The position numbers and the translations under genes are program-made. DNA of 64,000 nt. Origin: Vampirovibrio chlorellavorus (GTDB taxonomy: Bacteria > Cyanobacteriota > Vampirovibrionia > Vampirovibrionales > Vampirovibrionaceae). Positions within the stretch are counted from its first letter, which is position 1, and the number at the start of each line of letters is the position of its first letter. The stretch is taken from the NCBI RefSeq assembly GCF_003149375.1, contig NZ_QFWH01000001.1, forward strand, positions 150,753-214,752, in the 5' to 3' direction. Below are positions 1-64,000 of the stretch, one piece after another. A model generated the notes under the pieces. The model did not search any database. It saw only the letters and a list, made by a program, of their open reading frames with translations, and was not told the origin of the DNA.

Positions 1-591
1 ACCCTGCTCTCGGAAAGCGAAGAGCCCCACTTATACAATCAGGCCATTATGGAATTGGGGGCTACGGTGTGTCTGCCGCAAAATCCCCGCTGCCTGCTAT
101 GCCCGGTCAAATCCTTTTGCCAGGCCTGCGATCGGGGTACGCAACATGAGCGTCCGGTGAAGGCGGCCAAGGCCAAGACCCCGCACCATACCATTGCCGT
201 GGGGGTCATCTGGAAAGACAATCAGGTGTTCATTCAGCAACGCCCGGAAGGCGGTTTGCTGGGCGGCCTGTGGGAATTTCCCGGTGGCAAGCAAGAGGCG
301 AGGGAAACGCTGACCGACACAGTGGTTCGAGAAATTGATGAAGAGCTGGGCATAAAAGTGCAAGTGGGCGAACTGATTACCAGCGTAAAGCACGCCTACA
401 CTCATTTTAAAATCACCCTGCACGCCTATCATTGCCAATACATCAGCGGCGATGTGCAACCCAAAGCGGCCCAAGCCTGGCGCTGGGTAACACCCGATGA
501 ATTACCCCAATTCGCCTTTCCCAAGGCCAATAAAACGGTGCTGGAAAAAATGCTAACTGAATGGCAAGCCAATCAGGCCCAGCCTGTCTAA
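1..591 (+). CDS. mutY: A/G-specific adenine glycosylase MutY, C-terminal part (5' end outside window)
   Basis: Base-excision repair enzyme that removes adenine mispaired with 8-oxoguanine. The frame is open to the window edge; 196 residues are visible. The visible part starts in the end of the glycosylase domain (NQAIMELGA) and continues into the [4Fe-4S] loop with the exact C-x6-C-x2-C-x5-C spacing (CLPQNPRCLLCPVKSFC). A C-terminal NUDIX-like domain follows and carries an intact Nudix box (GKQEAREx7REIDEELGI). In most MutY proteins this domain recognises 8-oxoG and the Nudix box is degenerate, so an intact box is slightly unusual. The missing N-terminus holds the HhH motif and catalytic Asp. 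Confidence 0.95.
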   Translation, partial: TLLSESEEPHLYNQAIMELGATVCLPQNPRCLLCPVKSFCQACDRGTQHERPVKAAKAKTPHHTIAVGVIWKDNQVFIQQRPEGGLLGGLWEFPGGKQEARETLTDTVVREIDEELGIKVQVGELITSVKHAYTHFKITLHAYHCQYISGDVQPKAAQAWRWVTPDELPQFAFPKANKTVLEKMLTEWQANQAQPV

Positions 592-598
592 ACCCGAT

Positions 599-1183
599 CT
601 AAGCCCGGAAAGCCTGACGGAAGCCTCGCAAAAAAGCGATGAGTCCCAACAACCGCAAGCCCTGCCCCAACACGTACAAGGTGCTGGAAGTGCCGGATAC
701 CGCCGGATCGCTGGCGGCGCTGCTGATGACAGACCACAGCATCCCCAGTTCCGATTGAATGGGCGCGGCCAGGAAGGCCCCCAAAAGGGCGCTACTGAAT
801 GCCAGCCCCGCCAACCCCCGGTGGCGCTTGTGGCCGGACACCCGATGAGAGAGCCTGCCCGCCTGCTGGCCCAGGGCATAGGTGACCAACACGGCCAATA
901 TGGGCAACCCCAAAAACCACAGTAATCCCACGCTCATTAACACGGGATGCAGCCAGCCGTATAGCCAGCCGAAGCCTAGGCTGCTGAATCCTGCGGCCAG
1001 CCAGTGTCTGGTCTGAACCTGCTCCAGGCTATTGGGGCGCTTTCGGGCGCAAACCAGACATTTAAAGCCCACCTCGTACATCACCATGCACCGGGGGCAA
1101 ATGGGGGTTTCGCACTCGGTGCAGCGCAAGCGGGTCAGCGTTTGCGGATGGGTGGTACAGGGCACATTGCTGGAATCGGTCAA
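599..1183 (-). CDS. B-box zinc-finger membrane protein
   Basis: A 194-residue protein of unknown function. The N-terminal 45 residues hold a B-box-type zinc-binding pattern (CTTH...CTECETPICPRC...CLVC). About four hydrophobic segments follow (roughly residues 62-82, 84-106, 122-142, 168-188), so it is probably an inner-membrane protein with a cytosolic zinc finger. The start is a TTG preceded by AGAGG at about 7 nt; no upstream ATG fits. Its end lies only 7 bp from the convergent mutY stop. B-box plus membrane-segment proteins occur in many bacteria without an assigned role. Confidence 0.75.
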   Translation of the reverse strand: MTDSSNVPCTTHPQTLTRLRCTECETPICPRCMVMYEVGFKCLVCARKRPNSLEQVQTRHWLAAGFSSLGFGWLYGWLHPVLMSVGLLWFLGLPILAVLVTYALGQQAGRLSHRVSGHKRHRGLAGLAFSSALLGAFLAAPIQSELGMLWSVISSAASDPAVSGTSSTLYVLGQGLRLLGLIAFLRGFRQAFRA

Positions 1184-1207
1184 ATCAGGCCTCTTTTAAA
1201 GATCAAT

Positions 1208-1224
1208 GGCAAGGCTGCCTTGCC
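1208..1224. repeat. Perfect palindrome between divergent genes
   Basis: GGCAAGGC-T-GCCTTGCC is a perfect 17-nt palindrome in the intergenic region between the leftward zinc-finger gene and the rightward small membrane protein. It could be an operator or a small hairpin. Function unknown. Confidence 0.4.
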
Positions 1225-1314
1225 CAAATAAATGATCCAAATCAATGATCAGGAACCCTTCTACTGTAGCGGATTTTGGCAATGGAAGGAAAGCCTGAGC
1301 CCGGGAATCGGCAT

Positions 1315-1342
1315 TTGCATCGGCCCCTTTTAAAGCTACAAT
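1315..1342 (+). promoter_or_regulatory. Sigma-70-like promoter, near-leaderless
   Basis: TTGCAT, 16 nt, TACAAT. The -10 hexamer ends 6 nt before the ATG at 1349, so the predicted transcript would begin at or next to the start codon. No Shine-Dalgarno sequence is present upstream of the ATG. Confidence 0.45.
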
Positions 1343-1348
1343 AGCAGT

Positions 1349-1561
1349 ATGTTTTTCATAGTGCTTTGCTTAGGAATTGCCGCTTTATTAGGCACCGGTC
1401 ATCCGCCCGATCAGTATGGCTGGATGGTTCTATTGGGTCTGGGCTGGTTTGCCGGATTTCTGGATTGCCGCCTGTTTGCCAAGTCCGATCAGGACCGCAA
1501 GCGCGTTTTGCCCCCTGATGTGGATGAACCATCCAACGATCAAGCCCTATTCAAATCCTGA
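1349..1561 (+). CDS. Small membrane protein
   Basis: A 70-residue hypothetical protein with two hydrophobic stretches (about residues 2-15 and 24-42) and a charged C-terminal tail (KSDQDRKR...). It lies 11 bp upstream of glcD on the same strand and may be co-transcribed with it. A good promoter sits directly in front, but there is no ribosome binding site, so it may be translated from a leaderless message. No family recognised; short length limits certainty. Confidence 0.45.
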   Translation: MFFIVLCLGIAALLGTGHPPDQYGWMVLLGLGWFAGFLDCRLFAKSDQDRKRVLPPDVDEPSNDQALFKS

Positions 1562-1572
1562 GATTTTTCACC

Positions 1573-3018
1573 ATGTCGCAAGCCCTGGTTCACACCCTCC
1601 GCAGTATTCTGGGGGCCAGATACGTTCTGGATCAACCCGAAGAACTGATGGCTTACGAATGTGACGCTTGCACCCTCATTCAGAAAAAACCGGACATTGT
1701 AGCCCTCCCCAAAACCCCGGAGGAAGTGGCTCAGATGGTGCAAGCCTGCATTCAGGCCGGTGTCCCCTATACGGCCAGAGGCGCTGGCACCGGGCTCTCC
1801 GGCGGGGCCTTGCCCATGCAGGGCGGGGTACAAATCGGGTTGAATCGCTTGAACCGCATTGTGGCCATTGATCCCAAAAACCGCACCGCCACGGTGGAAG
1901 TGGGGGTGATCAACGCCAGCCTGAACAACGCTTTAAAGCCCTACGGCCTGTTCTACGCCCCCGATCCCTCCTCCCAAAGCGCCTGCACCTTGGGCGGTAA
2001 TATCGCCGAAAACGCCGGGGGGATTCACTGTATTAAATACGGGGTGACCACGGATCACGTGCTGGCCCTGCAAATGGTCTTGCCCGATGGATCGCTGACC
2101 TGGATTGGCAGCCAAAATCGCCGAAGCCACGGCCCCAACCTGGTGGGCCTCATGGTGGGCTCCGAAGGCACTTTGGGCATTATGACTCAGGCCATTGTAA
2201 AAATAACCCCCGTACCGGAAACAATACGGGTGTATCTGGCCGCATTTGAGAGCGTGACCGATGCCGGAGGCACGGTGGCCAGCATCATTCGCAGCGGCTT
2301 GGTGCCATCCGCGCTGGAGTTTATGGACGCCTTTACGGTCAGAGCGGTCAATCAGGCCTTTCAGGTGGGCTTCCCGGAAGAGGCGGAAGCAGTGTTATTG
2401 ATTGAGCTGGATGGCCCCACCGCCCAGGTGTTACAGGATGAAAAAAAGTTACGGGCCATTTTAGACAATCACCGGGTCAGCCAGGTACGAGCCGGAGAAA
2501 CCGAGGCCGAGCGCCTGGCCCTGTGGAAGGCCCGTAAAGCCACGGTAGCCGCTTATGGGCGGTATGCCCCGGCCTTTTACCTGAATGACACGGTCATTCC
2601 CCGCAGCCAGTTGGTAAACCTGCTGGAGAAAATTTACGCCGTGGCCGAGCGCTACGAGGTCATCATCTGCAACGTGTTCCATGCGGGCGATGGGAATTTG
2701 CACCCCCATGTGCTGTTTGATCCGGACAAACCCGATGAAGTGCGCCGGGCCATGCAGGCGGGCGAAGAGATTTTACAGGCCTGCCTGTCGGTGGGCGGCG
2801 CTTTGAGCGGTGAGCATGGCATTGGTATTGAAAAATCGGAGTTGATGCCCCTGCAATTTTCCTCGGAATCGCTGGAAAAAATGCGGCAACTGAAGCGCAC
2901 CATCGACCCGGTGGGATTGTGCAACCCGGAGAAAATTTTCCCCATGCGCACAGCCTGCGGGGAAACCCGCCATGCGGTTAGCCCCCAATTACTGACCGGG
3001 GAGGGGTTATGGATATAG
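1573..3018 (+). CDS. glcD: Glycolate oxidase FAD-binding subunit GlcD
   Basis: Catalytic subunit of the GlcDEF complex, which oxidises glycolate to glyoxylate and passes electrons towards the quinone pool. The 481 residues are close to the usual length (about 499 in E. coli). Visible are the PCMH-type FAD-binding segment (ARGAGTGLSGGALP, about residues 70-83), the mid-domain SEGTLGI motif, and the C-terminal cap motifs HAGDGNLHPH and SGEHGIGIEK. The next gene starts inside its last codons (10-nt overlap), so the operon is translationally coupled. D-lactate dehydrogenases of the same family look similar, but the D-E-F gene order favours glycolate oxidase. Confidence 0.93.
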   Translation: MSQALVHTLRSILGARYVLDQPEELMAYECDACTLIQKKPDIVALPKTPEEVAQMVQACIQAGVPYTARGAGTGLSGGALPMQGGVQIGLNRLNRIVAIDPKNRTATVEVGVINASLNNALKPYGLFYAPDPSSQSACTLGGNIAENAGGIHCIKYGVTTDHVLALQMVLPDGSLTWIGSQNRRSHGPNLVGLMVGSEGTLGIMTQAIVKITPVPETIRVYLAAFESVTDAGGTVASIIRSGLVPSALEFMDAFTVRAVNQAFQVGFPEEAEAVLLIELDGPTAQVLQDEKKLRAILDNHRVSQVRAGETEAERLALWKARKATVAAYGRYAPAFYLNDTVIPRSQLVNLLEKIYAVAERYEVIICNVFHAGDGNLHPHVLFDPDKPDEVRRAMQAGEEILQACLSVGGALSGEHGIGIEKSELMPLQFSSESLEKMRQLKRTIDPVGLCNPEKIFPMRTACGETRHAVSPQLLTGEGLWI

Positions 3019-4244
3019 CAGCCTCCAGCGCCTCTCTCAGCCTGAAGGAACTCCAGCAAATGGGCTTGGCCTGCCCTTGGGAATTTGACACTCGCAGCGG
3101 CCACAAGCTAAGCCCCCAAACCCCCGCTCAGGTGGCCAGACTCTTGCAATGGGCTCAATCTCAAAAAAAGCCAGTGGCCCTGACCCCAACCGATGCGGCA
3201 TTGCTGCCAGAAGCCCTGTGGCTGGATTTATCAAGCCTGAATCGAGTCCGGCAGCATGCCGTGGCCGATTTTATCATTCAGGTGGAATGCGGCATGACCT
3301 ACCGGGAATTGCTGGCCACGGTGGCTCCGCACCGGCAGATCTGGCCGCTGAGCTACCCGCCTACACTCACCATCGGGCAAATTCTGGCGGAAGAACGCCC
3401 GGCCCTGCACACCGGTCTGCGGGGTTATCCACGAGACTATGTATTAAAGGTGGAAGTGGCCACCCCGGATGGGCAAGTGACCATCAGCGGGGCGGATGTG
3501 GTGAAAAACGTAACCGGCTACGATTTAGCCAAGCTGTACATTGGCGGCTACCATCAATTCGGAGTACTTACTTCCGTGACCCTCAAGCTGGCCGCCCTGC
3601 CCGAAACGCGCCAGCAATGGCGCTTATCGCCCGATTCACTGAATCAGGCGTTTCCACTGGTGGAGCAAATACTTGCCAGCGGGCTGGCCCTCAACGTATG
3701 CGAACTATTTCAGGATCAGGGCCAGTGGCGCTTGCTACTTGAGCTGGCTGGAGATGAGGCCATCGTGAAGGCTCAGGCCGCTGATTTGTCAGGACAGTTT
3801 ACCGGTTCTCCCACCGTGCTGGACACCCGCAGCGGTGAGGCGCTGCTGTTTGAACTGCAACAATTCCCGGCGCAGCAAACCATTCTGGAAGCGGCCTTTC
3901 CCCTCAGCCAATGGCAGGACTTTGTCAGTCAGGTCAGCAAGCAGCCCTCTCTGGGCTCTATTCGCATTCAGGTGCGCCCGGCGGCCGGACTGGTGTACCT
4001 GTTTGCCAATCAGCTTCCCTTCGCGGCCTTGCGCTATTTGAAAGAGCAGACAGAGGCGCATCAGGGCTTTTTGCAAATCAAGCAAATAGCCCCTGAAGAT
4101 GTAACCAACGCTTCGGAAGCCACCAGCATTTACGCCGATGCCAACTTGCCCCAGAATCCTGCGGTGCGGGACTTGCTCCGGCGTTTAAAAAACAGCTATG
4201 ATCCCGGTAACATCCTGTTTGCGGCCCAGTTATCCTTAACCTAG
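3009..4244 (+). CDS. glcE: Glycolate oxidase subunit GlcE
   Basis: Second FAD-binding subunit of glycolate oxidase, 411 residues (E. coli GlcE about 350). It is a shortened relative of GlcD that keeps the PCMH FAD-binding fold. The diagnostic segment GADVVKNVTGYDLAKLYIGG lies near residues 162-181, followed by GVLTSVTLKL. It overlaps glcD by 10 nt and precedes glcF by 45 nt. The extra length is in the C-terminal half; nothing suggests a frameshift. Confidence 0.9.
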   Translation: MDIAASSASLSLKELQQMGLACPWEFDTRSGHKLSPQTPAQVARLLQWAQSQKKPVALTPTDAALLPEALWLDLSSLNRVRQHAVADFIIQVECGMTYRELLATVAPHRQIWPLSYPPTLTIGQILAEERPALHTGLRGYPRDYVLKVEVATPDGQVTISGADVVKNVTGYDLAKLYIGGYHQFGVLTSVTLKLAALPETRQQWRLSPDSLNQAFPLVEQILASGLALNVCELFQDQGQWRLLLELAGDEAIVKAQAADLSGQFTGSPTVLDTRSGEALLFELQQFPAQQTILEAAFPLSQWQDFVSQVSKQPSLGSIRIQVRPAAGLVYLFANQLPFAALRYLKEQTEAHQGFLQIKQIAPEDVTNASEATSIYADANLPQNPAVRDLLRRLKNSYDPGNILFAAQLSLT

Positions 4245-4289
4245 CTGAAATCTCCACCCCAACCCACAAAAGATCCACCAAGAGGCCCA

Positions 4290-5621
4290 ATGAGCCATAC
4301 ACCCCTGCCCCACCTGCAACTGGAACTGGACAAGCTCAAGGCTTGTATCCATTGCGGTATTTGCCTGCCAGCTTGTCCTACCTATCAGGCCACCGGCTCG
4401 GAAGCGGAATCGCCCCGTGGACGCCTGTACCTGATGAAAAAACTGCTGGAAGGCCAACTGGAGCCGGAAGCGGTCAAGCCTCATCTGGATCAATGCCTGG
4501 CTTGCCATGGCTGCGAAACGGTTTGCCCGTCTGCGGTGCAATACGGCAATATTTTGCTGAGTACCCGGGAGGATTTGGCCCAACGGGATCCCAGCCTGAG
4601 CCGCCGACTGAAGCGGTTTATCTTCCGCCGGGTGTTGCCCAATCATCGTCTGTTGGTTTGGGGTGGGCGATTCTTGAGGATTTATCAGCGCAGTGGCTTG
4701 CAATGGCTGGTTCGGGTATTGGGCTTGCTGAAGATAGCCCCAACCCTGGCCCATCAGGAAGGCTTGCTGCCTGATATTCCAGCCCGAAAAGCCCTGACCC
4801 CCGGCATGGGCTTTGGCGATTCCACCGGGGAAACCGTGGCCCTGCTGACTGGCTGCGTGATGGACATTTTTTACAACCCGGTGCATTGGGACACCATAGA
4901 GGCGCTGGCCGCCAACGGCTACTGGGTGGTCATTCCGGAGCAGGACTGTTGCGGGGCATTGGCCCACCATGCCGGAGAGACCGACATCACCCGGGAGCGG
5001 GCCAAAGACCTGATTACCAAAACCCTGCGCATTCAGCCCCGCTGGATTGTGGTCAATTCGGCGGGTTGTGGCTCGACCATGAAGGATTACGGCAAGCTGC
5101 TGGCCGGCGATTCCAGTATTGCCCCCCAAGCCGCGGAATTTTCCGAAAAATTGATTGATGTGATGGCTCTGCTGGCCCAAAAGCCGCTAGCTCCGTTCAA
5201 GAATTACGGGTTGCACGAGAAAATCACCTATCACGCCGCCTGCCATCTGTATCATGTGCAAAAAGTCAAACAGGAGCCCCTGGATCTGCTGGCCCAAGTG
5301 CCCGGTGTGGAACTGGTACCCCTGACAAACATGGAAGCCTGCTGCGGCAGCGCCGGTATTTTTAATCTGGAGCATCCAGAGCTGAGCGGGGAGATTTTGC
5401 AAGAGAAAATGGCCCATCTGAGCGCCGCATGCCAGACCAATGGCGCCAGCACCGTGGTCACCGGGAACCCGGGCTGTATGCTGCAATTGCAAAAAGGCAT
5501 TGAAGCGCAGCATTTACCCATGCAAGTGCGGCATCCCATCTCGGTTCTGGCGGAAGCCTATCGCTCCCCGCAACCAGGCCGCACCAACCGCCCCGGTACT
5601 CAGGGAAAACCACGCCAATGA
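4290..5621 (+). CDS. glcF: Glycolate oxidase iron-sulfur subunit GlcF
   Basis: Electron-transfer subunit of glycolate oxidase, 443 residues. It has two ferredoxin-type clusters: C19-x2-C22-x2-C25-x3-C29-P and C69-x2-C72-x2-C75-x3-C79-P. Two cysteine-rich CCG domains follow (QDCCGALAHHAGE and MEACCGSAGIFNLEHPELS), as in heterodisulfide-reductase-like subunits that dock to membrane quinone chemistry. Its stop overlaps the start of the next gene in an ATGA, so the thioesterase-like gene belongs to the same operon. Confidence 0.93.
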   Translation: MSHTPLPHLQLELDKLKACIHCGICLPACPTYQATGSEAESPRGRLYLMKKLLEGQLEPEAVKPHLDQCLACHGCETVCPSAVQYGNILLSTREDLAQRDPSLSRRLKRFIFRRVLPNHRLLVWGGRFLRIYQRSGLQWLVRVLGLLKIAPTLAHQEGLLPDIPARKALTPGMGFGDSTGETVALLTGCVMDIFYNPVHWDTIEALAANGYWVVIPEQDCCGALAHHAGETDITRERAKDLITKTLRIQPRWIVVNSAGCGSTMKDYGKLLAGDSSIAPQAAEFSEKLIDVMALLAQKPLAPFKNYGLHEKITYHAACHLYHVQKVKQEPLDLLAQVPGVELVPLTNMEACCGSAGIFNLEHPELSGEILQEKMAHLSAACQTNGASTVVTGNPGCMLQLQKGIEAQHLPMQVRHPISVLAEAYRSPQPGRTNRPGTQGKPRQ

Positions 5622-6523
5622 GACCGGGCTTGCAGGTGGGCCACCACTTTGAATTTTCCATTCAGGTGACCGACGCCATGCGCCCCCAGTTCGGGGCACA
5701 GGTGATTCATCCGCTGTACGCCACCGCCAGTATGCTCAATCACATGGAATGGGCCGCCCGCCAGCATGTGGTGCCTTATCTGGAGCCAGATGAGGAGAGT
5801 GTGGGCTATCACATTGATTTAAAGCATGTGGCGGCCACCCCGGTGGGGGCGACGGTTCGGGTCTGTTCCACCGTCACCCGGGTGAAGGCCCGTAAAGTCA
5901 TCAGCCGGGTACAAGCCTGGCACGGGGCACGCAAGGTTGGGGAAGGCCTGCTGACCCAAGCGCTGGTGCGTAAAGAGCAACTGTATGTGACTTCTCCACT
6001 GAGCGACTTGAAGCCAATCGCCGCCTCCACTTCTGATACAGAACAGAATTCCGAGGCAGGGCCCAAGTTTCCGCCTCCGGCTCCCTTGATGGATGAGGAT
6101 GGACAAACCGGGCTGCAATTGGAACTTTTACAGTGGGAAACCAACCAACTGCCCTGCTCCCGGTACGACGAATGGCTGATTTGCCGCATCACGGTTGCGG
6201 AGAACGGCACCAGAACCACTTTTGAAGGACCTTTTTTGTTACGACACGAGATTGAGGATTGGCTGAGCGCCAGCCAGCCCCTTGCATCGGGGGAATCCGC
6301 CCGGTTTCGTTCCGACTTTCTGGAGCCGATTTTAAGGGTAGAAATGGACAGACAGCCGAATGGCTGGTGCCAATGCGCGCTCCGTGTGCAGGCACTGGAT
6401 GGCACACCCTCCAGTGCGCACCCCGCCCCGGTTCACCTGACCCTCAGCGTAAGCCCAGAAAACCTGACCCGCTTTTGCCAAGCGCTCATCGATCAGTTGG
6501 CGGCGTTTCCCAGCCTTCTTTAA
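5618..6523 (+). CDS. Hotdog thioesterase (FlK-like) with extra C-terminal domain
   Basis: A 301-residue protein. The first 125 residues resemble the fluoroacetyl-CoA thioesterase (FlK) type of hotdog fold: HPLYATASMLNHMEWAAR helix, then VGYHIDLKHVAATPVG and GATVRVCSTVTRV. Residues 130-165 are a low-complexity linker. The last 135 residues (about 165-301) form a separate domain that I do not recognise; its end (VHLTLSVSPENLTRFCQALIDQL) faintly resembles WapI-type immunity proteins. The ATGA overlap with glcF ties it to glycolate oxidation, where it might hydrolyse a short-chain acyl-CoA. That role is inference. Confidence 0.65.
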   Translation: MRPGLQVGHHFEFSIQVTDAMRPQFGAQVIHPLYATASMLNHMEWAARQHVVPYLEPDEESVGYHIDLKHVAATPVGATVRVCSTVTRVKARKVISRVQAWHGARKVGEGLLTQALVRKEQLYVTSPLSDLKPIAASTSDTEQNSEAGPKFPPPAPLMDEDGQTGLQLELLQWETNQLPCSRYDEWLICRITVAENGTRTTFEGPFLLRHEIEDWLSASQPLASGESARFRSDFLEPILRVEMDRQPNGWCQCALRVQALDGTPSSAHPAPVHLTLSVSPENLTRFCQALIDQLAAFPSLL

Positions 6524-6937
6524 AGCGGGATCGATCCACCGGAATCGTTACAGTCCTTCGCAAAACCCCTCAAGCGGATCAAGCGCTCCTATAATAGATG
6601 CAGTGGGTTTGACTTAAATGTTTTTAAATGTAAAATATAGGGGTATTCTAATGAACATTTTTTTATTGATAAAAAACACTGACTCGCTGTTGATATTTTG
6701 ATCCAAGTTATCCAGCACAGCGTAAATGGAAACAAAGTGCGAAAAGAGGTAGGGCTAAAAACCTGAGAAAACAGAATTCAAAAGGCTTTTCAGGTTTTAA
6801 ACACGCAAAAAACAGGTGCCAGAACGGGGCAATTGTAACGGAATGATTGCAAATTTCCCCATCTACGAGTGATCCCGTAGTCTGTTTCAGATATTGATCT
6901 ACGCAATAGAGAGAGCAAACTTAAAAAGGAAATCCCG
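6524..6937. other. A+T-rich intergenic region
   Basis: No gene seen in about 410 bp. It is clearly richer in A+T than its surroundings. It contains a TATAAT at 6590-6595 without a convincing -35. A 9-bp inverted repeat (AAAACCTGA at 6758-6766 and TCAGGTTTT at 6790-6798) could act as a terminator or as a leader structure of the next gene. Confidence 0.4.
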
Positions 6938-7315
6938 ATGGATCCTCTAAGTCCGTTATCACAACGCATTCTTCGATTTTCGGGCGTTCAGCCACAAGTA
7001 CTCAGGCAATTGGAGGCAGAGCGGCTCAAACAAGACTCCACAGTCTTGTTTGGCGAAAATCTGGATGTGTTCATCAAGCAAAACCAGCCAGCCAAGGATG
7101 GGCAAGAGAATGGCACTTCAGAAAACAGCGCTATTATAGAGCTGGTCACCAACAAAAAAGATTCTCGCGCCCTGGCGTATGGCAGTGGCTTTATTCGCAA
7201 CCTGCACCGCATGCTGACTGGCGAAGACATTCCACCCACGGAAGTCGTCAACCGGATTCGGAAGGAATCGCCCAGTGGGGACATTTTCGAGATGACCCGG
7301 GGCAGCGATAACTAG
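6938..7315 (+). CDS. Hypothetical protein
   Basis: A 125-residue, mostly polar protein with no signal peptide or membrane segment. The start is supported by AAAGGA about 8 nt upstream of the ATG. The sequence is probably helical (SQRILRFSGVQPQVLRQLEAERLKQ at the start) with an acidic, glycine-containing C-terminus. I do not recognise a family. It is 36 bp upstream of the enoyl-CoA hydratase gene on the same strand and could share its transcript. Confidence 0.6.
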   Translation: MDPLSPLSQRILRFSGVQPQVLRQLEAERLKQDSTVLFGENLDVFIKQNQPAKDGQENGTSENSAIIELVTNKKDSRALAYGSGFIRNLHRMLTGEDIPPTEVVNRIRKESPSGDIFEMTRGSDN

Positions 7316-7351
7316 TGAGGGAATCGCTAGCATAGTGGGGGGTTAAGCATT

Positions 7352-8140
7352 ATGGATAACATTTTTGGCAACCCGCAGTACGTGCGGGTCGAACGGGAAC
7401 AACGGGTGGGTTTGGTACAACTGCATCGCCCAGAGGCGCTGAATGCCCTGAATGGGGACTTGATGCGGGAACTCATACAGGTTTTGGAACTACTGGACGC
7501 AGACCCCACCATTGGCTGTATGGTGCTGAGCGGGGGAGAAAAAGCATTTGCCGCCGGAGCCGATATCAAGCAGATGGCTCAGGCTTCTGCCATCGAGATG
7601 CTGAGTCAGGATGATTTGGCGGTCTGGGATCGCATCCGACTCATCAAAAAACCAATTGTTGCCGCCGTCAATGGTTTCGCCTTAGGGGGTGGCTGTGAAG
7701 TGGCCATGATGTGCGACTTGATTATTGCCGGTGAAAACGCCAAGTTTGGCCAGCCGGAAATCAATATTGGCGTCATCCCGGGGGCTGGTGGCACCCAGCG
7801 ATTGACCCGCGCGGTGGGCAAAGCCAAAGCCATGGAATTGATTTTAACCGGACGGCCCTTTAAGGCCGCGGAAGCCCTGGAACTGGGGCTGATTAACAAA
7901 GTGGTGGCCGATGATCAGGTAATGACCGAGGCCAAAGCCATGGCCCACACCATCGCCGAAAAACCTGCCGTTGCGGTTCAACTGGCCAAGAAAGCCATTT
8001 TGAAAGCCTTTGAAACCACGCTGGAAGAGGGGCTGGACTACGAACGCAAGTTGTTTTACCTCAATTTTGCCACAGCGGATCAAAAAGAGGGGATGCAGGC
8101 CTTTCAGGAAAAGCGTCCGCCGGTGTGGAAGCACACTTGA
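7352..8140 (+). CDS. Enoyl-CoA hydratase / crotonase family
   Basis: A 262-residue crotonase-fold enzyme, the normal length for bacterial enoyl-CoA hydratases. It shows the first oxyanion-hole segment (FAAGADIKQM), the second one (NGFALGGGCEVAMMCDLIIA) containing the first catalytic Glu, and the second Glu in KFGQPEINIGVIPGAGGTQRL. Both catalytic glutamates are present, so hydration of trans-2-enoyl-CoA (fatty acid or amino-acid breakdown) is the best prediction; the exact substrate cannot be read. A G-rich run 8-14 nt upstream of the ATG serves as ribosome binding site. No other beta-oxidation gene is adjacent. Confidence 0.9.
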   Translation: MDNIFGNPQYVRVEREQRVGLVQLHRPEALNALNGDLMRELIQVLELLDADPTIGCMVLSGGEKAFAAGADIKQMAQASAIEMLSQDDLAVWDRIRLIKKPIVAAVNGFALGGGCEVAMMCDLIIAGENAKFGQPEINIGVIPGAGGTQRLTRAVGKAKAMELILTGRPFKAAEALELGLINKVVADDQVMTEAKAMAHTIAEKPAVAVQLAKKAILKAFETTLEEGLDYERKLFYLNFATADQKEGMQAFQEKRPPVWKHT

Positions 8141-8202
8141 TAGCCACCGTCCGCCTTGCGGCAAGACCTCCTCAGCAACTCTAGGCAACAAGAATCTGAT
8201 CA

Positions 8203-8347
8203 GCCTCGCAGGCTCAGCAGGGGCCCCCTTCTGTTTGGAAGGACTCCGGGGTCGCAGATGCAACCCACCTATGCAAAAACTTAAACCCCTAATACTTACA
8301 GTGCCAGGGGTTTAAATTTCGGGATGACAGGATTCGAACCTGCGACC
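8203..8347. repeat. Direct repeat copy 1, containing a tRNA-Pro 3' fragment
   Basis: A 145-bp segment repeated at 8355-8499 with only a few differences (offset 152). It carries a terminator hairpin and, at 8320-8347, the T-arm and 3' acceptor half of the minus-strand tRNA-Pro gene without the rest. The tRNA part here is therefore a truncated duplicate. Confidence 0.85.
8273..8315 (-). terminator. Duplicate of the tRNA-Pro terminator
   Basis: The same hairpin as at 8425-8467 (TTAAACCCCT / AGGGGTTTAA, 10-bp stem), lying in repeat copy 1. A GTTTTT tract follows on the minus strand. Confidence 0.6.
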
Positions 8348-8354
8348 TTGCCCC

Positions 8355-8544
<190 letters not shown>

Positions 8545-8848
8545 ATGCTGCACCTGACCGATCTGAACTTGGCCACGGTGTGTTTGGTCACCCTGTATTA
8601 TGGGGGAAAGGGTAACGCATGGCAACCCTGTGGGACAGGAAACGGGAAATCCTCTTTTTAATTGGTTTGGCAAAAGCGCACAACGCCACGTATATCTGCA
8701 ATCAATACACTATCCCATAGCTGATTGGGGAATAGCCTTAAACTCATCCTTAACTTAAACTGGCGTTAGCGCTGTGCATCAGACCGCTTTTGGAAAAACA
8801 CCCCCCTGTCCGCTCTTGCAACCAACGATATATAGGAAGGAAGGCTGT
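8545..8848. other. Intergenic region upstream of zinc-ribbon gene
   Basis: About 300 bp without a supported gene between the leftward tRNA-Pro and the rightward zinc-ribbon gene. It must contain both promoters, but I see no clear -35/-10 pair. Confidence 0.35.
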
Positions 8849-9034
8849 ATGGTCGTTCGCTATGACGATTGTCCCCACTGTGGGTTTTGGGATCTGGCTC
8901 CCCGGCAAATTCTGGTGGGACGTCCCGCTCAAGGTACTACCTCCGCCCGGGAGTATTGGGAAATCCTCACTTTAAAGTGCCAGAACTGCGGTTGGCTAGG
9001 AGAACAGCCACTCAGGAAGCACTGCGCCGTTTAA
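8849..9034 (+). CDS. Small zinc-ribbon protein
   Basis: A 61-residue protein with two CxxC knuckles, CPHC near residue 8 and CQNC near residue 44, as in rubredoxin-like zinc ribbons. The ATG at 8849 is chosen over an in-frame ATG at 8774 because AGGAAGGAAGG lies directly upstream at proper spacing. Its stop codon overlaps the stop of the convergent flavoprotein gene (shared TTAA at 9031-9034). Probably a small nucleic-acid or metal-binding protein; no specific role can be read. Confidence 0.65.
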   Translation: MVVRYDDCPHCGFWDLAPRQILVGRPAQGTTSAREYWEILTLKCQNCGWLGEQPLRKHCAV

Positions 9035-10317
9035 GCGTCTTTCATCGCTTCGGATATCACCCAGCCAGCACTCCAGCAGGCCTGAAAGTTAAAGCCCCCC
9101 GTCAAACCGTCGATATCCAGAATCTCTCCACCAAAGTACAGGCCCGGCACACGCTTGCTTTGCAGGGTTTTAAAATCCACTTCTTTCAGGGCCACCCCGC
9201 CGCAACTCACAAATTCTTCCTTGGAAGGGCTTTTGCCGCTGACCCGCAAAGGTAGCCGCTTTATATTCTCCACCAGCCGATTCAGCGTTTTCTTGCCGAT
9301 CAGTTCCGCCTTTTCTTCCACGTGGGCACCGCTTTCCACCAACAAGGCTTGCCACAGCCGGTTGGGCAGCGCCGAAAAAGAAATGTTTCCCAGTTTTTTC
9401 TTGCCCTCCGTGCGCAAGAACCGCTCCTGTAGCGTGTCCCGCAAAGCCTCTTCGGACTGGGCGGGCAGGCAATCCAGAGTGAGGCTGGCCTGATAGCGGC
9501 TTTCGGCCAAGGCCCGGGCTCCCCAGGCGGATAAGCGGTAAATCAGGGGGCCCGATAAACCGGTGTGGGTAATCAGCACCGGGCCTTCCGCCATAAAAGT
9601 CTCTGTTTTGTGAGTGCCTTTCACCACCAGTTTTCCCTTGGCCTCAGGCAAAGCAATCCCCTGCAGGTCTTTTAACACCGCATCCTGAATCGTGAACGGA
9701 AACAACGATGGCACAGGCGGCAGAATGGTATGGCCCAAGCCCTTGGCCAGCTCCCACCCAATCGGGCTGTAGCCGGTGGCCAGCACGCAAACATCAAACC
9801 GATGACTTGCCTGGGCCGTGCGGATTTCAAAACCCCTCTCCGTTTTCTGAATGCTGTCCACACGGCTTTGGTTATAAATCCGAATGCCGTGGCGTTTGGC
9901 CAGGGCGTGAAACAGCTCCAGCACCTCCCCGGAGCTGTCCGAGCGGGGGAACATGCGCCCGTCCGGCTCGATTTTCAGCTTTAAGCCCCGTTGCTCAAAC
10001 CACTTCACAGTGTCTTTGGGCTGAAAGCGGGCAAACAGTGACTTCAGCTCCCGCTGCCCCCGGGGATAAAACTCCACCAGCCGAACCGGATCAAAGCAGT
10101 GATGGGTCAGGTTACATCGCCCTCCGCCGGAAATGCGCACCTTTTGCAAGGGCTTGTGTCCGGCTTCAAAAATGGTGATCTCCGCAGCAGGATTCTTTTC
10201 AGCGGTATTAATGGCCGCAAAAAAGCCAGCGGCCCCACCGCCGATGATGGCGATCCGAGGCCGGGATTCCCCAGCGGGACTGGGCTGGGTCAGGGCGGGG
10301 TCTGGTGTTGCAGGCAT
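9031..10317 (-). CDS. HI0933/BaiN-family FAD-dependent oxidoreductase
   Basis: A 428-residue flavoprotein. It has an N-terminal dinucleotide-binding motif [15 protein letters not shown], the family signature [10 protein letters not shown], an internal [17 protein letters not shown] segment and the C-terminal [27 protein letters not shown]. The family (Pfam HI0933-like) includes BaiN; most members have no proven substrate. I place the start at the ATG at 10317; a GTG at 10371 is an alternative. A TATACT hexamer ends 6 nt before this ATG and no SD is visible, so a leaderless message is possible. Its promoter region faces lpxD. Confidence 0.85.
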
Positions 10318-10392
10318 GCACCCAGTATAATCAAAAAGCCCAATTTTTGCTGTCTGGCCTGCCTTGTTCACAGGGCCTCAAGGAGTCTCTCA

Positions 10393-11559
10393 ATGTCGGA
10401 AACCACTCGTCCCAACCATTTGCCGGTACCACCAGTTACCCTGGAAACTTTGGCTTCTGTCACTCCCGGCGCCAGCCTCAAAGGCAACGGGGCCATCGCC
10501 ATTACCAGTCTGGCCCACCCCAAAATGATCACCTCCCCAGACGAAGCGGTACTGATTCTGGACGCCGGGGCTTTGAAAATACTGCCCCATAGCCCCATCC
10601 CCGTGAAAACCGCCGTGGTGGCCGCGGACATTGAAGTGCCGGAAGGCCTTTTTGAAGGGTATATCACCGTAGAGCGTCCCCGTTTTGCCCTGGCCACGTT
10701 GCTGAGTGTGTTTGAGAAGCCCTTGCACGCCTATCAGGGGGTTCATCCCACCGCGGTGATTGAAGCATCGGCTCAGGTTCACCCTTCGGCCTCTATCGGG
10801 GCCTTTGCCTATATTGGCGAAAAAGCCCAAGTAGGCCCCAATTGCGTGTTAATGCCGCATGTCACCGTGGGCGCGGAAGCGCGGCTGGATGCCGGGTGCG
10901 TCTTGCATTCTGGCGCCCGGGTGGGTGAACGGGTCATGATAGGCAAACGGGTCATTTTACAGCACAACGCCAGCATTGGGGCCGATGGCTTCAGCTACGT
11001 CACCCCGGAGCCGGGCAGCGTGGAAGCGGCCAAGTCCGGTGGCAAAATTTCCGGGCAAAATACTGAAGTGCTGCGTATCAACTCCATCGGTACGGTCATT
11101 CTGGAAGATGACGTGGAAGTGGGAGCCTGCGCCACCATCGATCGTTCCAATCTGGGCGCCACTTTAATAAAGAAGGGTACCAAGATTGATAACCTGGTGA
11201 TGATTGGCCACAACAACGTGGTAGGGCAAAACTGCCTGATCGTCTCTCAGGTGGGCATTTCCGGCAGTTGCGAAATTGGTGACCGGGTGGTCATCGCCGG
11301 GCAAGCCGGTCTGGCCGATCACCTGAAGGTAGGCGATGACGCCATTATTATGGCCAAGTCCGGCGTGATGCGAGACATTGAGCCCAAGGAAGTGGTGGTG
11401 GGCATTCCGGCCATGCCCCGCCGGGAAACTTTTCAGACCCTCATGTACATGGGCAAGCTACGGGAACTGTTCCAGGAGGTCAAAACCCTGAAGAAACGCT
11501 TGACTGAGCTGGAAGAACAGGGCTCTGGCAGCTCTCAGCCAGAAAAGGTTGAGGCCTAA
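10393..11559 (+). CDS. lpxD: UDP-3-O-acylglucosamine N-acyltransferase LpxD
   Basis: Third step of lipid A synthesis: N-acylation of UDP-3-O-acyl-glucosamine. 388 residues, somewhat longer than E. coli LpxD (341). The N-terminal uridine-binding domain (about 1-120) precedes a long left-handed beta-helix of hexapeptide repeats ([32 protein letters not shown]...). The catalytic-His region is in [16 protein letters not shown]. The C-terminal helix [20 protein letters not shown] looks coiled-coil. The ATG at 10393 is chosen because AAGGAG lies 8 nt upstream. First gene of the lpxD-lpxC-fabZ-lpxA run. Confidence 0.93.
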
Positions 11560-11561
11560 CG

Positions 11562-12410
11562 ATGATATCCTCGACCACTGACACGCCTGTCCTTGTTTCT
11601 GGCCTTGGGGTGATTACCGGCAAGCCCGTGGATGTCAGGATTCAACTGGCTGACCCCGGCCATGGGATTGTGTTCTATCTGGAAGGTGGCGCTGCGGTGC
11701 CAGCCCGGCTAACGTCGGTGGTACAGACCGATCGGGGGGTCACGTTGGCCAGCCGGAACGGGCCAGTATTATCCCCGGTTCTATCCATCGTGGAGCATTT
11801 TCTGTGCGCCGCCGCTTTGGCAGGCCTGTCTGACTTGAAAGTGTCCGTCTCCGGGGCCCCGGAGATGCCCATTCTGGACGGTAGCGCTCAGGATTGGCTG
11901 AAGGTGTTTGCCACCCACTTTGACTTACGGCTCCCAGCGCCCAGCCTTGCCCTGAATCAGGCGGTTTTTTACCGTCATAACGATGATATCGCCCTCTATG
12001 CCGTGCCGGATACGCATTTTAAAATCAGCTACAGCGTGGACTTTGATCACCCGGATTTAAAAAGCCGCTGGGTGCGCTGGGACAGTCAGACGGATAACCC
12101 GGCCCTGATTTCCACCGCCTGCACCTTTGGCTATGTCAGTGAATTACCCGCCCTGCAAGCACGGGGCCTGGCCCTGGGGGCCAGCCTGGAAAATTCCCTG
12201 GGACTCTTTGAAGAAGGCGGGTACAGTCGGGCATTGCGGCATGAGGACGAGCCCATTTATCACAAAGCTCTGGATCTGATCGGCGATCTCAGCCTGATGG
12301 GCGTCAATCCGTTGGCCATCAAAGCCCACGTGTTTGCCCTCAACGCCGGACACAGCAGCCATGTGCCCTTTGCCCAAAAATTACGAAACGCCTTGCGTTT
12401 GTCAGACTAA
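11562..12410 (+). CDS. lpxC: UDP-3-O-acyl-N-acetylglucosamine deacetylase LpxC
   Basis: Zinc amidase for the committed step of lipid A synthesis. 282 residues (E. coli 305). Zinc ligands are visible: the His in VEHFLCAAAL, and the His and Asp in HEDEPIYHKALDLIGDL. The general-acid His is in the C-terminal GHSSH. The N-terminal domain contains GLGVITGKPVDV, matching the family's GxGLHSGxxV start, though the usual LHSG is replaced by VITG. It starts 2 bp after lpxD stops, so coupling is likely. Confidence 0.93.
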   Translation: MISSTTDTPVLVSGLGVITGKPVDVRIQLADPGHGIVFYLEGGAAVPARLTSVVQTDRGVTLASRNGPVLSPVLSIVEHFLCAAALAGLSDLKVSVSGAPEMPILDGSAQDWLKVFATHFDLRLPAPSLALNQAVFYRHNDDIALYAVPDTHFKISYSVDFDHPDLKSRWVRWDSQTDNPALISTACTFGYVSELPALQARGLALGASLENSLGLFEEGGYSRALRHEDEPIYHKALDLIGDLSLMGVNPLAIKAHVFALNAGHSSHVPFAQKLRNALRLSD

Positions 12411-12423
12411 CCGTGCCGCTTCG

Positions 12424-12452
12424 TTTTCATTTGAGAGCCCTTTGGTTATAAT
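12424..12452 (+). promoter_or_regulatory. Promoter candidate upstream of fabZ
   Basis: TTTTCA, 17 nt, TATAAT, located just after the lpxC stop. The -10 is perfect and the -35 weak. It would give fabZ-lpxA some independent expression. Confidence 0.45.
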
Positions 12453-12502
12453 GCTCCCCAAGTGATGATATGGAGCCTGTTTTTGACGTGGGAAGCCTGG
12501 TA

Positions 12503-13015
12503 ATGAATGAAAAACCGAACACCAAAGCAAGCCAAGATCTAGCAAACGGGCAAGAAGCCTTGCCGTCCCCCCGGCGTATTCGGGACATTATGAGCATCCT
12601 GCCTCACCGCTATCCCTTTATTCTGGTGGATCGGGTCACTGAGCTGGAACCGGGCAAACGCATCAAGGGCTACAAAAACGTCACCATCAACGAGCCCTTT
12701 TTTCAGGGGCATTTCCCCGGCGATCCCATCATGCCCGGTGTTTTACAACTGGAAGCCCTGGCCCAAATGGGTGTCCTGCTGCTGGATACCATTCCCGGCG
12801 CGCAAGGGAAGCTGGCCGTGTTTGCCGGCATGAACGACGTGCGCTTCCGCCGCATGGTCACCCCCGGCGATCGCTTTGACATGGAGTGCGAAATACTAAA
12901 GCTGCGGCTGCCCATTGGCAAAATGTCCTGCAAGGCATACGTGGACGGAGAATTGGCCGTAGAGGCCGAGATCATTTGCTCTCTGGTAGATCGGGAGTCC
13001 ACGCCAACCGCTTAA
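12503..13015 (+). CDS. fabZ: 3-hydroxyacyl-ACP dehydratase FabZ
   Basis: Dehydrates beta-hydroxyacyl-ACP in fatty-acid elongation; the 3-hydroxy substrate is shared with LpxA and LpxD. 170 residues from the ATG at 12503, chosen because GGAAG lies 8 nt upstream; an ATG at 12470 is an alternative. The core contains LPHRYPFILVDRV and the catalytic segment GHFPGDPIMPGVLQLEALAQ with the active-site His and Glu. The N-terminus is extended by about 20 polar residues relative to E. coli FabZ. Confidence 0.93.
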   Translation: MNEKPNTKASQDLANGQEALPSPRRIRDIMSILPHRYPFILVDRVTELEPGKRIKGYKNVTINEPFFQGHFPGDPIMPGVLQLEALAQMGVLLLDTIPGAQGKLAVFAGMNDVRFRRMVTPGDRFDMECEILKLRLPIGKMSCKAYVDGELAVEAEIICSLVDRESTPTA

Positions 13016-13049
13016 CGGGTTACGCTCAAGAAAGATCGAGGCTGAAACC

Positions 13050-13913
13050 ATGCTGATTCATCCCACCGCCATTATTGATCCCACCGCCCAACTGGGAGAT
13101 CAGGTTCAGGTTGGCCCATACGCCATTGTGGGGCCGCATTGCGTGGTAGGCGATCGCACCCGACTCGATGCCCATGCGGTTCTGCAGGAATATGTAAAAC
13201 TGGGCGCAGACTGCCAGGTGTCATCCGGTGCTGTTCTGGGCGGTCATCCCCAGGATTTCAAGTTCAAGGGAGAGCCCTCCTATGTGCGCATCGGGCAGGG
13301 CAGCATTATTCGGGAATGCGTTACGGTCAATCGCTCCACCGGCGAAGGCAACGAAACAGTGATTGGCGATAAAGCCCTGCTGATGGCTTATGCCCACGTG
13401 GCCCATAACTGTATTTTGGGCGATGAAGTGATTTTGGCCAACGCCGTGCAATTGGGCGGGCACGTGGAAATCGGGGATTTTGCCTTTATCGGTGGCAGTT
13501 GCGCCATTCACCAGTTCGTCAAGATCGGCAAACTGGCCATTGTGGCCGGACTGAGCGCCACCCGAATGGACTTGCCTCCCTTTGCCACGCTGGATGGCCG
13601 CCCGGCGGTGGTGGCCGGAATCAACAAGGTCGGTTTAAAGCGGCGCGGCTTTGATCTGGCCAGTCGCACCCGCCTGAAACGGGCCTTTAAGCTGTTGTTT
13701 TTTGCCAACCTGAATTACAAACAGGCCATTGAAGCCATTCACGCTGAAATTGAACCCGATCCGGCCATTACCGAGCTGGTGACTTTTGTGCAGCAATCCG
13801 CCAAAGGCATTTTTCGGCCCACCCGGGTCAAAGGCAGTGCCCGCAAGCCGGGCAACCTGGATCTGTTGACCGATGCGGACGAGGCGGAGCTTTTGTCCGA
13901 TACCCTGCTCTAG
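13050..13913 (+). CDS. lpxA: UDP-N-acetylglucosamine acyltransferase LpxA
   Basis: First enzyme of lipid A synthesis; transfers a 3-hydroxyacyl chain to UDP-GlcNAc. 287 residues (E. coli 262). Hexapeptide repeats form the beta-helix from residue 1 (IHPTAIIDPTAQLGDQVQVGPYAIVG). Catalytic-His motif LMAYAHVAHNCILGD, then FIGGSCAIHQFVKIG and the GLNKVGLKRRGF-like segment GINKVGLKRRGF. The C-terminal helical domain ends in an acidic tail. GAGG lies 8 nt upstream of the ATG. The order lpxD-lpxC-fabZ-lpxA is common in cyanobacteria and other diderms; lpxB is not next. Confidence 0.94.
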   Translation: MLIHPTAIIDPTAQLGDQVQVGPYAIVGPHCVVGDRTRLDAHAVLQEYVKLGADCQVSSGAVLGGHPQDFKFKGEPSYVRIGQGSIIRECVTVNRSTGEGNETVIGDKALLMAYAHVAHNCILGDEVILANAVQLGGHVEIGDFAFIGGSCAIHQFVKIGKLAIVAGLSATRMDLPPFATLDGRPAVVAGINKVGLKRRGFDLASRTRLKRAFKLLFFANLNYKQAIEAIHAEIEPDPAITELVTFVQQSAKGIFRPTRVKGSARKPGNLDLLTDADEAELLSDTLL

Positions 13914-14006
13914 GCTCAGACCAAAAGTTGGCTGGGTACTGGCCGCATTCAAGAGTGCATCAGAGTTAAGTTCATGAGGAATTCAGAACCTCAGGAGAGA
14001 TGGTTT

Positions 14007-15428
14007 ATGCCACACAATTCCTTTAAGGCAGTAATTTTAGCCGCAGGCAAAGGGACTCGCCTGAAGAGTGAGCTGCCCAAGGTCTTGCACCCCCTGTTTG
14101 GCAAGCCCTTGCTGATGCGGGTGCTGGATACACTGGGCGGACTTCAGGCCTCAGAGGCCTGCGTGATCATTGGCCATGGCCGGGAGCAAGTCACTCAGGC
14201 GCTGGATGCCTATGACTCCCCCTTCGCCATTCGCACCGTGGTACAGGAACCCCAGTTGGGCACCGGGCACGCCCTGTTACAGGTCCGTCAAAAGCTGGCA
14301 GACTGGCAAAACTTCAGCGGCAATGTGCTGATCCTCTCCGGAGATGTGCCCTTGCTGACCACGGAGACCCTGGCTACCCTCTTGGAAACCCATCAGAGTG
14401 CCCAAAATGATTTGACGGTGCTGGTGGCCACTCTGGCCAATCCCTTTGGCTACGGGCGGGTAATTACCGAAGGCCACTCCATTTTGCGGGTGGTGGAGCA
14501 AAAAGACGCCAGTGAAGCGGAGAAGCAGGTTCAAACCATTAATACCGGGGTCTACTGTCTGAACTGGGCCAAAATATCGCCCTTGCTGGAGCAACTGTCC
14601 AGCGACAACGCCCAGGGCGAGTTTTATTTGACCGATGTGATTGCCCTGGCCGTACAAGCTGGCTACCGGGTGGGCTTGTCCCATCTGGATGACCCGGATG
14701 AAGTGCTGGGCGTCAACGCCCGGGCTGACCTGGCCCAATGCCACGCCGTCCTGAACACCCGCACCCTGAACCGACTGATGGCGGAAGGGGTCACCATTCT
14801 GCACCCGGCCTCCACCTTTATTGCCCCGGAAGTCCGTATTGGAGCCGATTCCACCGTATTACCCGGCTGCTATCTTCAGGGCGATATCACCATTGGCAAA
14901 CGTTGCCTGATTGGGCCGCACACCACCATGAGCGGGTCGGTGGAAGTGGCGGATGATGTGAAAATCATGCAATCGGTGGTGCGAGATAGTCGCATTGGGG
15001 CCTTTACCAACGTGGGCCCTTTCGCCCAACTGCGGGATGGGGTGGACATCAGCCATCACGTCAACATCGGCAACTTTGTGGAAGTGAAGAAGACTCGTAT
15101 CGATCACCATACCAACGCCGCCCACCTGGCCTATCTGGGGGACGCGGAGCTGGGCAGCGACGTGAACATCGGGGCGGGCACCATTACGGCCAACTACGAC
15201 CCGGTGCGCGATATCAAGGAACGCACCATCATTGCCCACGGGGCCAAGGTGGGCAGCAATTCCGTGTTGGTGGCCCCGGTCAGCGTAGGCGAGAATGCCA
15301 GCGTGGCCGCCGGATCGGTGATCACCAAAGACGTGAAACCCTGGAATTTAGCCATCGCTCGGGGCCGTCAGGTGGAAATCAACGACTGGGTCAAGCGGGC
15401 CAAGGGCATCACCGAGGTCACTTCCTAG
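14007..15428 (+). CDS. glmU: Bifunctional UDP-GlcNAc pyrophosphorylase / GlcN-1-P acetyltransferase GlmU
   Basis: Makes UDP-GlcNAc, the substrate of LpxA and of peptidoglycan synthesis, so its position after lpxA is logical. 473 residues from the ATG at 14007, preceded by CAGGAGAG; an upstream ATG at 13974 is less likely. The N-terminal uridylyltransferase domain shows ILAAGKGTRLKSELPKVLHPL. The C-terminal beta-helix shows HLAYLGDAELGSDVNIGAGTITANYD, the acetyltransferase signature. Full length; both domains appear intact. Confidence 0.95.
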   Translation: MPHNSFKAVILAAGKGTRLKSELPKVLHPLFGKPLLMRVLDTLGGLQASEACVIIGHGREQVTQALDAYDSPFAIRTVVQEPQLGTGHALLQVRQKLADWQNFSGNVLILSGDVPLLTTETLATLLETHQSAQNDLTVLVATLANPFGYGRVITEGHSILRVVEQKDASEAEKQVQTINTGVYCLNWAKISPLLEQLSSDNAQGEFYLTDVIALAVQAGYRVGLSHLDDPDEVLGVNARADLAQCHAVLNTRTLNRLMAEGVTILHPASTFIAPEVRIGADSTVLPGCYLQGDITIGKRCLIGPHTTMSGSVEVADDVKIMQSVVRDSRIGAFTNVGPFAQLRDGVDISHHVNIGNFVEVKKTRIDHHTNAAHLAYLGDAELGSDVNIGAGTITANYDPVRDIKERTIIAHGAKVGSNSVLVAPVSVGENASVAAGSVITKDVKPWNLAIARGRQVEINDWVKRAKGITEVTS

Positions 15429-15594
15429 GATGGCCTGCCCAGAGCTGAATGACGCTTGTCAGGATTGGCGCTCTTGAATCGCTGAAAAGCTGCCCGGCGT
15501 GCAAGTCTTAACCCCGGTCTTAAGCCGCTCTGTACCCGGTCAGACCTGTCAGACAGGTACAACCGTGTTGTGAAGAAGTCTGTCTTGGCTGATT

Positions 15595-15879
15595 TTATGG
15601 CGCGGAATGAATCACTTTTTGGCGGACTTCCTGAGCCAACCAGGGAAAAACGGCTTTTTCACCAAAGCCAATGCCAAATTCATTTAAAATGGAGAACTGT
15701 ACCAGATCATCCAGCGGCAGTTCAGGCGGAACGGCGCTTTTTTGGTTCATAGTGATGATATCGCTCTCTGGGCCGGTTAACATATCCTTGAATTCCGAGT
15801 TCAGCCAAAGCAGGATGGCGTTGAGCCGTTGGGGGTCATACAGTTCCAATACTTGGGAAAGCTGAGGATGGAGGGTCAT
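15595..15879 (-). CDS. Hypothetical small acidic protein
   Basis: A 94-residue polar protein on the minus strand between glmU and the sugar ABC operon. The start is supported by AGGA about 9 nt upstream of the ATG. No membrane segment. It contains DPQRLNAILLWLNSEFKDML, probably a helix, and a hydrophobic C-terminal part. No family recognised. Confidence 0.5.
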   Translation of the reverse strand: MTLHPQLSQVLELYDPQRLNAILLWLNSEFKDMLTGPESDIITMNQKSAVPPELPLDDLVQFSILNEFGIGFGEKAVFPWLAQEVRQKVIHSAP

Positions 15880-15977
15880 GGTGGTAGTCCTAAAAAATTC
15901 CCTTTGAACGGCTTTGCTAGTAACAACTATACTTATAAAAAGGGGCTTCCCCTTGAATTGATCCGGATAGGGCGTGT

Positions 15978-17372
15978 ATGGGCCAAAGTTTACAAAAATT
16001 CAAGGATGCTACAAAGCGGCTAAGCAAGCAGACTTTGGGGCTTGCGGCGCTTGGCCTGATAGTGGCGGGGCTGGTGGGTTGTCAGACCCGTCCCACTGCC
16101 AGATCCGTCCAGATTCAGCTCTCCACCTGGGGAAGCGCTCAGGAGGTGGCCGTTCTGAAATCGCTACTGCGGGATTTTGAGCGCAGCCATCCTCAAATAC
16201 GGGTGCAATTGCTGCACATCCCCGAAAATTACTACCAAAAGCTGCACATTCTGGTGGCGGGCGACATGGCCCCCGATGTCATTTTTACCAACAGCCTCAG
16301 TTTCCCCATTTACGCCTCTCAGGGCATTTTTCGGGATTTGCGCCCCTATTTGGCGCCCGGAGCCAAAAACACCGGCGCCTCTGACGAGAACTCTGACAGG
16401 GTCTCTAATGGGCCCTCTGAGGCGTTATCAGAAGCCCAATTCTACCCCCAAGCCCTCAAAGCCTTCCGCTGGCGGCTGCCCAACGGCCAGAGGATTCTGG
16501 GCGCTCTGCCCCGAGACATTTCCAATGTGGTGATCTTCTATAACCGGGATTTATTCAGGCAGGCCGGTCTGGCGGAACCCCGGGCGGGCTGGACCTGGGA
16601 GCAATTTCGGGAAATAGCCGATCGCTTGACCGTAGACGCCAACAACGACGGCGACCCGGATCAGTTTGGCGTTTCTTTTTACAGCACCCCGCCGTTGTTC
16701 TGGCTGCCCTTTGTGTGGAGTGCCGGGGGGGATTTATTCAGCCCGGATTTGCGCCGCTTTACCCTGAATCAAGCCAAAGCGGTTGAGGGACTGCGCTTTT
16801 ACGCCGATTTGCGCCATAAATGGCATGTGGCCCCCAAAAAAGTGGAAAGTGGCGGCACCAGCATGAGTCAGCTCTTTCTCCAGCAAAAAGTGGCCATGCT
16901 GGTCAGTGGACGATGGAGTGTCCCTGTATTTCGGGAGCAGGCCAAATTCCGCTGGGACGTGGTGCCCTTGCCCGTCGGCCCCAGTGGGCAGTCCAGGGTG
17001 GGCATCGACGCCTCCGGCTACGCCATTGCCGCCAAAAGCCAGCACCCCACGGAAAGTTTTGCCTTGATTCGCTATTTACTCAGCCGGGAAGCGGTACGCA
17101 CGGTGACCGAAAGTGGCCTGATTGTTCCGGCTCGGCCCGATGTGGCCACCTCGGCGGCGTTTTTATCCCCCCATCAGGCGCCGGCCCACGGGCAGGCCTT
17201 TCTGGATGTGATCCCCGAGGGGGTTCCCACCCATACCCCACCCCGCTGGAATGAAGTGGCCGAAGAACTGGGTCTGGCCTTGGAACCCGTCTGGGATGGC
17301 CAGCAAGATCCTGCCATGGCCATGGCCGCCGTAAAACCCAAGCTGGACGCTTTGTTGGAGGTGAGCCCGTGA
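15978..17372 (+). CDS. Sugar ABC transporter substrate-binding lipoprotein
   Basis: Family-1 (UgpB/MalE-like) solute-binding protein, 464 residues. A hydrophobic segment ends in the lipobox LVGC with the acylation Cys at residue 35, so it should be tethered to the inner membrane. The body shows typical features: ISTWGS-like start (IQLSTWGS), GDMAPDVIFTN, DANNDGDPDQFGVSF (a calcium-loop-like motif) and GRWSVPVFREQ. It overlaps the first permease by 4 nt (GTGA). The N-region before the hydrophobic core is long (about 19 residues). The sugar cannot be read from sequence. Confidence 0.9.
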   Translation: MGQSLQKFKDATKRLSKQTLGLAALGLIVAGLVGCQTRPTARSVQIQLSTWGSAQEVAVLKSLLRDFERSHPQIRVQLLHIPENYYQKLHILVAGDMAPDVIFTNSLSFPIYASQGIFRDLRPYLAPGAKNTGASDENSDRVSNGPSEALSEAQFYPQALKAFRWRLPNGQRILGALPRDISNVVIFYNRDLFRQAGLAEPRAGWTWEQFREIADRLTVDANNDGDPDQFGVSFYSTPPLFWLPFVWSAGGDLFSPDLRRFTLNQAKAVEGLRFYADLRHKWHVAPKKVESGGTSMSQLFLQQKVAMLVSGRWSVPVFREQAKFRWDVVPLPVGPSGQSRVGIDASGYAIAAKSQHPTESFALIRYLLSREAVRTVTESGLIVPARPDVATSAAFLSPHQAPAHGQAFLDVIPEGVPTHTPPRWNEVAEELGLALEPVWDGQQDPAMAMAAVKPKLDALLEVSP

Positions 17373-18265
17373 AACCCCACGAGTTACAGGAGCGTCGCTG
17401 GGCCTGGCTGTTTTTGGCCCCCTGTTTACTGGGCCTGCTGATTTTTACTTATCTCCCCATTCTGGCTTCGCTGGGACTGAGCTTTTCCTACTGGAACCTG
17501 CTGGGCGTGCCCCAATTTGTGGGTGTGCAAAATTACACGGCAGTGCTGAACGATCCCCTGTTCTGGCGTTCCTTTGGCACCACCTGGATCTTTGTGCTGG
17601 TCTCCGGCGCTCTGGAGCTGGTACTGAGCTTGTGGCTAGCCGTATGGCTCAACCGGGCCCTCCGGGGACAGAGTTTCTTCCGGGCGGCTTATTTTCTGCC
17701 CTTTATTACCCCCATGGTCAGCGTGTCGCTGGTGTGGGGCTGGCTGTACGATCCCTCCTACGGGCTGTTTAACTGGCTGTTGCAGCAGGCTCACCTGATT
17801 GATAAGTCCATTCCCTGGCTGTATGACCCCAAAACCGCTTTGTGGGCGGTCATGATTTTACGGGTGTGGAAAGACATTGGCTACAACATGGTTATTTTTC
17901 TAGCCGGGCTGCAAACGGTGCCCCCGTCCTTGTACGAGTCGGCTCATCTGGATGGGGCCACCGGCTGGCAAACCTTTTGGCGGGTGACCCTGCCCATGAT
18001 TACCCCCACCCTGTTTTTCGTGGGCATTATGACCCTAATCAACGGCTTTCAGGCCTTCGATTCGGTGTATCTGCTGACCCAAGGGGGACCGGAGCATAGC
18101 ACCGAACTGCTGGTGTACTGGATGTTCAAAAACGCCTTCGAATTCTACAAAATTGGCCCAGCCTCAGCCATTGCCTATATTCTGTTTATGACCATTCTGG
18201 CTTTAACCCTGCTGCAATGGCAATTGCGCAAGCGATGGGTGATGTATGAGGATGAAACGGCATGA
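17369..18265 (+). CDS. Sugar ABC transporter permease (UgpA/MalF type)
   Basis: First membrane subunit, 298 residues with six predicted membrane helices. The EAA-loop motif, which contacts the ATPase, is YESAHLDGATGWQTFWRVTLPMITP near residue 190. GTG start overlapping the upstream stop, with GGAGGTGA as ribosome binding site. Overlaps the next permease by 4 nt. Confidence 0.92.
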   Translation: MKPHELQERRWAWLFLAPCLLGLLIFTYLPILASLGLSFSYWNLLGVPQFVGVQNYTAVLNDPLFWRSFGTTWIFVLVSGALELVLSLWLAVWLNRALRGQSFFRAAYFLPFITPMVSVSLVWGWLYDPSYGLFNWLLQQAHLIDKSIPWLYDPKTALWAVMILRVWKDIGYNMVIFLAGLQTVPPSLYESAHLDGATGWQTFWRVTLPMITPTLFFVGIMTLINGFQAFDSVYLLTQGGPEHSTELLVYWMFKNAFEFYKIGPASAIAYILFMTILALTLLQWQLRKRWVMYEDETA

Positions 18266-19095
18266 TGCAGAGCGTCCGCTGGAAAAACGCCGGAATCATG
18301 CTGCTGATGGCCACCGGAGCGGTGCTGATGCTGCTACCCTTTTGGGTCATGGTCATTACGTCTTTGGTGGGGCCGGATGAAGTGTTCCAGATGCCGCCCC
18401 GACTGTGGCCCAGCCGCTGGCATTGGGAGAATTACGGGCGGCTGTTTCAGCAAGCCCCCATGGCCTTGTACTTTTTCAATAGCGTATTGGTCAGTGTGGT
18501 AACCACGGTGGGGCATGTCCTGTTTTCGGCCATGGCCGCTTACGCCTTCTCCCGCTTGCAGTTCCCACATAAAAACAAGCTGTTTTTCGTGTTTTTGATG
18601 ACCATGATGGTGCCTCCCCAGGTGAACATTGTGCCCCTGTTCTTCCTGATGAAGACCTTTCACTGGCTGGATAGCTATGCCGCTCTGATCGTGCCGGGGC
18701 TGTTCGGGGCCTTTGGGGTGTTTATGCTGCGCCAGTGGTTCAATGGCCTGCCCAGGGAGCTGGAGGAGGCCGCCCGTATGGATGGCTGCAACCCCTGGCA
18801 GATTTTCTGGCGGATTGCCCTGCCCTTGGCCACCCCGGCGTTGGCCGCTTTGGCCATTTTTGTGTTTATCAACACCTGGAACAGCTTTATGTGGCCCTTG
18901 ATTGTGACCAATTCGGAGAGCATGCGCACCCTGCCCGTGGGCATTGCCACCCTGAAGGGCAGTTTTCGGGATACCACCGACTGGACGGTGCTGATGGCGG
19001 CGGCCACCTTGTCGATTCTGCCAGTGATTGCAGTTTTCCTGATGGGACAAAAGCAGTTTATGCAGGGTTTACTGTCCGGCGGGGTGAAGGAATAG
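18262..19095 (+). CDS. Sugar ABC transporter permease (UgpE/MalG type)
   Basis: Second membrane subunit, 277 residues, six predicted helices. The EAA motif is ELEEAARMDGCNPWQIFWRIALPLATPALAA near residue 172. It starts in an ATGA overlap with the first permease. No ATP-binding subunit follows; in this family the ATPase (MsmK/UgpC type) is often encoded elsewhere and shared between importers, so that is the likely case here. Confidence 0.92.
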   Translation: MMQSVRWKNAGIMLLMATGAVLMLLPFWVMVITSLVGPDEVFQMPPRLWPSRWHWENYGRLFQQAPMALYFFNSVLVSVVTTVGHVLFSAMAAYAFSRLQFPHKNKLFFVFLMTMMVPPQVNIVPLFFLMKTFHWLDSYAALIVPGLFGAFGVFMLRQWFNGLPRELEEAARMDGCNPWQIFWRIALPLATPALAALAIFVFINTWNSFMWPLIVTNSESMRTLPVGIATLKGSFRDTTDWTVLMAAATLSILPVIAVFLMGQKQFMQGLLSGGVKE

Positions 19096-19108
19096 CCCTA
19101 TCGTGATG

Positions 19109-19246
19109 GGTGAGCAGGCTGCCCTATCCTATTTTTAAAACTCGTTCAGCGCAAACAGAGGGGAAGAAGCCCTTGGCTGTTCTAATGATTTCTTTGAACA
19201 CGCTGTACTCAAACAGTTAAAAACAGGATAGGGCAGCCTGCTCACC
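19109..19246. mobile_element. MITE-like element: 22-bp perfect terminal inverted repeats
   Basis: The arm at 19109-19130 and the arm at 19225-19246 are exact reverse complements over 22 nt (GGTGAGCAGGCTGCCCTATC...). After one mismatch they match for about 7 more bases (TTTTTAA). They enclose about 80 bp without coding capacity, giving a 138-bp element directly after the ABC operon. No clean target-site duplication is seen. A large stem-loop acting as a terminator is the alternative. Confidence 0.5.
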
Positions 19247-19284
19247 GATTTGCACTGGTTTTGATTCGTTTTCAAACGCAAAGG

Positions 19285-19527
19285 CTAGATGAACAGGGCG
19301 TGGCGTTCCAGGGCTTTGAGCGACTCATAGGACAATCCGGCTTCCGAGAGTTCTTCCGGCTCGATGTTGAAAAGCTCAATCAGGCGTAGGGCCTGAGGAT
19401 GGACGTCCGACAGGGCCAACTGGTCTTGCACCTGGGCAATGGCCTGATTTCGACTCAGGCTCTGACCTTCTTGCAACATCCAGGGAGACGTCAACGATCG
19501 AATGCGTGTTTTTTGACTTTTTTTCAT
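19285..19527 (-). CDS. Hypothetical small protein
   Basis: An 80-residue protein from the ATG at 19527 (a GTG at 19536 is also possible). It begins MKKSQKTRIRS (basic), then a helical acidic stretch including HPQALRLIELFNIEPEELSEAGLSYESLKALERHALF. No membrane segment and no recognised family. It is separated from the ABC operon by the inverted-repeat element. Confidence 0.45.
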   Translation of the reverse strand: MKKSQKTRIRSLTSPWMLQEGQSLSRNQAIAQVQDQLALSDVHPQALRLIELFNIEPEELSEAGLSYESLKALERHALFI

Positions 19528-19835
19528 ACTCAGCACAACTCAAGTAACGTCTGGGCTTGCGTCCCAGCGTCTCTTCATCCACAAAACTACCGTGTATTCA
19601 GCATAGAGATCTCCTCAGGCGATCTCAAGCGGCAAATATACTACAATGGATCCAAGCAGGACGGAAAAAGAGCGGTGGACAGCGGGATCAAGTAGGATCG
19701 ATCGCATTGTTACCATTTAAACTTTTCTGTACTTTCTTCAAGTATTATGAACAGGGAAGCCCTTGCTCTATTTCTACCCCGTGGTGAAAAAGCAGGGAAG
19801 CCTGAGAATCGGTTGAGCGGTGAGGTATTGAGCGC

Positions 19836-20228
19836 ATGGCAAAAGCAATTAATTGGCCCCTGGTCTTTCGGGAGGAAGTGATCGCCGAGGATTGCGACGC
19901 CTTGCGCATGGCCTGCCGTTTGGGCAGCTTGTACTACGAAAATCGCTATTGGGTGCCGGATGAGGTGGTGGACATTCGGGTGAATCACAAGAAAATTCGC
20001 AAGGCCAAGGTGGTGGGCGATTTGCGCCAGTGCGCCCTGAAAGATCTGACCGCTGAGGATTTTCAGCGGTTAAAGTCCACTTTAACAACGCAAGAAGCGT
20101 TGCGACAGTTTTTGTCCCAAACCTACGATCAGCCAGTGGATGCCGACACCCTGATCACCCTGGTGACCTATCAAAACCTGCCCGTGGTGCCGGAAGAGAT
20201 CGAAGCCCCGGACGATCCTCATACTTAA
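19836..20228 (+). CDS. Possible ASCH/PUA-like domain protein
   Basis: A 130-residue soluble protein. The layout KAINWPLVFREEV...VVDIRVNHKKIRKAKVVGDLRQCALKDLTAEDFQRL resembles ASCH/PUA-fold proteins, which bind RNA, in having a short beta-rich start and an RKAKVVG...LKDLT segment. This is a fold-level impression only. It converges on the flagellin gene, with a shared hairpin between them. Confidence 0.5.
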   Translation: MAKAINWPLVFREEVIAEDCDALRMACRLGSLYYENRYWVPDEVVDIRVNHKKIRKAKVVGDLRQCALKDLTAEDFQRLKSTLTTQEALRQFLSQTYDQPVDADTLITLVTYQNLPVVPEEIEAPDDPHT

Positions 20229-20234
20229 GTTACC

Positions 20235-20271
20235 AATAAACCGCCGCTGGCCCAATAAAGACCAACGGCGG
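20235..20271 (-). terminator. Terminator between convergent genes
   Basis: A 10-bp stem (CCGCCGTTGG / CCAGCGGCGG on the minus strand, one G-U pair) followed on that strand by TTTATT. It serves the flagellin gene and may also stop the opposite transcript. Confidence 0.6.
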
Positions 20272-20302
20272 CCAAGAAAGAAACAGCCAGTCTAAAGCCC
20301 GA

Positions 20303-21145
20303 TTATCCCGAGAGAAGCGACAGGGCAATGTTGGGGAAGGTATTGACCCGTGCCAGCGCGTAGGCCCCGGCCTGTTGCAGGATTTGCAATCGGGCCAAAT
20401 TCGAGGACTCCGCGGCCACATCGGTATCCCGGATGGAGGACAGCGAGGCCGAAACATTGGTTTTGGCGATGCTCAGGTAATCCATTCGATCACTCAGCCG
20501 GTTTTGAAAGCCGCCGATGGTGGCCAGGTTGCTGGTCAGGGTATTAATGGCCGTATCCACCTGTCCCAACAGGGTGGTGGCGTTGGCCGTGGTGGACAGG
20601 GTGGTTTGGGTGATGTTCAGACCACTGGCCCCTGTGGTGTTATTGCTAAAGGCGGTTTTGATATCAATAGTGTCCCCACTATTGGGCCCCGCTTGGATGT
20701 TAAAGGCGGAACCCCCGGAGATCGAGCCATCCAGCAAGTTAAAATCGCCGTAGGTGGAACCGGAGGCAATGCTATTGATGGCCGCCAGTTCCGCCGTTAA
20801 ACTGGCCTGATAAGCCGTGTACTGGGCGGAACTATTGGTACCATTGGCCGCCGCCACGGCAATTTCCCGGATGTTTTGCAAATGCTCGTTAATTTGCTGC
20901 AAGGCGCTGTCGGCGGTTTCCACCATGCTTAAGCCCTGTTGCAGGTTGGTGGTGGCCGCGTCATACCCCCGGATCTGGGTTTTCATGGTTTCAGCCAGCA
21001 TCATCTGGGCAGCGCCATCGGCGGCCCGGTTCAGTTTATAGCCCGATGACAACCGCTCCAGACTTTTGTTCAACCGATTGTTGGTCAGGTTCATGTATCG
21101 GGCAATGTTTAATTCCAAGGCATTGCTATTCAAGGTAATGGCCAT
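20303..21145 (-). CDS. Flagellin, short form
   Basis: A 280-residue flagellin. The conserved N-terminal D0/D1 region is clear (SLERLSSGYKLNRAADGAAQMMLAETM), and so is the C-terminal one (IRDTDVAAESSNLARLQILQQAGAYALARVN). The middle is very short, so the filament surface domain is essentially absent. The usual GLAISE motif reads AQMMLAE here, a departure from consensus. GGAGGA precedes the ATG. A second, diverged flagellin lies about 1.1 kb upstream on the same strand. Confidence 0.93.
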   Translation of the reverse strand: MAITLNSNALELNIARYMNLTNNRLNKSLERLSSGYKLNRAADGAAQMMLAETMKTQIRGYDAATTNLQQGLSMVETADSALQQINEHLQNIREIAVAAANGTNSSAQYTAYQASLTAELAAINSIASGSTYGDFNLLDGSISGGSAFNIQAGPNSGDTIDIKTAFSNNTTGASGLNITQTTLSTTANATTLLGQVDTAINTLTSNLATIGGFQNRLSDRMDYLSIAKTNVSASLSSIRDTDVAAESSNLARLQILQQAGAYALARVNTFPNIALSLLSG

Positions 21146-21215
21146 AAGGCGGGTTCCTCCTGCTCACTGTTGGGGTTGCTGTTCCTGCTAAACGGTTTGT
21201 CCTGATCAGACAAGC

Positions 21216-21449
21216 CTAGGCGGAACTATACGGTGAGCGATTGGCCCGAAGCGCTGCCTTGGCGGCAACATCGGCCAGATGAAGTGAAATCTGCTGGCTG
21301 CGCTGATTCTCCTGGGTCACTTGCGCCTGACTGTCGCTGTGCGGCAGACCCGACTGCTGCTTCCAACTGCTAAATGCGCCGTGATGGAGGGCAGTCGTAA
21401 AGGGACCAGCCTGATTAGAACGGGACTGAGGACTCGGCTGTTGTTGCAT
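21216..21449 (-). CDS. Small Ser/Gln-rich protein in the flagellin locus
   Basis: A 77-residue protein directly upstream of the short flagellin, same strand, 70 bp away. AAGGAG lies 8 nt before the ATG, so translation is likely. Composition is rich in Ser, Gln and Ala; the C-terminal part (HLADVAAKAALRANR) is probably helical. No family recognised. Location between two flagellin genes suggests a flagellum-related role, which is inference. Confidence 0.5.
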   Translation of the reverse strand: MQQQPSPQSRSNQAGPFTTALHHGAFSSWKQQSGLPHSDSQAQVTQENQRSQQISLHLADVAAKAALRANRSPYSSA

Positions 21450-21966
21450 ACCACGTCTCCTTACATTGTATGGGCTGTGTTAGAACCCGGCACCCCCGTC
21501 CTGAGAGTGCGATAGCCCGATGCTTGCCTGATGAACGTACCTGCTGATGAACGAATCACAAAAACCAGGGCGAACAGGGCGGGAAAACCAGAGCAGGCCA
21601 AATTCCCAGCCTTGATGATGTGAACAACAAATGTTCAATGTTAGAAGGTATCTGGTGTTCCCTGTATCCCTGATAACCCTGAGCCGGATAAAACGGGGCC
21701 GGAGGATTCCGCCTGCATTACCACCCTTTGGCGGGTGCCTGCGCTTCAATACGCTGATTTGGAATCACGGCTGTCGGTAGCGTTATCCGGGCTTGATGAA
21801 ATTGTTTTTATCCACTAATGGCTATCGGCAACCTTGCTGACTGGCTGAAGGGTTTACAGGCAAACCGTTACATTTCTTGACATCGCCCCCCGCAAACACA
21901 AAACGCCAAAGCCCCGCCTGGTAAACAGCGGGGCTTTAAGCACCAGTTTAAATGAAACAGAATGGC
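21450..21966. other. Intergenic region in the flagellin locus
   Basis: About 500 bp without a supported gene. It contains the terminator at 21908-21937 and the start region of the 77-residue gene, where TACAAT (minus strand, 21465-21470) is a possible -10. No convincing sigma-28 site was found here. Confidence 0.4.
21908..21937 (-). terminator. Rho-independent terminator
   Basis: A perfect 10-bp stem (AAAGCCCCGC / GCGGGGCTTT) followed on the minus strand by GGCGTTTTG. It lies 30 nt beyond the end of the 63-residue small gene. Confidence 0.65.
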
Positions 21967-22158
21967 TCAGGTTCGTTTTCGACCGGCCATGGCCAGCGCC
22001 ACCCGGCAACTGGAGAGCGCCGCCTCAGAGGCAGCCCGATTCTCCATGATTACCTTTAAAGTCTGGCTGGAAACACCCGTGGGCAGGGCAGGCCCTCCCA
22101 GGCTGTTAATTTGTTGTATGGCGCTATCCGGCATAAACGTGATCGGGCTTTTGGGCAT
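21967..22158 (-). CDS. Small protein downstream of flagellin
   Basis: A 63-residue protein 92 bp downstream of the second flagellin on the same strand. AAGGAG lies 9 nt upstream of the ATG and a strong terminator follows, which together support a real gene. The sequence contains DSAIQQINSLGGPALPTG and a helical, Ala-rich end with SSCRVALAMAGRKRT. No family recognised. Confidence 0.5.
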   Translation of the reverse strand: MPKSPITFMPDSAIQQINSLGGPALPTGVSSQTLKVIMENRAASEAALSSCRVALAMAGRKRT

Positions 22159-22250
22159 AGTCAGGGTCTCCTTGGTTGAAAGGGCAACACAAAATAATCC
22201 AAACAGGTTGGGGATAGTAAAAATTCAGTGGCTTAAACCGGAACGGGGCT

Positions 22251-23123
22251 TTATTGCCGCTGCAGCAGGCTGAGAATGAGTCGGGGGAGCTGGTTGGTTT
22301 GCGACAGCACCGTGGTGGCCGCCTCGGTCAGGATTTGCGACTGGGTCATCTGGGCCGTCTCCGCGGCAATGTCTACGTCTCGAATGCGGGAGTTGGAAGC
22401 GGAAAAGTTTTCCACCCCTTGCTCCAGGTTGCTGCTTACGCTTTCCAGATTGTTTTGAAACGAGCCGACTCTGGCCCGCTGGACGTTGAGCGCGCTCAGG
22501 GCAGCGTCCACATCGGTCAGAAAGCTGGTCGCCGCCGCACTGGAGCTTAAATCAATGGCCGCAATACTCAGGAAGGTGGCTGGCGCTGAACCCACAATGC
22601 CCAATCCATCGGAACTGGCATCGGTCAGGGCCGAACTGATATCCAGAACATTGGTGGCCGCATCCGAATTGGGCCCAATCTGAACCGGCGCGCTGGTGGT
22701 TGAGCCGTCCAGCAGGTTAATGCCATTGAGGTTGGTCGCTGCGGCGATGCGATCGATGTCGCTGAGCAATGACTTGATCTCGTTGCTGATGGATTGCCGG
22801 GCAACCGCGTCGTTGGTATCGTTGGCCGCCTGAATGGTCAATTCACGCACCCGTTGCAGGTTATCCCCGATAATACCCAGAGAGCCTTCCGCGGTTTGCA
22901 ACACGCTGATGCCGTCCTGGGTATTGCGAGAGGCCTGATTCATCCGCCGGATGGAACTCATCAGATTTTCGGAAATGGTCAGCCCGGCTGCGTCATCGGC
23001 GGCCCGGTTGATGCGATACCCCGAGGAAAGGCGCTCCAGCGACTGCTTGAGCTTGGTGGAATTGGTCCCCAGCCGACGCTGGGCAATCAGCGAGGTAATA
23101 TTAGTATTGGGCACTAAAGACAT
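22251..23123 (-). CDS. Flagellin, second copy
   Basis: A 290-residue flagellin with canonical ends: LKQSLERLSSGYRINRAADDAAGLTISENLMSSIR at the N-terminus and SRIRDVDIAAETAQMTQSQILTEAATTVLSQTNQLPRLILSLLQ at the C-terminus. The variable middle is short. The ATG at 23123 is chosen over an upstream in-frame start at 23159 because AAGGAG sits 10 nt before it and the protein then begins MSLVPNTNI, as flagellins do. It keeps GLTISE, unlike the other copy. A sigma-28-like promoter lies upstream. Confidence 0.94.
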   Translation of the reverse strand: MSLVPNTNITSLIAQRRLGTNSTKLKQSLERLSSGYRINRAADDAAGLTISENLMSSIRRMNQASRNTQDGISVLQTAEGSLGIIGDNLQRVRELTIQAANDTNDAVARQSISNEIKSLLSDIDRIAAATNLNGINLLDGSTTSAPVQIGPNSDAATNVLDISSALTDASSDGLGIVGSAPATFLSIAAIDLSSSAAATSFLTDVDAALSALNVQRARVGSFQNNLESVSSNLEQGVENFSASNSRIRDVDIAAETAQMTQSQILTEAATTVLSQTNQLPRLILSLLQRQ

Positions 23124-23196
23124 ACGGCACGTTCTCCTTAACGTTTCCGCCATCGCCATTCCTTGGCGACAGTGTTTGGCAGGGTTGTTGATTTTG

Positions 23197-23224
23197 CTTT
23201 CGGTGGGGTCGGGTCAAAACTTGA
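23197..23224 (-). promoter_or_regulatory. Sigma-28 (FliA)-like promoter for flagellin
   Basis: On the minus strand: TCAAGTTT, 12 nt, ACCGAAAG. The known FliA consensus is TAAAGTTT, 11 nt, GCCGATAA; seven of eight -35 positions fit. It is about 75 bp upstream of the second flagellin start. Confidence 0.5.
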
Positions 23225-23394
23225 TAGCGACCGGCGGGGATTTCCTCCCAATGGATGACCCCAATGGCCCGAAAGGGCTTGGTGTCTTGATTACACCAGT
23301 ATTTTTGGGCTCAAACCCCTTGAAGCGTCTAGTTTTATGGTAAAGTAGAGTGAGAGAGTTCACGTGATACTTGTAGGAAAGCGAGGGTTGGCCA

Positions 23395-24723
23395 GTGAAA
23401 ATCGCCGTGATTGGGTCGGGCTATGTGGGAACCGTAACCGGAACGTGTCTGGCTGAAATGGGTCATCAGGTGGTTTGCGCCGATCTGAAAGAAGGCCGCA
23501 TGCGGGATCTCCAGCAAGGCAAAGTCCACTTCTATGAAGAAGCACTGGAGCCCTTAATCCGGGGGAACCGGGAAGAAGGCCGCCTGGAATTTACCACCGA
23601 TATCGTGCAAGCCGTCCGCAACTCCGAAGTGATTTTCCTGTGCATCGGCACCCCGCTGCTGCCCTCTGGCAAGCCGGATTTCAGCGCCCTGACGGCGGCG
23701 GTGAAAAGCATTGCCGAAGGCATCGACGGCTATCGCCTGATTATCGAGAAAAGCACCCTGCCCATTAAAACCGGGGAGTGGCTGCAATCCCTCTTACAGG
23801 AGCAGGTGCCCGAGGGCATTGAGTTTGACATTGCCGCCGTGCCCCAGTTCCTGCGGGAAGGCCATGCGGTCAACGACTTTATGCACCCCGATCGTATTAT
23901 TGTGGGGGCCGAAAGCAAGCGGGCCATCGATACCATTGTGGAAATCTATCGCCCCCTGAATGCCCCCATCCTCATGACCGATACCAACAGCGCCGAGTTG
24001 ATCAAGCACGCCACCAACGCCTTTTTGGCCACCAAAATCTCCTTTATCAACTCCATTGCCCAAATTTGTGAGAAAACCGGGGCCGACATCACCAGCGTGG
24101 CCCGGGGTCTGGGCCTGGATCGCCGCATCGGGCAAGAGTACCTGAACGCCGGTATTGGCTACGGCGGTATCTTTTTCCCCAAAGATCTCAACTCTCTCAT
24201 TAATATCGCCGAAGAGTACCATTTGAACCTGGATCTGCTGAAGCAGGTGGACATCATCAACCGCTATCAGCGCATCAGCTTTATCGAGAAGATTGACGAG
24301 GCCCTGGGCAAGAACCTGTCTGGCAAAACCATTGCCATTTGGGGCATTGCCTACCGCCCGGATACCGATGACCTGCGAGACACCCCCAGCTTAACCATTG
24401 TGCGAGGGCTGGAAAAACGAGGAGCCAAAATCCGGGCCTACGATCCGCTGGCCATGGAGCCCGCCAAGGAACTGCTTCCCGATGTCACTTATTGTCAATC
24501 CGCTTACGAAGCGGCCCAAGGCGCCGACGCCATCGCCATCCTGACCGAGTGGGACGAGTTCGCCTACGTCAACTTCCTGCGCTTGCGCCAGGAAAGCGAC
24601 TGCCGCCTGATCGTGGATGGCCGAAACCTTTTCAATCCGGAGCGGATGAAGAATCTGGGTTACCACTACGTCAGTATTGGTCGCCGCAAGGTCACCCCGG
24701 ATAAAGTACCGGCCAAAGTTTAA
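23395..24723 (+). CDS. UDP-glucose/GDP-mannose dehydrogenase family, catalytic Cys replaced
   Basis: A 442-residue nucleotide-sugar dehydrogenase by sequence. The NAD-binding start is MKIAVIGSGYVGTVTGTCLAEMGH. The family's EKSTLPIKTGE, QFLREGHAVNDF and IKHATNAFLATKISFIN (with Lys and Asn) are present, as is the C-terminal UDP-binding domain (WGIAYRPDTDDLRDTP). The active-site motif GGSCFPKD reads GGIFFPKD here. Phe260 replaces the nucleophilic Cys, and the codon is TTT at 24172-24174. The normal two-step oxidation to a uronic acid needs that Cys. GTG start with GAGGG 7 nt upstream. Confidence 0.88.
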   Translation: MKIAVIGSGYVGTVTGTCLAEMGHQVVCADLKEGRMRDLQQGKVHFYEEALEPLIRGNREEGRLEFTTDIVQAVRNSEVIFLCIGTPLLPSGKPDFSALTAAVKSIAEGIDGYRLIIEKSTLPIKTGEWLQSLLQEQVPEGIEFDIAAVPQFLREGHAVNDFMHPDRIIVGAESKRAIDTIVEIYRPLNAPILMTDTNSAELIKHATNAFLATKISFINSIAQICEKTGADITSVARGLGLDRRIGQEYLNAGIGYGGIFFPKDLNSLINIAEEYHLNLDLLKQVDIINRYQRISFIEKIDEALGKNLSGKTIAIWGIAYRPDTDDLRDTPSLTIVRGLEKRGAKIRAYDPLAMEPAKELLPDVTYCQSAYEAAQGADAIAILTEWDEFAYVNFLRLRQESDCRLIVDGRNLFNPERMKNLGYHYVSIGRRKVTPDKVPAKV

Positions 24724-24836
24724 GAAAAACACGGCAACAATATGCCCCAATTCATTTAAAATAGTGGACATTCGCTCTTAAGGAGATCCCCGGCGTGGCT
24801 CCTTGCGTTCCAGAATAGAGGCGTGGTTAGCGTTTT

Positions 24837-25511
24837 ATGGCAAATTTACAAGATCAATCGCTGCAGGGTGGCCCTTTGCCTCGCAAAGTGGCCGATGTAT
24901 GGCCGGGTAGCGTGTTTTATGAACCCAACGCGGTTAAGGCCATCCAGCAGAAAGTGGACATGCTGGCCGCCCACATGCAAAAGCAGTTGAGCGAGCATGA
25001 AGCGGCCATGCGAAACACCCATCAGGTCTTTGACTACCTGTTGCAGGACATGGAAAACTTTGTGGAATGCTTCCAATCCGCTTTTGAAGCCCGTCATCTG
25101 GAAGGAAAAGAAGCCCAGCTCCCGAGAATCCGCTCCCAAATGGATCCGGATCGCTCCGTGGGCATCCTGCAAATTCTGTGGCACGCCATCAGCTTTACCA
25201 CACGGGGCAATACCAAGCCACTGGCCTTAAATCGACCGGGACGCCCGCCGGTTTTCACCGGGCGTATTATCGCCCTGAATGGGGATTTCCTGGACACCCG
25301 CAGCAACTTGCACGCCGCCTCCTTTTCGGAATTGATTCATCAGGAAATCGCTTCTTTATATATCCCGGCCGATCCCACCGCCCCAGCGGTGATGAGCATG
25401 AAGCACTTATCCGGGGAAGAAATCTACTTTCATCAGGCCGACGCCCCCCGCCGTTTTTTATTGAAGGTTGTGGAAATTGTGTGCGGCGGCGGCTTTTTCC
25501 ACGAGCAATAA
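24837..25511 (+). CDS. Hypothetical protein
   Basis: A 224-residue soluble protein of unknown function. The first half is helical (AVKAIQQKVDMLAAHMQKQLSEHEAAMRNTHQVFDYLLQDMENFVECFQ), perhaps a short coiled coil. The second half looks beta-rich (FTGRIIALNGDFLDTRSNLHAASFSEL...FLLKVVEIVCGGGFF). No signal peptide. The ribosome binding site is weak. Located between the sugar dehydrogenase and a convergent small gene. Confidence 0.6.
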   Translation: MANLQDQSLQGGPLPRKVADVWPGSVFYEPNAVKAIQQKVDMLAAHMQKQLSEHEAAMRNTHQVFDYLLQDMENFVECFQSAFEARHLEGKEAQLPRIRSQMDPDRSVGILQILWHAISFTTRGNTKPLALNRPGRPPVFTGRIIALNGDFLDTRSNLHAASFSELIHQEIASLYIPADPTAPAVMSMKHLSGEEIYFHQADAPRRFLLKVVEIVCGGGFFHEQ

Positions 25512-25537
25512 CAAGCAAGCGGCTTCTCATTTTGGGC

Positions 25538-25930
25538 TTATGGCCCGGACTGAAGGGTCTTTTCAATCATTTTAGCAATGGAAGGGATGATTTTGGCCTG
25601 TAAGTCCTCGGGGCAGTCTCCCAGAAGCTGAATGGCCGAACTCAAGGTCTCGTGCATGTCATACCAACGGCGGTGCTGACGGTGATCGTCCCAGGAGCGC
25701 CGATAGGGCAAGGCACTGTCCAGGTCCTCGATGGCCACACTGCTGTGGTCCTTCAGGCTTTGGTCTTCCAGTTGATGCTCCACCACAATTTTAATAATAT
25801 TCAGGGCCACCTGGGCCTGTTGCTTATCGGTGGCCTGATGCAATTGTCCCAGTGCCCGTTTCAGCACCGGATCATTGTCATACCAACGGTTCGCCGGATC
25901 GAGTCCGGGATCTTCCTTGGGGCTGCTCAT
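25538..25930 (-). CDS. Hypothetical protein
   Basis: A 130-residue acidic, helix-rich protein. It includes DPVLKRALGQLHQATDKQQAQVALNIIKIVVEHQLE and a C-terminal helix ending KMIEKTLQS. No membrane segment. AGGAAA precedes the ATG closely. No family recognised. Confidence 0.6.
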   Translation of the reverse strand: MSSPKEDPGLDPANRWYDNDPVLKRALGQLHQATDKQQAQVALNIIKIVVEHQLEDQSLKDHSSVAIEDLDSALPYRRSWDDHRQHRRWYDMHETLSSAIQLLGDCPEDLQAKIIPSIAKMIEKTLQSGP

Positions 25931-26021
25931 GTTTCCTGGGGGTCTATATTAACAATATGGTTATTATAGCGGCCCCCTTGGTTGACAAGCACCCTCCATT
26001 CAACCCATAATAATCACCCAT

Positions 26022-26095
26022 GGCATAGTAGCTCAGATGGCTAGAGCACGCGGTTCATACCCGCGGTGTCGCTGGTTCGATTCCAGCCTATGCCA
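26022..26095 (+). tRNA. tRNA-Met (CAT), elongator type
   Basis: A 74-nt cloverleaf. Acceptor arm GGCATAG / CTATGCC, D arm with AGCTCAGATGGCTAGAGC, anticodon stem-loop CGCGG-TTCATAC-CCGCG with anticodon CAT, T arm GCTGG-TTCGATT-CCAGC. The paired first base argues against initiator tRNA. A tRNA-Ile2, whose CAT is modified to read AUA, cannot be fully excluded. CCA is not encoded; TTTTTATT follows directly. Confidence 0.93.
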
Positions 26096-26213
26096 TTTTT
26101 TATTGGCCATTTTCAGGGTTTGGGTTGCGTGGTGGTTGCGCTTCTGGGGTTCAACCTTTATATATAAATATATAAATAAATACCGTCGGGAAAAGTGAAA
26201 GTGAGAAAGGCCG

Positions 26214-26483
26214 ATGTCCGCCAGCCCATCATCATCGTTACCGCCCAACCTGCAGGTTTGTGTGCTGGTGTTTATGCGTTCTCTGGCCACCCCGCTGGTT
26301 TTATATGCCGATAACGCCACCCAGCTTTATGAGGAAATCAAGCAACTGATTAAAATGGCCAGTCCGACAACCCCCAAGCTGATTGAAAAGCAAGGGGCGG
26401 GCCCCCTGAAGAAAGTGGCCTTTCTGGATACGGAAATTTCCGGAGTGGCCCTGCAACTGGAACCCGTGTTCGGGCAGCGATAA
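26214..26483 (+). CDS. Hypothetical protein
   Basis: An 89-residue protein beginning MSASPSSSLPPN, followed by a hydrophobic stretch (LQVCVLVFMRSLATPLVLYA, about residues 13-32) and a helical middle (ATQLYEEIKQLIKMA). The ATG has AGAAAGG upstream. Start and end are compatible with the convergent TPR gene (20 bp gap). No family recognised. Confidence 0.5.
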   Translation: MSASPSSSLPPNLQVCVLVFMRSLATPLVLYADNATQLYEEIKQLIKMASPTTPKLIEKQGAGPLKKVAFLDTEISGVALQLEPVFGQR

Positions 26484-26503
26484 CCCGAGCCAGAGTGGCG
26501 GTT

Positions 26504-27484
26504 TTACTCCAGCATTTTTTTCTTGAGCAGGTCGATATGCTCTCGTATCTCCAGTTCTTCTTCCGCATCGGTACCGATTTTCAGGTACTGTTCAAACATT
26601 TCAATGGCCTCGGCATACCGACCCGTTTTCTGGTAGGCGTAGCCCAGGTTGTTGTAGGCATTGCCGTAGGCCGGGTCGATCTCGATGGCCTTTTGGTAGA
26701 ACCCAATGGCGTCCGGCATTTCTTCCTGGCAGTAGTGGGCCAAACCCAACTGGTTATAAGCCTTGGCGTAATTCGGATCGATTTGAATGGCTTTCTGGCT
26801 GTACTGAATGGTCCCTTCCCAATCCCCCTTCTTGGCCAGAGAGATGGAGAGGTCGTAATTGGCCTCCAGATTGTTGGGGTCCAGTTCCAGCACTTTTTTA
26901 AAACTTTGAATGGCTTCCGTCAATTGAACGGCCTGATCCTGTAACTTGCCCAGAAAGAGGAACGCATTGATATTGGTCGCGTCGTAATCCGTGGCTTTTT
27001 GGAACGCCTCCATGGCCTCGGTCAACTTTTTGTCAGCCTCGTAAACCAGACCCAGTATGTAATGGCAATCCGCGTCCTCCGGGGCGATTTCAAGGGCCTT
27101 GCGGAGCAACGCCTCCGCTTGGGGATAAGCGCCGTCTTCGTATTCGATTAAGGCCAGGTTGTAAAGCGCTTCCAAATCATCGGCTGTAATGTCCAGCACA
27201 CTTTCAAAACATTGCTTGGCATTGGCAGGGTTTTCCTGCTGCTGATAAATCAGGCCCAGGTTGTAGTGGGCCTCGGCAAAGTCCGGTTGCAGGGCGGTTG
27301 CCCGGGTAAAACAGTCAATGGCCCGGGTTAAATTGTTGTTTTGATAATAATCAATGCCTTTATTGTAGTACCAGGAGGCATTGCGCTGGCTGAAGCGAAG
27401 ATAAACCACACCCCCACCCAAGGCCAAAAGACAGGCCAATCCACCTGCCACGATTAAAATCAGGTTCCAGGGAGCTGCGATCAT
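26504..27484 (-). CDS. Membrane-anchored TPR protein
   Basis: A 326-residue protein: one N-terminal membrane helix (LILIVAGGLACLLALGGGVVYL, about residues 8-29) and then roughly eight tetratricopeptide repeats to the C-terminus (for example RAIDCFTRATALQPDFAEAHYNLGLIYQQ). The repeat array would face the cytoplasm or periplasm and act as a protein-binding scaffold. It follows lptC by about 40 bp on the same strand, so an outer-membrane assembly role is possible but unproven. Confidence 0.85.
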   Translation of the reverse strand: MIAAPWNLILIVAGGLACLLALGGGVVYLRFSQRNASWYYNKGIDYYQNNNLTRAIDCFTRATALQPDFAEAHYNLGLIYQQQENPANAKQCFESVLDITADDLEALYNLALIEYEDGAYPQAEALLRKALEIAPEDADCHYILGLVYEADKKLTEAMEAFQKATDYDATNINAFLFLGKLQDQAVQLTEAIQSFKKVLELDPNNLEANYDLSISLAKKGDWEGTIQYSQKAIQIDPNYAKAYNQLGLAHYCQEEMPDAIGFYQKAIEIDPAYGNAYNNLGYAYQKTGRYAEAIEMFEQYLKIGTDAEEELEIREHIDLLKKKMLE

Positions 27485-27526
27485 GAAAAGATCCGTCGAA
27501 ATGACGCAGATTTCGCGTTTTTATGA

Positions 27527-28117
27527 CTACAGGGGACTGAGTGAAGAGTTCACTCCGCCCTCTAATTGAATATTAGAGAAATCCAGCGTAAATCGACACG
27601 TTTGGGCAGTGGATTTTCCTTGCGGAAATGTCAGTTCCGCTCCACCTTTTGCTGTAACCCAATCGGACTTGCCGCTCCAGGTCATGGTGGGCGCTTTCAT
27701 TTGGCCGCCCTTGCCCCCGTTTTCCTGTTTTTGAGCCGAATTGGCAATCACGCCGCCACTCAGGGTCACCGTATTGTCCTTGGTCAGATAAAGACCCTCA
27801 GGTGCGGAAAACTGCAAGACCGGCTTTCCTTCGGCGTCATAAAATTCGCCCTTCACCTCTTTTAAAGTGGCCTGGGCCCTATTTTCACTGTAAACAGCAT
27901 TCAGCGCCTCCAGTTTCCACTTTTTAACCTTGCCCTCAGTCACCGTAAAGGAGACATTTTGGCCGGTCATACTATCCTGCTTGTTTTGAGAGGCTTGTTG
28001 CTGGCGATGCAGGGCCTCCTCCTGCTTCAACTTCTGATCGGCATTCCAGATAGCCCAGCCTCCCCCCAGTACCAGGGCGGATAGAACAAAAATAACCAGT
28101 TTACGATAGGAATTCAT
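27527..28117 (-). CDS. lptC: LPS transport periplasmic protein LptC family
   Basis: A 196-residue protein with one N-terminal membrane helix (LVIFVLSALVLGGGWAIW) and a beta-jellyroll body (KVKKWKLEALNAVYSENRAQATLKEVKGEFYDAEGKPVLQFSAPEGLYL...VTLSGGVIA), the LptC pattern. LptC links the LptB-F/G ABC unit to LptA during lipopolysaccharide transport across the periplasm. The other lpt genes of this window lie about 32 kb away at 60.1-63.2 kb. The body is close to the usual LptC length. Confidence 0.8.
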   Translation of the reverse strand: MNSYRKLVIFVLSALVLGGGWAIWNADQKLKQEEALHRQQQASQNKQDSMTGQNVSFTVTEGKVKKWKLEALNAVYSENRAQATLKEVKGEFYDAEGKPVLQFSAPEGLYLTKDNTVTLSGGVIANSAQKQENGGKGGQMKAPTMTWSGKSDWVTAKGGAELTFPQGKSTAQTCRFTLDFSNIQLEGGVNSSLSPL

Positions 28118-28238
28118 GGCAAAAAGGCAATCACAAGGTTAGGGTGGGGACGCGTTGTGGCCCTGCCAAAACGGCAGGCCCGCAGGATATAGCTCATCAT
28201 AGCAAAATAACAGGCTAAAATAACGGCAAACTATTCGC

Positions 28239-29132
28239 TCAAACCAGAACCCGCTCCCCGACCCCCATGACCCCGTCCCAGTGCCTCTGCGCGCACAGTT
28301 GAGAAAGCGCATGGCGAGCCTGACTCAACCCCGGCTGGAATAACAGGGACAGTTGCCCCTGCAAAAAGGCCATGGCACGTTCCAACCCGTCCAGACGGTG
28401 CCGTAATTCCCGCAAGTCCTGGGGCTGTCTTATCCAGCCCTGTTTCAAGCCAGCATCCACCACAGAAAGCACGGTCAGCTTATGAGTGACCCGGTGCAGT
28501 TTCAAAATATCCAGAACCGGCCAGTCCGGGCTGTGCAACTCAGCGCCCAAGGCTTCCAGCAAGGGCGGAGTCAGGGCCTGAAACACTTCTGGCCGGGCCT
28601 GCAGTGTCTGGATCAGCATTTGGGCAGCGACTTCCCGCTGGGGCTCAAAGTAACGAAAATCCGTCAACGGATTCAATAGCTCCAAAGCGGAAACACAGGG
28701 AAGCAGCGGACTTTCCAGCAGCGCCTGACACAGGTCGCTGCGGCGCCTGGAACCCCCGTCAGCCTCTTGATACAGCAGTTCTCCGTTGCGATACAACGAC
28801 CAAACGGCCTGCTCTTGCCAGGATTCCGTTTCCCACACCAGCAGATAAAGCGCATCCTGATTTTCGTTCCAGCCCAGGGTCCATTGTCGGGCCTGATTAT
28901 TGAACAGCATCCCAATGGGATCATCGTACTCCGGGCGCAAACGCTGCCAGCGGTTCTGCCGCAATTCAACCAGCAAAGCCTCGGCGGCTTCCGGCTGCAG
29001 GAGCGGACAGACTGACAACTGAACAGAAGGCGAGGGGGTAACCGGGGGCGTGAACGCTCTGGAAGCAAGAACCATCAACAACGAACTACTCAATCCATGC
29101 GATAACATCAGTGCGAAAATGGTATGAACCAC
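28239..29132 (-). CDS. Hypothetical exported or membrane-anchored protein
   Basis: A 297-residue protein of unknown function from a GTG at 29132 (AGGG upstream); a TTG at 29156 and an ATG at 29108 are alternatives. The N-terminal hydrophobic stretch (IFALMLSHGLSSSLLMVLAS) should be a signal or anchor. The rest is soluble and Leu/Gln-rich, with a WTLGWNENQDALYLLVWETESWQEQAVWSLYRNG segment that looks beta-rich. It lies upstream of lptC on the same strand (about 120 bp gap). Confidence 0.55.
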   Translation of the reverse strand: MVHTIFALMLSHGLSSSLLMVLASRAFTPPVTPSPSVQLSVCPLLQPEAAEALLVELRQNRWQRLRPEYDDPIGMLFNNQARQWTLGWNENQDALYLLVWETESWQEQAVWSLYRNGELLYQEADGGSRRRSDLCQALLESPLLPCVSALELLNPLTDFRYFEPQREVAAQMLIQTLQARPEVFQALTPPLLEALGAELHSPDWPVLDILKLHRVTHKLTVLSVVDAGLKQGWIRQPQDLRELRHRLDGLERAMAFLQGQLSLLFQPGLSQARHALSQLCAQRHWDGVMGVGERVLV

Positions 29133-29521
29133 TGCCACCCTATGAAACCCCCACAAGTTATTTTCTTGCTAGCAGCCATATACAAAGACGCGCCATGAAA
29201 AGGCCCCACAACCGTCCGCAAGCACTTCGGGCCCGTAAGCCCTGCGGGCGCTTCAAAGATTGCTTTGACCGAGACGGCTCCATCTGTTTACATTTTTTAA
29301 CACTCCGCCTGCGACCCCATCTGCCAGCACAAGACCCCGCCACGCCTTGAACAGGGCCTTCTCCCGGTTTAAAGCACAGGGCAGCCCGGCGCAGAAAAAT
29401 AAAGATAGGACATTTCTCCTGTTCCAAACTTGCGTTGAGTTGTTTTATTAGTGCAGATGGTCACGAAACCAGCATCTATACCACACGCAACACCTGTAAC
29501 AACTCTGGGAGATTTCATATT
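29133..29521. other. Intergenic region
   Basis: About 390 bp between divergent genes. An 89-codon minus-strand frame here has basic, Arg/Cys-rich composition and no ribosome binding site, and is not supported. The segment CGGGCCCGTAAGCCCTGCGG near 29229 can form small hairpins. No clear promoter pair seen. Confidence 0.35.
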
Positions 29522-29968
29522 ATGCCTGAGCTAAGTCGTCTTGAATCCGCTGCTTACAACCTTGTTCCAGAGCGTGTCCGCAAAGCAGCGGAGTCAGCAA
29601 CGCGATTAACGGATACCAAAGTGGGACGCCATGTCATGGATGTGGCGGATACGCTGGTCACTCAGCAGGTGAAGAATAAAAAAGACGGGCTGCTGATGAA
29701 CGGCATACAGATGGTGTCCCCCCGGCTGTACGATGGCTTGGGTCTGACCGACGGGAAGATCCTGCACCTGCCCATCGCCCTGCTGTTCCCAAAGCAGTAT
29801 AAGGCGGCCCGCTTGTCCAAAGAGGCCAGCGGCAACGGAAAACTGGGCGTAGTGGAGCTGGCTGGCAGCTTGTTGGCCCCCAATGTAACCAAGTGGCTGC
29901 AAGTGGCACGATTGGTACAGCAAGGCAAAATACAGATTTCGCCTCAAAGTTTCAACGTCATGAACTAG
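29522..29968 (+). CDS. Hypothetical protein
   Basis: A 148-residue mostly helical, basic protein (RVRKAAESATRLTDTKVGRHVMDVADTLVTQQVKNKKDGLLMNG). The ATG at 29522 is chosen because GGGAGA lies upstream, while the longer frame from 29435 has no such site. It stands alone with a strong terminator directly behind it. No family recognised. Confidence 0.6.
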   Translation: MPELSRLESAAYNLVPERVRKAAESATRLTDTKVGRHVMDVADTLVTQQVKNKKDGLLMNGIQMVSPRLYDGLGLTDGKILHLPIALLFPKQYKAARLSKEASGNGKLGVVELAGSLLAPNVTKWLQVARLVQQGKIQISPQSFNVMN

Positions 29969-29986
29969 AGCTTTCCCTGCAGCATT

Positions 29987-30025
29987 AAAGCCCGAGTCGT
30001 TCCAGAAGAGCCACTCGGGCTTTTT
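29987..30025 (+). terminator. Rho-independent terminator
   Basis: AAAGCCCGAGT at 29987-29997 pairs with ACTCGGGCTTT, followed by T-rich sequence. It lies 19 nt after the preceding stop codon. Confidence 0.85.
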
Positions 30026-30197
30026 GCGTGCGACTTTAGCATTTTAGCCAGACCTTATACTTTAGAAAACCCGATAACCCCGATTCTAATGGTTTACGCA
30101 AATTCATTTGGAGATGGCACCACTCTCCGGTAAGATCAACATCAATCGAATCGGGTCATTATTCTCAACACATTAAAAGACAACAAGGAGAGAGCCA

Positions 30198-30632
30198 ATG
30201 GCGGAGTATACATTCGACATTCCCAAAGTCGTGGACACCCTGAACCGCATTGTGGAAATGGAATTGGCCGGTGTGGTGCGTTATACCCACTACTCGTTTA
30301 TGGTTTTTGGCCCCAACCGTATTCCCATCACCTCCTGGCTCAAAAGTCAGGCCAGTGAATCCTTACTGCACGCCCAGGAAAGCGGCGAGCTGATCACCCA
30401 CTTGGGAGAACACCCCTCTCTGGGCATTGGCCAACTGCTGGAAACCCACAAGCACGATATCTTCAGCATTCTGGAAGAATCCCTGACCCATGAATCCAGA
30501 CAAATGCAGCTTTATCAAGAACTGCTGGATTTGGTGAAGGACAAATCCGTGATGTTTGAAGAGTTCGCCCGCCGCATGGTGGCCGAAGAGGAAAGCCACA
30601 TCGGAGAAGTCCGCAAAATGATGCGCAAGTAA
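30198..30632 (+). CDS. Bacterioferritin-like ferritin-superfamily protein
   Basis: A 144-residue four-helix-bundle protein. Ferritin-type metal ligands are visible: Glu in VEMELAGVVRYTHYSF, ExxxHAQE in SESLLHAQESGEL, Glu in EESLTHESRQM, and the fourth-helix EExH in VAEEESHIGEVRK. This pattern fits a diiron ferroxidase centre. It could be iron storage (Bfr) or a Dps/Bfr-like protein; the length is slightly below classical Bfr (about 158). CAAGGAGAG precedes the ATG and a terminator follows. It is probably transcribed alone. Confidence 0.82.
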   Translation: MAEYTFDIPKVVDTLNRIVEMELAGVVRYTHYSFMVFGPNRIPITSWLKSQASESLLHAQESGELITHLGEHPSLGIGQLLETHKHDIFSILEESLTHESRQMQLYQELLDLVKDKSVMFEEFARRMVAEEESHIGEVRKMMRK

Positions 30633-30662
30633 CCAGCGCCTTCCTTTGCAACACCTCGTCTC

Positions 30663-30695
30663 AAAGCGTCTGCCCCTCGATGGGTGGACGCTTTT
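30663..30695 (+). terminator. Rho-independent terminator after the ferritin gene
   Basis: AAAGCGTC...GACGCTTTT with an internal GC extension gives a stem of about 13 bp, including G-U pairs. It separates the ferritin gene from the trp promoter. Confidence 0.7.
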
Positions 30696-30727
30696 GACTA
30701 GGATTGACGGGCCTCGCAAATAATCGC

Positions 30728-30758
30728 TTGACAAAGCAGGCCCACGAGCGGCTATGAT
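30728..30758 (+). promoter_or_regulatory. trp operon promoter
   Basis: TTGACA at 30728-30733 and TATGAT at 30753-30758, 19 nt apart; a slightly shifted -10 would give a more usual spacing. It lies about 35 bp upstream of the trp leader peptide. Confidence 0.6.
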
Positions 30759-30793
30759 AGTAGCTCAACGTCAATAACGACCCAGTAATTTTC

Positions 30794-30886
30794 ATGCTTT
30801 CAACCGAAACACAACCAACCCAATTGCAGCAGTGGTGGTGGAGCCAACCGCTCACTGGCCTGTCGGGCTGGATTGATTACCCTTGA
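30794..30886 (+). CDS. trpL: trp operon leader peptide (TrpL) with WWW
   Basis: A 30-codon ORF not previously called, beginning MLSTETQPTQ and containing QQWWWSQP with three consecutive Trp codons at 30833-30841. A fourth Trp codon lies at 30869-30871. It sits between the promoter and trpE and is followed by a terminator hairpin with a U run. These are the features of a translational attenuator: ribosomes stall at the Trp codons when charged tRNA-Trp is scarce. No strong ribosome binding site is seen before the ATG. Four Trp in 30 residues in exactly this place is very unlikely by chance. Confidence 0.88.
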   Translation: MLSTETQPTQLQQWWWSQPLTGLSGWIDYP

Positions 30887-30945
30887 ACGCATTGCTCGTA
30901 ATTGACTCCAGATTTCCAGAAAGCAGGCCCCCGGGTCTGTTTTTT
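30857..30945 (+). promoter_or_regulatory. trp attenuator: antiterminator and intrinsic terminator
   Basis: Terminator: AAAG-CAGGCC at 30920-30929 pairs with GGTCTG-TTTT at 30934-30943 (10 bp, two G-U), followed by more T residues. Antiterminator: GGCCTG at 30857-30862 pairs with CAGGCC at 30924-30929, and CTGGA at 30868-30872 pairs with TCCAG at 30915-30919. The two structures share 30924-30929 and exclude each other. A ribosome stalled on the WWW codons leaves 30857-30872 free, so the antiterminator can form. One at the stop codon (30884-30886) covers its 3' half, so the terminator forms. Confidence 0.82.
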
Positions 30946-31000
30946 CGTTTTTAGCCTTGAATTTTAGCTTGAAATCAAACGCATTGGAGCCCCTGCCGTT

Positions 31001-32467
31001 ATGCCCCTGACCATTCAAAGTTACCTGTCGGACACCGAGACGCCCGTGTCCCTATTTCACCGCCTGCAATCGGCCTTTCCCCTGATGTTTCTGCTGGAAA
31101 GTACCGACGGGGACCGGCAGGTGGGCCGCTTCTCCATCATCGGACTGGATGCCGTGCTGAGTTTTCGCTTGAAAAACGGGGCGGCCATTATCCAGAATCA
31201 CCGGGAAGGCACCGAGCGGCTGGAAACCTGCACCGACCCCATGGGCCGCTTGCGGGCCCTGCAACAGGAAACCTTGCCCCCGCTGGAAACGCTGCCCCCC
31301 GAATATAGCGATTTGCCCCTGACCGCCGGGTGGGTAGGGTATTTGGGCTATGGCACCACCCAGTATTTTGAGCGGATTCCTCAACCCGCCGAGGACGTAT
31401 TGAAAGTGCCCGATGTGTACATGGGCCTGTACGATTCGGTGATTATTTTCGATCACCTGTATCGGCGGATTCACCTGGTCTCTCACCGGGAAGCCGCAGA
31501 AACCCACCGGCTGTTCCAGACCGTTCAGCAGGCCCTGAACCAGCAAACTCAGGAACTCCACTTGCTCACCCTGCCCCAACTCTGTGATGAGCAGGTTTTT
31601 GACACCGTCCAGTACGCCACCCCCAAAGCCGATTTTATGAAGGCCATCCATCAGGCCAAGCAGTGGATTGTGGAAGGGCAAATTTTCCAGATTGTGCTGG
31701 CCCAGCGCTTCTCGTTACCGGTACAGTGCCGCCCGCTGGATATTTACCGCACGGTGACCGCCATCAATCCCTCTCCTTACGCCTATTACCTCAAATTCCC
31801 GGAGTTCGTTTATCTGGGGTCCTCCCCGGAGACCTTTGTGCGCTGCCGTAACGGGCAAGTAACGCTGAAAGCCTTGGCCGGCACCCGCCCCCGGGGCAAG
31901 TCGGAAGCGGATGACATCAGTTTGGCTGAAGAGCTGCGGGCCTGCCGCAAGGAAATGGCCGAGCATCGCATGCTGGTGGACCTGGGCCGTAACGATTTAG
32001 GGCGCATTTGCCAACCGGGCAGCATTGCGGTGGGAGAAATCGCCCAAATCCTCCGATACACCCATGTCATGCACCTCGCTACAGAAATCACCGGCAAGCT
32101 CCGGGAGGGCTTGAGCGGCTATGATGCCCTGAGAAGTTGCTTCCCTCGAGGCACCGTGAGTGGCGCTCCCAAAATTCGGGCCATGCAGTTGCTGGCCAAG
32201 CTGGAACCGGAGCAGCGGGGCGTTTATTCTGGAATGGTGGGTTACATCGACGCCAGTGGGAACGCCGATGGGGCCATCGCCATTCGCTCCGCCCTCATTC
32301 AGGAGAATACGGCTCACATTCAGGCCGGAGCTGGCATTGTGCATCACTCCGTGCCGGAATCCGAATACGAAGAAACCCGCAACAAGGCCAAAAGCATGAT
32401 TAAAGCCATTCTGATGGCGGAAAGGATGGACGCCGATGCCCGCAGCGCAACCCGTCGTGATTATTGA
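31001..32467 (+). CDS. trpE: Anthranilate synthase component I, TrpE
   Basis: Converts chorismate and ammonia to anthranilate with TrpG. 488 residues. The N-terminal LLEST motif (residues about 30-34), which binds feedback tryptophan in known TrpE proteins, is present. The C-terminal chorismate-binding domain shows the family motifs, for example GTRPRGKSEADD, LVDLGRNDLGRI and FPRGTVSGAPKIRAM. Amino-acid feedback and transcriptional attenuation therefore probably act together. GGAG lies 11 nt before the ATG. Its 3' end overlaps trpG by 32 nt. Confidence 0.96.
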   Translation: MPLTIQSYLSDTETPVSLFHRLQSAFPLMFLLESTDGDRQVGRFSIIGLDAVLSFRLKNGAAIIQNHREGTERLETCTDPMGRLRALQQETLPPLETLPPEYSDLPLTAGWVGYLGYGTTQYFERIPQPAEDVLKVPDVYMGLYDSVIIFDHLYRRIHLVSHREAAETHRLFQTVQQALNQQTQELHLLTLPQLCDEQVFDTVQYATPKADFMKAIHQAKQWIVEGQIFQIVLAQRFSLPVQCRPLDIYRTVTAINPSPYAYYLKFPEFVYLGSSPETFVRCRNGQVTLKALAGTRPRGKSEADDISLAEELRACRKEMAEHRMLVDLGRNDLGRICQPGSIAVGEIAQILRYTHVMHLATEITGKLREGLSGYDALRSCFPRGTVSGAPKIRAMQLLAKLEPEQRGVYSGMVGYIDASGNADGAIAIRSALIQENTAHIQAGAGIVHHSVPESEYEETRNKAKSMIKAILMAERMDADARSATRRDY

Positions 32468-33038
32468 TAATTACGACTCCTTCACCTTTAATTTGTATCA
32501 AATGCTGCAAGCGGAAACGGACGCCCCGGTGGAAGTCTACCGGAACGATGGCATCGATTTCCAAACCTTACTGGCTAAAAAACCACAGCGCATCATCCTG
32601 TCCCCCGGCCCCGGCCACCCGGCGGAACCCTCGGATTTTGGCATTTGCGCCGAGATTATCCAAAAGCAAGCGGAACTGAAGTGCCCGGTGCTGGGCGTCT
32701 GTCTGGGCCATCAGGGCATGGCCCATTATTTGGGGGGTGGAGTCATTGCCGCCCCTGAAATCGTCCACGGGGAAAGCCGCCCCATGCGCCAGGTGGTTGC
32801 CAGTCCCTTGTTTGAGGGGCTTCCGTCCACCTTTGAGGCCATGCGCTATCACTCCCTGTTGGTGGATGAAACGACCCTGCCTGCAGATTTGGAAATTACC
32901 GTCCGCGATGCCGAAAGTAACATTCCCATGGCCATGCGGCACCGTACCCAGCCCTTGTACGGCATTCAGTTTCACCCGGAATCCATTGGCACCCCGCAGG
33001 GCCAGCAGATTTTAAGGAATTTTCTAGCCCAATGCTAA
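32436..33038 (+). CDS. trpG: Anthranilate synthase component II (glutamine amidotransferase), TrpG
   Basis: Supplies ammonia from glutamine to TrpE. 200 residues, standard length. N-terminal IIDNYDSFTFNL, the oxyanion segment SPGPGHP, catalytic Cys in VLGVCLGHQGMAHYLGG and the His-Glu dyad in GIQFHPESIGTPQG. It starts inside trpE with a large overlap (32 nt). A related PabA could serve folate synthesis too, but the operon context is tryptophan. Confidence 0.95.
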   Translation: MPAAQPVVIIDNYDSFTFNLYQMLQAETDAPVEVYRNDGIDFQTLLAKKPQRIILSPGPGHPAEPSDFGICAEIIQKQAELKCPVLGVCLGHQGMAHYLGGGVIAAPEIVHGESRPMRQVVASPLFEGLPSTFEAMRYHSLLVDETTLPADLEITVRDAESNIPMAMRHRTQPLYGIQFHPESIGTPQGQQILRNFLAQC

Positions 33039-34036
33039 GCCGTGATCAACTGCGCCAGCTCATTCATCTGGAATACAGCGAAGCGGAAACGCTGGATTTA
33101 CTGGGCCAACTGACCCCGGATCACATTACCCCCGCCCTGTTTTCCGATGCCTTGGCCTGCCTGCAGGAAACCGCCCTTCCTTTGGCTGTACCATCCGTAC
33201 CGGTGATGGATTGCTGCGGTACTGGCGGCAGCGGATTGCCCCACTTTAATACCTCTACCACGGTGGCCTTTATTTTGGCGGCAGCGGGCATCCCAGTGGT
33301 GAAGTTCGGGAATCGGGGCTTTAGCAGCGCCAGCGGCAGTTTTGATCTGTTGGCTCAACTAGGCTTTTCGGAGCGGATGGACTTGCATCGCATCCCGGAA
33401 GTGTTGGCCCAATGCGGTCTGGTTTTTCTGTTCGCCCCGCAATGTTATCCACAATTGGCCGGGTTTAACCAGTTGCGTCGTACCTTGAAAACCCGCACCC
33501 TGTTTAATTTTTTGGGCCCCTTGCTCAATCCGGTGAAACCCGCCTATCGGCTGCTGGGCGTTTCCCACCCCGGTATGCAACAACGCATGGCCGATTATTT
33601 AATCAGCACCGGTACCTGTGAGCGGGGTTGGATCGTAAATGCCGAATCCGGTTTGGATGAACTGGATATCCACGGCAACACGCAGGTACTGCAACTGGAG
33701 CAAAATCGCGTTTCTGAAATCACTCTTTCCCCGTCTGATTTTTCAGCTAATTTCTCGTCTGATGCGCTGTCTAAAAATAGCCACCATGAATTGCCACCCA
33801 ACGCGCATCGTCCTACGGAGAATTTGAAAATTTTTATGCGACTGCTTCAAGGGGACGATGATCAATCGCCGTATTATGACATGGTATGCCTGAATGCCGG
33901 TGCGGGCTTGCTCATCGCCCAAAAAACTCCCACGCTGAAGGAAGGCATTCAGGAAGCCAAACAGATTTTAAAAAGCGGAAAAGCATTACACACGCTGGAA
34001 CAATGCCGGAGGGTCAATGAACAGTTTGCCTGCTGA
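33032..34036 (+). CDS. trpD: Anthranilate phosphoribosyltransferase TrpD
   Basis: Transfers phosphoribosyl from PRPP to anthranilate. 334 residues, usual length. The glycine loop DCCGTGGSGLPHFNTST and the anthranilate-site motif are present; the latter reads KFGNRGFSSASGSFDLL where many enzymes have KHGNR. NFLGPLLNP is also conserved. Overlaps trpG by 7 nt and trpC by 20 nt. It is separate from trpG, unlike the fused enterobacterial form. Confidence 0.95.
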   Translation: MLSRDQLRQLIHLEYSEAETLDLLGQLTPDHITPALFSDALACLQETALPLAVPSVPVMDCCGTGGSGLPHFNTSTTVAFILAAAGIPVVKFGNRGFSSASGSFDLLAQLGFSERMDLHRIPEVLAQCGLVFLFAPQCYPQLAGFNQLRRTLKTRTLFNFLGPLLNPVKPAYRLLGVSHPGMQQRMADYLISTGTCERGWIVNAESGLDELDIHGNTQVLQLEQNRVSEITLSPSDFSANFSSDALSKNSHHELPPNAHRPTENLKIFMRLLQGDDDQSPYYDMVCLNAGAGLLIAQKTPTLKEGIQEAKQILKSGKALHTLEQCRRVNEQFAC

Positions 34037-34826
34037 TAACGTCCTAGGCACCATCGTGGCCCACAAGCTTGAAGAAGTGGCGAACCGAAAAAAACACCGG
34101 CCACTCAACCAATGGATGAATCAAGTACGGGCCTTTCCCCAGCCACATGCCCTGGAGCGGGCCATTCAACCCATTCACAACGCAACCCAAAAACCGGCCT
34201 ACATTTTGGAAATCAAACCAGCATCTCCTTCTGCCGGGGTGCTTCAGGAAACGCTGGATTTAGCGTCCATATTGCCCATTTATGCACAATACGGCGTGGC
34301 CATATCTGTTTTAACCGATGCCCACTATTTTGGAGGCAGTTTAGAATTGCTGCAATCGGTTAGCCATCAAGTCACCCTTCCCACCCTTTGCAAGGATTTT
34401 ATTATCGATCCCTATCAAGTCTATGAAGCCAGGCATGCCGGGGCGCAGGCGGTTTTACTAATCGTGAAGTCATTGAGCGATTCGCACCTGGCGGAACTCA
34501 ATGAGCTGGTTTTAACACTGGGCATGACCCCACTGATTGAAGTACAGGATGCCGAAGAAGTGCGCCGAGCGCTGGAAATCAACCCTTCTATTCTGCTCAT
34601 CAACAACCGTAATCTACAGACGTTAGAAATGGATCTGTCCACCACGGAGCGCTTATCCCCACGGATTCCAGAGGGCATTCTCAAAATCTCAGCCAGTGGC
34701 ATTCAGAACAAAGCCGATATTGTGAGATTGCAGTCCCACTGCGATGGCTTCTTAATCGGCTCCGCACTCATGCGGGAACCCACCCCAGAAGCACTGATCC
34801 AAAAACTGCAGGCGTTATTGGCATGA
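34017..34826 (+). CDS. trpC: Indole-3-glycerol phosphate synthase TrpC
   Basis: Ring closure to indole-3-glycerol phosphate. 269 residues, TIM barrel. The substrate-binding EIKPASPSAGVL motif carries the Glu and Lys typical of the family (ExKxxSPS). Also LCKDFIIDPYQVYEARHAGAQAVLLI and LLINNRNLQTLEMD. GGAGGG lies right before the ATG, which is inside the trpD reading frame. Not fused to TrpF. Confidence 0.95.
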   Translation: MNSLPADNVLGTIVAHKLEEVANRKKHRPLNQWMNQVRAFPQPHALERAIQPIHNATQKPAYILEIKPASPSAGVLQETLDLASILPIYAQYGVAISVLTDAHYFGGSLELLQSVSHQVTLPTLCKDFIIDPYQVYEARHAGAQAVLLIVKSLSDSHLAELNELVLTLGMTPLIEVQDAEEVRRALEINPSILLINNRNLQTLEMDLSTTERLSPRIPEGILKISASGIQNKADIVRLQSHCDGFLIGSALMREPTPEALIQKLQALLA

Positions 34827-35545
34827 TCGCACCCCGAATTAAAATTTGCGGGATCACCAACCCGACCGATGCCATGGCCGCCGCTCAGGCAAGCGCCGAT
34901 TGGTTGGGACTCATTTTTGTGCCCAACACCCCTCGCTTTGTCCCGCTGGAATCGGCCAAAGAAATGATGAGGCAGCTACGAGTGACACATCCGAAGGTAG
35001 AGGTGGTGGGCGTTTTTCAGAATCAATCGCTGCCTGAAATTGAGCATTACCTTCAAATCCTGAATCTGGATCGGGTGCAATTGCATGGCCAGGAAAGCCC
35101 GGACTTCTGCGCTCAGATTTCGGTCCCTGTGGTTAAAACCCTGCTACTCCATCCAGAACTGCCACAACGATCCGAACTGGAAATCTCTGCGCTCCACCGT
35201 CAAGCGGCTGCTTTTTTGGAAATTCCTCAAGTGCAAACCCTGCTCTTGGATCTGCCCAAAGGCAGCGGCAGTTCCAGCGTTTTGGATATGGCTCGTTCAG
35301 ACGCTGATACCGAAACATTGCGCGCTTTCTTATCCGATTTTCCGTGTCTGCTGGCCGGTGGCTTAACCCCGGATAATATTCAGCAAGCCTTGCAAACCTT
35401 CCAGCCCGCTGGGGTCGATGTGGCCTCCGGGGTGGAGCAAGGGCCCGGACAAAAAGACATCGATCAAATAAAGCGTTTTTGTCACAGCGTAAAAAATTTC
35501 AAACCCCAACCCAATCATGGAGAAAACGCATCATGCAATCCCTAG
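34823..35545 (+). CDS. trpF: Phosphoribosylanthranilate isomerase TrpF
   Basis: Amadori rearrangement of phosphoribosylanthranilate. 240 residues. Start motif [12 protein letters not shown] holds the catalytic Cys; general-acid Asp is in the [12 protein letters not shown] region, and LAGGLTPDN and [16 protein letters not shown] close the phosphate site. ATGA overlap with trpC and a 13-nt overlap with trpB. The segment around residues 85-120 is somewhat longer than in common TrpF proteins. Confidence 0.93.
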
Positions 35546-36720
35546 GCTTTTTTGGCTCCTTCGGGGGCGTTTACGTGCCGGAACTGTTAGTACCTGCGCT
35601 GGAAGAAGTGGAAAGCGCCTTTTTAGAGGCCAGTCAGGACGCTGACTTTTTAAAGGAATATCATCATTTACTGAAGCACTACGCCGGACGTCCCACCCCG
35701 CTGTATGAGGCGAAAAATCTTTCCAAACGCTATGGCGCCCGCATCTTTTTAAAGCGGGAAGACTTGCTGCACGGCGGCGCTCACAAAACCAACAATGCCA
35801 TTGGACAAGCATTATTGGCAAAACGTATGGGCAAAACGAGGATTATCGCCGAAACTGGGGCGGGGCAGCACGGGGTGGCCACGGCTATGGCCGGGGCCCT
35901 GCTGGGCATCCCCACAGAAATTTATATGGGCGCCGTGGATATGGAGCGTCAGCAGCCCAACGTGTTTCGTATGAAATTATTGGGGGCCACCGTGCATGCG
36001 GTGGAGGTGGGTTCCAAAACCCTGAAAGATGCCATTAATGAAGCCATGCGGGATTGGGTCAGCAACCTGCAAGACACTTATTACCTGCTGGGCACCGCCG
36101 CCGGACCGCACCCCTATCCCACGCTGGTTCGCTTTTTTCAACAAATTATCGGGGAAGAAGCGCATCAACAAATTCTGGAACAAGCGGGCCGGTTGCCCGA
36201 TCAAGTGGTGGCCTGTGTGGGCGGAGGCTCCAATGCCATCGGGATTTTTCAGGGCTTCCGCAATAGCAGCGTTCAACTGGTCGGGGTAGAGCCCGCCGGA
36301 TTGGGCCTAGAGACCGAGCATCATGGGGCGGTATTGGCCAAAGGCACCCCCGGCTGTTTGCACGGCATGAAGAGTTTGGCCTTGCAGGATAAAGACGGTC
36401 AGGTGCGAGAAACCTACAGCATTTCCGCCGGACTGGACTACCCCTTGGTGGGCCCGGAACACGCCCACCTGCAAAACACTGGGGAGGCCGTTTATGCTTC
36501 TGCCACGGACGCGGAGGCCTTGGCCGCCTTCCATACGCTGGCCGAAACCGAGGGCATTTTGCCCGCACTGGAATCCTGCCATGCGCTGGCCTATGCCCAA
36601 ACGCTGGCCGTTCAGGGAACGCCGGAGCAGATTATCTTGATCAATCTCTCCGGTCGAGGCGATAAAGATTTACACCAAGTCATGGCCCAGCAGGAGGGAG
36701 CCCCGCATGTCCACGCTTAA
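35533..36720 (+). CDS. trpB: Tryptophan synthase beta chain TrpB
   Basis: PLP enzyme that joins indole and serine. 395 residues from the ATG at 35533 (GGAG 10 nt upstream). FGGVYVPE start, PLP lysine K85 in [17 protein letters not shown], the phosphate-binding loop GGGSNAIG, and [10 protein letters not shown]-like [10 protein letters not shown]. It belongs to the TrpB1 class that partners TrpA. Overlaps trpF and trpA. Confidence 0.96.
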
Positions 36721-37534
36721 ACAAGCCCAAACTCAGTCTCGTTATGACGATTTGTTCGCCCGCCTGAAACAGGAAAAACGCCACGCCCTAATCCCCTTTA
36801 CTTTGCTGGGATGGCCCACACCTCAACGGTGTCTGGAGAGCGTGGATGCCTTTGTGGCCGGTGGGGCCAGCGCCTTGGAGCTGGGGCTGGCGTTTAGCGA
36901 TCCGGTGGCCGATGGGCCACTCATTCAGCAAGCGGGCCGAACGGTTCTGGAAGCAGGCTTTGATGTGGATCAGACCTTGGGTTTGCTGAAACAAATTCGG
37001 CAAAAATATCCGCACATTCCGATTAGTTTATTGGTGTATTACAACCTGGTACTGGTTCGGGGCATTGATCGCTTTTGCCGGGATATTACCGAAGCGGGCG
37101 CCGATGGCTTGCTGATTGCTGATTTACCGGTGGAAGGCATCGCCGAAATCAAACCCGCGCTGGATCAGCATGGCTTGCAGCTCACCTCCATTATTTCCAC
37201 CCGCACCAGCGCGGAGCGTTTGCCCAAAATTGCGGCCCAATCCGGTGGTTTTTTATACGCCGTTTCCCGTCTTGGCATTACCGGGGTGGAAGAACGCTAC
37301 GATCAATCGCTGGGCCATTTATTGGCGCAGGCGCGCCAGTGTTCCGACTTACCTGTGTGCGTGGGTTTTGGCATCTCCAAACGAGAGCATGTGGAAACCA
37401 TGATTCGCTTGGGGGCCGATGGAGTCATTGTGGGGTCCGCGGTCATGGCCAAAATACAGGAACTCGGGCCGGAGGATTCCATAGAACCCATTCAGCGTTA
37501 TCTTCAAACGTTGTCCACTCCAATCATCCCATGA
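36707..37534 (+). CDS. trpA: Tryptophan synthase alpha chain TrpA
   Basis: Cleaves indole-3-glycerol phosphate to indole, which is channelled to TrpB. 275 residues. The catalytic Glu and Asp lie in [18 protein letters not shown]. Conserved [10 protein letters not shown] and the phosphate loop VGFGISK / [11 protein letters not shown] are present. GGAGGGAG precedes the ATG. Last gene of the operon; a strong hairpin follows 26 nt later. Confidence 0.96.
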
Positions 37535-37560
37535 TTTAAAGTTTGAACCATAAAAACGAA

Positions 37561-37593
37561 AAAGCAGGCCAGTAATGAAACCGGCCTGCTTTC
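37561..37593. terminator. Bidirectional terminator between trpA and beta-helix gene
   Basis: AAAGCAGGCC at 37561-37570 pairs with GGCCTGCTTT at 37583-37592, a perfect 10-bp stem. On the minus strand the stem is followed by TTCGTTTTTATGG, so it is strongest for the leftward gene. On the plus strand the T run is short. Confidence 0.75.
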
Positions 37594-37603
37594 CGTTACG
37601 GGA

Positions 37604-38839
37604 TTACTTGGTTGCCGTGGTTTGCTGTGGTCCGTAAGCAACTCCATTAACCAGGTTATTCAAATAACTGGTAATGGTGCTACCAGAAGTGTAACTGATG
37701 TACCTTTTATTGGCGATGTTATTCAACTGATTGGACGTAATACTCAAACCATTGATATTCCCGTTGATTTGGGAGATGGCGGCCCCACCGAAACTGGCAT
37801 TGGTCACCCCGTTAAAGATGTTGTTGGTGATTTGCAGATTCTTGCCATACACTTTGGTGCCATCGGCGTAAGGTTCGGTACTAAAGCGCAAGCCCTTGCC
37901 CACGTTAGTCATAACATTATCAGCAATGGTGTAGTTTTCTCCCCAGTTAAAGGAGCCCGTGGCCCGTGTATTGGTGTAGATATTCATGGCGAATTCCTGA
38001 ATATTTTGTAACTGATTGCCACGAATTTCCACGTTATTGTAATTATTAATCTCAATGCCATAGTGACTGCCACCATTGACCCGGTTGTTCAGAATTTTGA
38101 TGTTCTCTGCCCCAGCCGTGCGGGTGGCGAATTTGATGGACCCCCGCAGGTTGTAGAATACGTTGCCTTGCAGCAAGTAATTCTGAGTGCCGCCGTGAAC
38201 GGTATCGTTGGTGGTGGTGGAAATTTGATACACGTTGTTGAACAGGTTATTCAGCACTTGCGTGTTGCGACTGTTCACCCCGGGAATGGGATCCCGCTCG
38301 TGGGTGGCCACCCGAAGGGCGCTATTTCCGAAGTTGAAAAAGCCGTTATTGCGAATCAGCACCGTATCGCAGGAACCAAAGTAAACACCCTGATCCGGCC
38401 ACACCGGATCGGCATTATTTTTATAATCAGTTTGGCCGTAAAACTGCATACCGATCATGGACACATTTTTACTGTAGGTCACATTCAGCAGGTATTCACC
38501 ACCCGTGGTGGCATTCCAGCTGGCGTCCTTAATCAGCTGGGCTGGCTTGTTCATATCCGAGACAAATTCCACGTTCTGCAAATTGCGAACGGTAAGCTGA
38601 CTGGTGACCAGATATTTACCCGGAGCCATCAACACCCGCCAGGGCTTACTTTTGTCTTTCAAGCTGGACAGATAGCTCAGCACACTTTTCAGATCAGCCG
38701 TTGTGGCCTGAGCAGTTTGACCGGGCGTCACAGACAACGTTCTGTCCGCCGCGTTTAACTGGTAGGCAAACGCATTGCTGTTTTGCAACAACACCACTGC
38801 CGTTAACGTAGCCAAAGAGAATCCTAGGGATTTTTTCAT
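37604..38839 (-). CDS. Secreted right-handed parallel beta-helix protein
   Basis: A 411-residue protein from the ATG at 38839 (GGAG 8 nt upstream); the longer frame from 38911 has no such site. The signal peptide is MKKSLGFSLATLTAVVLLQNSNAFA. The body is a repeat of short Asn-rich beta turns (IRNNGFFNFGNSAL, VLNNLFNNVYQI, ILNNRVNGG, IRGNQLQNIQ, ITNNIFNG), the pattern of pectate-lyase/NosD-like beta-helices. Such proteins often bind or cleave polysaccharides. No catalytic triad can be assigned. It could act on host or matrix polysaccharide; that is inference. Confidence 0.85.
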   Translation of the reverse strand: MKKSLGFSLATLTAVVLLQNSNAFAYQLNAADRTLSVTPGQTAQATTADLKSVLSYLSSLKDKSKPWRVLMAPGKYLVTSQLTVRNLQNVEFVSDMNKPAQLIKDASWNATTGGEYLLNVTYSKNVSMIGMQFYGQTDYKNNADPVWPDQGVYFGSCDTVLIRNNGFFNFGNSALRVATHERDPIPGVNSRNTQVLNNLFNNVYQISTTTNDTVHGGTQNYLLQGNVFYNLRGSIKFATRTAGAENIKILNNRVNGGSHYGIEINNYNNVEIRGNQLQNIQEFAMNIYTNTRATGSFNWGENYTIADNVMTNVGKGLRFSTEPYADGTKVYGKNLQITNNIFNGVTNASFGGAAISQINGNINGLSITSNQLNNIANKRYISYTSGSTITSYLNNLVNGVAYGPQQTTATK

Positions 38840-39215
38840 TGATCCAACTCCACTGTTCTTAAAAGCGCTGGCCTTAAAAGCAAACAAGCGCTTATTCCTA
38901 CAACACATCATTCACCTTGGGCAGGACAAACTTAACCACGCTTACGACTGATCACTGCCAAAGGTTTTACTCACTCCAGGCGAAAGTTTCACGGTTTATA
39001 TTGTTTTTATAAACTTTTTTAGAGGACAGTGTCAAACTCAAGCGTGAAAATATCTTGAACCAAATCGAACCCCAACAACCCTTATGCAGAGCTTCAAAAA
39101 AAGAAAGCCCAGCCTCGCAAAAGCCATGGCCCCTGCGTTTTCAAACGCCACGCCATGCAAAAAACCACGAAGCTGAGCCAAATTAAAAAATTGCCGCAAA
39201 ATCCGGCAGTACGGA
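38840..39215. other. Intergenic, A+T-rich upstream region
   Basis: About 375 bp without a supported gene. The half next to the beta-helix gene is A+T-rich (for example TTTATATTGTTTTTATAAAC near 38995 on the plus strand) and should hold its promoter. The other half holds the pirin terminator. Confidence 0.4.
39184..39209 (-). terminator. Rho-independent terminator after pirin
   Basis: TGCCG / CGGCA stem with a 7-nt loop, followed on the minus strand by ATTTTTTAA. It starts 6 nt past the pirin stop codon. Confidence 0.7.
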
Positions 39216-39977
39216 TCAGGGCTGTCTCAGATCAAAGAGCAATAGCTGCGTTTCAGGAGCCTGAGCCGTCAGCTCCAGAAGCGCATCGGTCTCTGTCAGA
39301 CCCACGGCATCCCCTCCCTGTAAAATCTGTCCTTCTGTTTGCACCTGACCGGTGGCCACATGCACCCAATAAGCGCGATTCGAGGACAGATCGAAGGTGG
39401 CCCGTTGACCCGCATCCAGAGAGGCCCGGTAGAGATAGGCATCCTGATGAATACGCACCGCAGCGCCTTCCCCGGCAGGAGAGGCAATGCACTGAAACGC
39501 CGCACTGCTCAAATCTTCCAACGCATCTACTGAAGCTGCGTCCCCCACAAACGATTTTTGCTCGTAACCGGGCGGCAAGCCTTTTTCCTGGGGATGAATC
39601 CAGATTTGCAACAGATGCAAAGACTCTGTGCCTGAGGCGTTGAACTCGCTGTGCATCACGCCACTTCCTGCGGTCATGCGCTGAATTTCTCCGGGACGAA
39701 TGATGGAGCCATTGCCCAGACTGTCCTGATGCCTCAATTCGCCTTTCAGCACCACCGTGAGAATTTCCATATCCCGATGCCCATGGGTGGGGAAGCCTCC
39801 GCCCGGCTGAATGCGATCGTCATTGATCACCCGCAAATCGCTGAAATGATGAAAGCGCGGATCAAAGTAAGCGCCGTAAGCGCCGAAGGAAAAAGTATGG
39901 TAACTGTCCAGCCAGTCAATACGGGTGCGTCCCCGTTCCTGACTGCCTCGAACGGTGCGTTTGCCCAGCGTGTTCAT
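39216..39977 (-). CDS. Pirin family protein (YhhW-like)
   Basis: A 253-residue bicupin of the pirin family; some members are quercetin dioxygenases and others redox-linked regulators. The metal ligands of the N-terminal cupin are visible: PTHGHRDMEI (two His) and VMHSEFN (His and Glu). The C-terminal cupin is metal-free as usual. AAAGGAG precedes the ATG. It lies downstream of doxX and marR on the same strand, a common association in bacteria exposed to quinones or electrophiles. Confidence 0.92.
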   Translation of the reverse strand: MNTLGKRTVRGSQERGRTRIDWLDSYHTFSFGAYGAYFDPRFHHFSDLRVINDDRIQPGGGFPTHGHRDMEILTVVLKGELRHQDSLGNGSIIRPGEIQRMTAGSGVMHSEFNASGTESLHLLQIWIHPQEKGLPPGYEQKSFVGDAASVDALEDLSSAAFQCIASPAGEGAAVRIHQDAYLYRASLDAGQRATFDLSSNRAYWVHVATGQVQTEGQILQGGDAVGLTETDALLELTAQAPETQLLLFDLRQP

Positions 39978-40018
39978 AACCCTGCTCCTTTCTGATGGGT
40001 GGTGACGGGAGGCCTAAC

Positions 40019-40462
40019 CTAGGCAGACGTTTGCGCCGAATTGAATTTGGCTCTCCACAGCCAGTAGTCCACGGAAAATTTGCCAGCACTGTTCAGCAAA
40101 AACAGCAAGGCACCGCTCAGATACACTGCAGCCAATTCGGAAGAACTCTCTCCGCTGGAGCTTACAAACGGGTGTCCGCCGGGGATGTGAACCAGACCCA
40201 AAGCGCCCACCATGGTGCCAATCAAGACCAGACTGGCCAGTGGGGTTAAAAAGCCCAGGGCCAGAGCGGCGCCGCCCAGCACTTCCGCATAGGCGGCAAA
40301 GGCCTGAAAGATGCCGGGAATAGTACCTTCCCCCATCCAGCCAAAGGCATTTTGGGCCTTGGGCAAGCCGTGAAAGACAAAGGCAATACCCATGACCACA
40401 CGAAAGGCCAATAAGCCCACCGAAGGCCAGGTTTTAGATTGAAAGCAGGTGTTCAAGTTCAT
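40019..40462 (-). CDS. DoxX family membrane protein
   Basis: A 147-residue protein from the ATG at 40462 (AAGGAG 8 nt upstream). Four membrane segments and the DoxX signature (LLAFRVVMGIAFVFHGLPKAQNAFG, then AAYAEVLGGAALALGFLTPLASLVLIGTM). DoxX-like proteins are linked to thiol/redox stress and quinone handling. Sits between the marR and pirin genes with short gaps (65 and 41 bp), so the three are likely an operon. Confidence 0.9.
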   Translation of the reverse strand: MNLNTCFQSKTWPSVGLLAFRVVMGIAFVFHGLPKAQNAFGWMGEGTIPGIFQAFAAYAEVLGGAALALGFLTPLASLVLIGTMVGALGLVHIPGGHPFVSSSGESSSELAAVYLSGALLFLLNSAGKFSVDYWLWRAKFNSAQTSA

Positions 40463-40527
40463 CGATTCATCTCCTTGTTGGTTTGTATGGTCTTGGCTTG
40501 TGCAAATTCGGGAGCCCAAAGAAGCGA

Positions 40528-40989
40528 TCAGCCTGTGCCTTGAGACAGTTTTTTGGCCTGCTTTCCCAGTTTTTTAAGCAGGTGGATTAACTGTGTTTTC
40601 TCTTCACCGCTTAAACCGGAGGTAGCCACGGACAAGGCTTGCAGATGCTGCTCGAAAAACCGCTCAATCAGCGCCCGACCGGTTTCGGTCAACTGCACCA
40701 GCCGAACCCGGCGATCGGTGAGTGATGACTGCCGCTGCACCAAATCTCGTTTTTCCAGACGATCAATGGCCGTACTAATGGAACCACTGGTCAGCTGGAC
40801 CTTTTCCCCAATCAGGTTCACCGGCAAGGGGCCTTTATGAAGCAACACTTCCAGCGTGGCAAAATCAGAAAAACACAGACCGGAGGATTCAATACTTTTC
40901 AGGTCATGCTCCCGGATGGCCTGGGTGGCTTTCATCAGAACTAGCCACAGGTGGGCGCTTTGATACGGCTCCTGATGGGGGTGACGCAT
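40528..40989 (-). CDS. MarR family transcriptional regulator
   Basis: A 153-residue winged-helix regulator. The DNA-binding part includes DFATLEVLLHKGPLPVNLIGEKVQLTSGSISTAIDRLEKRDLVQRQSSLTDRRVRLVQLTETGRALIERF. The wing (SSLTDRRVRLVQLT) is typical of MarR proteins. It is the first gene of the marR-doxX-pirin cluster, and a palindrome overlaps its promoter region. Autorepression released by a phenolic or quinone ligand is a reasonable guess. AAAAGG precedes the ATG. Confidence 0.93.
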   Translation of the reverse strand: MRHPHQEPYQSAHLWLVLMKATQAIREHDLKSIESSGLCFSDFATLEVLLHKGPLPVNLIGEKVQLTSGSISTAIDRLEKRDLVQRQSSLTDRRVRLVQLTETGRALIERFFEQHLQALSVATSGLSGEEKTQLIHLLKKLGKQAKKLSQGTG

Positions 40990-41011
40990 GGTTTGCCTTT
41001 TCTGGTTTATT

Positions 41012-41029
41012 TATCTTGATATAAAGATA
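41012..41029 (-). promoter_or_regulatory. Palindromic operator upstream of marR
   Basis: TATCTT-GATATA-AAGATA is an 18-bp inverted repeat 23 bp upstream of the marR start. On the minus strand a TTGAAA (41034-41039) could be the -35 box, with the palindrome covering the -10 area. Size and position fit autorepression by MarR. Confidence 0.65.
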
Positions 41030-41096
41030 CTTTATTTCAAGCAAAATAACAACCCCCGCCAAGGCGCTCTTTTTGAATTGAGGGTATCAGCTCGGT

Positions 41097-42185
41097 CTAA
41101 CCCAACTTACGGGCAAAACAGAGGATATTGTCCCGAATGACCGCTTTGTCCGGAATCCCGGGGTAGGCTTTCAGGGCCGCATCAATGGCCTTTGGGTAAT
41201 CCCCCAGCCCTTCATAGCACAGGCTCAGGTAATGGTAAGGCTTCCAGGTGTAAGAATCTTCCACAATCAGTCCCACGCCGGGTTTTTGGCAGGCGGTGGC
41301 CGCCACCAAGACAGGTACGGCCTCGGCATATCGACCCAAACGATAGTACACCACCCCCAGATCCATCAGGACCTCCGCCCGCCGACCATCGGTAGCCAAG
41401 GCCCGATGCCCCCAGCGCAGGGCCTCCTCGTAACGCTCCAGCTCCATGCAGCAGCCCATGGCATTATGCATGGCCTGATAAGCGCTGATGCGCTCATGGT
41501 CATTGAGTTCCAGATGCCGGGAAAAAGCCGCAATGGCCTCAGCTAAAAGCCCGTGATGCCGCAATTCCTTGCCATAGTAATACCAGGTACGGGGGGAGTG
41601 ATCGCCCCGCTCAATCAGGGCCTCCAACAGCTTTAAATTGCGATCCACGGAACGTTCCCGATACTCGGGCGGCTTGTGATGCTCAATGGCAATATCCAGA
41701 CGCTCCAGAATGACGGCGTTCTCGGGCAGCACAAAGGCCTCATGAATAGGGAATTGCCAGCAACCGCCAGCGGCCCGCCTCAGTAAGCGCTCTCGGGGCA
41801 TGGAGATCAGACACTGTCCATTGGCGTCAAAGGCAATCTCATAACTGCACACCACCGCATCCAGTTGATCGCTCAACACCGATTGCTTCAAAGCCAACAA
41901 GGCCTGACCATGGGCCTCTGTGATCAGGTCATCGGCATCCAGCCACAGTATCCAATCGCCCGTACAGTGGGAAAAGGCCTCGTTGCGAGCCGCCGCAAAG
42001 TCATCAATCCAGTCAAAGTGAAACACCTGGGCCCCCAAGGACTGGGCTAAAGCCACCGTCCCATCCGTGGAGCCCGTGTCCACCACCACCAATTCATCAC
42101 AAAGGCCAGCCACCTGAGACAGAATACGCCCCAGCACCCGTTCCTCGTTTTTAACGATCATGGCCAGAGACAGGGAAACCGGCAT
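41097..42185 (-). CDS. Family 2 glycosyltransferase with C-terminal TPR repeats
   Basis: A 362-residue protein from the ATG at 42185 (AAGGA upstream); a TTG further out is less likely. The N-terminal GT2 domain shows SLAMIVKNEERVL, VVVDTGSTDGT and the metal-binding DWILWLDADD. The C-terminal half (from about residue 200) has tetratricopeptide-like repeats (RTWYYYGKELRHHGLLAEAIAAFSRHLEL and YEEALRWGHRALATDGRRAEVLMDLGVVYYRLG). This architecture is common in proteins modifying surface glycans or flagellin, but no target is indicated here. Confidence 0.88.
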   Translation of the reverse strand: MPVSLSLAMIVKNEERVLGRILSQVAGLCDELVVVDTGSTDGTVALAQSLGAQVFHFDWIDDFAAARNEAFSHCTGDWILWLDADDLITEAHGQALLALKQSVLSDQLDAVVCSYEIAFDANGQCLISMPRERLLRRAAGGCWQFPIHEAFVLPENAVILERLDIAIEHHKPPEYRERSVDRNLKLLEALIERGDHSPRTWYYYGKELRHHGLLAEAIAAFSRHLELNDHERISAYQAMHNAMGCCMELERYEEALRWGHRALATDGRRAEVLMDLGVVYYRLGRYAEAVPVLVAATACQKPGVGLIVEDSYTWKPYHYLSLCYEGLGDYPKAIDAALKAYPGIPDKAVIRDNILCFARKLG

Positions 42186-42272
42186 CCGTCCATCCTTTCG
42201 CAAGGGTCAGTACTAGGCTCATCCTAGCGCCTTGCAGCGGGTCACCGTAACCCATAAATGATGGAGGCCAGC

Positions 42273-42863
42273 TTATCGAAAGGTTTGGCTGCGCAACCCC
42301 TTGGCCTGTTCACTACCCGGCATTGCCACTTTTTGCTGCTGAAGGCGTTCTTCACGGGCTTTTTCCAGGGCCATATTTAATTCCAAATGCCGCTGCACCA
42401 TGGCCTGAAAGGCATCGGGCACCTGGGCAAACTCTTCATAAGGAATTTTGAGCAGGAAGGCCGCTTTTTGCAGGGCCCCTTTTTCCGAGCCCGCCAGATA
42501 GTAAAAGCCTTGCCAGATTTGCTGCAGAACAAATTCATTTTCCTGCAAGCAGTGATGACAATGATCAAACACGGTGGCTTTGAAAATAGCCCCACACTGA
42601 CTGCAATTCTTGATTTTTTCCGAGGCGGTATGCTGCATGCGAGACTGTTGCAGGCAGAAATTAAACATCTGCTTCAGGAAATTCCAGGCAGCTTGCTCGG
42701 TGGGGAACTGGTAGGATGCCGTTTTTTCTCCTTTCCAGCCGGGCTTCAGCAGTTGCCGGTTTTCCCCGTTTTCCGACAAGATGGCAATGCTCCACCCTTC
42801 CCCGCTATGAACCACGTTCAAGGGGAACGGCTTTTTCTCCGATGACTGTTCGACTTGGCTCAT
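42273..42863 (-). CDS. Hypothetical zinc-ribbon protein
   Basis: A 196-residue cytosolic protein from the ATG at 42863 (GTG at 42872 possible). The middle contains a zinc-ribbon-like CSQCG...FDHCHHC (two CxxC/CxxC-type knuckles). The N-terminal part (GEGWSIAILSENGENRQLLKPGWKGEKTASYQFPTEQAAWNFLKQMF) is beta-rich then helical; the C-terminal end is a charged helix. No family recognised. Confidence 0.6.
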   Translation of the reverse strand: MSQVEQSSEKKPFPLNVVHSGEGWSIAILSENGENRQLLKPGWKGEKTASYQFPTEQAAWNFLKQMFNFCLQQSRMQHTASEKIKNCSQCGAIFKATVFDHCHHCLQENEFVLQQIWQGFYYLAGSEKGALQKAAFLLKIPYEEFAQVPDAFQAMVQRHLELNMALEKAREERLQQQKVAMPGSEQAKGLRSQTFR

Positions 42864-43003
42864 TGCTGACACTTTATCGGTTAATACCCCGGTTATGCCC
42901 CCAAAGCAGCAGCGTTAAACCCACTCGGCTTCAGGGGCACGCCCCCTGACCACAGGGGCCCGCCGGATTGCTCGACTTCAAGAGGCCTGCCTCCAAGACG
43001 CCC

Positions 43004-43684
43004 TCAGTCCTGATTCGCCAATGCCTGCAGGTTTGCCCGGTCCTGAATCTGCACGATGGTGCCGTCCATGCGAATGAGCCCTTGCTGCCTGAAGCGCTTG
43101 AAGGCCCGGGACAGGGTTTCCGGCACGGTACCCAGAATGGCGGCCAGCGTCTTTTTTTGCATCAAAACGATCGATGACCCCTGATGCTGATCACTGGTGG
43201 CCAACAGGTACCGAGCCAGGCGGGCATCCACGCTGCGCAGGGACAAGTCCTCAATCATGGCCCCAAATTCCTGAATGCGTCTGGAAAAGCGAGCCAGCAT
43301 GGCCAGTAAAATATCTGGCTTATCCGCAACCAGCACTTTAAACGAGCCCGCGGGTATGGCAATCAGGGTGACCGGCTCCAGACACAAGGCCGAGGCCGGA
43401 TAGTGGGCCAGCCCGCCAAAGACCGGGTATTCCGCAAAGACATCTCCGGGCTGCACCAGATGCAGAACCACTTCCTTGCCATCCGGGCCCATTTTATAGG
43501 CCTGCACCAAGCCGGAAACCAGCAGAAAGAAAGCCTCCACCGGCTCCCCTTCCAAAAATATCCTTTGCCCGGCTCGATACTGCCGCAGTACGGCCATGGC
43601 CACGACCGCCTGAAGGTCCTTCTCAGCCAGTGCGTCAAAGAAAAAGCAGTGCCGTAGGTTTTCAAGAAGTATGGGTGCAGACAT
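43004..43684 (-). CDS. Crp/Fnr family transcriptional regulator (FNR/DNR-like)
   Basis: A 226-residue regulator from the ATG at 43684. An N-terminal cyclic-nucleotide-binding-type jellyroll (GQRIFLEGEPVEAFFLLVSGLVQAYKMGPDGKEVVLHLVQPGDVF) precedes a helix-turn-helix (KKTLAAILGTVPETLSRAFKRF). The recognition helix has ExxSR, the FNR-type specificity motif. There is no N-terminal cysteine cluster, so it is not an oxygen-sensing FNR proper; DNR-type NO sensors lack it too. It diverges from a globin gene, and a TTGAC-N4-GTCAA box sits upstream of its own start. Confidence 0.9.
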   Translation of the reverse strand: MSAPILLENLRHCFFFDALAEKDLQAVVAMAVLRQYRAGQRIFLEGEPVEAFFLLVSGLVQAYKMGPDGKEVVLHLVQPGDVFAEYPVFGGLAHYPASALCLEPVTLIAIPAGSFKVLVADKPDILLAMLARFSRRIQEFGAMIEDLSLRSVDARLARYLLATSDQHQGSSIVLMQKKTLAAILGTVPETLSRAFKRFRQQGLIRMDGTIVQIQDRANLQALANQD

Positions 43685-43736
43685 GGCGGGTTTCCCGGGT
43701 TGCTTCCTGTATGCTAACACAGGGATTTGAGGAGAG

Positions 43737-43750
43737 TTGACCTGAGTCAA
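43737..43750. promoter_or_regulatory. FNR/DNR-type binding site
   Basis: TTGACCTGAGTCAA is a perfect palindrome matching the FNR/FixK/DNR consensus TTGAT-N4-ATCAA in all but two inner positions. It is 53 bp upstream of the regulator's own start. With TAGCAT (minus strand, 43711-43716) as -10 it would lie near -40, the class II activator position. It is about 182 bp from the globin start. Confidence 0.7.
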
Positions 43751-43931
43751 GGCACGAAAGGGCTGAGCCATTTATGCTGAGAACAGACGAATTCCTCACC
43801 CCGAATATTCCCCCACCATCCGCATAAGGTATGCTAAAAGAGATATGGAGTATGAAAAGCGTGTCTTGCCCATTTCCCCGCTCAAAGCGTGAAACAATCT
43901 CGATCGTCGTATTTTAAAGGAGAAAAATCCC

Positions 43932-44441
43932 ATGAGCTTAAACACAGCCCTGCTTTCTGAAACCTTTCAACGTGCCCAACAGGAAAATGGCGGCGCACAG
44001 GCGCTGGGCATGCGGTTTTACCAGCGCCTGTTTGAAAAATACCCGGCAGTGCGCCCCTTGTTCAACACCCCACCGGAGCAACAGCACAAAAAATTAATGG
44101 CCTCCTTGGGAGCCATTGTGGCCGGAGTGAACAACACCGAAAAATTGGTGCCTTACCTGCATGCCATGGGTATTCGTCACCTGAAATATGGTACCGAAGC
44201 GGCCCATTACCCGGCGGTGGGAGAAAATCTGATTGCCGTGCTGAAAGAGCATTTATCCACAGAGGGCAGTTGGACGGACGAGATGGAATCCAGCTGGACG
44301 GAGGCGGTGAATTTGGTGGCATCCATTATGATTGACGCCGCCAAGCAGCCGGAGCAGTTCAAGGACGAGCTGAGCGCCGCTGGTTACGAGGCCGATGGCT
44401 TTAAGCCCGCCGATCCCCAACCCTGGCTTCTGGCCGTTTAA
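43932..44441 (+). CDS. Single-domain globin (flavohaemoglobin-like)
   Basis: A 169-residue haem globin resembling Vitreoscilla haemoglobin. Proximal His is H83 in MGIRHLKYGTEAAHYPAVGENL, matching the family KHxxxGxxxxHYPxVGE pattern. CD1 Phe is F44 in RPLFNTPPE, and the distal region is QQHKKLMASLGAIV. There is no reductase domain. Such globins bind oxygen or detoxify NO. AAAGGAG lies upstream of the ATG. The C-terminal 25 residues extend beyond the globin fold. Divergent from the FNR/DNR-type gene. Confidence 0.92.
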   Translation: MSLNTALLSETFQRAQQENGGAQALGMRFYQRLFEKYPAVRPLFNTPPEQQHKKLMASLGAIVAGVNNTEKLVPYLHAMGIRHLKYGTEAAHYPAVGENLIAVLKEHLSTEGSWTDEMESSWTEAVNLVASIMIDAAKQPEQFKDELSAAGYEADGFKPADPQPWLLAV

Positions 44442-44469
44442 AGAAGGTTTTCATAAAACCCAGTCTCTT

Positions 44470-44505
44470 ATTGCTCTCTCCGTTATTGGGGAGAGCAATT
44501 CTGTT
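44470..44505 (+). terminator. Hairpin after the globin gene
   Basis: ATTGCTCTC pairs with GAGAGCAAT and extends inward through CC/GG. The U run is weak (TCTGTT). Confidence 0.5.
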
Positions 44506-44608
44506 AAGTTGCCTGCTGCCTAAAGCCCCAGCCATGTTACGCTGTTATCTCACTGCCTGCCAAAGTAAACCCCTGACAGTTTGGCACGTTATTTTGAGAG
44601 GTCAGACA

Positions 44609-45340
44609 ATGCCGCTACAAGTTGATAATCACGTTTGCGAAGCTCAGCTTAAAAAGGTGTATGAAATCCTGCGAGAGATAAGTGTCTACATTGAGTTTTA
44701 CAAGCAATTATTCTGTAAAAACAATAACCGTATCGAGATTATCAACGAATCGGCTGGAACTTTCTTTGTCTATTGCAGAAATGCCATTGTAGAGTCAATT
44801 GTCATGAGACTTTCCAAACTCACCGATGCACCTACAATGGGAAGGTACAACAATCTCACTATTACAACACTCCTGCAAAATATCGTGCCCACTTCAAACC
44901 CAGACTACAGCTCCATCAAGAGTCAAATACAAAATTTAGCAATTCTTCTGGAGACTGTAAGAGAGAAGCGCAATAAGCATCTTGGGCATTTGGATCTGGA
45001 TAACTTCAGTCAAGAATACCCCATTACCCTAGAGGAATTATGCGAAGGTGTTTCAAGGCTTGAAGCGATCTTTAACGCCATCATCCGGCACTTACCAGAG
45101 GGGCTATCATACAGCCCAGATACCACCTGCTTTTTTGAACCAATATTAGACTTCCACTCAGATGCTCGCGCAGCGTTGATCATGCTGGAAAGAGGAAGAC
45201 GCTTTAAAAAAATGGTTCAAGAAATGCCTGAAGAGTGTCTTATGCCCTTCATCCCTGAAAACGAACGCCGCAATGGGCGAAACTACTTCCAGCGTGACAT
45301 TCTCAAGTACATAGATGCCAAGCCAGAAGCGTCAGAATAA
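44609..45340 (+). CDS. HEPN/AbiU2-like protein, possible defence gene
   Basis: A 243-residue helical protein from the ATG at 44609 (GAGAGG upstream). The layout resembles AbiU2-type HEPN proteins: an N-terminal helical domain with FFVYCRNAIVESIVMRLSKLTDAP and a later REKRNKHLGHLDLDNF segment. The latter contains an RNKHLGH (Rx5H) motif like the HEPN RNase signature Rx4-6H. Codons and bases are clearly more A+T-rich than the neighbours, which hints at recent acquisition. No partner antitoxin is visible. It stands next to tRNA-Thr. The assignment is tentative. Confidence 0.6.
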   Translation: MPLQVDNHVCEAQLKKVYEILREISVYIEFYKQLFCKNNNRIEIINESAGTFFVYCRNAIVESIVMRLSKLTDAPTMGRYNNLTITTLLQNIVPTSNPDYSSIKSQIQNLAILLETVREKRNKHLGHLDLDNFSQEYPITLEELCEGVSRLEAIFNAIIRHLPEGLSYSPDTTCFFEPILDFHSDARAALIMLERGRRFKKMVQEMPEECLMPFIPENERRNGRNYFQRDILKYIDAKPEASE

Positions 45341-45540
45341 AAGGCAGGCAACAAGTTTAAAGCTCAGTTCATAAGATGGATTGTGAAGGTGCTTTCTTCT
45401 GGGGCGCTAGGGGGGGTAAAGAAACGGAGCGAATCACTTAGCTTGTTTAAAATCTACCCAGACAAAAAATGACATAAAAAATCTATATTGATTCAGTTTT
45501 CGAGGACAACTGCCCCAAGAACGTCCCACGAAAGCCCTTA

Positions 45541-45570
45541 TAAAAAACAAAGAGCGGCCTGAAAGCCGCT
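45541..45570 (-). terminator. Rho-independent terminator after tRNA-Thr
   Basis: AGCGGC at 45553-45558 pairs with GCCGCT at 45565-45570. On the minus strand it is followed by CTTTGTTTTTTATAAGG, a good U run. Confidence 0.8.
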
Positions 45571-45577
45571 TGAATAG

Positions 45578-45653
<76 letters not shown>

Positions 45654-45727
45654 ATAGAATGAATCTATTTTATACCTCAAACCCAACTCAGCAAACAAGC
45701 AATCCGCAAACGCAGCGGGGCCGCATG

Positions 45728-45756
45728 TTGAACCCCGCCCATCCTTTGGCTATGGT
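45728..45756 (+). promoter_or_regulatory. Sigma-70-like promoter for ldpA, near-leaderless
   Basis: TTGAAC at 45728-45733, 17 nt, TATGGT at 45751-45756. The -10 ends 9 nt before the ATG of ldpA, so the 5' untranslated region would be only a few bases, and there is no ribosome binding site. Confidence 0.5.
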
Positions 45757-45765
45757 GTAAGCACC

Positions 45766-46782
45766 ATGAGCCTTCCCCTCTCCCCACTGCCAAAACCCGC
45801 CCCCCTCGCCTCACTCAGCGCCGCTCAGGCCCGCATGTGGCAAGCCCTTTTGCAGCGGCGCTTTTTCAAGCTCATTGGCGGGGGCAGCTTCACGCAAGCG
45901 GGCAAAATCGCCACCGTCAGCCAGGCGTATTCAAGGGCAGGCGTGGATTGCATTGATATCGCCCCGGACGCAAGCCTGATTGGCCTGGTGCAGCAGGAAA
46001 TGAAAAACAGCCAAAGCAGAATCGCCGTGCTGATGGTCAGCGTGCCCCTCGATCCAGACCCGCACTTCCGAAAAATTGAACTGAATGAGCCCGGTTGCAT
46101 CCAGTGCGGGCTGTGTTTGCCCGCCTGCCCCACCCAAGCCATCACCCTGCCGGATACGTTGGCTATTTCTCAGGATCTTTGCTATGGCTGCGGGCGCTGT
46201 GTGCCCACCTGCCCCACGGAGGCCCTGCACTTACTGCCCTTTCAGGTGGAAAGCCAGATTGAAGCGGCCTTGAGTCATCCGGCCACCGAAGCGGTGGAGA
46301 TTCACAGCCACTATATCGATCCCTATATGCTGGAAGCCTTCCTCATTCGCTGGCGGCCCCTGCTAAAAAACAAGCTCCTGGCCCTGTGCTTCCGCCCCGA
46401 AACTGTTCCCGCAGAGCAGATGATTCGCTTTGTGCAAACCGCCCAGCAAACCCACCCGCTGCCCGTCTTTCTGCAAATTGATGGCGCCCCCATGTCGGGC
46501 AATGATCACCCGGAGGCCTCCCGCCCGGCCCTGAAATCGGCCCTGCAAACCCGCCTGGCCTTTGAGCAAGCCGGACTGACCCCGCCCATCATCACCATTT
46601 CCGGCGGTATCAACCGGCATACCGCCACCCTGCTGCAAGCGCCCGAGGCGCAATTTATCGCCGGGGTGGGCATGGGCACCATGGCCCGACAAGCGGTATG
46701 GAACCTTTCACCGGAAGAGGCGGCACACCAAGCCCACCGAATTACACAAGCCTTTCAACAGGATCGATGGCGCTCTTTCTAG
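45766..46782 (+). CDS. ldpA: LdpA-like two-cluster ferredoxin protein
   Basis: A 338-residue protein resembling cyanobacterial LdpA (light-dependent period A), an iron-sulfur protein that links redox state to the circadian clock in Synechococcus. Two 4Fe-4S motifs: C111-x2-C114-x2-C117-x3-C121-P and C139-x2-C142-x2-C145-x3-C149-P. The N-terminal part (FKLIGGGSFTQAGKIATVSQAYSRAGVDCIDIAPDASL) and C-terminal part (ISGGINRHTATLLQAPEAQFIAGVGMGTMARQAVW) follow the LdpA layout. No Kai gene is in the window. It precedes the R3H ATPase on the same strand. Function in a non-phototroph is unknown. Confidence 0.82.
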   Translation: MSLPLSPLPKPAPLASLSAAQARMWQALLQRRFFKLIGGGSFTQAGKIATVSQAYSRAGVDCIDIAPDASLIGLVQQEMKNSQSRIAVLMVSVPLDPDPHFRKIELNEPGCIQCGLCLPACPTQAITLPDTLAISQDLCYGCGRCVPTCPTEALHLLPFQVESQIEAALSHPATEAVEIHSHYIDPYMLEAFLIRWRPLLKNKLLALCFRPETVPAEQMIRFVQTAQQTHPLPVFLQIDGAPMSGNDHPEASRPALKSALQTRLAFEQAGLTPPIITISGGINRHTATLLQAPEAQFIAGVGMGTMARQAVWNLSPEEAAHQAHRITQAFQQDRWRSF

Positions 46783-46905
46783 CCGTGCGTAGCCACCAAC
46801 CGCACAACCGGGTAAAATAAGAAATAGGCATCAGCGTCAAATTTTCAGGACAGTCTGCCCAACCTAATATATAATGAGGGCAAGAGGGACCAATTCAAGA
46901 GGAAA

Positions 46906-48618
46906 GTGACACTGAAAAAGCCTGCCCAAGCGAGCAGAAATTTTCTGCAGCCGTTGAATCAGCCTCAACATTCTGTGGTATCGCCATCTCATCCTGTGAT
47001 TTTTGAGGGAAACGCCATCGCTACTGATCTGCAACTGCTCATTGAAATTCTCCCAGAGCGCATCCGGCACGCGCTTCAAGTGGTTGATATCGAAGATTTA
47101 ATTGAAATCGTCATGGATCTCGGACGCCTGCCGGAAGCCCGCTTTTCCGAAGGCAAACTGTTGGAACTGGGCGAGCAGCAAGTCACCCTGGATGAAATTC
47201 ATCACGTGGTCAAGCACATGGGCTACTTTACCAGCGATAACCGGGCGGGGATTCCCCGCACCCTGCACCGCATCAGCGCCATGCGCAACCGGCAAGGGGA
47301 TATTGTGGGCCTGACCTGCCGGGTGGGTAAACTGGTCACCGGCACCGTGGATCCCATTAAAGACATCATCCAGAGCGGCAAAAGTGTGCTGCTGCTGGGA
47401 CGCCCCGGTGTGGGGAAAACCTCCCGCCTGCGGGAAATTGCCATGCTGCTGGCCGGAGAAGGCCAAAAGCGGGTGGTCATTGTGGATACCTCCAACGAGA
47501 TCGCTGGAGACGGTGATATTCCGCACCCGGCCGTGGGTCGGGCCCGCCGCATGCAAGTGCCGGATCGGGATCGCCAGAAAGAAACCATGATCGAGGCGGT
47601 GCAAAACCACACCCCGGAAGTGATCATCGTTGATGAAATCGGCACTGAAGATGAGGCCATGGCCGCCCGCACCATCGCCGAGCGGGGCGTCATTCTGGTG
47701 GCCACCGCCCACGGGCATACCCTGGAAAATCTGGTCAAAAACCCCATGCTCTCCGACTTGGCCGGAGGCATTCAGACTGTGACCCTGGGCGATGAGGAGG
47801 CCAAACGCCGGGCCTCTCAGAAAACCATTCAGGAGCGGGCCAAAAAACCCACCTTCGATATCTGCATCGAAATTCGGGATCGCCATACCCTGGCCGTATA
47901 CCCGGACGTGGCCGAAGCCGTGGATCACCTGCTGCGGGGCTGGACCCTGTTCCCCGAAATTCGTAAAATCGACAGCGAAACCGGGGCCACCAAAGTTTTA
48001 AAAACCGATTTTGAAGTAATGCCCGGCCATATCATGGAGCCGGAACCCGGCAGCTTCAATCCGGGAGAGTTTTCTGAACACCCTCGGGACCTGGCCGCCT
48101 TGCCCGTGGGGCAGGAAGAGTATCGGGTGTTTGTGTATGGCATCAGTAAGTCTTATCTGGATCGCATTCTGGAGCGGCTGAATCTGCACCATGTGCGCAT
48201 TACCAAAAACGTTTATGACGCCAACGCCGTGATTGCCATCAAGGCCAACGCCCGGCCCGGTTCCAAAATCCTGAAACTGGCCCAGGATTACGAAGTGCCG
48301 GTGTTCTACGCCAAAACCAACACCATGCCCCAAATTCAGCGGGCCTTGCGGGAAGCCTTGGACGCCGAAGCGGGGGCCTTTGCCGGACAAATCGCCCAAA
48401 CCCCGTTTGAAGATGAGGTGGAAATGGCCTTGCGGGAAGCGCAAGAAGCCATTGATACGGCCCTGTCGGAAAAATTGGCCGTGGAACTGGCCCCCCGCCG
48501 TTCCTACATTCGCCGCATGCAGCACGAACTGGTGGAAAAGCACCATCTCACCAGCGTAAGCATTGGCGATGAGCCCAACCGCCGCTTAAAAGTATTGCCG
48601 CCCAAAATTCGGGAGTGA
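46906..48618 (+). CDS. Ycf45/R3H-type AAA ATPase
   Basis: A 570-residue protein from a GTG start. It has an N-terminal helical domain, an ATPase core related to SpoIIIAA (Walker A GRPGVGKT at 165-172, Walker B PEVIIVDEIG near 237-246, TSNEIAGDGDIPHPAVGRARRM) and a C-terminal nucleic-acid-binding R3H-like region. This family is nearly universal in cyanobacteria and plastid genomes (Ycf45). It probably acts on single-stranded nucleic acid; the substrate is unknown. AGAGGA is very close to the GTG. A TATAAT (46869-46874) lies upstream. Confidence 0.9.
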   Translation: MTLKKPAQASRNFLQPLNQPQHSVVSPSHPVIFEGNAIATDLQLLIEILPERIRHALQVVDIEDLIEIVMDLGRLPEARFSEGKLLELGEQQVTLDEIHHVVKHMGYFTSDNRAGIPRTLHRISAMRNRQGDIVGLTCRVGKLVTGTVDPIKDIIQSGKSVLLLGRPGVGKTSRLREIAMLLAGEGQKRVVIVDTSNEIAGDGDIPHPAVGRARRMQVPDRDRQKETMIEAVQNHTPEVIIVDEIGTEDEAMAARTIAERGVILVATAHGHTLENLVKNPMLSDLAGGIQTVTLGDEEAKRRASQKTIQERAKKPTFDICIEIRDRHTLAVYPDVAEAVDHLLRGWTLFPEIRKIDSETGATKVLKTDFEVMPGHIMEPEPGSFNPGEFSEHPRDLAALPVGQEEYRVFVYGISKSYLDRILERLNLHHVRITKNVYDANAVIAIKANARPGSKILKLAQDYEVPVFYAKTNTMPQIQRALREALDAEAGAFAGQIAQTPFEDEVEMALREAQEAIDTALSEKLAVELAPRRSYIRRMQHELVEKHHLTSVSIGDEPNRRLKVLPPKIRE

Positions 48619-48692
48619 TCACCGACGCCGCTCAGCCCTTTGTATATAATGGAAGGCGAAACCAGCGATACCGTCGGGCGGATGAAACACAC

Positions 48693-49373
48693 ATGGACAC
48701 AGTATTACAGCAGGGACTGTTTGTTACCTTTGAAGGACTGGACGGCTGCGGAAAATCCACCCAACTGGCGCTGTGCGCCGAAGCCTTAATCGCGCAGGGC
48801 TATTCCGTGCTGACCACCCGCAATCCGGGCGGCACGGCCTTCGGGCAGGAACTACGCCAGATTCTGCTACACTCGCAAGGGCCGGTGTTTCCGCTGAGCG
48901 AACTGCTGCTATTCATCGCTGACCGGGCCCAGCACATGGATGAAGTGGTCTTTCCAGCCCTGGCCAAAGGCACCATTGTCCTTTGCGATCGGCATATGGA
49001 CTCCACGCTGGCCTATCAGGGATACGGGCGGGGCTTGAGTATCGATACCATCCGGGAGCTGAACCACATTGCCATCCAGGGCAAACAGCCGGATTTAACC
49101 GTTCTGTTCGACGCGGAACCGGCGGTATTGGCCCAGCGGGTCAACCACCGGGGGCAAGCCGATCGGCTGGAAGGAGAGAAGGCTGAATTCCACAACAAGG
49201 TGCGGGCGGGTTTTCTGGATCTGGCCCGACAAGAACCCCAACGCATCCGGGTGTTCGATGCCACGGAAAGCCCCGAGGCCTTGCACCCCAAAGTCCTGCA
49301 AACACTGGAAGCCGCCCTCAAACCTTTAGAAACTCTCTGCAAGCAGGAAACCCGCCATGGCCAAGCCTTTTGA
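48693..49373 (+). CDS. tmk: Thymidylate kinase Tmk
   Basis: Phosphorylates dTMP to dTDP. 226 residues from the ATG at 48693; the longer frame from 48615 adds 26 residues without support. P-loop FEGLDGCGKSTQ, DR motif in CDRHMDSTLAYQGYGRG and the LID region in RQ-rich RVNHRGQADRLEGE. All key motifs are present. A TATAAT at 48645-48650 lies in front of it. The 3' end overlaps the next gene by 17 nt. Confidence 0.94.
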   Translation: MDTVLQQGLFVTFEGLDGCGKSTQLALCAEALIAQGYSVLTTRNPGGTAFGQELRQILLHSQGPVFPLSELLLFIADRAQHMDEVVFPALAKGTIVLCDRHMDSTLAYQGYGRGLSIDTIRELNHIAIQGKQPDLTVLFDAEPAVLAQRVNHRGQADRLEGEKAEFHNKVRAGFLDLARQEPQRIRVFDATESPEALHPKVLQTLEAALKPLETLCKQETRHGQAF

Positions 49374-49773
49374 GAATCACCCCATTTATTCCCTGATGCA
49401 AACCTGGCATCAGGCCTCCACGCTGGGAGATTTGGACACCATTGGCTCCCTGATGGCCGAGGATGCGGTCTTTCTGGTGGCGGATCATCCACCCATCACC
49501 CGAGACGATTTTCTGAACAGCTTCAGCGCCATTCGGCAAAGCGTGCAGCTACAAATTGTGGATTGGCGCATTGAGGCCATGGAGGAATCGGGTCACCTGG
49601 CTTATTGCCAAAGCTACCTCCATCTGACCATTACGCCCAAGGGCAGCGCACAAGCCATAGAGCGCAAAGGGCCGGTTTTATCCGTTTTCCGCAAAGAACC
49701 CACCGGGCAATGGGTCCTGATCCGGGATGCCAACTTTTTAAGCACGGAAGACTCAAGCACGGTGGACGGCTAA
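49357..49773 (+). CDS. SnoaL/NTF2-like protein (DUF4440-type)
   Basis: A 138-residue protein of the SnoaL/ketosteroid-isomerase fold. Typical pieces are the N-terminal helices (IYSLMQTWHQASTLGDLDTIGSLMAEDAVFLVADHPPITRDDFLNSF), then a beta sheet with YLHLTITPKG and PVLSVFRKEPTGQWVLIRDANFL. Enzyme or binding role unknown. Overlaps tmk by 17 nt, so probably co-translated. Confidence 0.8.
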   Translation: MAKPFENHPIYSLMQTWHQASTLGDLDTIGSLMAEDAVFLVADHPPITRDDFLNSFSAIRQSVQLQIVDWRIEAMEESGHLAYCQSYLHLTITPKGSAQAIERKGPVLSVFRKEPTGQWVLIRDANFLSTEDSSTVDG

Positions 49774-49885
49774 AAAGCCTCCTGATCTTGGCACTGTCAT
49801 CCGCTGGATTTTCAAATGCCTGTGCCTTATATTGGAGCCAGTCTTTAAAAAAAGATGTGGGTTAAACCGTTACAGGGAGTTCTGC

Positions 49886-50818
49886 ATGTCTGTGGATTCA
49901 ATGGGAGCCTATCTGCCTATGGTTCCGGTCGTTATCGATCCGCCGTTTGTCCCTCCCGCCGTGCCTCAAGGCCCGCCAGTCATCCATTCGTTCCGTCTTG
50001 CAGAGCCCATGCTCCTTCCGGACGAATTCATCGCCACCCGACCAGTGCCTACCGCACACTCACCAAATCGCCAGTGCGCCTCCAAAATTGATGAGTGGAT
50101 GCTACGCCGCTCAAAGCCACTATATATGCCGGAAGCCACCCTGCCGCTCACACGCATGGCCCGGCAAATCGCGGCCCGGAACGGGATTCCCAAGCCCCAT
50201 AAAATCCTGATAGTGAATAAACCGTTTTATAACGCCGCCGCCTATGGCAATGGCACCGTGGTCTTTCATCTGGATGCCCTAAAACAGGCCAAGTCCCCGG
50301 AGGAATTGGCCTTTGTACTGGCACACGAGCTGAGCCACGTGCAGTTTGAAGACGTTAAAGCTAAAAAAGTTCGTCATGGCATTGCAGTCGGTGTCGCCCT
50401 CCTGGCGGATGAGCTGGCCGCGTGGGTTTTCCGAGTGCGCAGCCTGGTAAAAAGCCTGGGGATTTCTCTATTGGTACCGATTGGCAGTTTCCAGTGGGCC
50501 GCTTTTATGGAACGCAAGGACGAGGCCCGAGCGGACACCAATGCCATTCGGTTGCTTGCCAAAGCGGGCTTTGGCACCGATGGCTACTTGAGCGCCTTTG
50601 AAAACATGGCCCACAACAAAAGCAAGGCCCAATGGTGGCGGCAACTGGAATGGAAAATATACGGAGAAAATCATCCCAGCCTGTCCAAAAGGGTACAAGC
50701 CATCAGCCAGACGGTTCGCCAACAGCCGCCCTTACTGGAACCCCAGCCGGTGATGAGCCCTGCGGAGTGGCAACGCCTCAAAGCCGCCGCCGCACAAGTA
50801 GGCACGGCCGATTCATAA
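49886..50818 (+). CDS. M48-family zinc metalloprotease
   Basis: A 310-residue protein from the ATG at 49886 (AGGGAG 6 nt upstream). The active site is the HExxH motif AHELSHVQFED, and the third zinc ligand is probably the Glu in RKDEARADTNAIRLL. No standard signal peptide is visible, and the N-terminal 70 residues are Pro-rich (VIDPPFVPPAVPQGPPV). A hydrophobic stretch (SLGISLLVPIGSFQWAAF) may be a membrane helix. Family members (HtpX, BepA) take part in envelope protein quality control. The role here is uncertain. Confidence 0.85.
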   Translation: MSVDSMGAYLPMVPVVIDPPFVPPAVPQGPPVIHSFRLAEPMLLPDEFIATRPVPTAHSPNRQCASKIDEWMLRRSKPLYMPEATLPLTRMARQIAARNGIPKPHKILIVNKPFYNAAAYGNGTVVFHLDALKQAKSPEELAFVLAHELSHVQFEDVKAKKVRHGIAVGVALLADELAAWVFRVRSLVKSLGISLLVPIGSFQWAAFMERKDEARADTNAIRLLAKAGFGTDGYLSAFENMAHNKSKAQWWRQLEWKIYGENHPSLSKRVQAISQTVRQQPPLLEPQPVMSPAEWQRLKAAAAQVGTADS

Positions 50819-50838
50819 GTCCCAACCGCAAAATTTCG

Positions 50839-52776
50839 CTAATCAGCCACGTTAACCGGGCCATTGCCCTTGCTGGACTCCGGGGAAAATTCACGTTTCA
50901 ACTGAAACGGAACGGGAGATTCAATCATCACGCTGACAATACGGGGGCCATCAGCCTCTTTGACGGTAAATTTGAGATCCTCAAAGGTGACTTCATCGCC
51001 ATCCTCCGGCTCTCGGCCCAATTCGCCAAACACATAACCGCCCACGGTCTTGAAATCATCAAAGGGAATGTTCAGATCCAGTTGCTCGTTGAGATCTTCA
51101 ATTTCGCATTTTCCGTTGACCTGAACCCGATTGGGCGTAAGAACGGTCATCATGGGCTCTTCAGGTTCATGCTCGTCCCAAATTTCGCCGATGATCTCCT
51201 CAATCACGTCCTCCACGGTCACCAGACCTGCAAAGCCGCCATGTTCATCGGCCACGGCGGCAATCCGGATTTTGTTGCGCTTAAAGTCTTCCAGTAAGTC
51301 GCTAATGCCCTTGTTTTCCGGAAAAATATCAATTTCCCGCACAATGCTGGCCAGCGGCGTTTCCATCTGGTTTTTGCGGATGAGATCAAACACATCGCGA
51401 GAATGAACCAGACCCACCAGATCATCCACGTTCTCCTTGAACACCGGCAGGCGAGAGTGGCCGGTTTCAATCATCAAGTCAGCCACTTCGGACAAGGGGG
51501 TCTCCACATCCACGTATTCCACGTCAATCCGGGGAATCATAATGTCTTTCACCGTAGCTTCGCTGAAATCATAGACGTTTTTCAGCAGAATTTCGGAGCG
51601 GGCGTCCAGTACACCCTCTTTACGGCCTTGTTCCACCAGGGCATTGAACTTTTCGCCCCATTCAATCTCGGATTCATCGGCCAGCACTTCCACAAAAACC
51701 TGCGAGGCCTGCACAATGCGGCGCTGAATTTTATGCTTGATGCGCTCGGTCAGGTCATCCACATCTTTCACCTGAATGTAGGGATCTACTTGAACCTTCA
51801 AATGGACGGTCAAACCCGCTATGCCGTGATCCAGCGTTTTGAGATCCAGAATTTCCGAAACCCCGTGCATACTGGTCACCAAATCGGTAATTTTTTTCTC
51901 CACCCGGGGAGAGGCTGAACTTTGGGTCAGAATGCCCCGGTTATGACGGAACAGATAGATGGCCATCCCAGCCAACAAGCCGCCAATCAACATGGAGACC
52001 ATGGCGTCAAAGCGCATCAGCGCCCAGGACAGAAACGCGGGCAAAGCCAGCGATTCCGGCACTACCAGCCCGGAATGCACCACGAAATAGGACACCGAAA
52101 TGGCACTGAGGGCCAAAAAAGCACCCAGCAAGGCAATATTGTCTTCGTAATAGACAAAGCGAGTGGTGGGACTCAACACGTTTTTAATGTTGGCAAAGGC
52201 CAGGGTAAAAATTTCCAGCTCGTTGCGCGGGGTAATCTGCATTTCCTCCAGCACCGCCTGGGAAGCCCGCCGCACGGCGACAATCTCCAGTAAAATGCTG
52301 ATAACCAGAATGACCGCAGAGGTCAGGAAGCCCTGCAGGGTCATCACTTCCGGATATTTGGCGGTAAAGTGCTGAAAGCCTTCTGATACCGCCCAGACGG
52401 ACGTACCAATGAGAAAAACGCAAGCAGCCAGGGCCCACACATTGGCTTCCAGCCCGTAGCCAAAAGGATGGCTGCGATCCGGGGGGCGTTGACTGAACTT
52501 GTTCCCCAGAATCAGGGCAATGCTGTTTACGGCGTCGCCAAAGGAGTGCAAACTTTCACTGAACATGGACGGGCTTTGGGAAAAGATCCAGGCCAGGAAC
52601 TTGATGGCCCCCACCGCGATGTTGACCAGAAAGGCGACCCAAAGTGAGGATTCCGCATGCTGAAATGCGTTTTCACGAGGGCCGATATAGGTGGGAGTCC
52701 CTGAATAATCGGCTGGCCTTGGACTGCCTGGAGGTTCGACTGTACCCATGTAACCTTGCGGGTTTACTTCCAACAC
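50839..52776 (-). CDS. CDF cation transporter fused to CorC-type CBS domains
   Basis: A 645-residue protein from a GTG start (AAAGGAAAAAGGT upstream). Residues about 40-355 form a cation diffusion facilitator (SESLHSFGDAVNSIALILG, HPFGYGLEANVWAL, EDNIALLGAFLALSA) with about six membrane segments and a cytosolic domain. Residues about 390-560 are a CBS pair (VKDIMIPRIDVEYVDVETPL, GHSRLPVFKENVDDLVGLVHSRDVF, GLVTVEDVIEEIIGEIWDEHE). Residues about 565-630 are the CorC_HlyC module (GYVFGELGREPEDGDEV). CorC proteins usually sit on a DUF21 membrane domain; here it is attached to a CDF exporter. Confidence 0.88.
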   Translation of the reverse strand: MLEVNPQGYMGTVEPPGSPRPADYSGTPTYIGPRENAFQHAESSLWVAFLVNIAVGAIKFLAWIFSQSPSMFSESLHSFGDAVNSIALILGNKFSQRPPDRSHPFGYGLEANVWALAACVFLIGTSVWAVSEGFQHFTAKYPEVMTLQGFLTSAVILVISILLEIVAVRRASQAVLEEMQITPRNELEIFTLAFANIKNVLSPTTRFVYYEDNIALLGAFLALSAISVSYFVVHSGLVVPESLALPAFLSWALMRFDAMVSMLIGGLLAGMAIYLFRHNRGILTQSSASPRVEKKITDLVTSMHGVSEILDLKTLDHGIAGLTVHLKVQVDPYIQVKDVDDLTERIKHKIQRRIVQASQVFVEVLADESEIEWGEKFNALVEQGRKEGVLDARSEILLKNVYDFSEATVKDIMIPRIDVEYVDVETPLSEVADLMIETGHSRLPVFKENVDDLVGLVHSRDVFDLIRKNQMETPLASIVREIDIFPENKGISDLLEDFKRNKIRIAAVADEHGGFAGLVTVEDVIEEIIGEIWDEHEPEEPMMTVLTPNRVQVNGKCEIEDLNEQLDLNIPFDDFKTVGGYVFGELGREPEDGDEVTFEDLKFTVKEADGPRIVSVMIESPVPFQLKREFSPESSKGNGPVNVAD

Positions 52777-52908
52777 ACCTTTTTCCTTTAGGGAAAACGG
52801 TAATTATTAAATCGGCAGGGTTGCCAAAAACTTTAGTTTCAACGCAACCATTCCAATTTAATAACCTATTATAGCAAACACTTCCCCAAAACCGCTAAAA
52901 AGCAGCGT

Positions 52909-53307
52909 TTATTCCAAATCAGGCGTTTCAGCCGCTGGAGCGGTGGCCGATTCGGGTGATGCTGTCAGGTCACTGTCCTCGTCAGGCTCCGGATTGTCCT
53001 CAGGTACCCCGGATGACGCCGTGGGGACGACGGGTGGGGGAGCAGACACTTCCATTGGTTGGGCTTTCTGTTTGGCGGCCTTCTGCGGGTTGGATAGGAT
53101 CTCACCAATGGTGTAGCCGATCATCCAGGCAGCCATGGCTCCCAGCAAGCTGATGGCCAAGGTTTCCACCACCGCCATTCCGGAAAAACTGTTCGCGGCG
53201 ATGAAATTCAAGTCCGTGGGCCGGGCCTGCTGGTAAAAACCGGGGATGGCCGTAATCAGAAAAGTCAAACTGGCACAGATTCCGCCTACCTTGCTATTCA
53301 GTTTCAT
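52909..53307 (-). CDS. Small membrane protein at the end of the flagellar export cluster
   Basis: A 132-residue protein from the ATG at 53307. Two hydrophobic segments (about residues 8-22 and 38-65, around CASLTFLITAIPG and VVETLAISLLGAMAAWMIGYTIGEIL), then a Pro/Glu/Ser-rich acidic tail of about 65 residues. It starts 32 bp after flhA on the same strand. No family recognised. It may be specific to this lineage. Confidence 0.6.
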   Translation of the reverse strand: MKLNSKVGGICASLTFLITAIPGFYQQARPTDLNFIAANSFSGMAVVETLAISLLGAMAAWMIGYTIGEILSNPQKAAKQKAQPMEVSAPPPVVPTASSGVPEDNPEPDEDSDLTASPESATAPAAETPDLE

Positions 53308-53338
53308 GACCAAACACACTCCACGTCAGCGACTCCGT

Positions 53339-55450
53339 TTAAGCCAATTGGGCCAAATCCACCCGCACCGAGCCCACAGCGGTGGCCTTCACGCTGGGGC
53401 CAATCTCGTTATAGGACAACACGGCAATTTGGGGCAGCATGCGCTCAATCATGCGCCTGAACGGCAGCCGCAAGCGGGCATTGCACAGCAAGACCGGCTG
53501 CACCCCGTGGGCCCCAATGACCCGCTCTATTTCCTGATTGAGGGCGGCAAACAGTTTTTGGGTAAACACGGGCCCCAGGGCCAAAGTCTGCCCGTCTTGC
53601 GTCAGTCCCTGGGCCATTTGCTCTTCCACAGTCGGATCCAGGGTTAACACGGGCAATTCTCCAGTGTCCGGGTTTTGGTGCTGCTTGCAAATACTGCGGG
53701 ACAGGGCCATGCGCACCTGCTCGGTCAGGTAATCCGGATCTTTGTTCACCCGGCAGTGATAGCCCAGTGACTCCAGAATGGTCACCATGTCCCGAATGCT
53801 GACTTTTTCCCGCAGTAAATTCTGCAAAATAATCTGAATTTCGGCTTCGGTGAGCGTATCGGGAACCAAATCGGTCACCAGGCTTTCGTTGGACTTTTTC
53901 ACGTTGGTCAACAGGTTCTGGACATCGGCCCGGCCCAGAATATCCGCCGAATTTTTCTTGATGAATTCCGTTAAATGCGTAGAGACAACCGCCGAAGCAC
54001 TGACCACGGTGTATCCGTTCATTTCGGCCTGCTCTTTTTCGTCGGCTTCAATCCACAAAGCGGGCAAGCCAAAGGCGGGTTCCTTGGTCTCAATGCCCTG
54101 AATGGGCTCGATGATATCGGGATCGGTACTCATGGCCAGCCACAAATCGGCCATGACCTCCCCCTGATCAATGGTTACCCCCCGCAGCTTGATGTTGTAC
54201 TGGTTGGGCGGTAATTGCAAATTGTCTCGCACCCGAATGGAGGGCAGTACAAAACCAAACTCCAGCGCCACCTGCTTGCGAATTTGGGCGATCCGCTCCA
54301 GCAGGTCGCCTCCGGCTTCCGCCTCAATCAGGGGCACCAGCCGATAGCCGATTTCCAGCTCCATGGTTTCCACTTGCAGCAAATCCAGAACATTTTCCGT
54401 GGTGGTCTTTTTCTTTTGAACGGTTTTGGCCTTGTTGTCTTCCAGCAATTTCATCTCGGCCTTTTCCCGGGTATTTTTCACCAGCAGAAAACTCCCGCCC
54501 ACGGCCAAGGCTCCGACGGTGAGGAAGGGCAAGTTGGGCAAACCGGGAATCATGCCCATCAACAGCATCAGGCTACCCATAATGGCCATAACCTTGGGAT
54601 TCTGGAACATCTGCCCGCCGATTTCATCCCCCAGAGAGACCTCGGAATCGTTGACCCGGGTGACCAGAATACCGGTGGCCGCCGAAATAATCAGGGCAGG
54701 CAACTGGGAGACCAGACCATCCCCCACCGATAAGGTGGTAAAGGTGGCGGCGGCTTGCTCCAAGGGCATGCCCATCTGCATCACCCCGATAATCAGGCCG
54801 CCCACAATGTTGATGACCGTAATGATAATGGCGGCAATGGCATCGCCTTTCACAAACTTGCTGGCACCGTCCATGGTTCCGTAAAAATCGGCCTCTCGCT
54901 GAATGTTTTGCCGACGACGCTTAGCCTCTTTTTCATCGATCATACCGGCGTTCAAATCGGCATCAATACTCAACTGCTTACCGGGCATGGCATCCAAAGT
55001 GAAGCGGGCGGCCACTTCCGAGACGCGGCCCGCACCGTTGGTGATAACGATGAAGTTAATGATGATGAGGATGATGAAGATCAGCATACCCACCACGTAA
55101 TTGCCCCCAATCACAAAGTTCCCGAAGGCGTGAACCACTTGCCCGGCTTCCCCATTCAGCAAAATCAGCCGGGTGGTGCTGACGTTGAGGCCCAGCCGGA
55201 ACAAGGTGGCAAACAGCAAAATGGTGGGAAAGGTGGAGTACTGAAGCGGCTCCTGCGTGTAGAGCGTGACCAGCAAAATGGTGACCGACAGGGCGATGTT
55301 CAGGGTCAGAAATACATCCAGAATCAAGGGCGACAGAGGGATCACCATCATGGTGACCACAAACACGATGCCTACCGCCAACAGCACGTCGTTGTGCTTT
55401 AGCAAGTCCTTCCAGCCCAGCCGAGGCATTTTTTTGTTGGGAGCGCTCAT
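53339..55450 (-). CDS. flhA: Flagellar export gate protein FlhA
   Basis: A 703-residue component of the type III flagellar export gate. About eight membrane helices in the first 330 residues, with the family motif (VNFIVITNGAGRVSEVAARFTLDAMPGKQLSIDADLNAGMID). The C-terminal cytosolic domain shows ALWIEADEKEQAEMNGYTVVSASAVVSTHLTEFIKKNSADILGRADVQNLLTNVKKS. FlhA C-terminus binds export chaperones. The ATGA overlap with flhB supports coupled translation. Confidence 0.97.
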   Translation of the reverse strand: MSAPNKKMPRLGWKDLLKHNDVLLAVGIVFVVTMMVIPLSPLILDVFLTLNIALSVTILLVTLYTQEPLQYSTFPTILLFATLFRLGLNVSTTRLILLNGEAGQVVHAFGNFVIGGNYVVGMLIFIILIIINFIVITNGAGRVSEVAARFTLDAMPGKQLSIDADLNAGMIDEKEAKRRRQNIQREADFYGTMDGASKFVKGDAIAAIIITVINIVGGLIIGVMQMGMPLEQAAATFTTLSVGDGLVSQLPALIISAATGILVTRVNDSEVSLGDEIGGQMFQNPKVMAIMGSLMLLMGMIPGLPNLPFLTVGALAVGGSFLLVKNTREKAEMKLLEDNKAKTVQKKKTTTENVLDLLQVETMELEIGYRLVPLIEAEAGGDLLERIAQIRKQVALEFGFVLPSIRVRDNLQLPPNQYNIKLRGVTIDQGEVMADLWLAMSTDPDIIEPIQGIETKEPAFGLPALWIEADEKEQAEMNGYTVVSASAVVSTHLTEFIKKNSADILGRADVQNLLTNVKKSNESLVTDLVPDTLTEAEIQIILQNLLREKVSIRDMVTILESLGYHCRVNKDPDYLTEQVRMALSRSICKQHQNPDTGELPVLTLDPTVEEQMAQGLTQDGQTLALGPVFTQKLFAALNQEIERVIGAHGVQPVLLCNARLRLPFRRMIERMLPQIAVLSYNEIGPSVKATAVGSVRVDLAQLA

Positions 55451-56607
55451 TCGCTAGCCTCCTCCCGCAGCTTGCGCTTGGCTTCCTGTTTGGCCGCTTC
55501 TTTCTGGGCGGCCTCCTTGGAGCGCTTTTGGGCCGCCAACCGACGTCCCTTATGTTTGGCAAACACAAAGGCCAGCACTTCGGCCACGGCCACAAACAAA
55601 TCCGGCGGAATCATGGCTTCCACCTCCACCACCGGGTACAAGGCCCGAGCCAGAGGCTTGTTTTCCACCATGGGGACACCTGCTTCTTTGGCCACTTCCT
55701 TGATTTTCTGGGCGAAGATATCTTTTCCCATGGCCACCACCACCGGGGCGGGGGCAATGTCCGGGTCGTACTTCAGGGCGATGGCGTAGTGGGTGGGGTT
55801 GGTAATCACCACATCGGCGGTAGGCACGGCGGCCAACTGGCGGGTGCGAATCATCTTCATGCCCATCTGGCGCATGCGGCTTTTCATCATGGGGTCGCCA
55901 TCGGAATTTTTGCGTTCGTCCTTGATGTCCTGCTTGGACATGCGCAACTGCTTTTCCAGTTCCCAAGCCTGATAGCGCCAGTCGGCGATGCCGATGATTA
56001 AAAAGGCAATGCAGCCCTGCTTGGCGATTTCCCCGGCCACGCCCACGATGACCCCCCAGGCGGTGGGCACATCCACAGCGCCCAAGCCCATCAGTTCCTG
56101 CAAATGCCCACTGATGACCGAATAGCCACAGGTGCCGATGATGGTCATTTTGAGCAGGGCCTTGACCACTTCAATCACCGAGCGCGTAGAAAACAGGCGC
56201 TTAAAGCCATTCAGCGGGTTCAGTTTATCCAGCTTGGGAGAGATGGCCTGCATGGTGAAGAGGGGACGCACCTGCACCAGGTTGGACAAGGCGGCCATCA
56301 CGCACACGGAAAGCAAAAACGGCAGCATCAGCCAGATCATGGACTGCAAGGTGCCGGAGAAGATGGCGTCAAAGCCATCCTGGGTCATGGGTTGCAACAC
56401 CGCCGGGCTGGTTAGCAACTGGCCAAAGGTGTACTGCATTTGGGCGTAGACCGTATTAACGGTGTATGGCCCCATCGATCCCATAATCCAGGTGACGGCA
56501 ATCATGACCAGCGCGGCGTTGAAGTCCTGGCTTTTGGCCACCTGTCCCTTGGCCCGCGCATCCGAGATGCGCTTGCCTGTTGGCTTTTCTGTCTTTTCTC
56601 CAGACAT
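55447..56607 (-). CDS. flhB: Flagellar export protein FlhB
   Basis: Substrate-specificity switch of the export gate, 386 residues. N-terminal ERTEKPTGKRI-like segment (EKTEKPTGKRISDARAKGQV), four membrane helices, and the autocleavage site NPTHYAIALKYD. The C-terminal tail is very basic (RLAAQKRSKEAAQKEAAKQEAKRKLREEAS). AGG lies 7 nt upstream of the ATG. Overlaps flhA by 4 nt. Confidence 0.97.
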   Translation of the reverse strand: MSGEKTEKPTGKRISDARAKGQVAKSQDFNAALVMIAVTWIMGSMGPYTVNTVYAQMQYTFGQLLTSPAVLQPMTQDGFDAIFSGTLQSMIWLMLPFLLSVCVMAALSNLVQVRPLFTMQAISPKLDKLNPLNGFKRLFSTRSVIEVVKALLKMTIIGTCGYSVISGHLQELMGLGAVDVPTAWGVIVGVAGEIAKQGCIAFLIIGIADWRYQAWELEKQLRMSKQDIKDERKNSDGDPMMKSRMRQMGMKMIRTRQLAAVPTADVVITNPTHYAIALKYDPDIAPAPVVVAMGKDIFAQKIKEVAKEAGVPMVENKPLARALYPVVEVEAMIPPDLFVAVAEVLAFVFAKHKGRRLAAQKRSKEAAQKEAAKQEAKRKLREEASE

Positions 56608-56624
56608 GGACTAGCCTACCCCCA

Positions 56625-57410
56625 TCAGGTCTTGTACAGGTTTAGCAGGACTTTGATCAGTGTGGCGTACTGATCACCCAGTAAACTGCTGAGGTACGGC
56701 AGGCTGACCATCATAGCGAACAAACCACCGCCCACCTTGACCGGCAAGCCCACGATGAAAATATTCATTTGCGGCATGACCTTGGCCACAAAGCTCAGGG
56801 CAATTTCCAGCAAGATGAGAATCGACATCAGCGGCACGCTAATCATCATGGCCATAATAAACATATCGCTACTGAGCTTGATAAAACGCTCCGCCATCAA
56901 CCCTCCGGTCAAATTCCCTTCCCCGATAAAATGCCCCAGCGGGATGGCATTAAAACTACGGTCTACCCCGGCAATGAGGGCGTGATGGATGTTGAGGTTT
57001 AAAAACAGAAGGGCCGCAAAGTAGAAAAAGAACTGTCCCACCACGGCTGATTGGGTATTGGTGACCGGGTCCAGCAAATTGGCGATGGATAGGCCCATTT
57101 GCATGCTGAAAAACTCTCCGGCCACTTGCAGGGCAATAAACACCAGATTGGCCGTAAAGCCGATTAAAATGCCCAGAACGCTTTCCTGAAGGACCAACAG
57201 GGAAAACTGGATGAGATCCTTGGGAATAACCAGATGGGCCGAGTGCAGGGGAAACAGAATGAGAGCCATGGCCACGGCAAAGCCCACTTTAACCTGCGCT
57301 GGAATGTTGTGCATATTGAACAGCGGCGCGCTGACCAGCATGCCGGTAATGCGAAACAGCACCAGCAAAAAGGCGATGACGGTATTTAAGGTTAGCAGGC
57401 TCAAATCCAA
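56625..57410 (-). CDS. fliR: Flagellar export protein FliR
   Basis: A 261-residue membrane protein of the export gate, all helices. FRITGMLVSAPLFNMHNIPAQVKVGFA at the start and the family's GLSIANLLDPVTNTQSAVVGQFF in the middle. TTG start at 57410 with AGGAG about 10 nt upstream; no in-frame ATG fits better. It follows fliQ by 28 bp. Confidence 0.95.
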   Translation of the reverse strand: MDLSLLTLNTVIAFLLVLFRITGMLVSAPLFNMHNIPAQVKVGFAVAMALILFPLHSAHLVIPKDLIQFSLLVLQESVLGILIGFTANLVFIALQVAGEFFSMQMGLSIANLLDPVTNTQSAVVGQFFFYFAALLFLNLNIHHALIAGVDRSFNAIPLGHFIGEGNLTGGLMAERFIKLSSDMFIMAMMISVPLMSILILLEIALSFVAKVMPQMNIFIVGLPVKVGGGLFAMMVSLPYLSSLLGDQYATLIKVLLNLYKT

Positions 57411-57438
57411 ACCAATTCATCTCCTGAAGGCGTTACGG

Positions 57439-57720
57439 TTACTGCTTGGGGGTTTTGGCCACGGTCACCAGCGTGTCAAAAATCCGGTTGGAATAATCCA
57501 ACACCATCTGGGTCATCCACGGCCCGGCCAATATCAAAATGAGAAACGAGGCCAGCAATTTGGGCACAAAGGACAACGAGGCTTCCTGAATTTGAGTGAC
57601 CGCCTGAAAAATGGAAATGGCCACCCCCACCATCAGGTTCACCAGCAACATGGGCGCGGATAGCAAAATAATCAGCCACAGGGCATTCTGCAGGAGATCG
57701 ATAAATGCGGCTTCCGTCAT
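57439..57720 (-). CDS. fliQ: Flagellar export protein FliQ
   Basis: A 93-residue two-helix membrane protein, standard for FliQ (ALWLIILLSAPMLLVNLMVGVAISIFQAVTQIQEASLSFVPKLLASFLILILAGPWM). AGGAGAG lies upstream of the ATG. Located between fliP (12 bp gap) and fliR. Confidence 0.96.
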   Translation of the reverse strand: MTEAAFIDLLQNALWLIILLSAPMLLVNLMVGVAISIFQAVTQIQEASLSFVPKLLASFLILILAGPWMTQMVLDYSNRIFDTLVTVAKTPKQ

Positions 57721-57732
57721 CGGCGCTCTCTC

Positions 57733-58515
57733 CTATCCAAACCCACTGACCAGAGATTGAGAGATGAGATGCCAGCCGTCTACCAGCACAAACAGCACCA
57801 GCTTGAAGGGTAGGGCGATGGTGGCGGGCGGCAGGAACATCATCCCCATGGACACCAATACGCTGGAGACCACCATATCGATAATCAAGAACGGCAGAAA
57901 GATGATGAAGCCCAGCTGAAAGGCAGTTTTCAACTCACTGATGGTAAAGGCGGGCAGCAACACATAGGTGGGCACTTCCCCCCGGTTTTTGGGCTTTTTC
58001 AGTTTGGCCAGCCCCATAAATAATTCCAGATCCTTGGGAGCGGTTTGCTTGAACATAAAGGTTCGCACGGGCACCATAGCCTTGGTCAAGGCTTCCTCCT
58101 GCGGCATTTGACCTTTAAGATAAGGCTGAAAGGCCTGCTTGTTGATCCGATCGATGGTGGGCGACATCACAAAAAAGGTGAGGATTAGGGATAATCCAAT
58201 AATCACCTGACTGGGCGGCAACTGAGGCGTACCAATGGCTTGCCGAACCAGAGATAATACGATCACAATCCGGGTAAAGGCTGTGCCCATCACCAAAATA
58301 GCGGGAGCCAGGGTCAGGACGGTCAACAACACCAATATTTGCAGACCCTTGCTGACCTCCTGCGGGTTGGTGGCCGAGCCCACTTTAATATCCACGGTGG
58401 GAATGCCCACCTGAGCCATGGCCGGAGAGGCCAGCAGCCCAGCGAGTGCCAGCCCTGCCAATAACAGCGCCCACGTTTTCCATCCACAAACTGCCCTGAT
58501 GCCTAAGCCGGTCAT
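57733..58515 (-). CDS. fliP: Flagellar export protein FliP
   Basis: A 260-residue export-gate protein with an N-terminal signal sequence (WALLLAGLALAGLLASPAMA). The body shows FTRIVIVLSLVRQAIGTPQLPPSQVIIGLSLILTFFVMSP and PFLIIDMVVSSVLVSMGMMFLPP. The ATG at 58515 is chosen from a longer open frame because GGAG lies 9 nt before it. First gene of the minus-strand cluster fliP-Q-R-flhB-flhA. No fliO was recognised upstream. Confidence 0.96.
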   Translation of the reverse strand: MTGLGIRAVCGWKTWALLLAGLALAGLLASPAMAQVGIPTVDIKVGSATNPQEVSKGLQILVLLTVLTLAPAILVMGTAFTRIVIVLSLVRQAIGTPQLPPSQVIIGLSLILTFFVMSPTIDRINKQAFQPYLKGQMPQEEALTKAMVPVRTFMFKQTAPKDLELFMGLAKLKKPKNRGEVPTYVLLPAFTISELKTAFQLGFIIFLPFLIIDMVVSSVLVSMGMMFLPPATIALPFKLVLFVLVDGWHLISQSLVSGFG

Positions 58516-58772
58516 CCGGTCTAACTCCACACTTTCACCACGTTCCTCCACAGTATGGAGGTTTTGGGGGCGGTGAACATCATCCAAACGGTGGAGGCTG
58601 TGGGTGGTCGGTTTGGGGCCCTTCCGGGCTGGAGCGTCAGGCCCCAAACCGTTTGTCAGGGCAGCTTTCACCACACGTTTGTAACTGTATGAATACAGCG
58701 AGTTAAAGATAGACGCTGGGCAACTTTGCCCAAAGCAGTTCCACAGTTTGTTTGAGCTGCACGCAGTTTTAG

Positions 58773-58807
58773 AAACGTGTTGGCAAGGCTGCCCTGCCAA
58801 CACGTTT
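58773..58807 (-). terminator. Hairpin after the dnaJ-like gene
   Basis: AAACGTGTTGGCA pairs with TGCCAACACGTTT over 13 bp with a 9-nt loop. It begins at the stop codon of the leftward dnaJ-like gene. The T run on the minus strand is short, so termination efficiency is uncertain. Confidence 0.55.
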
Positions 58808-59973
58808 TAAGATTTTTTGGAGTGGGATTTCTCAGGACGCAAACGGGCCAACTCCTGATACAGCTCCTTCTCCCGAGCGGACAAGGCATCCGGCACCACT
58901 ACAGAGACGGTGACATAATGATCCCCCTGGGTCAGGCCGCTTTGCACCCCACGCTCCTTCAGTCGAAACACCTTGCCCGGCTGAGTGCCCGGCGGCACGG
59001 TCATCTTCATTGGCCCATGCAAGGTGGAAACCTCGATTTCGCAGCCCAGCACCGCATCCGTCAACGCTATCACCACATCCCCGTAAACATCCAGCCCTTC
59101 AATGCGCAAGCCCGCATCCACGCTGATTTCAATTTGCAGGAACAGATCCCCGTTTTCCGCCCCGCCGTAGCCACGGCCCCCTTCTTTGGCCACCCGCACC
59201 CGGGAACCGTTTTTTACCCCGGCGGGAATGCGCACATCGATTTTTTTAAGGCGCACCAGAATTTTATCCCCGCCACAGGCGGTACACACCAGACCGTTCA
59301 CTTTGCCTGTCCCGGAACAGCGGCGGCAAATTTCATTGTGCTGAACATTGACCGTTTTCACCACCCCATCCATGGCCTCCTGCGGGGTGATGGCGACCTT
59401 CACCTGCACATCCTCGCCCCGTTGAGGTGCTTCAGACTTTTTGCCGCTGTCTTTTTTGGCGCTAAATACGCCCTCTGCCGCATTGGCAGCCTTGGCCGAC
59501 TTCTCCTGAAAGCCCTTCTTCAAAAAGGACTCAAACAGGTCATTAATGGAGGTAGTGCTGCCTTTGTCCTTGCCCGGCTCGGCTTTATTCGCCGCTTGCT
59601 TGCCAGTGGACGCGGCGGAGTCCGGGGCGGACTCCGACCGGGCCTTTTTTTCAGAAGCGGGCGGGGGACTGGCCTTCCCCTTGGGCGTTTGATCGCCCTG
59701 CTTGCTGTAAGCCGCCTTGCCCTCCGCCGGATTGCCCCCCGCATTACCCTTCATGGCCCGCAGACTGGCATCGTGCATGGCCCGTTTCTCCGGGTTGCTT
59801 AAAATCTCATAGGCCTCGTTAATTTCCTTAAAACGCTCCTCGGCCTGGGCGTTGCCCGCATTGAGATCCGGGTGATGCTGACGGGCCAGCTTGCGAAAAG
59901 CGCTACGCACGGCATCGACATCGGCAAAGGCCTCCACCCCCAAAATCAGATAGTAGTTTTTAAAACTGGCCAT
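58807..59973 (-). CDS. DnaJ-like co-chaperone with half zinc finger
   Basis: A 388-residue type-I-like J protein. The J domain has HPD in RKLARQHHPDLNAGN. A Lys/Ala/Ser-rich linker spans about 85-185 in place of the Gly/Phe region. The cysteine-rich part has only CRRCSGTGKVNGLVCTACGG, two CxxC motifs (one zinc site) instead of four. The C-terminal substrate domains (VRIPAGVKNGSRVRV..., GCEIEVSTLHGPMKMTVPPGTQPGKVFRLKERGV) are intact. A CbpA/DnaJ intermediate. It lies downstream of lptF (128 bp). Confidence 0.88.
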   Translation of the reverse strand: MASFKNYYLILGVEAFADVDAVRSAFRKLARQHHPDLNAGNAQAEERFKEINEAYEILSNPEKRAMHDASLRAMKGNAGGNPAEGKAAYSKQGDQTPKGKASPPPASEKKARSESAPDSAASTGKQAANKAEPGKDKGSTTSINDLFESFLKKGFQEKSAKAANAAEGVFSAKKDSGKKSEAPQRGEDVQVKVAITPQEAMDGVVKTVNVQHNEICRRCSGTGKVNGLVCTACGGDKILVRLKKIDVRIPAGVKNGSRVRVAKEGGRGYGGAENGDLFLQIEISVDAGLRIEGLDVYGDVVIALTDAVLGCEIEVSTLHGPMKMTVPPGTQPGKVFRLKERGVQSGLTQGDHYVTVSVVVPDALSAREKELYQELARLRPEKSHSKKS

Positions 59974-60100
59974 GCAAACACTTCACACTTTCCCTCGGCT
60001 CTTCTATTTTAGAGCAAGTGTGGGCCCCCTCACCATATCCAGCCGGACGAGATTCAGGCAAATGGGTGCTGACAAACTGCCGTAGAAAAAACGGGATGGC

Positions 60101-61234
60101 TCAGCCTTGCTGCGGTCGCAGGCTTCGCAAGAGAAAGGTAATGGCCACGGCCACCAACAGTGGAATCCAGGCCACCAGCCAGGGGGCCACCAGATCCAAA
60201 GATCCGAAGCTGCCGGAAAACGGTACCAGAATGCTGTAGAAAAAGACCACCACGACTCCAAACAGCAACCCGTACACTCGGCTGGCCCGCACCCGCTCCA
60301 TACCGAGCAGGGCACCCAGTAAGGCAAATATCAGGGTAGCCACCGGGGCCGACCACTTCTGCCAGGAGCGCACTTCAAAGAAGGGAATTTCCTGAAGCTG
60401 CCCGCCTTCTCTCATGAGTTTGATGTACTGGCGAAGCTGGCCCCAGGGCATGATCATGGGGTTTTGCCGGGTGTAATCCAGCAAAATAGACGCATATTTG
60501 TTGGTACGCACCTGCTGCTGGGCAAAAGGACGAATATCCTGATACACCCCTTCGCTGTCCAACACGTACTCAATGCCGTTATTCAGCTCCCACTGGTGGC
60601 GATCCGGCACCCAGCGGCCACTGTCAGCCCGAATAATACGAGAGATCTGCACCCCGGCCTGCGGGGTTTCCACATAGTAAAGGATGATGAAATCCGAGAG
60701 GGCCGCTTTTTGAATTTGGCCAATCAGGAAAAACTTGCTCAGTTTTTTGTCGTGATTCTTTTCCACAAACAAAAAATTGCGATCGGGAATGTCTTTCAAA
60801 TTGGCGTCGGTGTAGTACTTTTCCAGCACCGGGGCGGTTTGAGGGATCACCCACTCGTTAACCACAGCGTGAAGCCCCCCAAAGAGCAGCCCCACCCACA
60901 ACACGGCCCGCAGGATTCGGGCCGGGCTGATTCCGCTGGCCAACAGGGCCACCAGCTCATAATTCTGACTTAAGCGCTGAAACAAAATAATGGTGCCCAA
61001 CAGCACGGCCACCGGAATGGTTTGGGGCAAGACCTGAGGCACGTGCAGCAGGAACATCAGCGCACCCTGGGCGGGATTGATGTCACCGCCAAATACATAC
61101 TGGGTCAGCTTGAACAGGGTCTCCGGGGCCAGCCAGATGATGCTGAACAAGACCACCGCAAACAGGATAATCAAGGTCAACTGGCTGCACAGATACCAGT
61201 CCAGTAGGGAGAAACGCTTGAACACTTTGACCAC
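60101..61234 (-). CDS. lptF: LPS export permease LptF/LptG family (YjgP/YjgQ)
   Basis: A 377-residue permease from a GTG start with TAGGAG upstream. Three membrane helices at each end (LTLIILFAVVLFSIIWL; VLPQTIPVAVLLGTIILF; VYGLLFGVVVVFFYSILVPF) around a periplasmic beta-jellyroll. It overlaps no gene but starts 9 nt after lptB, so it is its partner. Only one permease is in the cluster, so it may act as a homodimer or with a partner elsewhere. Confidence 0.88.
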   Translation of the reverse strand: MVKVFKRFSLLDWYLCSQLTLIILFAVVLFSIIWLAPETLFKLTQYVFGGDINPAQGALMFLLHVPQVLPQTIPVAVLLGTIILFQRLSQNYELVALLASGISPARILRAVLWVGLLFGGLHAVVNEWVIPQTAPVLEKYYTDANLKDIPDRNFLFVEKNHDKKLSKFFLIGQIQKAALSDFIILYYVETPQAGVQISRIIRADSGRWVPDRHQWELNNGIEYVLDSEGVYQDIRPFAQQQVRTNKYASILLDYTRQNPMIMPWGQLRQYIKLMREGGQLQEIPFFEVRSWQKWSAPVATLIFALLGALLGMERVRASRVYGLLFGVVVVFFYSILVPFSGSFGSLDLVAPWLVAWIPLLVAVAITFLLRSLRPQQG

Positions 61235-61243
61235 GAGACTCTC

Positions 61244-61963
61244 CTACAAGCTGAAATCTTCGCCCAGATAAGTCCGGCGAACCATGTCGTTTTGAGCGAC
61301 TTCTACATTGGTACCAGAGAAAATCAACCGGCCATCGTGAATAATATTGGCCCGATCCACCACCGACAGGGTGGCCCGCGGGTTGTGGTCGGTCAGCAAA
61401 ACGCCCAGCCCACGCTCTTTCAACAGCACAATCAATTTTTGAATGTCCTGAATGGCAATGGGATCAATCCCAGTAAAGGGTTCATCCAGCAACAGGTACT
61501 TGGGGTTGGTGGCAATGGCCCGGGCAATCTCCACCCGTCGGCGCTCCCCACCCGAAAGGCTGATAACCGAAGCACTTCTCAGCTTGCTGATGCTGAACTC
61601 CTCCAACAGGGTATCAATGCGTTGCTGGCGTTGCTTGGCGGTCAGGGGCTGAAACTCCAGCACCAGGGCCAGGTTTTCTTCCACGCTCAGGCTGCGAAAC
61701 ACAGAAGTTTCCTGCGGCAAGTAGCCAATGCCTGCCCGGGCCCGCTCGTGAATGGGCAAATCGGACATGACTTGCCCATCCAGGGACACCAAGCCCGCAT
61801 CCGGCTTGACAATGCCGACCACCGAGTAGAACGTGGTGGTTTTACCGGCGCCGTTGGGGCCCAGCAAGCCCACAATCTCTCCCGGATTGATATCGAAAGA
61901 GACATCATTCACCACAGGGCGGCCCGCATAGCTTTTACGGAGGTGTTCGACGATGAGAGGCAT
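61244..61963 (-). CDS. lptB: LPS export ABC transporter ATPase LptB
   Basis: A 239-residue ATPase that powers LPS extraction from the inner membrane. Walker [12 protein letters not shown], signature [16 protein letters not shown], Walker [14 protein letters not shown] and the LptB C-terminal layout. Standard length. Lies between lptA and lptF on the minus strand. Confidence 0.96.
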
Positions 61964-62032
61964 GGTGTGTGGCGTTCCAAACTAAAGCAGATAAAACGGA
62001 GAACCGACCGGAGAAAACATCACCCGACGTAG

Positions 62033-63154
62033 TTAATAGTCCGATGAATCATCCGAGGGCAGGGACTTTCCAGCACCGCCAGCAGCACCCGCGCCTTTGC
62101 CAGCGGGGGTAGCGGTAGCCGGTTGGACCGGCTTGGTAGATTTAAAGTTCACCTTGACGTTACCCACGGCGTCAAAGTTTTTGGGGTTGGTGGTAATGGT
62201 GATTTTATCGGCGGTAATCACCCGACCCGGCTCGGTAATGGTGGGCCGCCCGGTCAGGAAAATACGATCCAGATCGTTGCCCTTGAGCTTAAAAGTAGCC
62301 TTGGGGCCCACGGCCACATAGTCATCATAAATAATTTTGACATGGCCACTAGCGATCATAATGTCCGAGGACTTGTCGTACTGCTGATAGTCTGAAGTAA
62401 TGATGACTTTGCGGGGTTTGGGTGCCGCCACCGGGCCAGCGGGCTTGGGGCTGGCCGCTTCTTCTTTCAGGTCAACGTTGGTGGTGACATTATGCTCGGC
62501 AATCATGTTGCCCGAATCCACCATAACAGTAATCCGATCGCCGTTAATGACGCTATTTTCCTGCTTGATTTTAGCCCCGCCGGAAAAAATAACGCGCTCG
62601 GCCTTGCCATCTGGCTTCATGCGCACGTTGGCCAGAGAACTAAAGGCCTGGGAGCCCTTGTAATCCACCTTGACGTTCCCGCTGGCGGAAACCACCTTGT
62701 TTTTATTGTCAAACTCCTGCACATCCGAGCGAATCAGGAACGGATCGGCGGCCACCGTGGCGATGTGGGACACCACATTGCCCAAAGCCCCGTAGCGGTC
62801 TTCCGCCAGATAAACTTTGATGATATCACCCACCACGCTATCTTCGCCCACGCTGGGCTTGATACGCTTAAAGGCGGGCCGGTTGAAGAAGTTGGCCACC
62901 TGCGGCTTCCCCGCCTCGTCCATATCCACTTCGGCCCGGCTGCCGGTGATTTTCATATCCTGAAAGGCCACTGTGACCCGTCCACTCAGGATATATTTTT
63001 TACTTTCCAGATTGTAGGACTGCTTGTCAGCGGTCATACGGATGCTGCTGGTATCCGGGGTAATGGCGGAGGTGGCAGAGGAGGCCAGAATCCAGGGGGA
63101 TAACAGGGCCGCAAAAGCTACCACGGCAGCTCTTTTATATACAAAGTAATTCAT
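62033..63154 (-). CDS. lptA: LptA/OstA-like periplasmic LPS transport protein, double-length
   Basis: A 373-residue protein from the ATG at 63154 with a signal peptide (AAVVAFAALLSPWILASSATSA). It contains repeated OstA-type beta-jellyroll segments (VTVAFQDMKITGSRAEVDMDEAG; GNVKVDYKGSQAFSSLANVRMKPDGKAERVIFSGGAKI; HVKIIYDDYVAVGPKATFKLKGNDLDRIFLTGRPTI), about twice the length of E. coli LptA (185). The C-terminus is Ala/Gly/Pro-rich. Adjacent lptB supports the role. A longer bridge might be needed in this envelope; that is inference. Confidence 0.85.
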   Translation of the reverse strand: MNYFVYKRAAVVAFAALLSPWILASSATSAITPDTSSIRMTADKQSYNLESKKYILSGRVTVAFQDMKITGSRAEVDMDEAGKPQVANFFNRPAFKRIKPSVGEDSVVGDIIKVYLAEDRYGALGNVVSHIATVAADPFLIRSDVQEFDNKNKVVSASGNVKVDYKGSQAFSSLANVRMKPDGKAERVIFSGGAKIKQENSVINGDRITVMVDSGNMIAEHNVTTNVDLKEEAASPKPAGPVAAPKPRKVIITSDYQQYDKSSDIMIASGHVKIIYDDYVAVGPKATFKLKGNDLDRIFLTGRPTITEPGRVITADKITITTNPKNFDAVGNVKVNFKSTKPVQPATATPAGKGAGAAGGAGKSLPSDDSSDY

Positions 63155-63380
63155 AAACACCTGCAGGGGATTAACCAAAAGAAAAGGGCATTTCTATGGT
63201 ACGACTTTCTTCTCCACTATGATAGAACAAACCGCTCAATTTGAAAAAAGCAACCCAAGGCCCTCGGCACACGCAGGGCGTCCCGCGTCAAGCACCGGCC
63301 GATGAGGCTGTCCAAAGGGATAATGGGGCCAGTTCTGGCAAAAACCGCATGGCAAAAACCCGTATGTTAGAATGGAAACT

Positions 63381-64000
63381 ATGTTTTACAGTCTTCACAA
63401 GCAAAATAATACTGCCCTACTCCCGACCGCGACTGCCCAGGGCCACTCCCCCGAGGGGACTTTGGACAAGTGGCCCGCCAGCTATCTGGATGGGTTTCAC
63501 CCCGTGAACAGCAACCAATGGGAACTGGAAGTCGACGGCCTGGTTGAAAAACCCCAGCGATTTACCTTAAAAGACTTCGCCCAGTTTACCCGCATCCAGC
63601 AAAACCGGCGACTGGTGTTTGCCGACGGCTACACCTACCGGGATACCTGGGAAGGGTTTGTGGTGCAGGAATTGCTGCACCGGCTTGTCCCGCTACCGGA
63701 AGCGCAATACCTGAAACAAACCAATGCCTGCGGCCAGGTAGAGTACATTGCCCTGAAAGATTTATACGCGCAACGCGCCCTATTCTGCCTGCGGGTTCGG
63801 GGGAAAGGGCTACCAGCCACTCATGGCGGGCCACTGCGCCTGATGGTGTTTGACCGCTACGCCCACAAAGGCCTTGGGCAATTGACAAAACTGGAGCTAA
63901 TTGCCGAGAGCGGCGAAGGCCACTTTGCCAACAAGGGCTATCCTCCCGACGCTTTGATCCAGCCGGGAAGCTACTACGCCTGCGACCTCCAGCGGATGGA
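63381..64000 (+). CDS. Oxidoreductase molybdopterin-binding domain protein (partial, 3' end outside window)
   Basis: The frame is open from 63381 (or an in-frame ATG at 63372) to the window edge; about 206 residues are visible. Segments such as WELEVDGLVEKPQRFTLKDF, ATHGGPLRLMVFDRYAHKGLGQLTKLELIAESG follow the sulfite-oxidase/YedY-type molybdopterin fold. The motif that normally carries the Mo-coordinating Cys (FxC-x-x-GW) reads RLVFADGYTYRDTW here, with no Cys. No signal peptide seen. TAGAAT (63368-63373) may be a -10 for a leaderless start. Confidence 0.65.
   Translation, partial: MFYSLHKQNNTALLPTATAQGHSPEGTLDKWPASYLDGFHPVNSNQWELEVDGLVEKPQRFTLKDFAQFTRIQQNRRLVFADGYTYRDTWEGFVVQELLHRLVPLPEAQYLKQTNACGQVEYIALKDLYAQRALFCLRVRGKGLPATHGGPLRLMVFDRYAHKGLGQLTKLELIAESGEGHFANKGYPPDALIQPGSYYACDLQRM

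Follow-up and report, generated by a model that had tools for sequence, protein, structure and literature searches.

A probable ribosome-mediated attenuator of the trp operon in Vampirovibrio, and a similar element before another gene in Gastranaerophilaceae

Introduction

Is the short, Trp-rich reading frame that precedes trpE in Vampirovibrio, a non-photosynthetic relative of the cyanobacteria, the leader of a transcription attenuator, or does it merely lie next to a terminator? In E. coli, trpE is preceded by trpL, a small leader ORF in which Trp codons stand in tandem and which is combined with competing antiterminator and terminator structures. Vampirovibrio is predicted to make tryptophan (PMC4451040), and the stretch of the V. 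chlorellavorus genome analysed here (the window, 64,000 nucleotides) carries a seven-gene operon, trpE-G-D-C-F-B-A, with no gaps between genes, behind a terminator at 30918-30945. We put the probability that the element in front of this operon is a ribosome-mediated transcription attenuator at about 0.93, on the basis of its anatomy, its conservation, the covariation of both competing structures, and the fold obtained for each position of the ribosome; in the cell, the leader would have to be translated, the ribosome to stall, and the operon to respond to tryptophan. The features are as follows.

30728-30733, + strand, -35-like hexamer TTGACA (from the sequence; kept in the two closest species)
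30753-30758, + strand, -10-like hexamer TATGAT (from the sequence; 19-nt spacer, unusual)
30794-30886, + strand, leader peptide ORF MLSTETQPTQLQQWWWSQPLTGLSGWIDYP (ORF call; counterparts in every element-bearing relative)
30833-30841, + strand, UGG UGG UGG, the putative regulatory Trp codons, which contribute to the 5' arm of the protector hairpin as well (sequence, folding)
30857-30862, + strand, region 2a, GGCCUG, 5' arm of the antiterminator (folding; conserved in Vampirovibrio)
30868-30872, + strand, region 2b, CUGGA, which pairs with a UCCAG in a second antiterminator helix (sequence)
30915-30919, + strand, UCCAG, one partner of region 2b (second copy at 30907-30911)
30918-30945, + strand, intrinsic terminator hairpin and U tract, regions 3 and 4 (folding, shuffles, relatives)
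30924-30929, + strand, region 3, CAGGCC, common to antiterminator and terminator (folding)
31001-32467, + strand, trpE, anthranilate synthase component I, with LLES, a putative feedback motif (Pfam PF04715, PF00425)
32436-33038, + strand, trpG (ORF, recognisable sequence)
33032-34036, + strand, trpD (ORF, recognisable sequence)
34017-34826, + strand, trpC (ORF, recognisable sequence)
34823-35545, + strand, trpF (ORF, recognisable sequence)
35545-36720, + strand, trpB (TIGR00263 match; start approximate)
36707-37534, + strand, trpA (ORF, recognisable sequence)

Results

Anatomy of the trpE leader

The leader ORF has 4 Trp in 30 codons, and no Shine-Dalgarno sequence is evident at its ATG (30794). 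At the Trp frequency of the trp genes (6 Trp in 1812 codons across the six genes counted), a WWW run has a chance of about 1e-6, the overall base composition of the window being more permissive: WW occurs in 35 of its 1414 short ORFs, and WWW in 4. Among these 35, a terminator lies within the next 150 nt for the leader ORF alone. Region 2 (30857-30872) falls within the leader ORF; its second helix is CUGGA/UCCAG in the window's genome and CUGGG/CCCAG in genome G001. The piece that holds the terminator (30912-30950) folds with z = -3.4, and none of 200 shuffles is equally stable.

A first-pass annotation, made from the letters alone, had proposed this anatomy. Its WWW leader ORF upstream of trpE is correct to the base, the intrinsic terminator it saw between leader and trpE is confirmed as the stem at 30918-30945, and both pairs of arms, GGCCUG with CAGGCC and CUGGA with UCCAG, lie where it had placed them. 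Of the TTGACA promoter it named, the hexamer is present and conserved, whereas its assignment as a promoter is weakened by the spacer: a promoter scanner finds 0 promoters here, 19 nt exceeding the length that it allows. The TTGACA/TATGAT spacing (30728-30758) is itself preserved in the two closest species.

Folding of the nascent leader

The nascent leader was folded at successive positions of RNA polymerase, with the bases under the ribosome barred from pairing; these constrained folds assume a ribosome footprint and a start of transcription. When a ribosome covers WWW, the probability of the antiterminator GGCCUG/CAGGCC is 0.99 for a polymerase at 30932-30936, and 0.91 at 30940. With the ribosome absent or at the stop codon, this probability is at most 0.13, and that of the terminator is 0.98-1.00 from 30946 on. 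In the absence of a ribosome, the upstream stretch with the Trp codons sequesters region 2 (P 0.61), in a protector hairpin predicted for the window's genome. The fold thus changes with and without a ribosome on WWW as the stalling model requires. In the complete leader, the terminator form equals or exceeds the antiterminator in stability, even when the ribosome is stalled; the switch must therefore be kinetic. In classical attenuators, the decision is likewise kinetic.

The proposed course of events is the following. When charged tRNA-Trp is scarce, the translating ribosome would stall on the UGG run at 30833-30841, blocking the protector hairpin to which its own Trp codons contribute; region 2 would then capture region 3 (30915-30929) once this is transcribed, the terminator would come too late to form, and the polymerase would continue into trpE-G-D-C-F-B-A. 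When tryptophan is plentiful, the ribosome would reach the stop codon, covering or passing region 2, so that region 3 would pair with region 4 and transcription would stop near 30945.

Taken alone, the antiterminator of the window's genome does not surpass those of shuffled leaders in strength (p=0.45); support for it therefore comes from relatives.

The same element before trpE in relatives

A WWW leader followed by a terminator is found in all five Vampirovibrio genomes (with the cores QWWWSQ, QWWWNQ, QWWWNQ, GWWWRG, and TWWWQS), one of which (G004) is V. chlorellavorus NCIMB 11383. The leader reads TWRWRAI in another genus of the same family (G006), and QWTWWRL in a second family (G010), where it lies upstream of an aroF-trpE operon; both are followed by a terminator. 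In another order, about 27 genomes of Obscuribacteraceae have trpE or aroF-trpE preceded by a Trp-rich leader, such as GWWRWSQQPGKLMPGW, and a terminator. Each of the 34 elements analysed closes with a hairpin followed by a run rich in U. Conservation in the leaders is highest at the Trp codons; outside these codons, the peptide is poorly conserved, also among the Vampirovibrio genomes. The first-pass annotation was to fall if close relatives had no conserved Trp-rich leader or paired terminator upstream of trpE; both are found in the genomes just listed, and its interpretation passes this check.

The element is absent before the related trpE of genome G051 and of family f3, where neither leader nor terminator was found; these loci (L008/L093 in G051; L011, L012, L014, and L015 in f3) are apparent losses or have a different control. 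Families f5, f7, and f8 have distant TrpE genes, and no Trp leader was seen upstream of these. The TrpE tree places all carriers in one well-supported clade (26 rows), together with non-carriers and two Acidobacteriota; this is compatible with a single origin of the carriers without demonstrating one.

The two Acidobacteriota loci (L071 and L073, about 900-1150; Chloracidobacterium and a Blastocatellia bin) have a YWYWWSLPG or YWYWRSPSG leader upstream of aroF-trpE. Their leaders also have the terminator and a complementary region 2, and their TrpE belongs to the same clade as that of the Vampirovibrionia carriers; trp operon and attenuator may have travelled together, to judge from the Chloracidobacterium layout and this clade. 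Two further loci stand apart. In one Obscuribacteraceae genome (G087:C1:172128-172249, L128), a Trp leader, MSLHYTQRASVWWRWSPALRLCCRVF, and a terminator precede a GNAT acetyltransferase and an MBL-fold-like gene. A locus titled 'Actinobacteria bacterium' (L061) matches the Obscuribacteraceae trpE locus L037, and its title is probably a mislabel.

Covariation of the competing structures

Across the 34 elements, region 2 pairs with the 5' side of its own terminator with a mean of -18.9 kcal/mol; the value is -14.8 when leaders are shuffled and -15.7 when partners come from other species. When partners are permuted among species, 0 of 5000 permutations reach the observed mean, a significance that is overstated by the close relatives among the 34; for the 16 distinct antiterminator core pairs, the permutation p is 0.001. 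The cores show compensatory changes, with A-U in 13 and G-C in 8 at one position, and C-G in 17 and U-A in 4 at the next; they were picked by eye, a choice that favours pairing, and the counts from the unedited MAFFT alignment agree with them. In that alignment, the terminator is 93% paired with 18 double-change cells, a number not reached in any of 500 shuffles, and the antiterminator is 76% paired with 20 such cells, again with 0 of 500 shuffles and with every slid version far lower. Antiterminator and terminator alike thus show the kind of compensatory changes in trpE upstream regions that the early annotation had proposed to look for.

A covariance model (R1) trained on 26 Obscuribacteraceae has matches outside this set, each directly upstream of trp genes, in G093 (E=1e-20), G010 (E=2.5e-5), and G006 (E=1e-3). 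It gives no match in the window's genome, and those of Vampirovibrio were recognised from their anatomy instead. Weak matches in G291, G117, G091, G023, G010:C85, G228, and G047:C9 are, on inspection, plain terminators or coding sequence. In a phylum-wide sample, R1 finds nothing outside Vampirovibrionia; the model is narrow, and photosynthetic cyanobacteria may have Trp leaders.

A version on another gene in Gastranaerophilaceae

More surprisingly, Gastranaerophilaceae have such a switch, with good support from covariation, on a gene without a known biosynthetic role. Weak R1 matches in this family (f6, given its name on the basis of published descriptions of gut Melainabacteria) and in f10 are full Trp attenuators, with the leader MPNLNLNTQSWWHLFxxTGLLSWQ, before a gene without assigned function. 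At the individual loci (L143-L172 and L220-L239; for example G103:C2:284003-285360), a Trp attenuator lies upstream of an undescribed, all-helical protein of about 400 residues. A WW leader precedes each of the 30 best homologues, and nearly all of the 20 sampled next. In the 46 elements with a terminator, the antiterminator has -15.8 kcal/mol, compared with -7.5 kcal/mol when shuffled, and 44 of the 46 are individually significant (p <= 0.05). Over 38 aligned Gastranaerophilaceae elements, the protector is 92.5%, the antiterminator 87%, and the terminator 96% paired; double-change cells number 30 for the antiterminator and 21 for the terminator, both exceeding all 500 shuffles, while covariation in the protector hairpin is weak. 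A second covariance model has a match in 47 of 191 genomes of the family, one per genome, and those matches that were compared with gene positions lie immediately in front of the gene for the protein.

In the 42 attenuator-bearing genomes shared with a trpB census, a trpB above the cut-off is present in 5 and found in none of the other 37; most carriers are therefore read, from their gene content, as unable to make tryptophan by the standard route. The AlphaFold model of the attenuated protein is all-helical (mean pLDDT 77), and its hydrophobic helices suggest that it is probably membrane-embedded. Pfam and NCBIfam offer no credible family for it, and a fold search against the PDB gave a best hit of E=0.16, dismissed as noise. 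In three genomes, the gene downstream is on the opposite strand, and the attenuated gene thus looks monocistronic.

Paralogues in the same genome group (L182-L184, L200-L219) have Met-rich leaders such as MNMMAMMSMQMMMC, followed by terminators. Their antiterminators (14 elements) have -13.6, compared with -9.5 when shuffled, and 6 of the 14 are individually significant, a weaker result than for the Trp set. Among the Vampirovibrio homologues (L174, L178, L186, L175, and L188), several carry a CWWC, CWWP, or NWWW leader together with a terminator or hairpins, one of them at G000:C8:146079. Two homologues (L186, L175) stand in tandem in the window's own genome (G000:C8:146079-148718).

Discussion

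Alternative readings and known systems

The leader peptide or the terminated RNA could also act in trans, beside or in place of attenuation in cis. The Trp leader peptide of an attenuator can take on a further function, as PMC7298713 describes for the trans-acting peTrpL of Sinorhizobium meliloti; trpL/peTrpL resembles the Vampirovibrio element in being the Trp leader peptide of a transcription attenuator, and differs in its documented trans role. Here, nothing suggests a trans target, and with the poor conservation of the peptide outside its Trp codons within Vampirovibrio, we regard such a role as unlikely.

A different Trp-responsive RNA, with the ORF incidental, is a very improbable alternative. 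The trp genes of Firmicutes are controlled by such mechanisms (T-box, TRAP, or riboswitch). An Rfam scan of the element at gathering thresholds or E<=10, however, yields no Trp_leader (RF00513), T-box (RF00230), or riboswitch, only an irrelevant viral element, and it is the Trp codons that are most conserved in the leaders; in addition, 30766-30935 contains only one GAG/UAG triplet, against an array of about 11 for TRAP, and there is thus no TRAP repeat array. A chance Trp-rich ORF beside an ordinary intergenic terminator, a reading that could draw on the fairly common WW short ORFs of this GC-rich window (35/1414) and on an antiterminator which in this genome alone is no better than shuffles, is refuted by conservation and covariation: more than 30 genomes from two orders have this layout, with covarying pairs, in front of trpE or aroF-trpE. 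We give the chance reading almost no credence.

Read as a ribosome-mediated attenuator of the trp operon, the window element has an ordinary mechanism in what is, as far as could be checked, a new lineage. It resembles E. coli trpL (RF00513) in its leader ORF, tandem Trp codons, competing hairpins, and position before trpE; it differs from it in having no Rfam match, in placing region 2 inside the leader ORF, and in belonging to an unrelated lineage, no sequence homology between the two being shown. The trp attenuators predicted in Corynebacterium and Streptomyces (PMC1262725) have 2-3 UGG codons, a GC-rich terminator with a U tract, and mutually exclusive hairpins, and the Vampirovibrionia leaders share UGG codons, a terminator with U tract, and exclusive hairpins with them; the conserved core is gGCC-rGCy-GGCC in these Actinobacteria, whereas it is GGYAAGC/GCUURCC in Obscuribacteraceae.

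Meaning of the finding

The first-pass annotation had taken attenuation to be undescribed in Melainabacteria, and this holds within the open-licence PMC literature, where no report on attenuation in Melainabacteria or Gastranaerophilales was found. As far as could be checked, ribosome-mediated amino-acid attenuation is thus described for the first time in the Melainabacteria, a lineage of the cyanobacterial phylum, and covariation across two orders supports it. It is likely that attenuation is general in the class Vampirovibrionia and has moved off biosynthesis; the Gastranaerophilaceae Trp attenuator and its Met-leader paralogues would then each be induced when one amino acid with a single codon runs short, plausibly to aid in scavenging it. 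A role of the protein family in amino-acid uptake is a guess. The Gastranaerophilaceae version would link shortage of tryptophan, and perhaps of methionine, to an uncharacterised protein family in gut bacteria that mostly have no tryptophan synthase, and this link gives the family a testable role.
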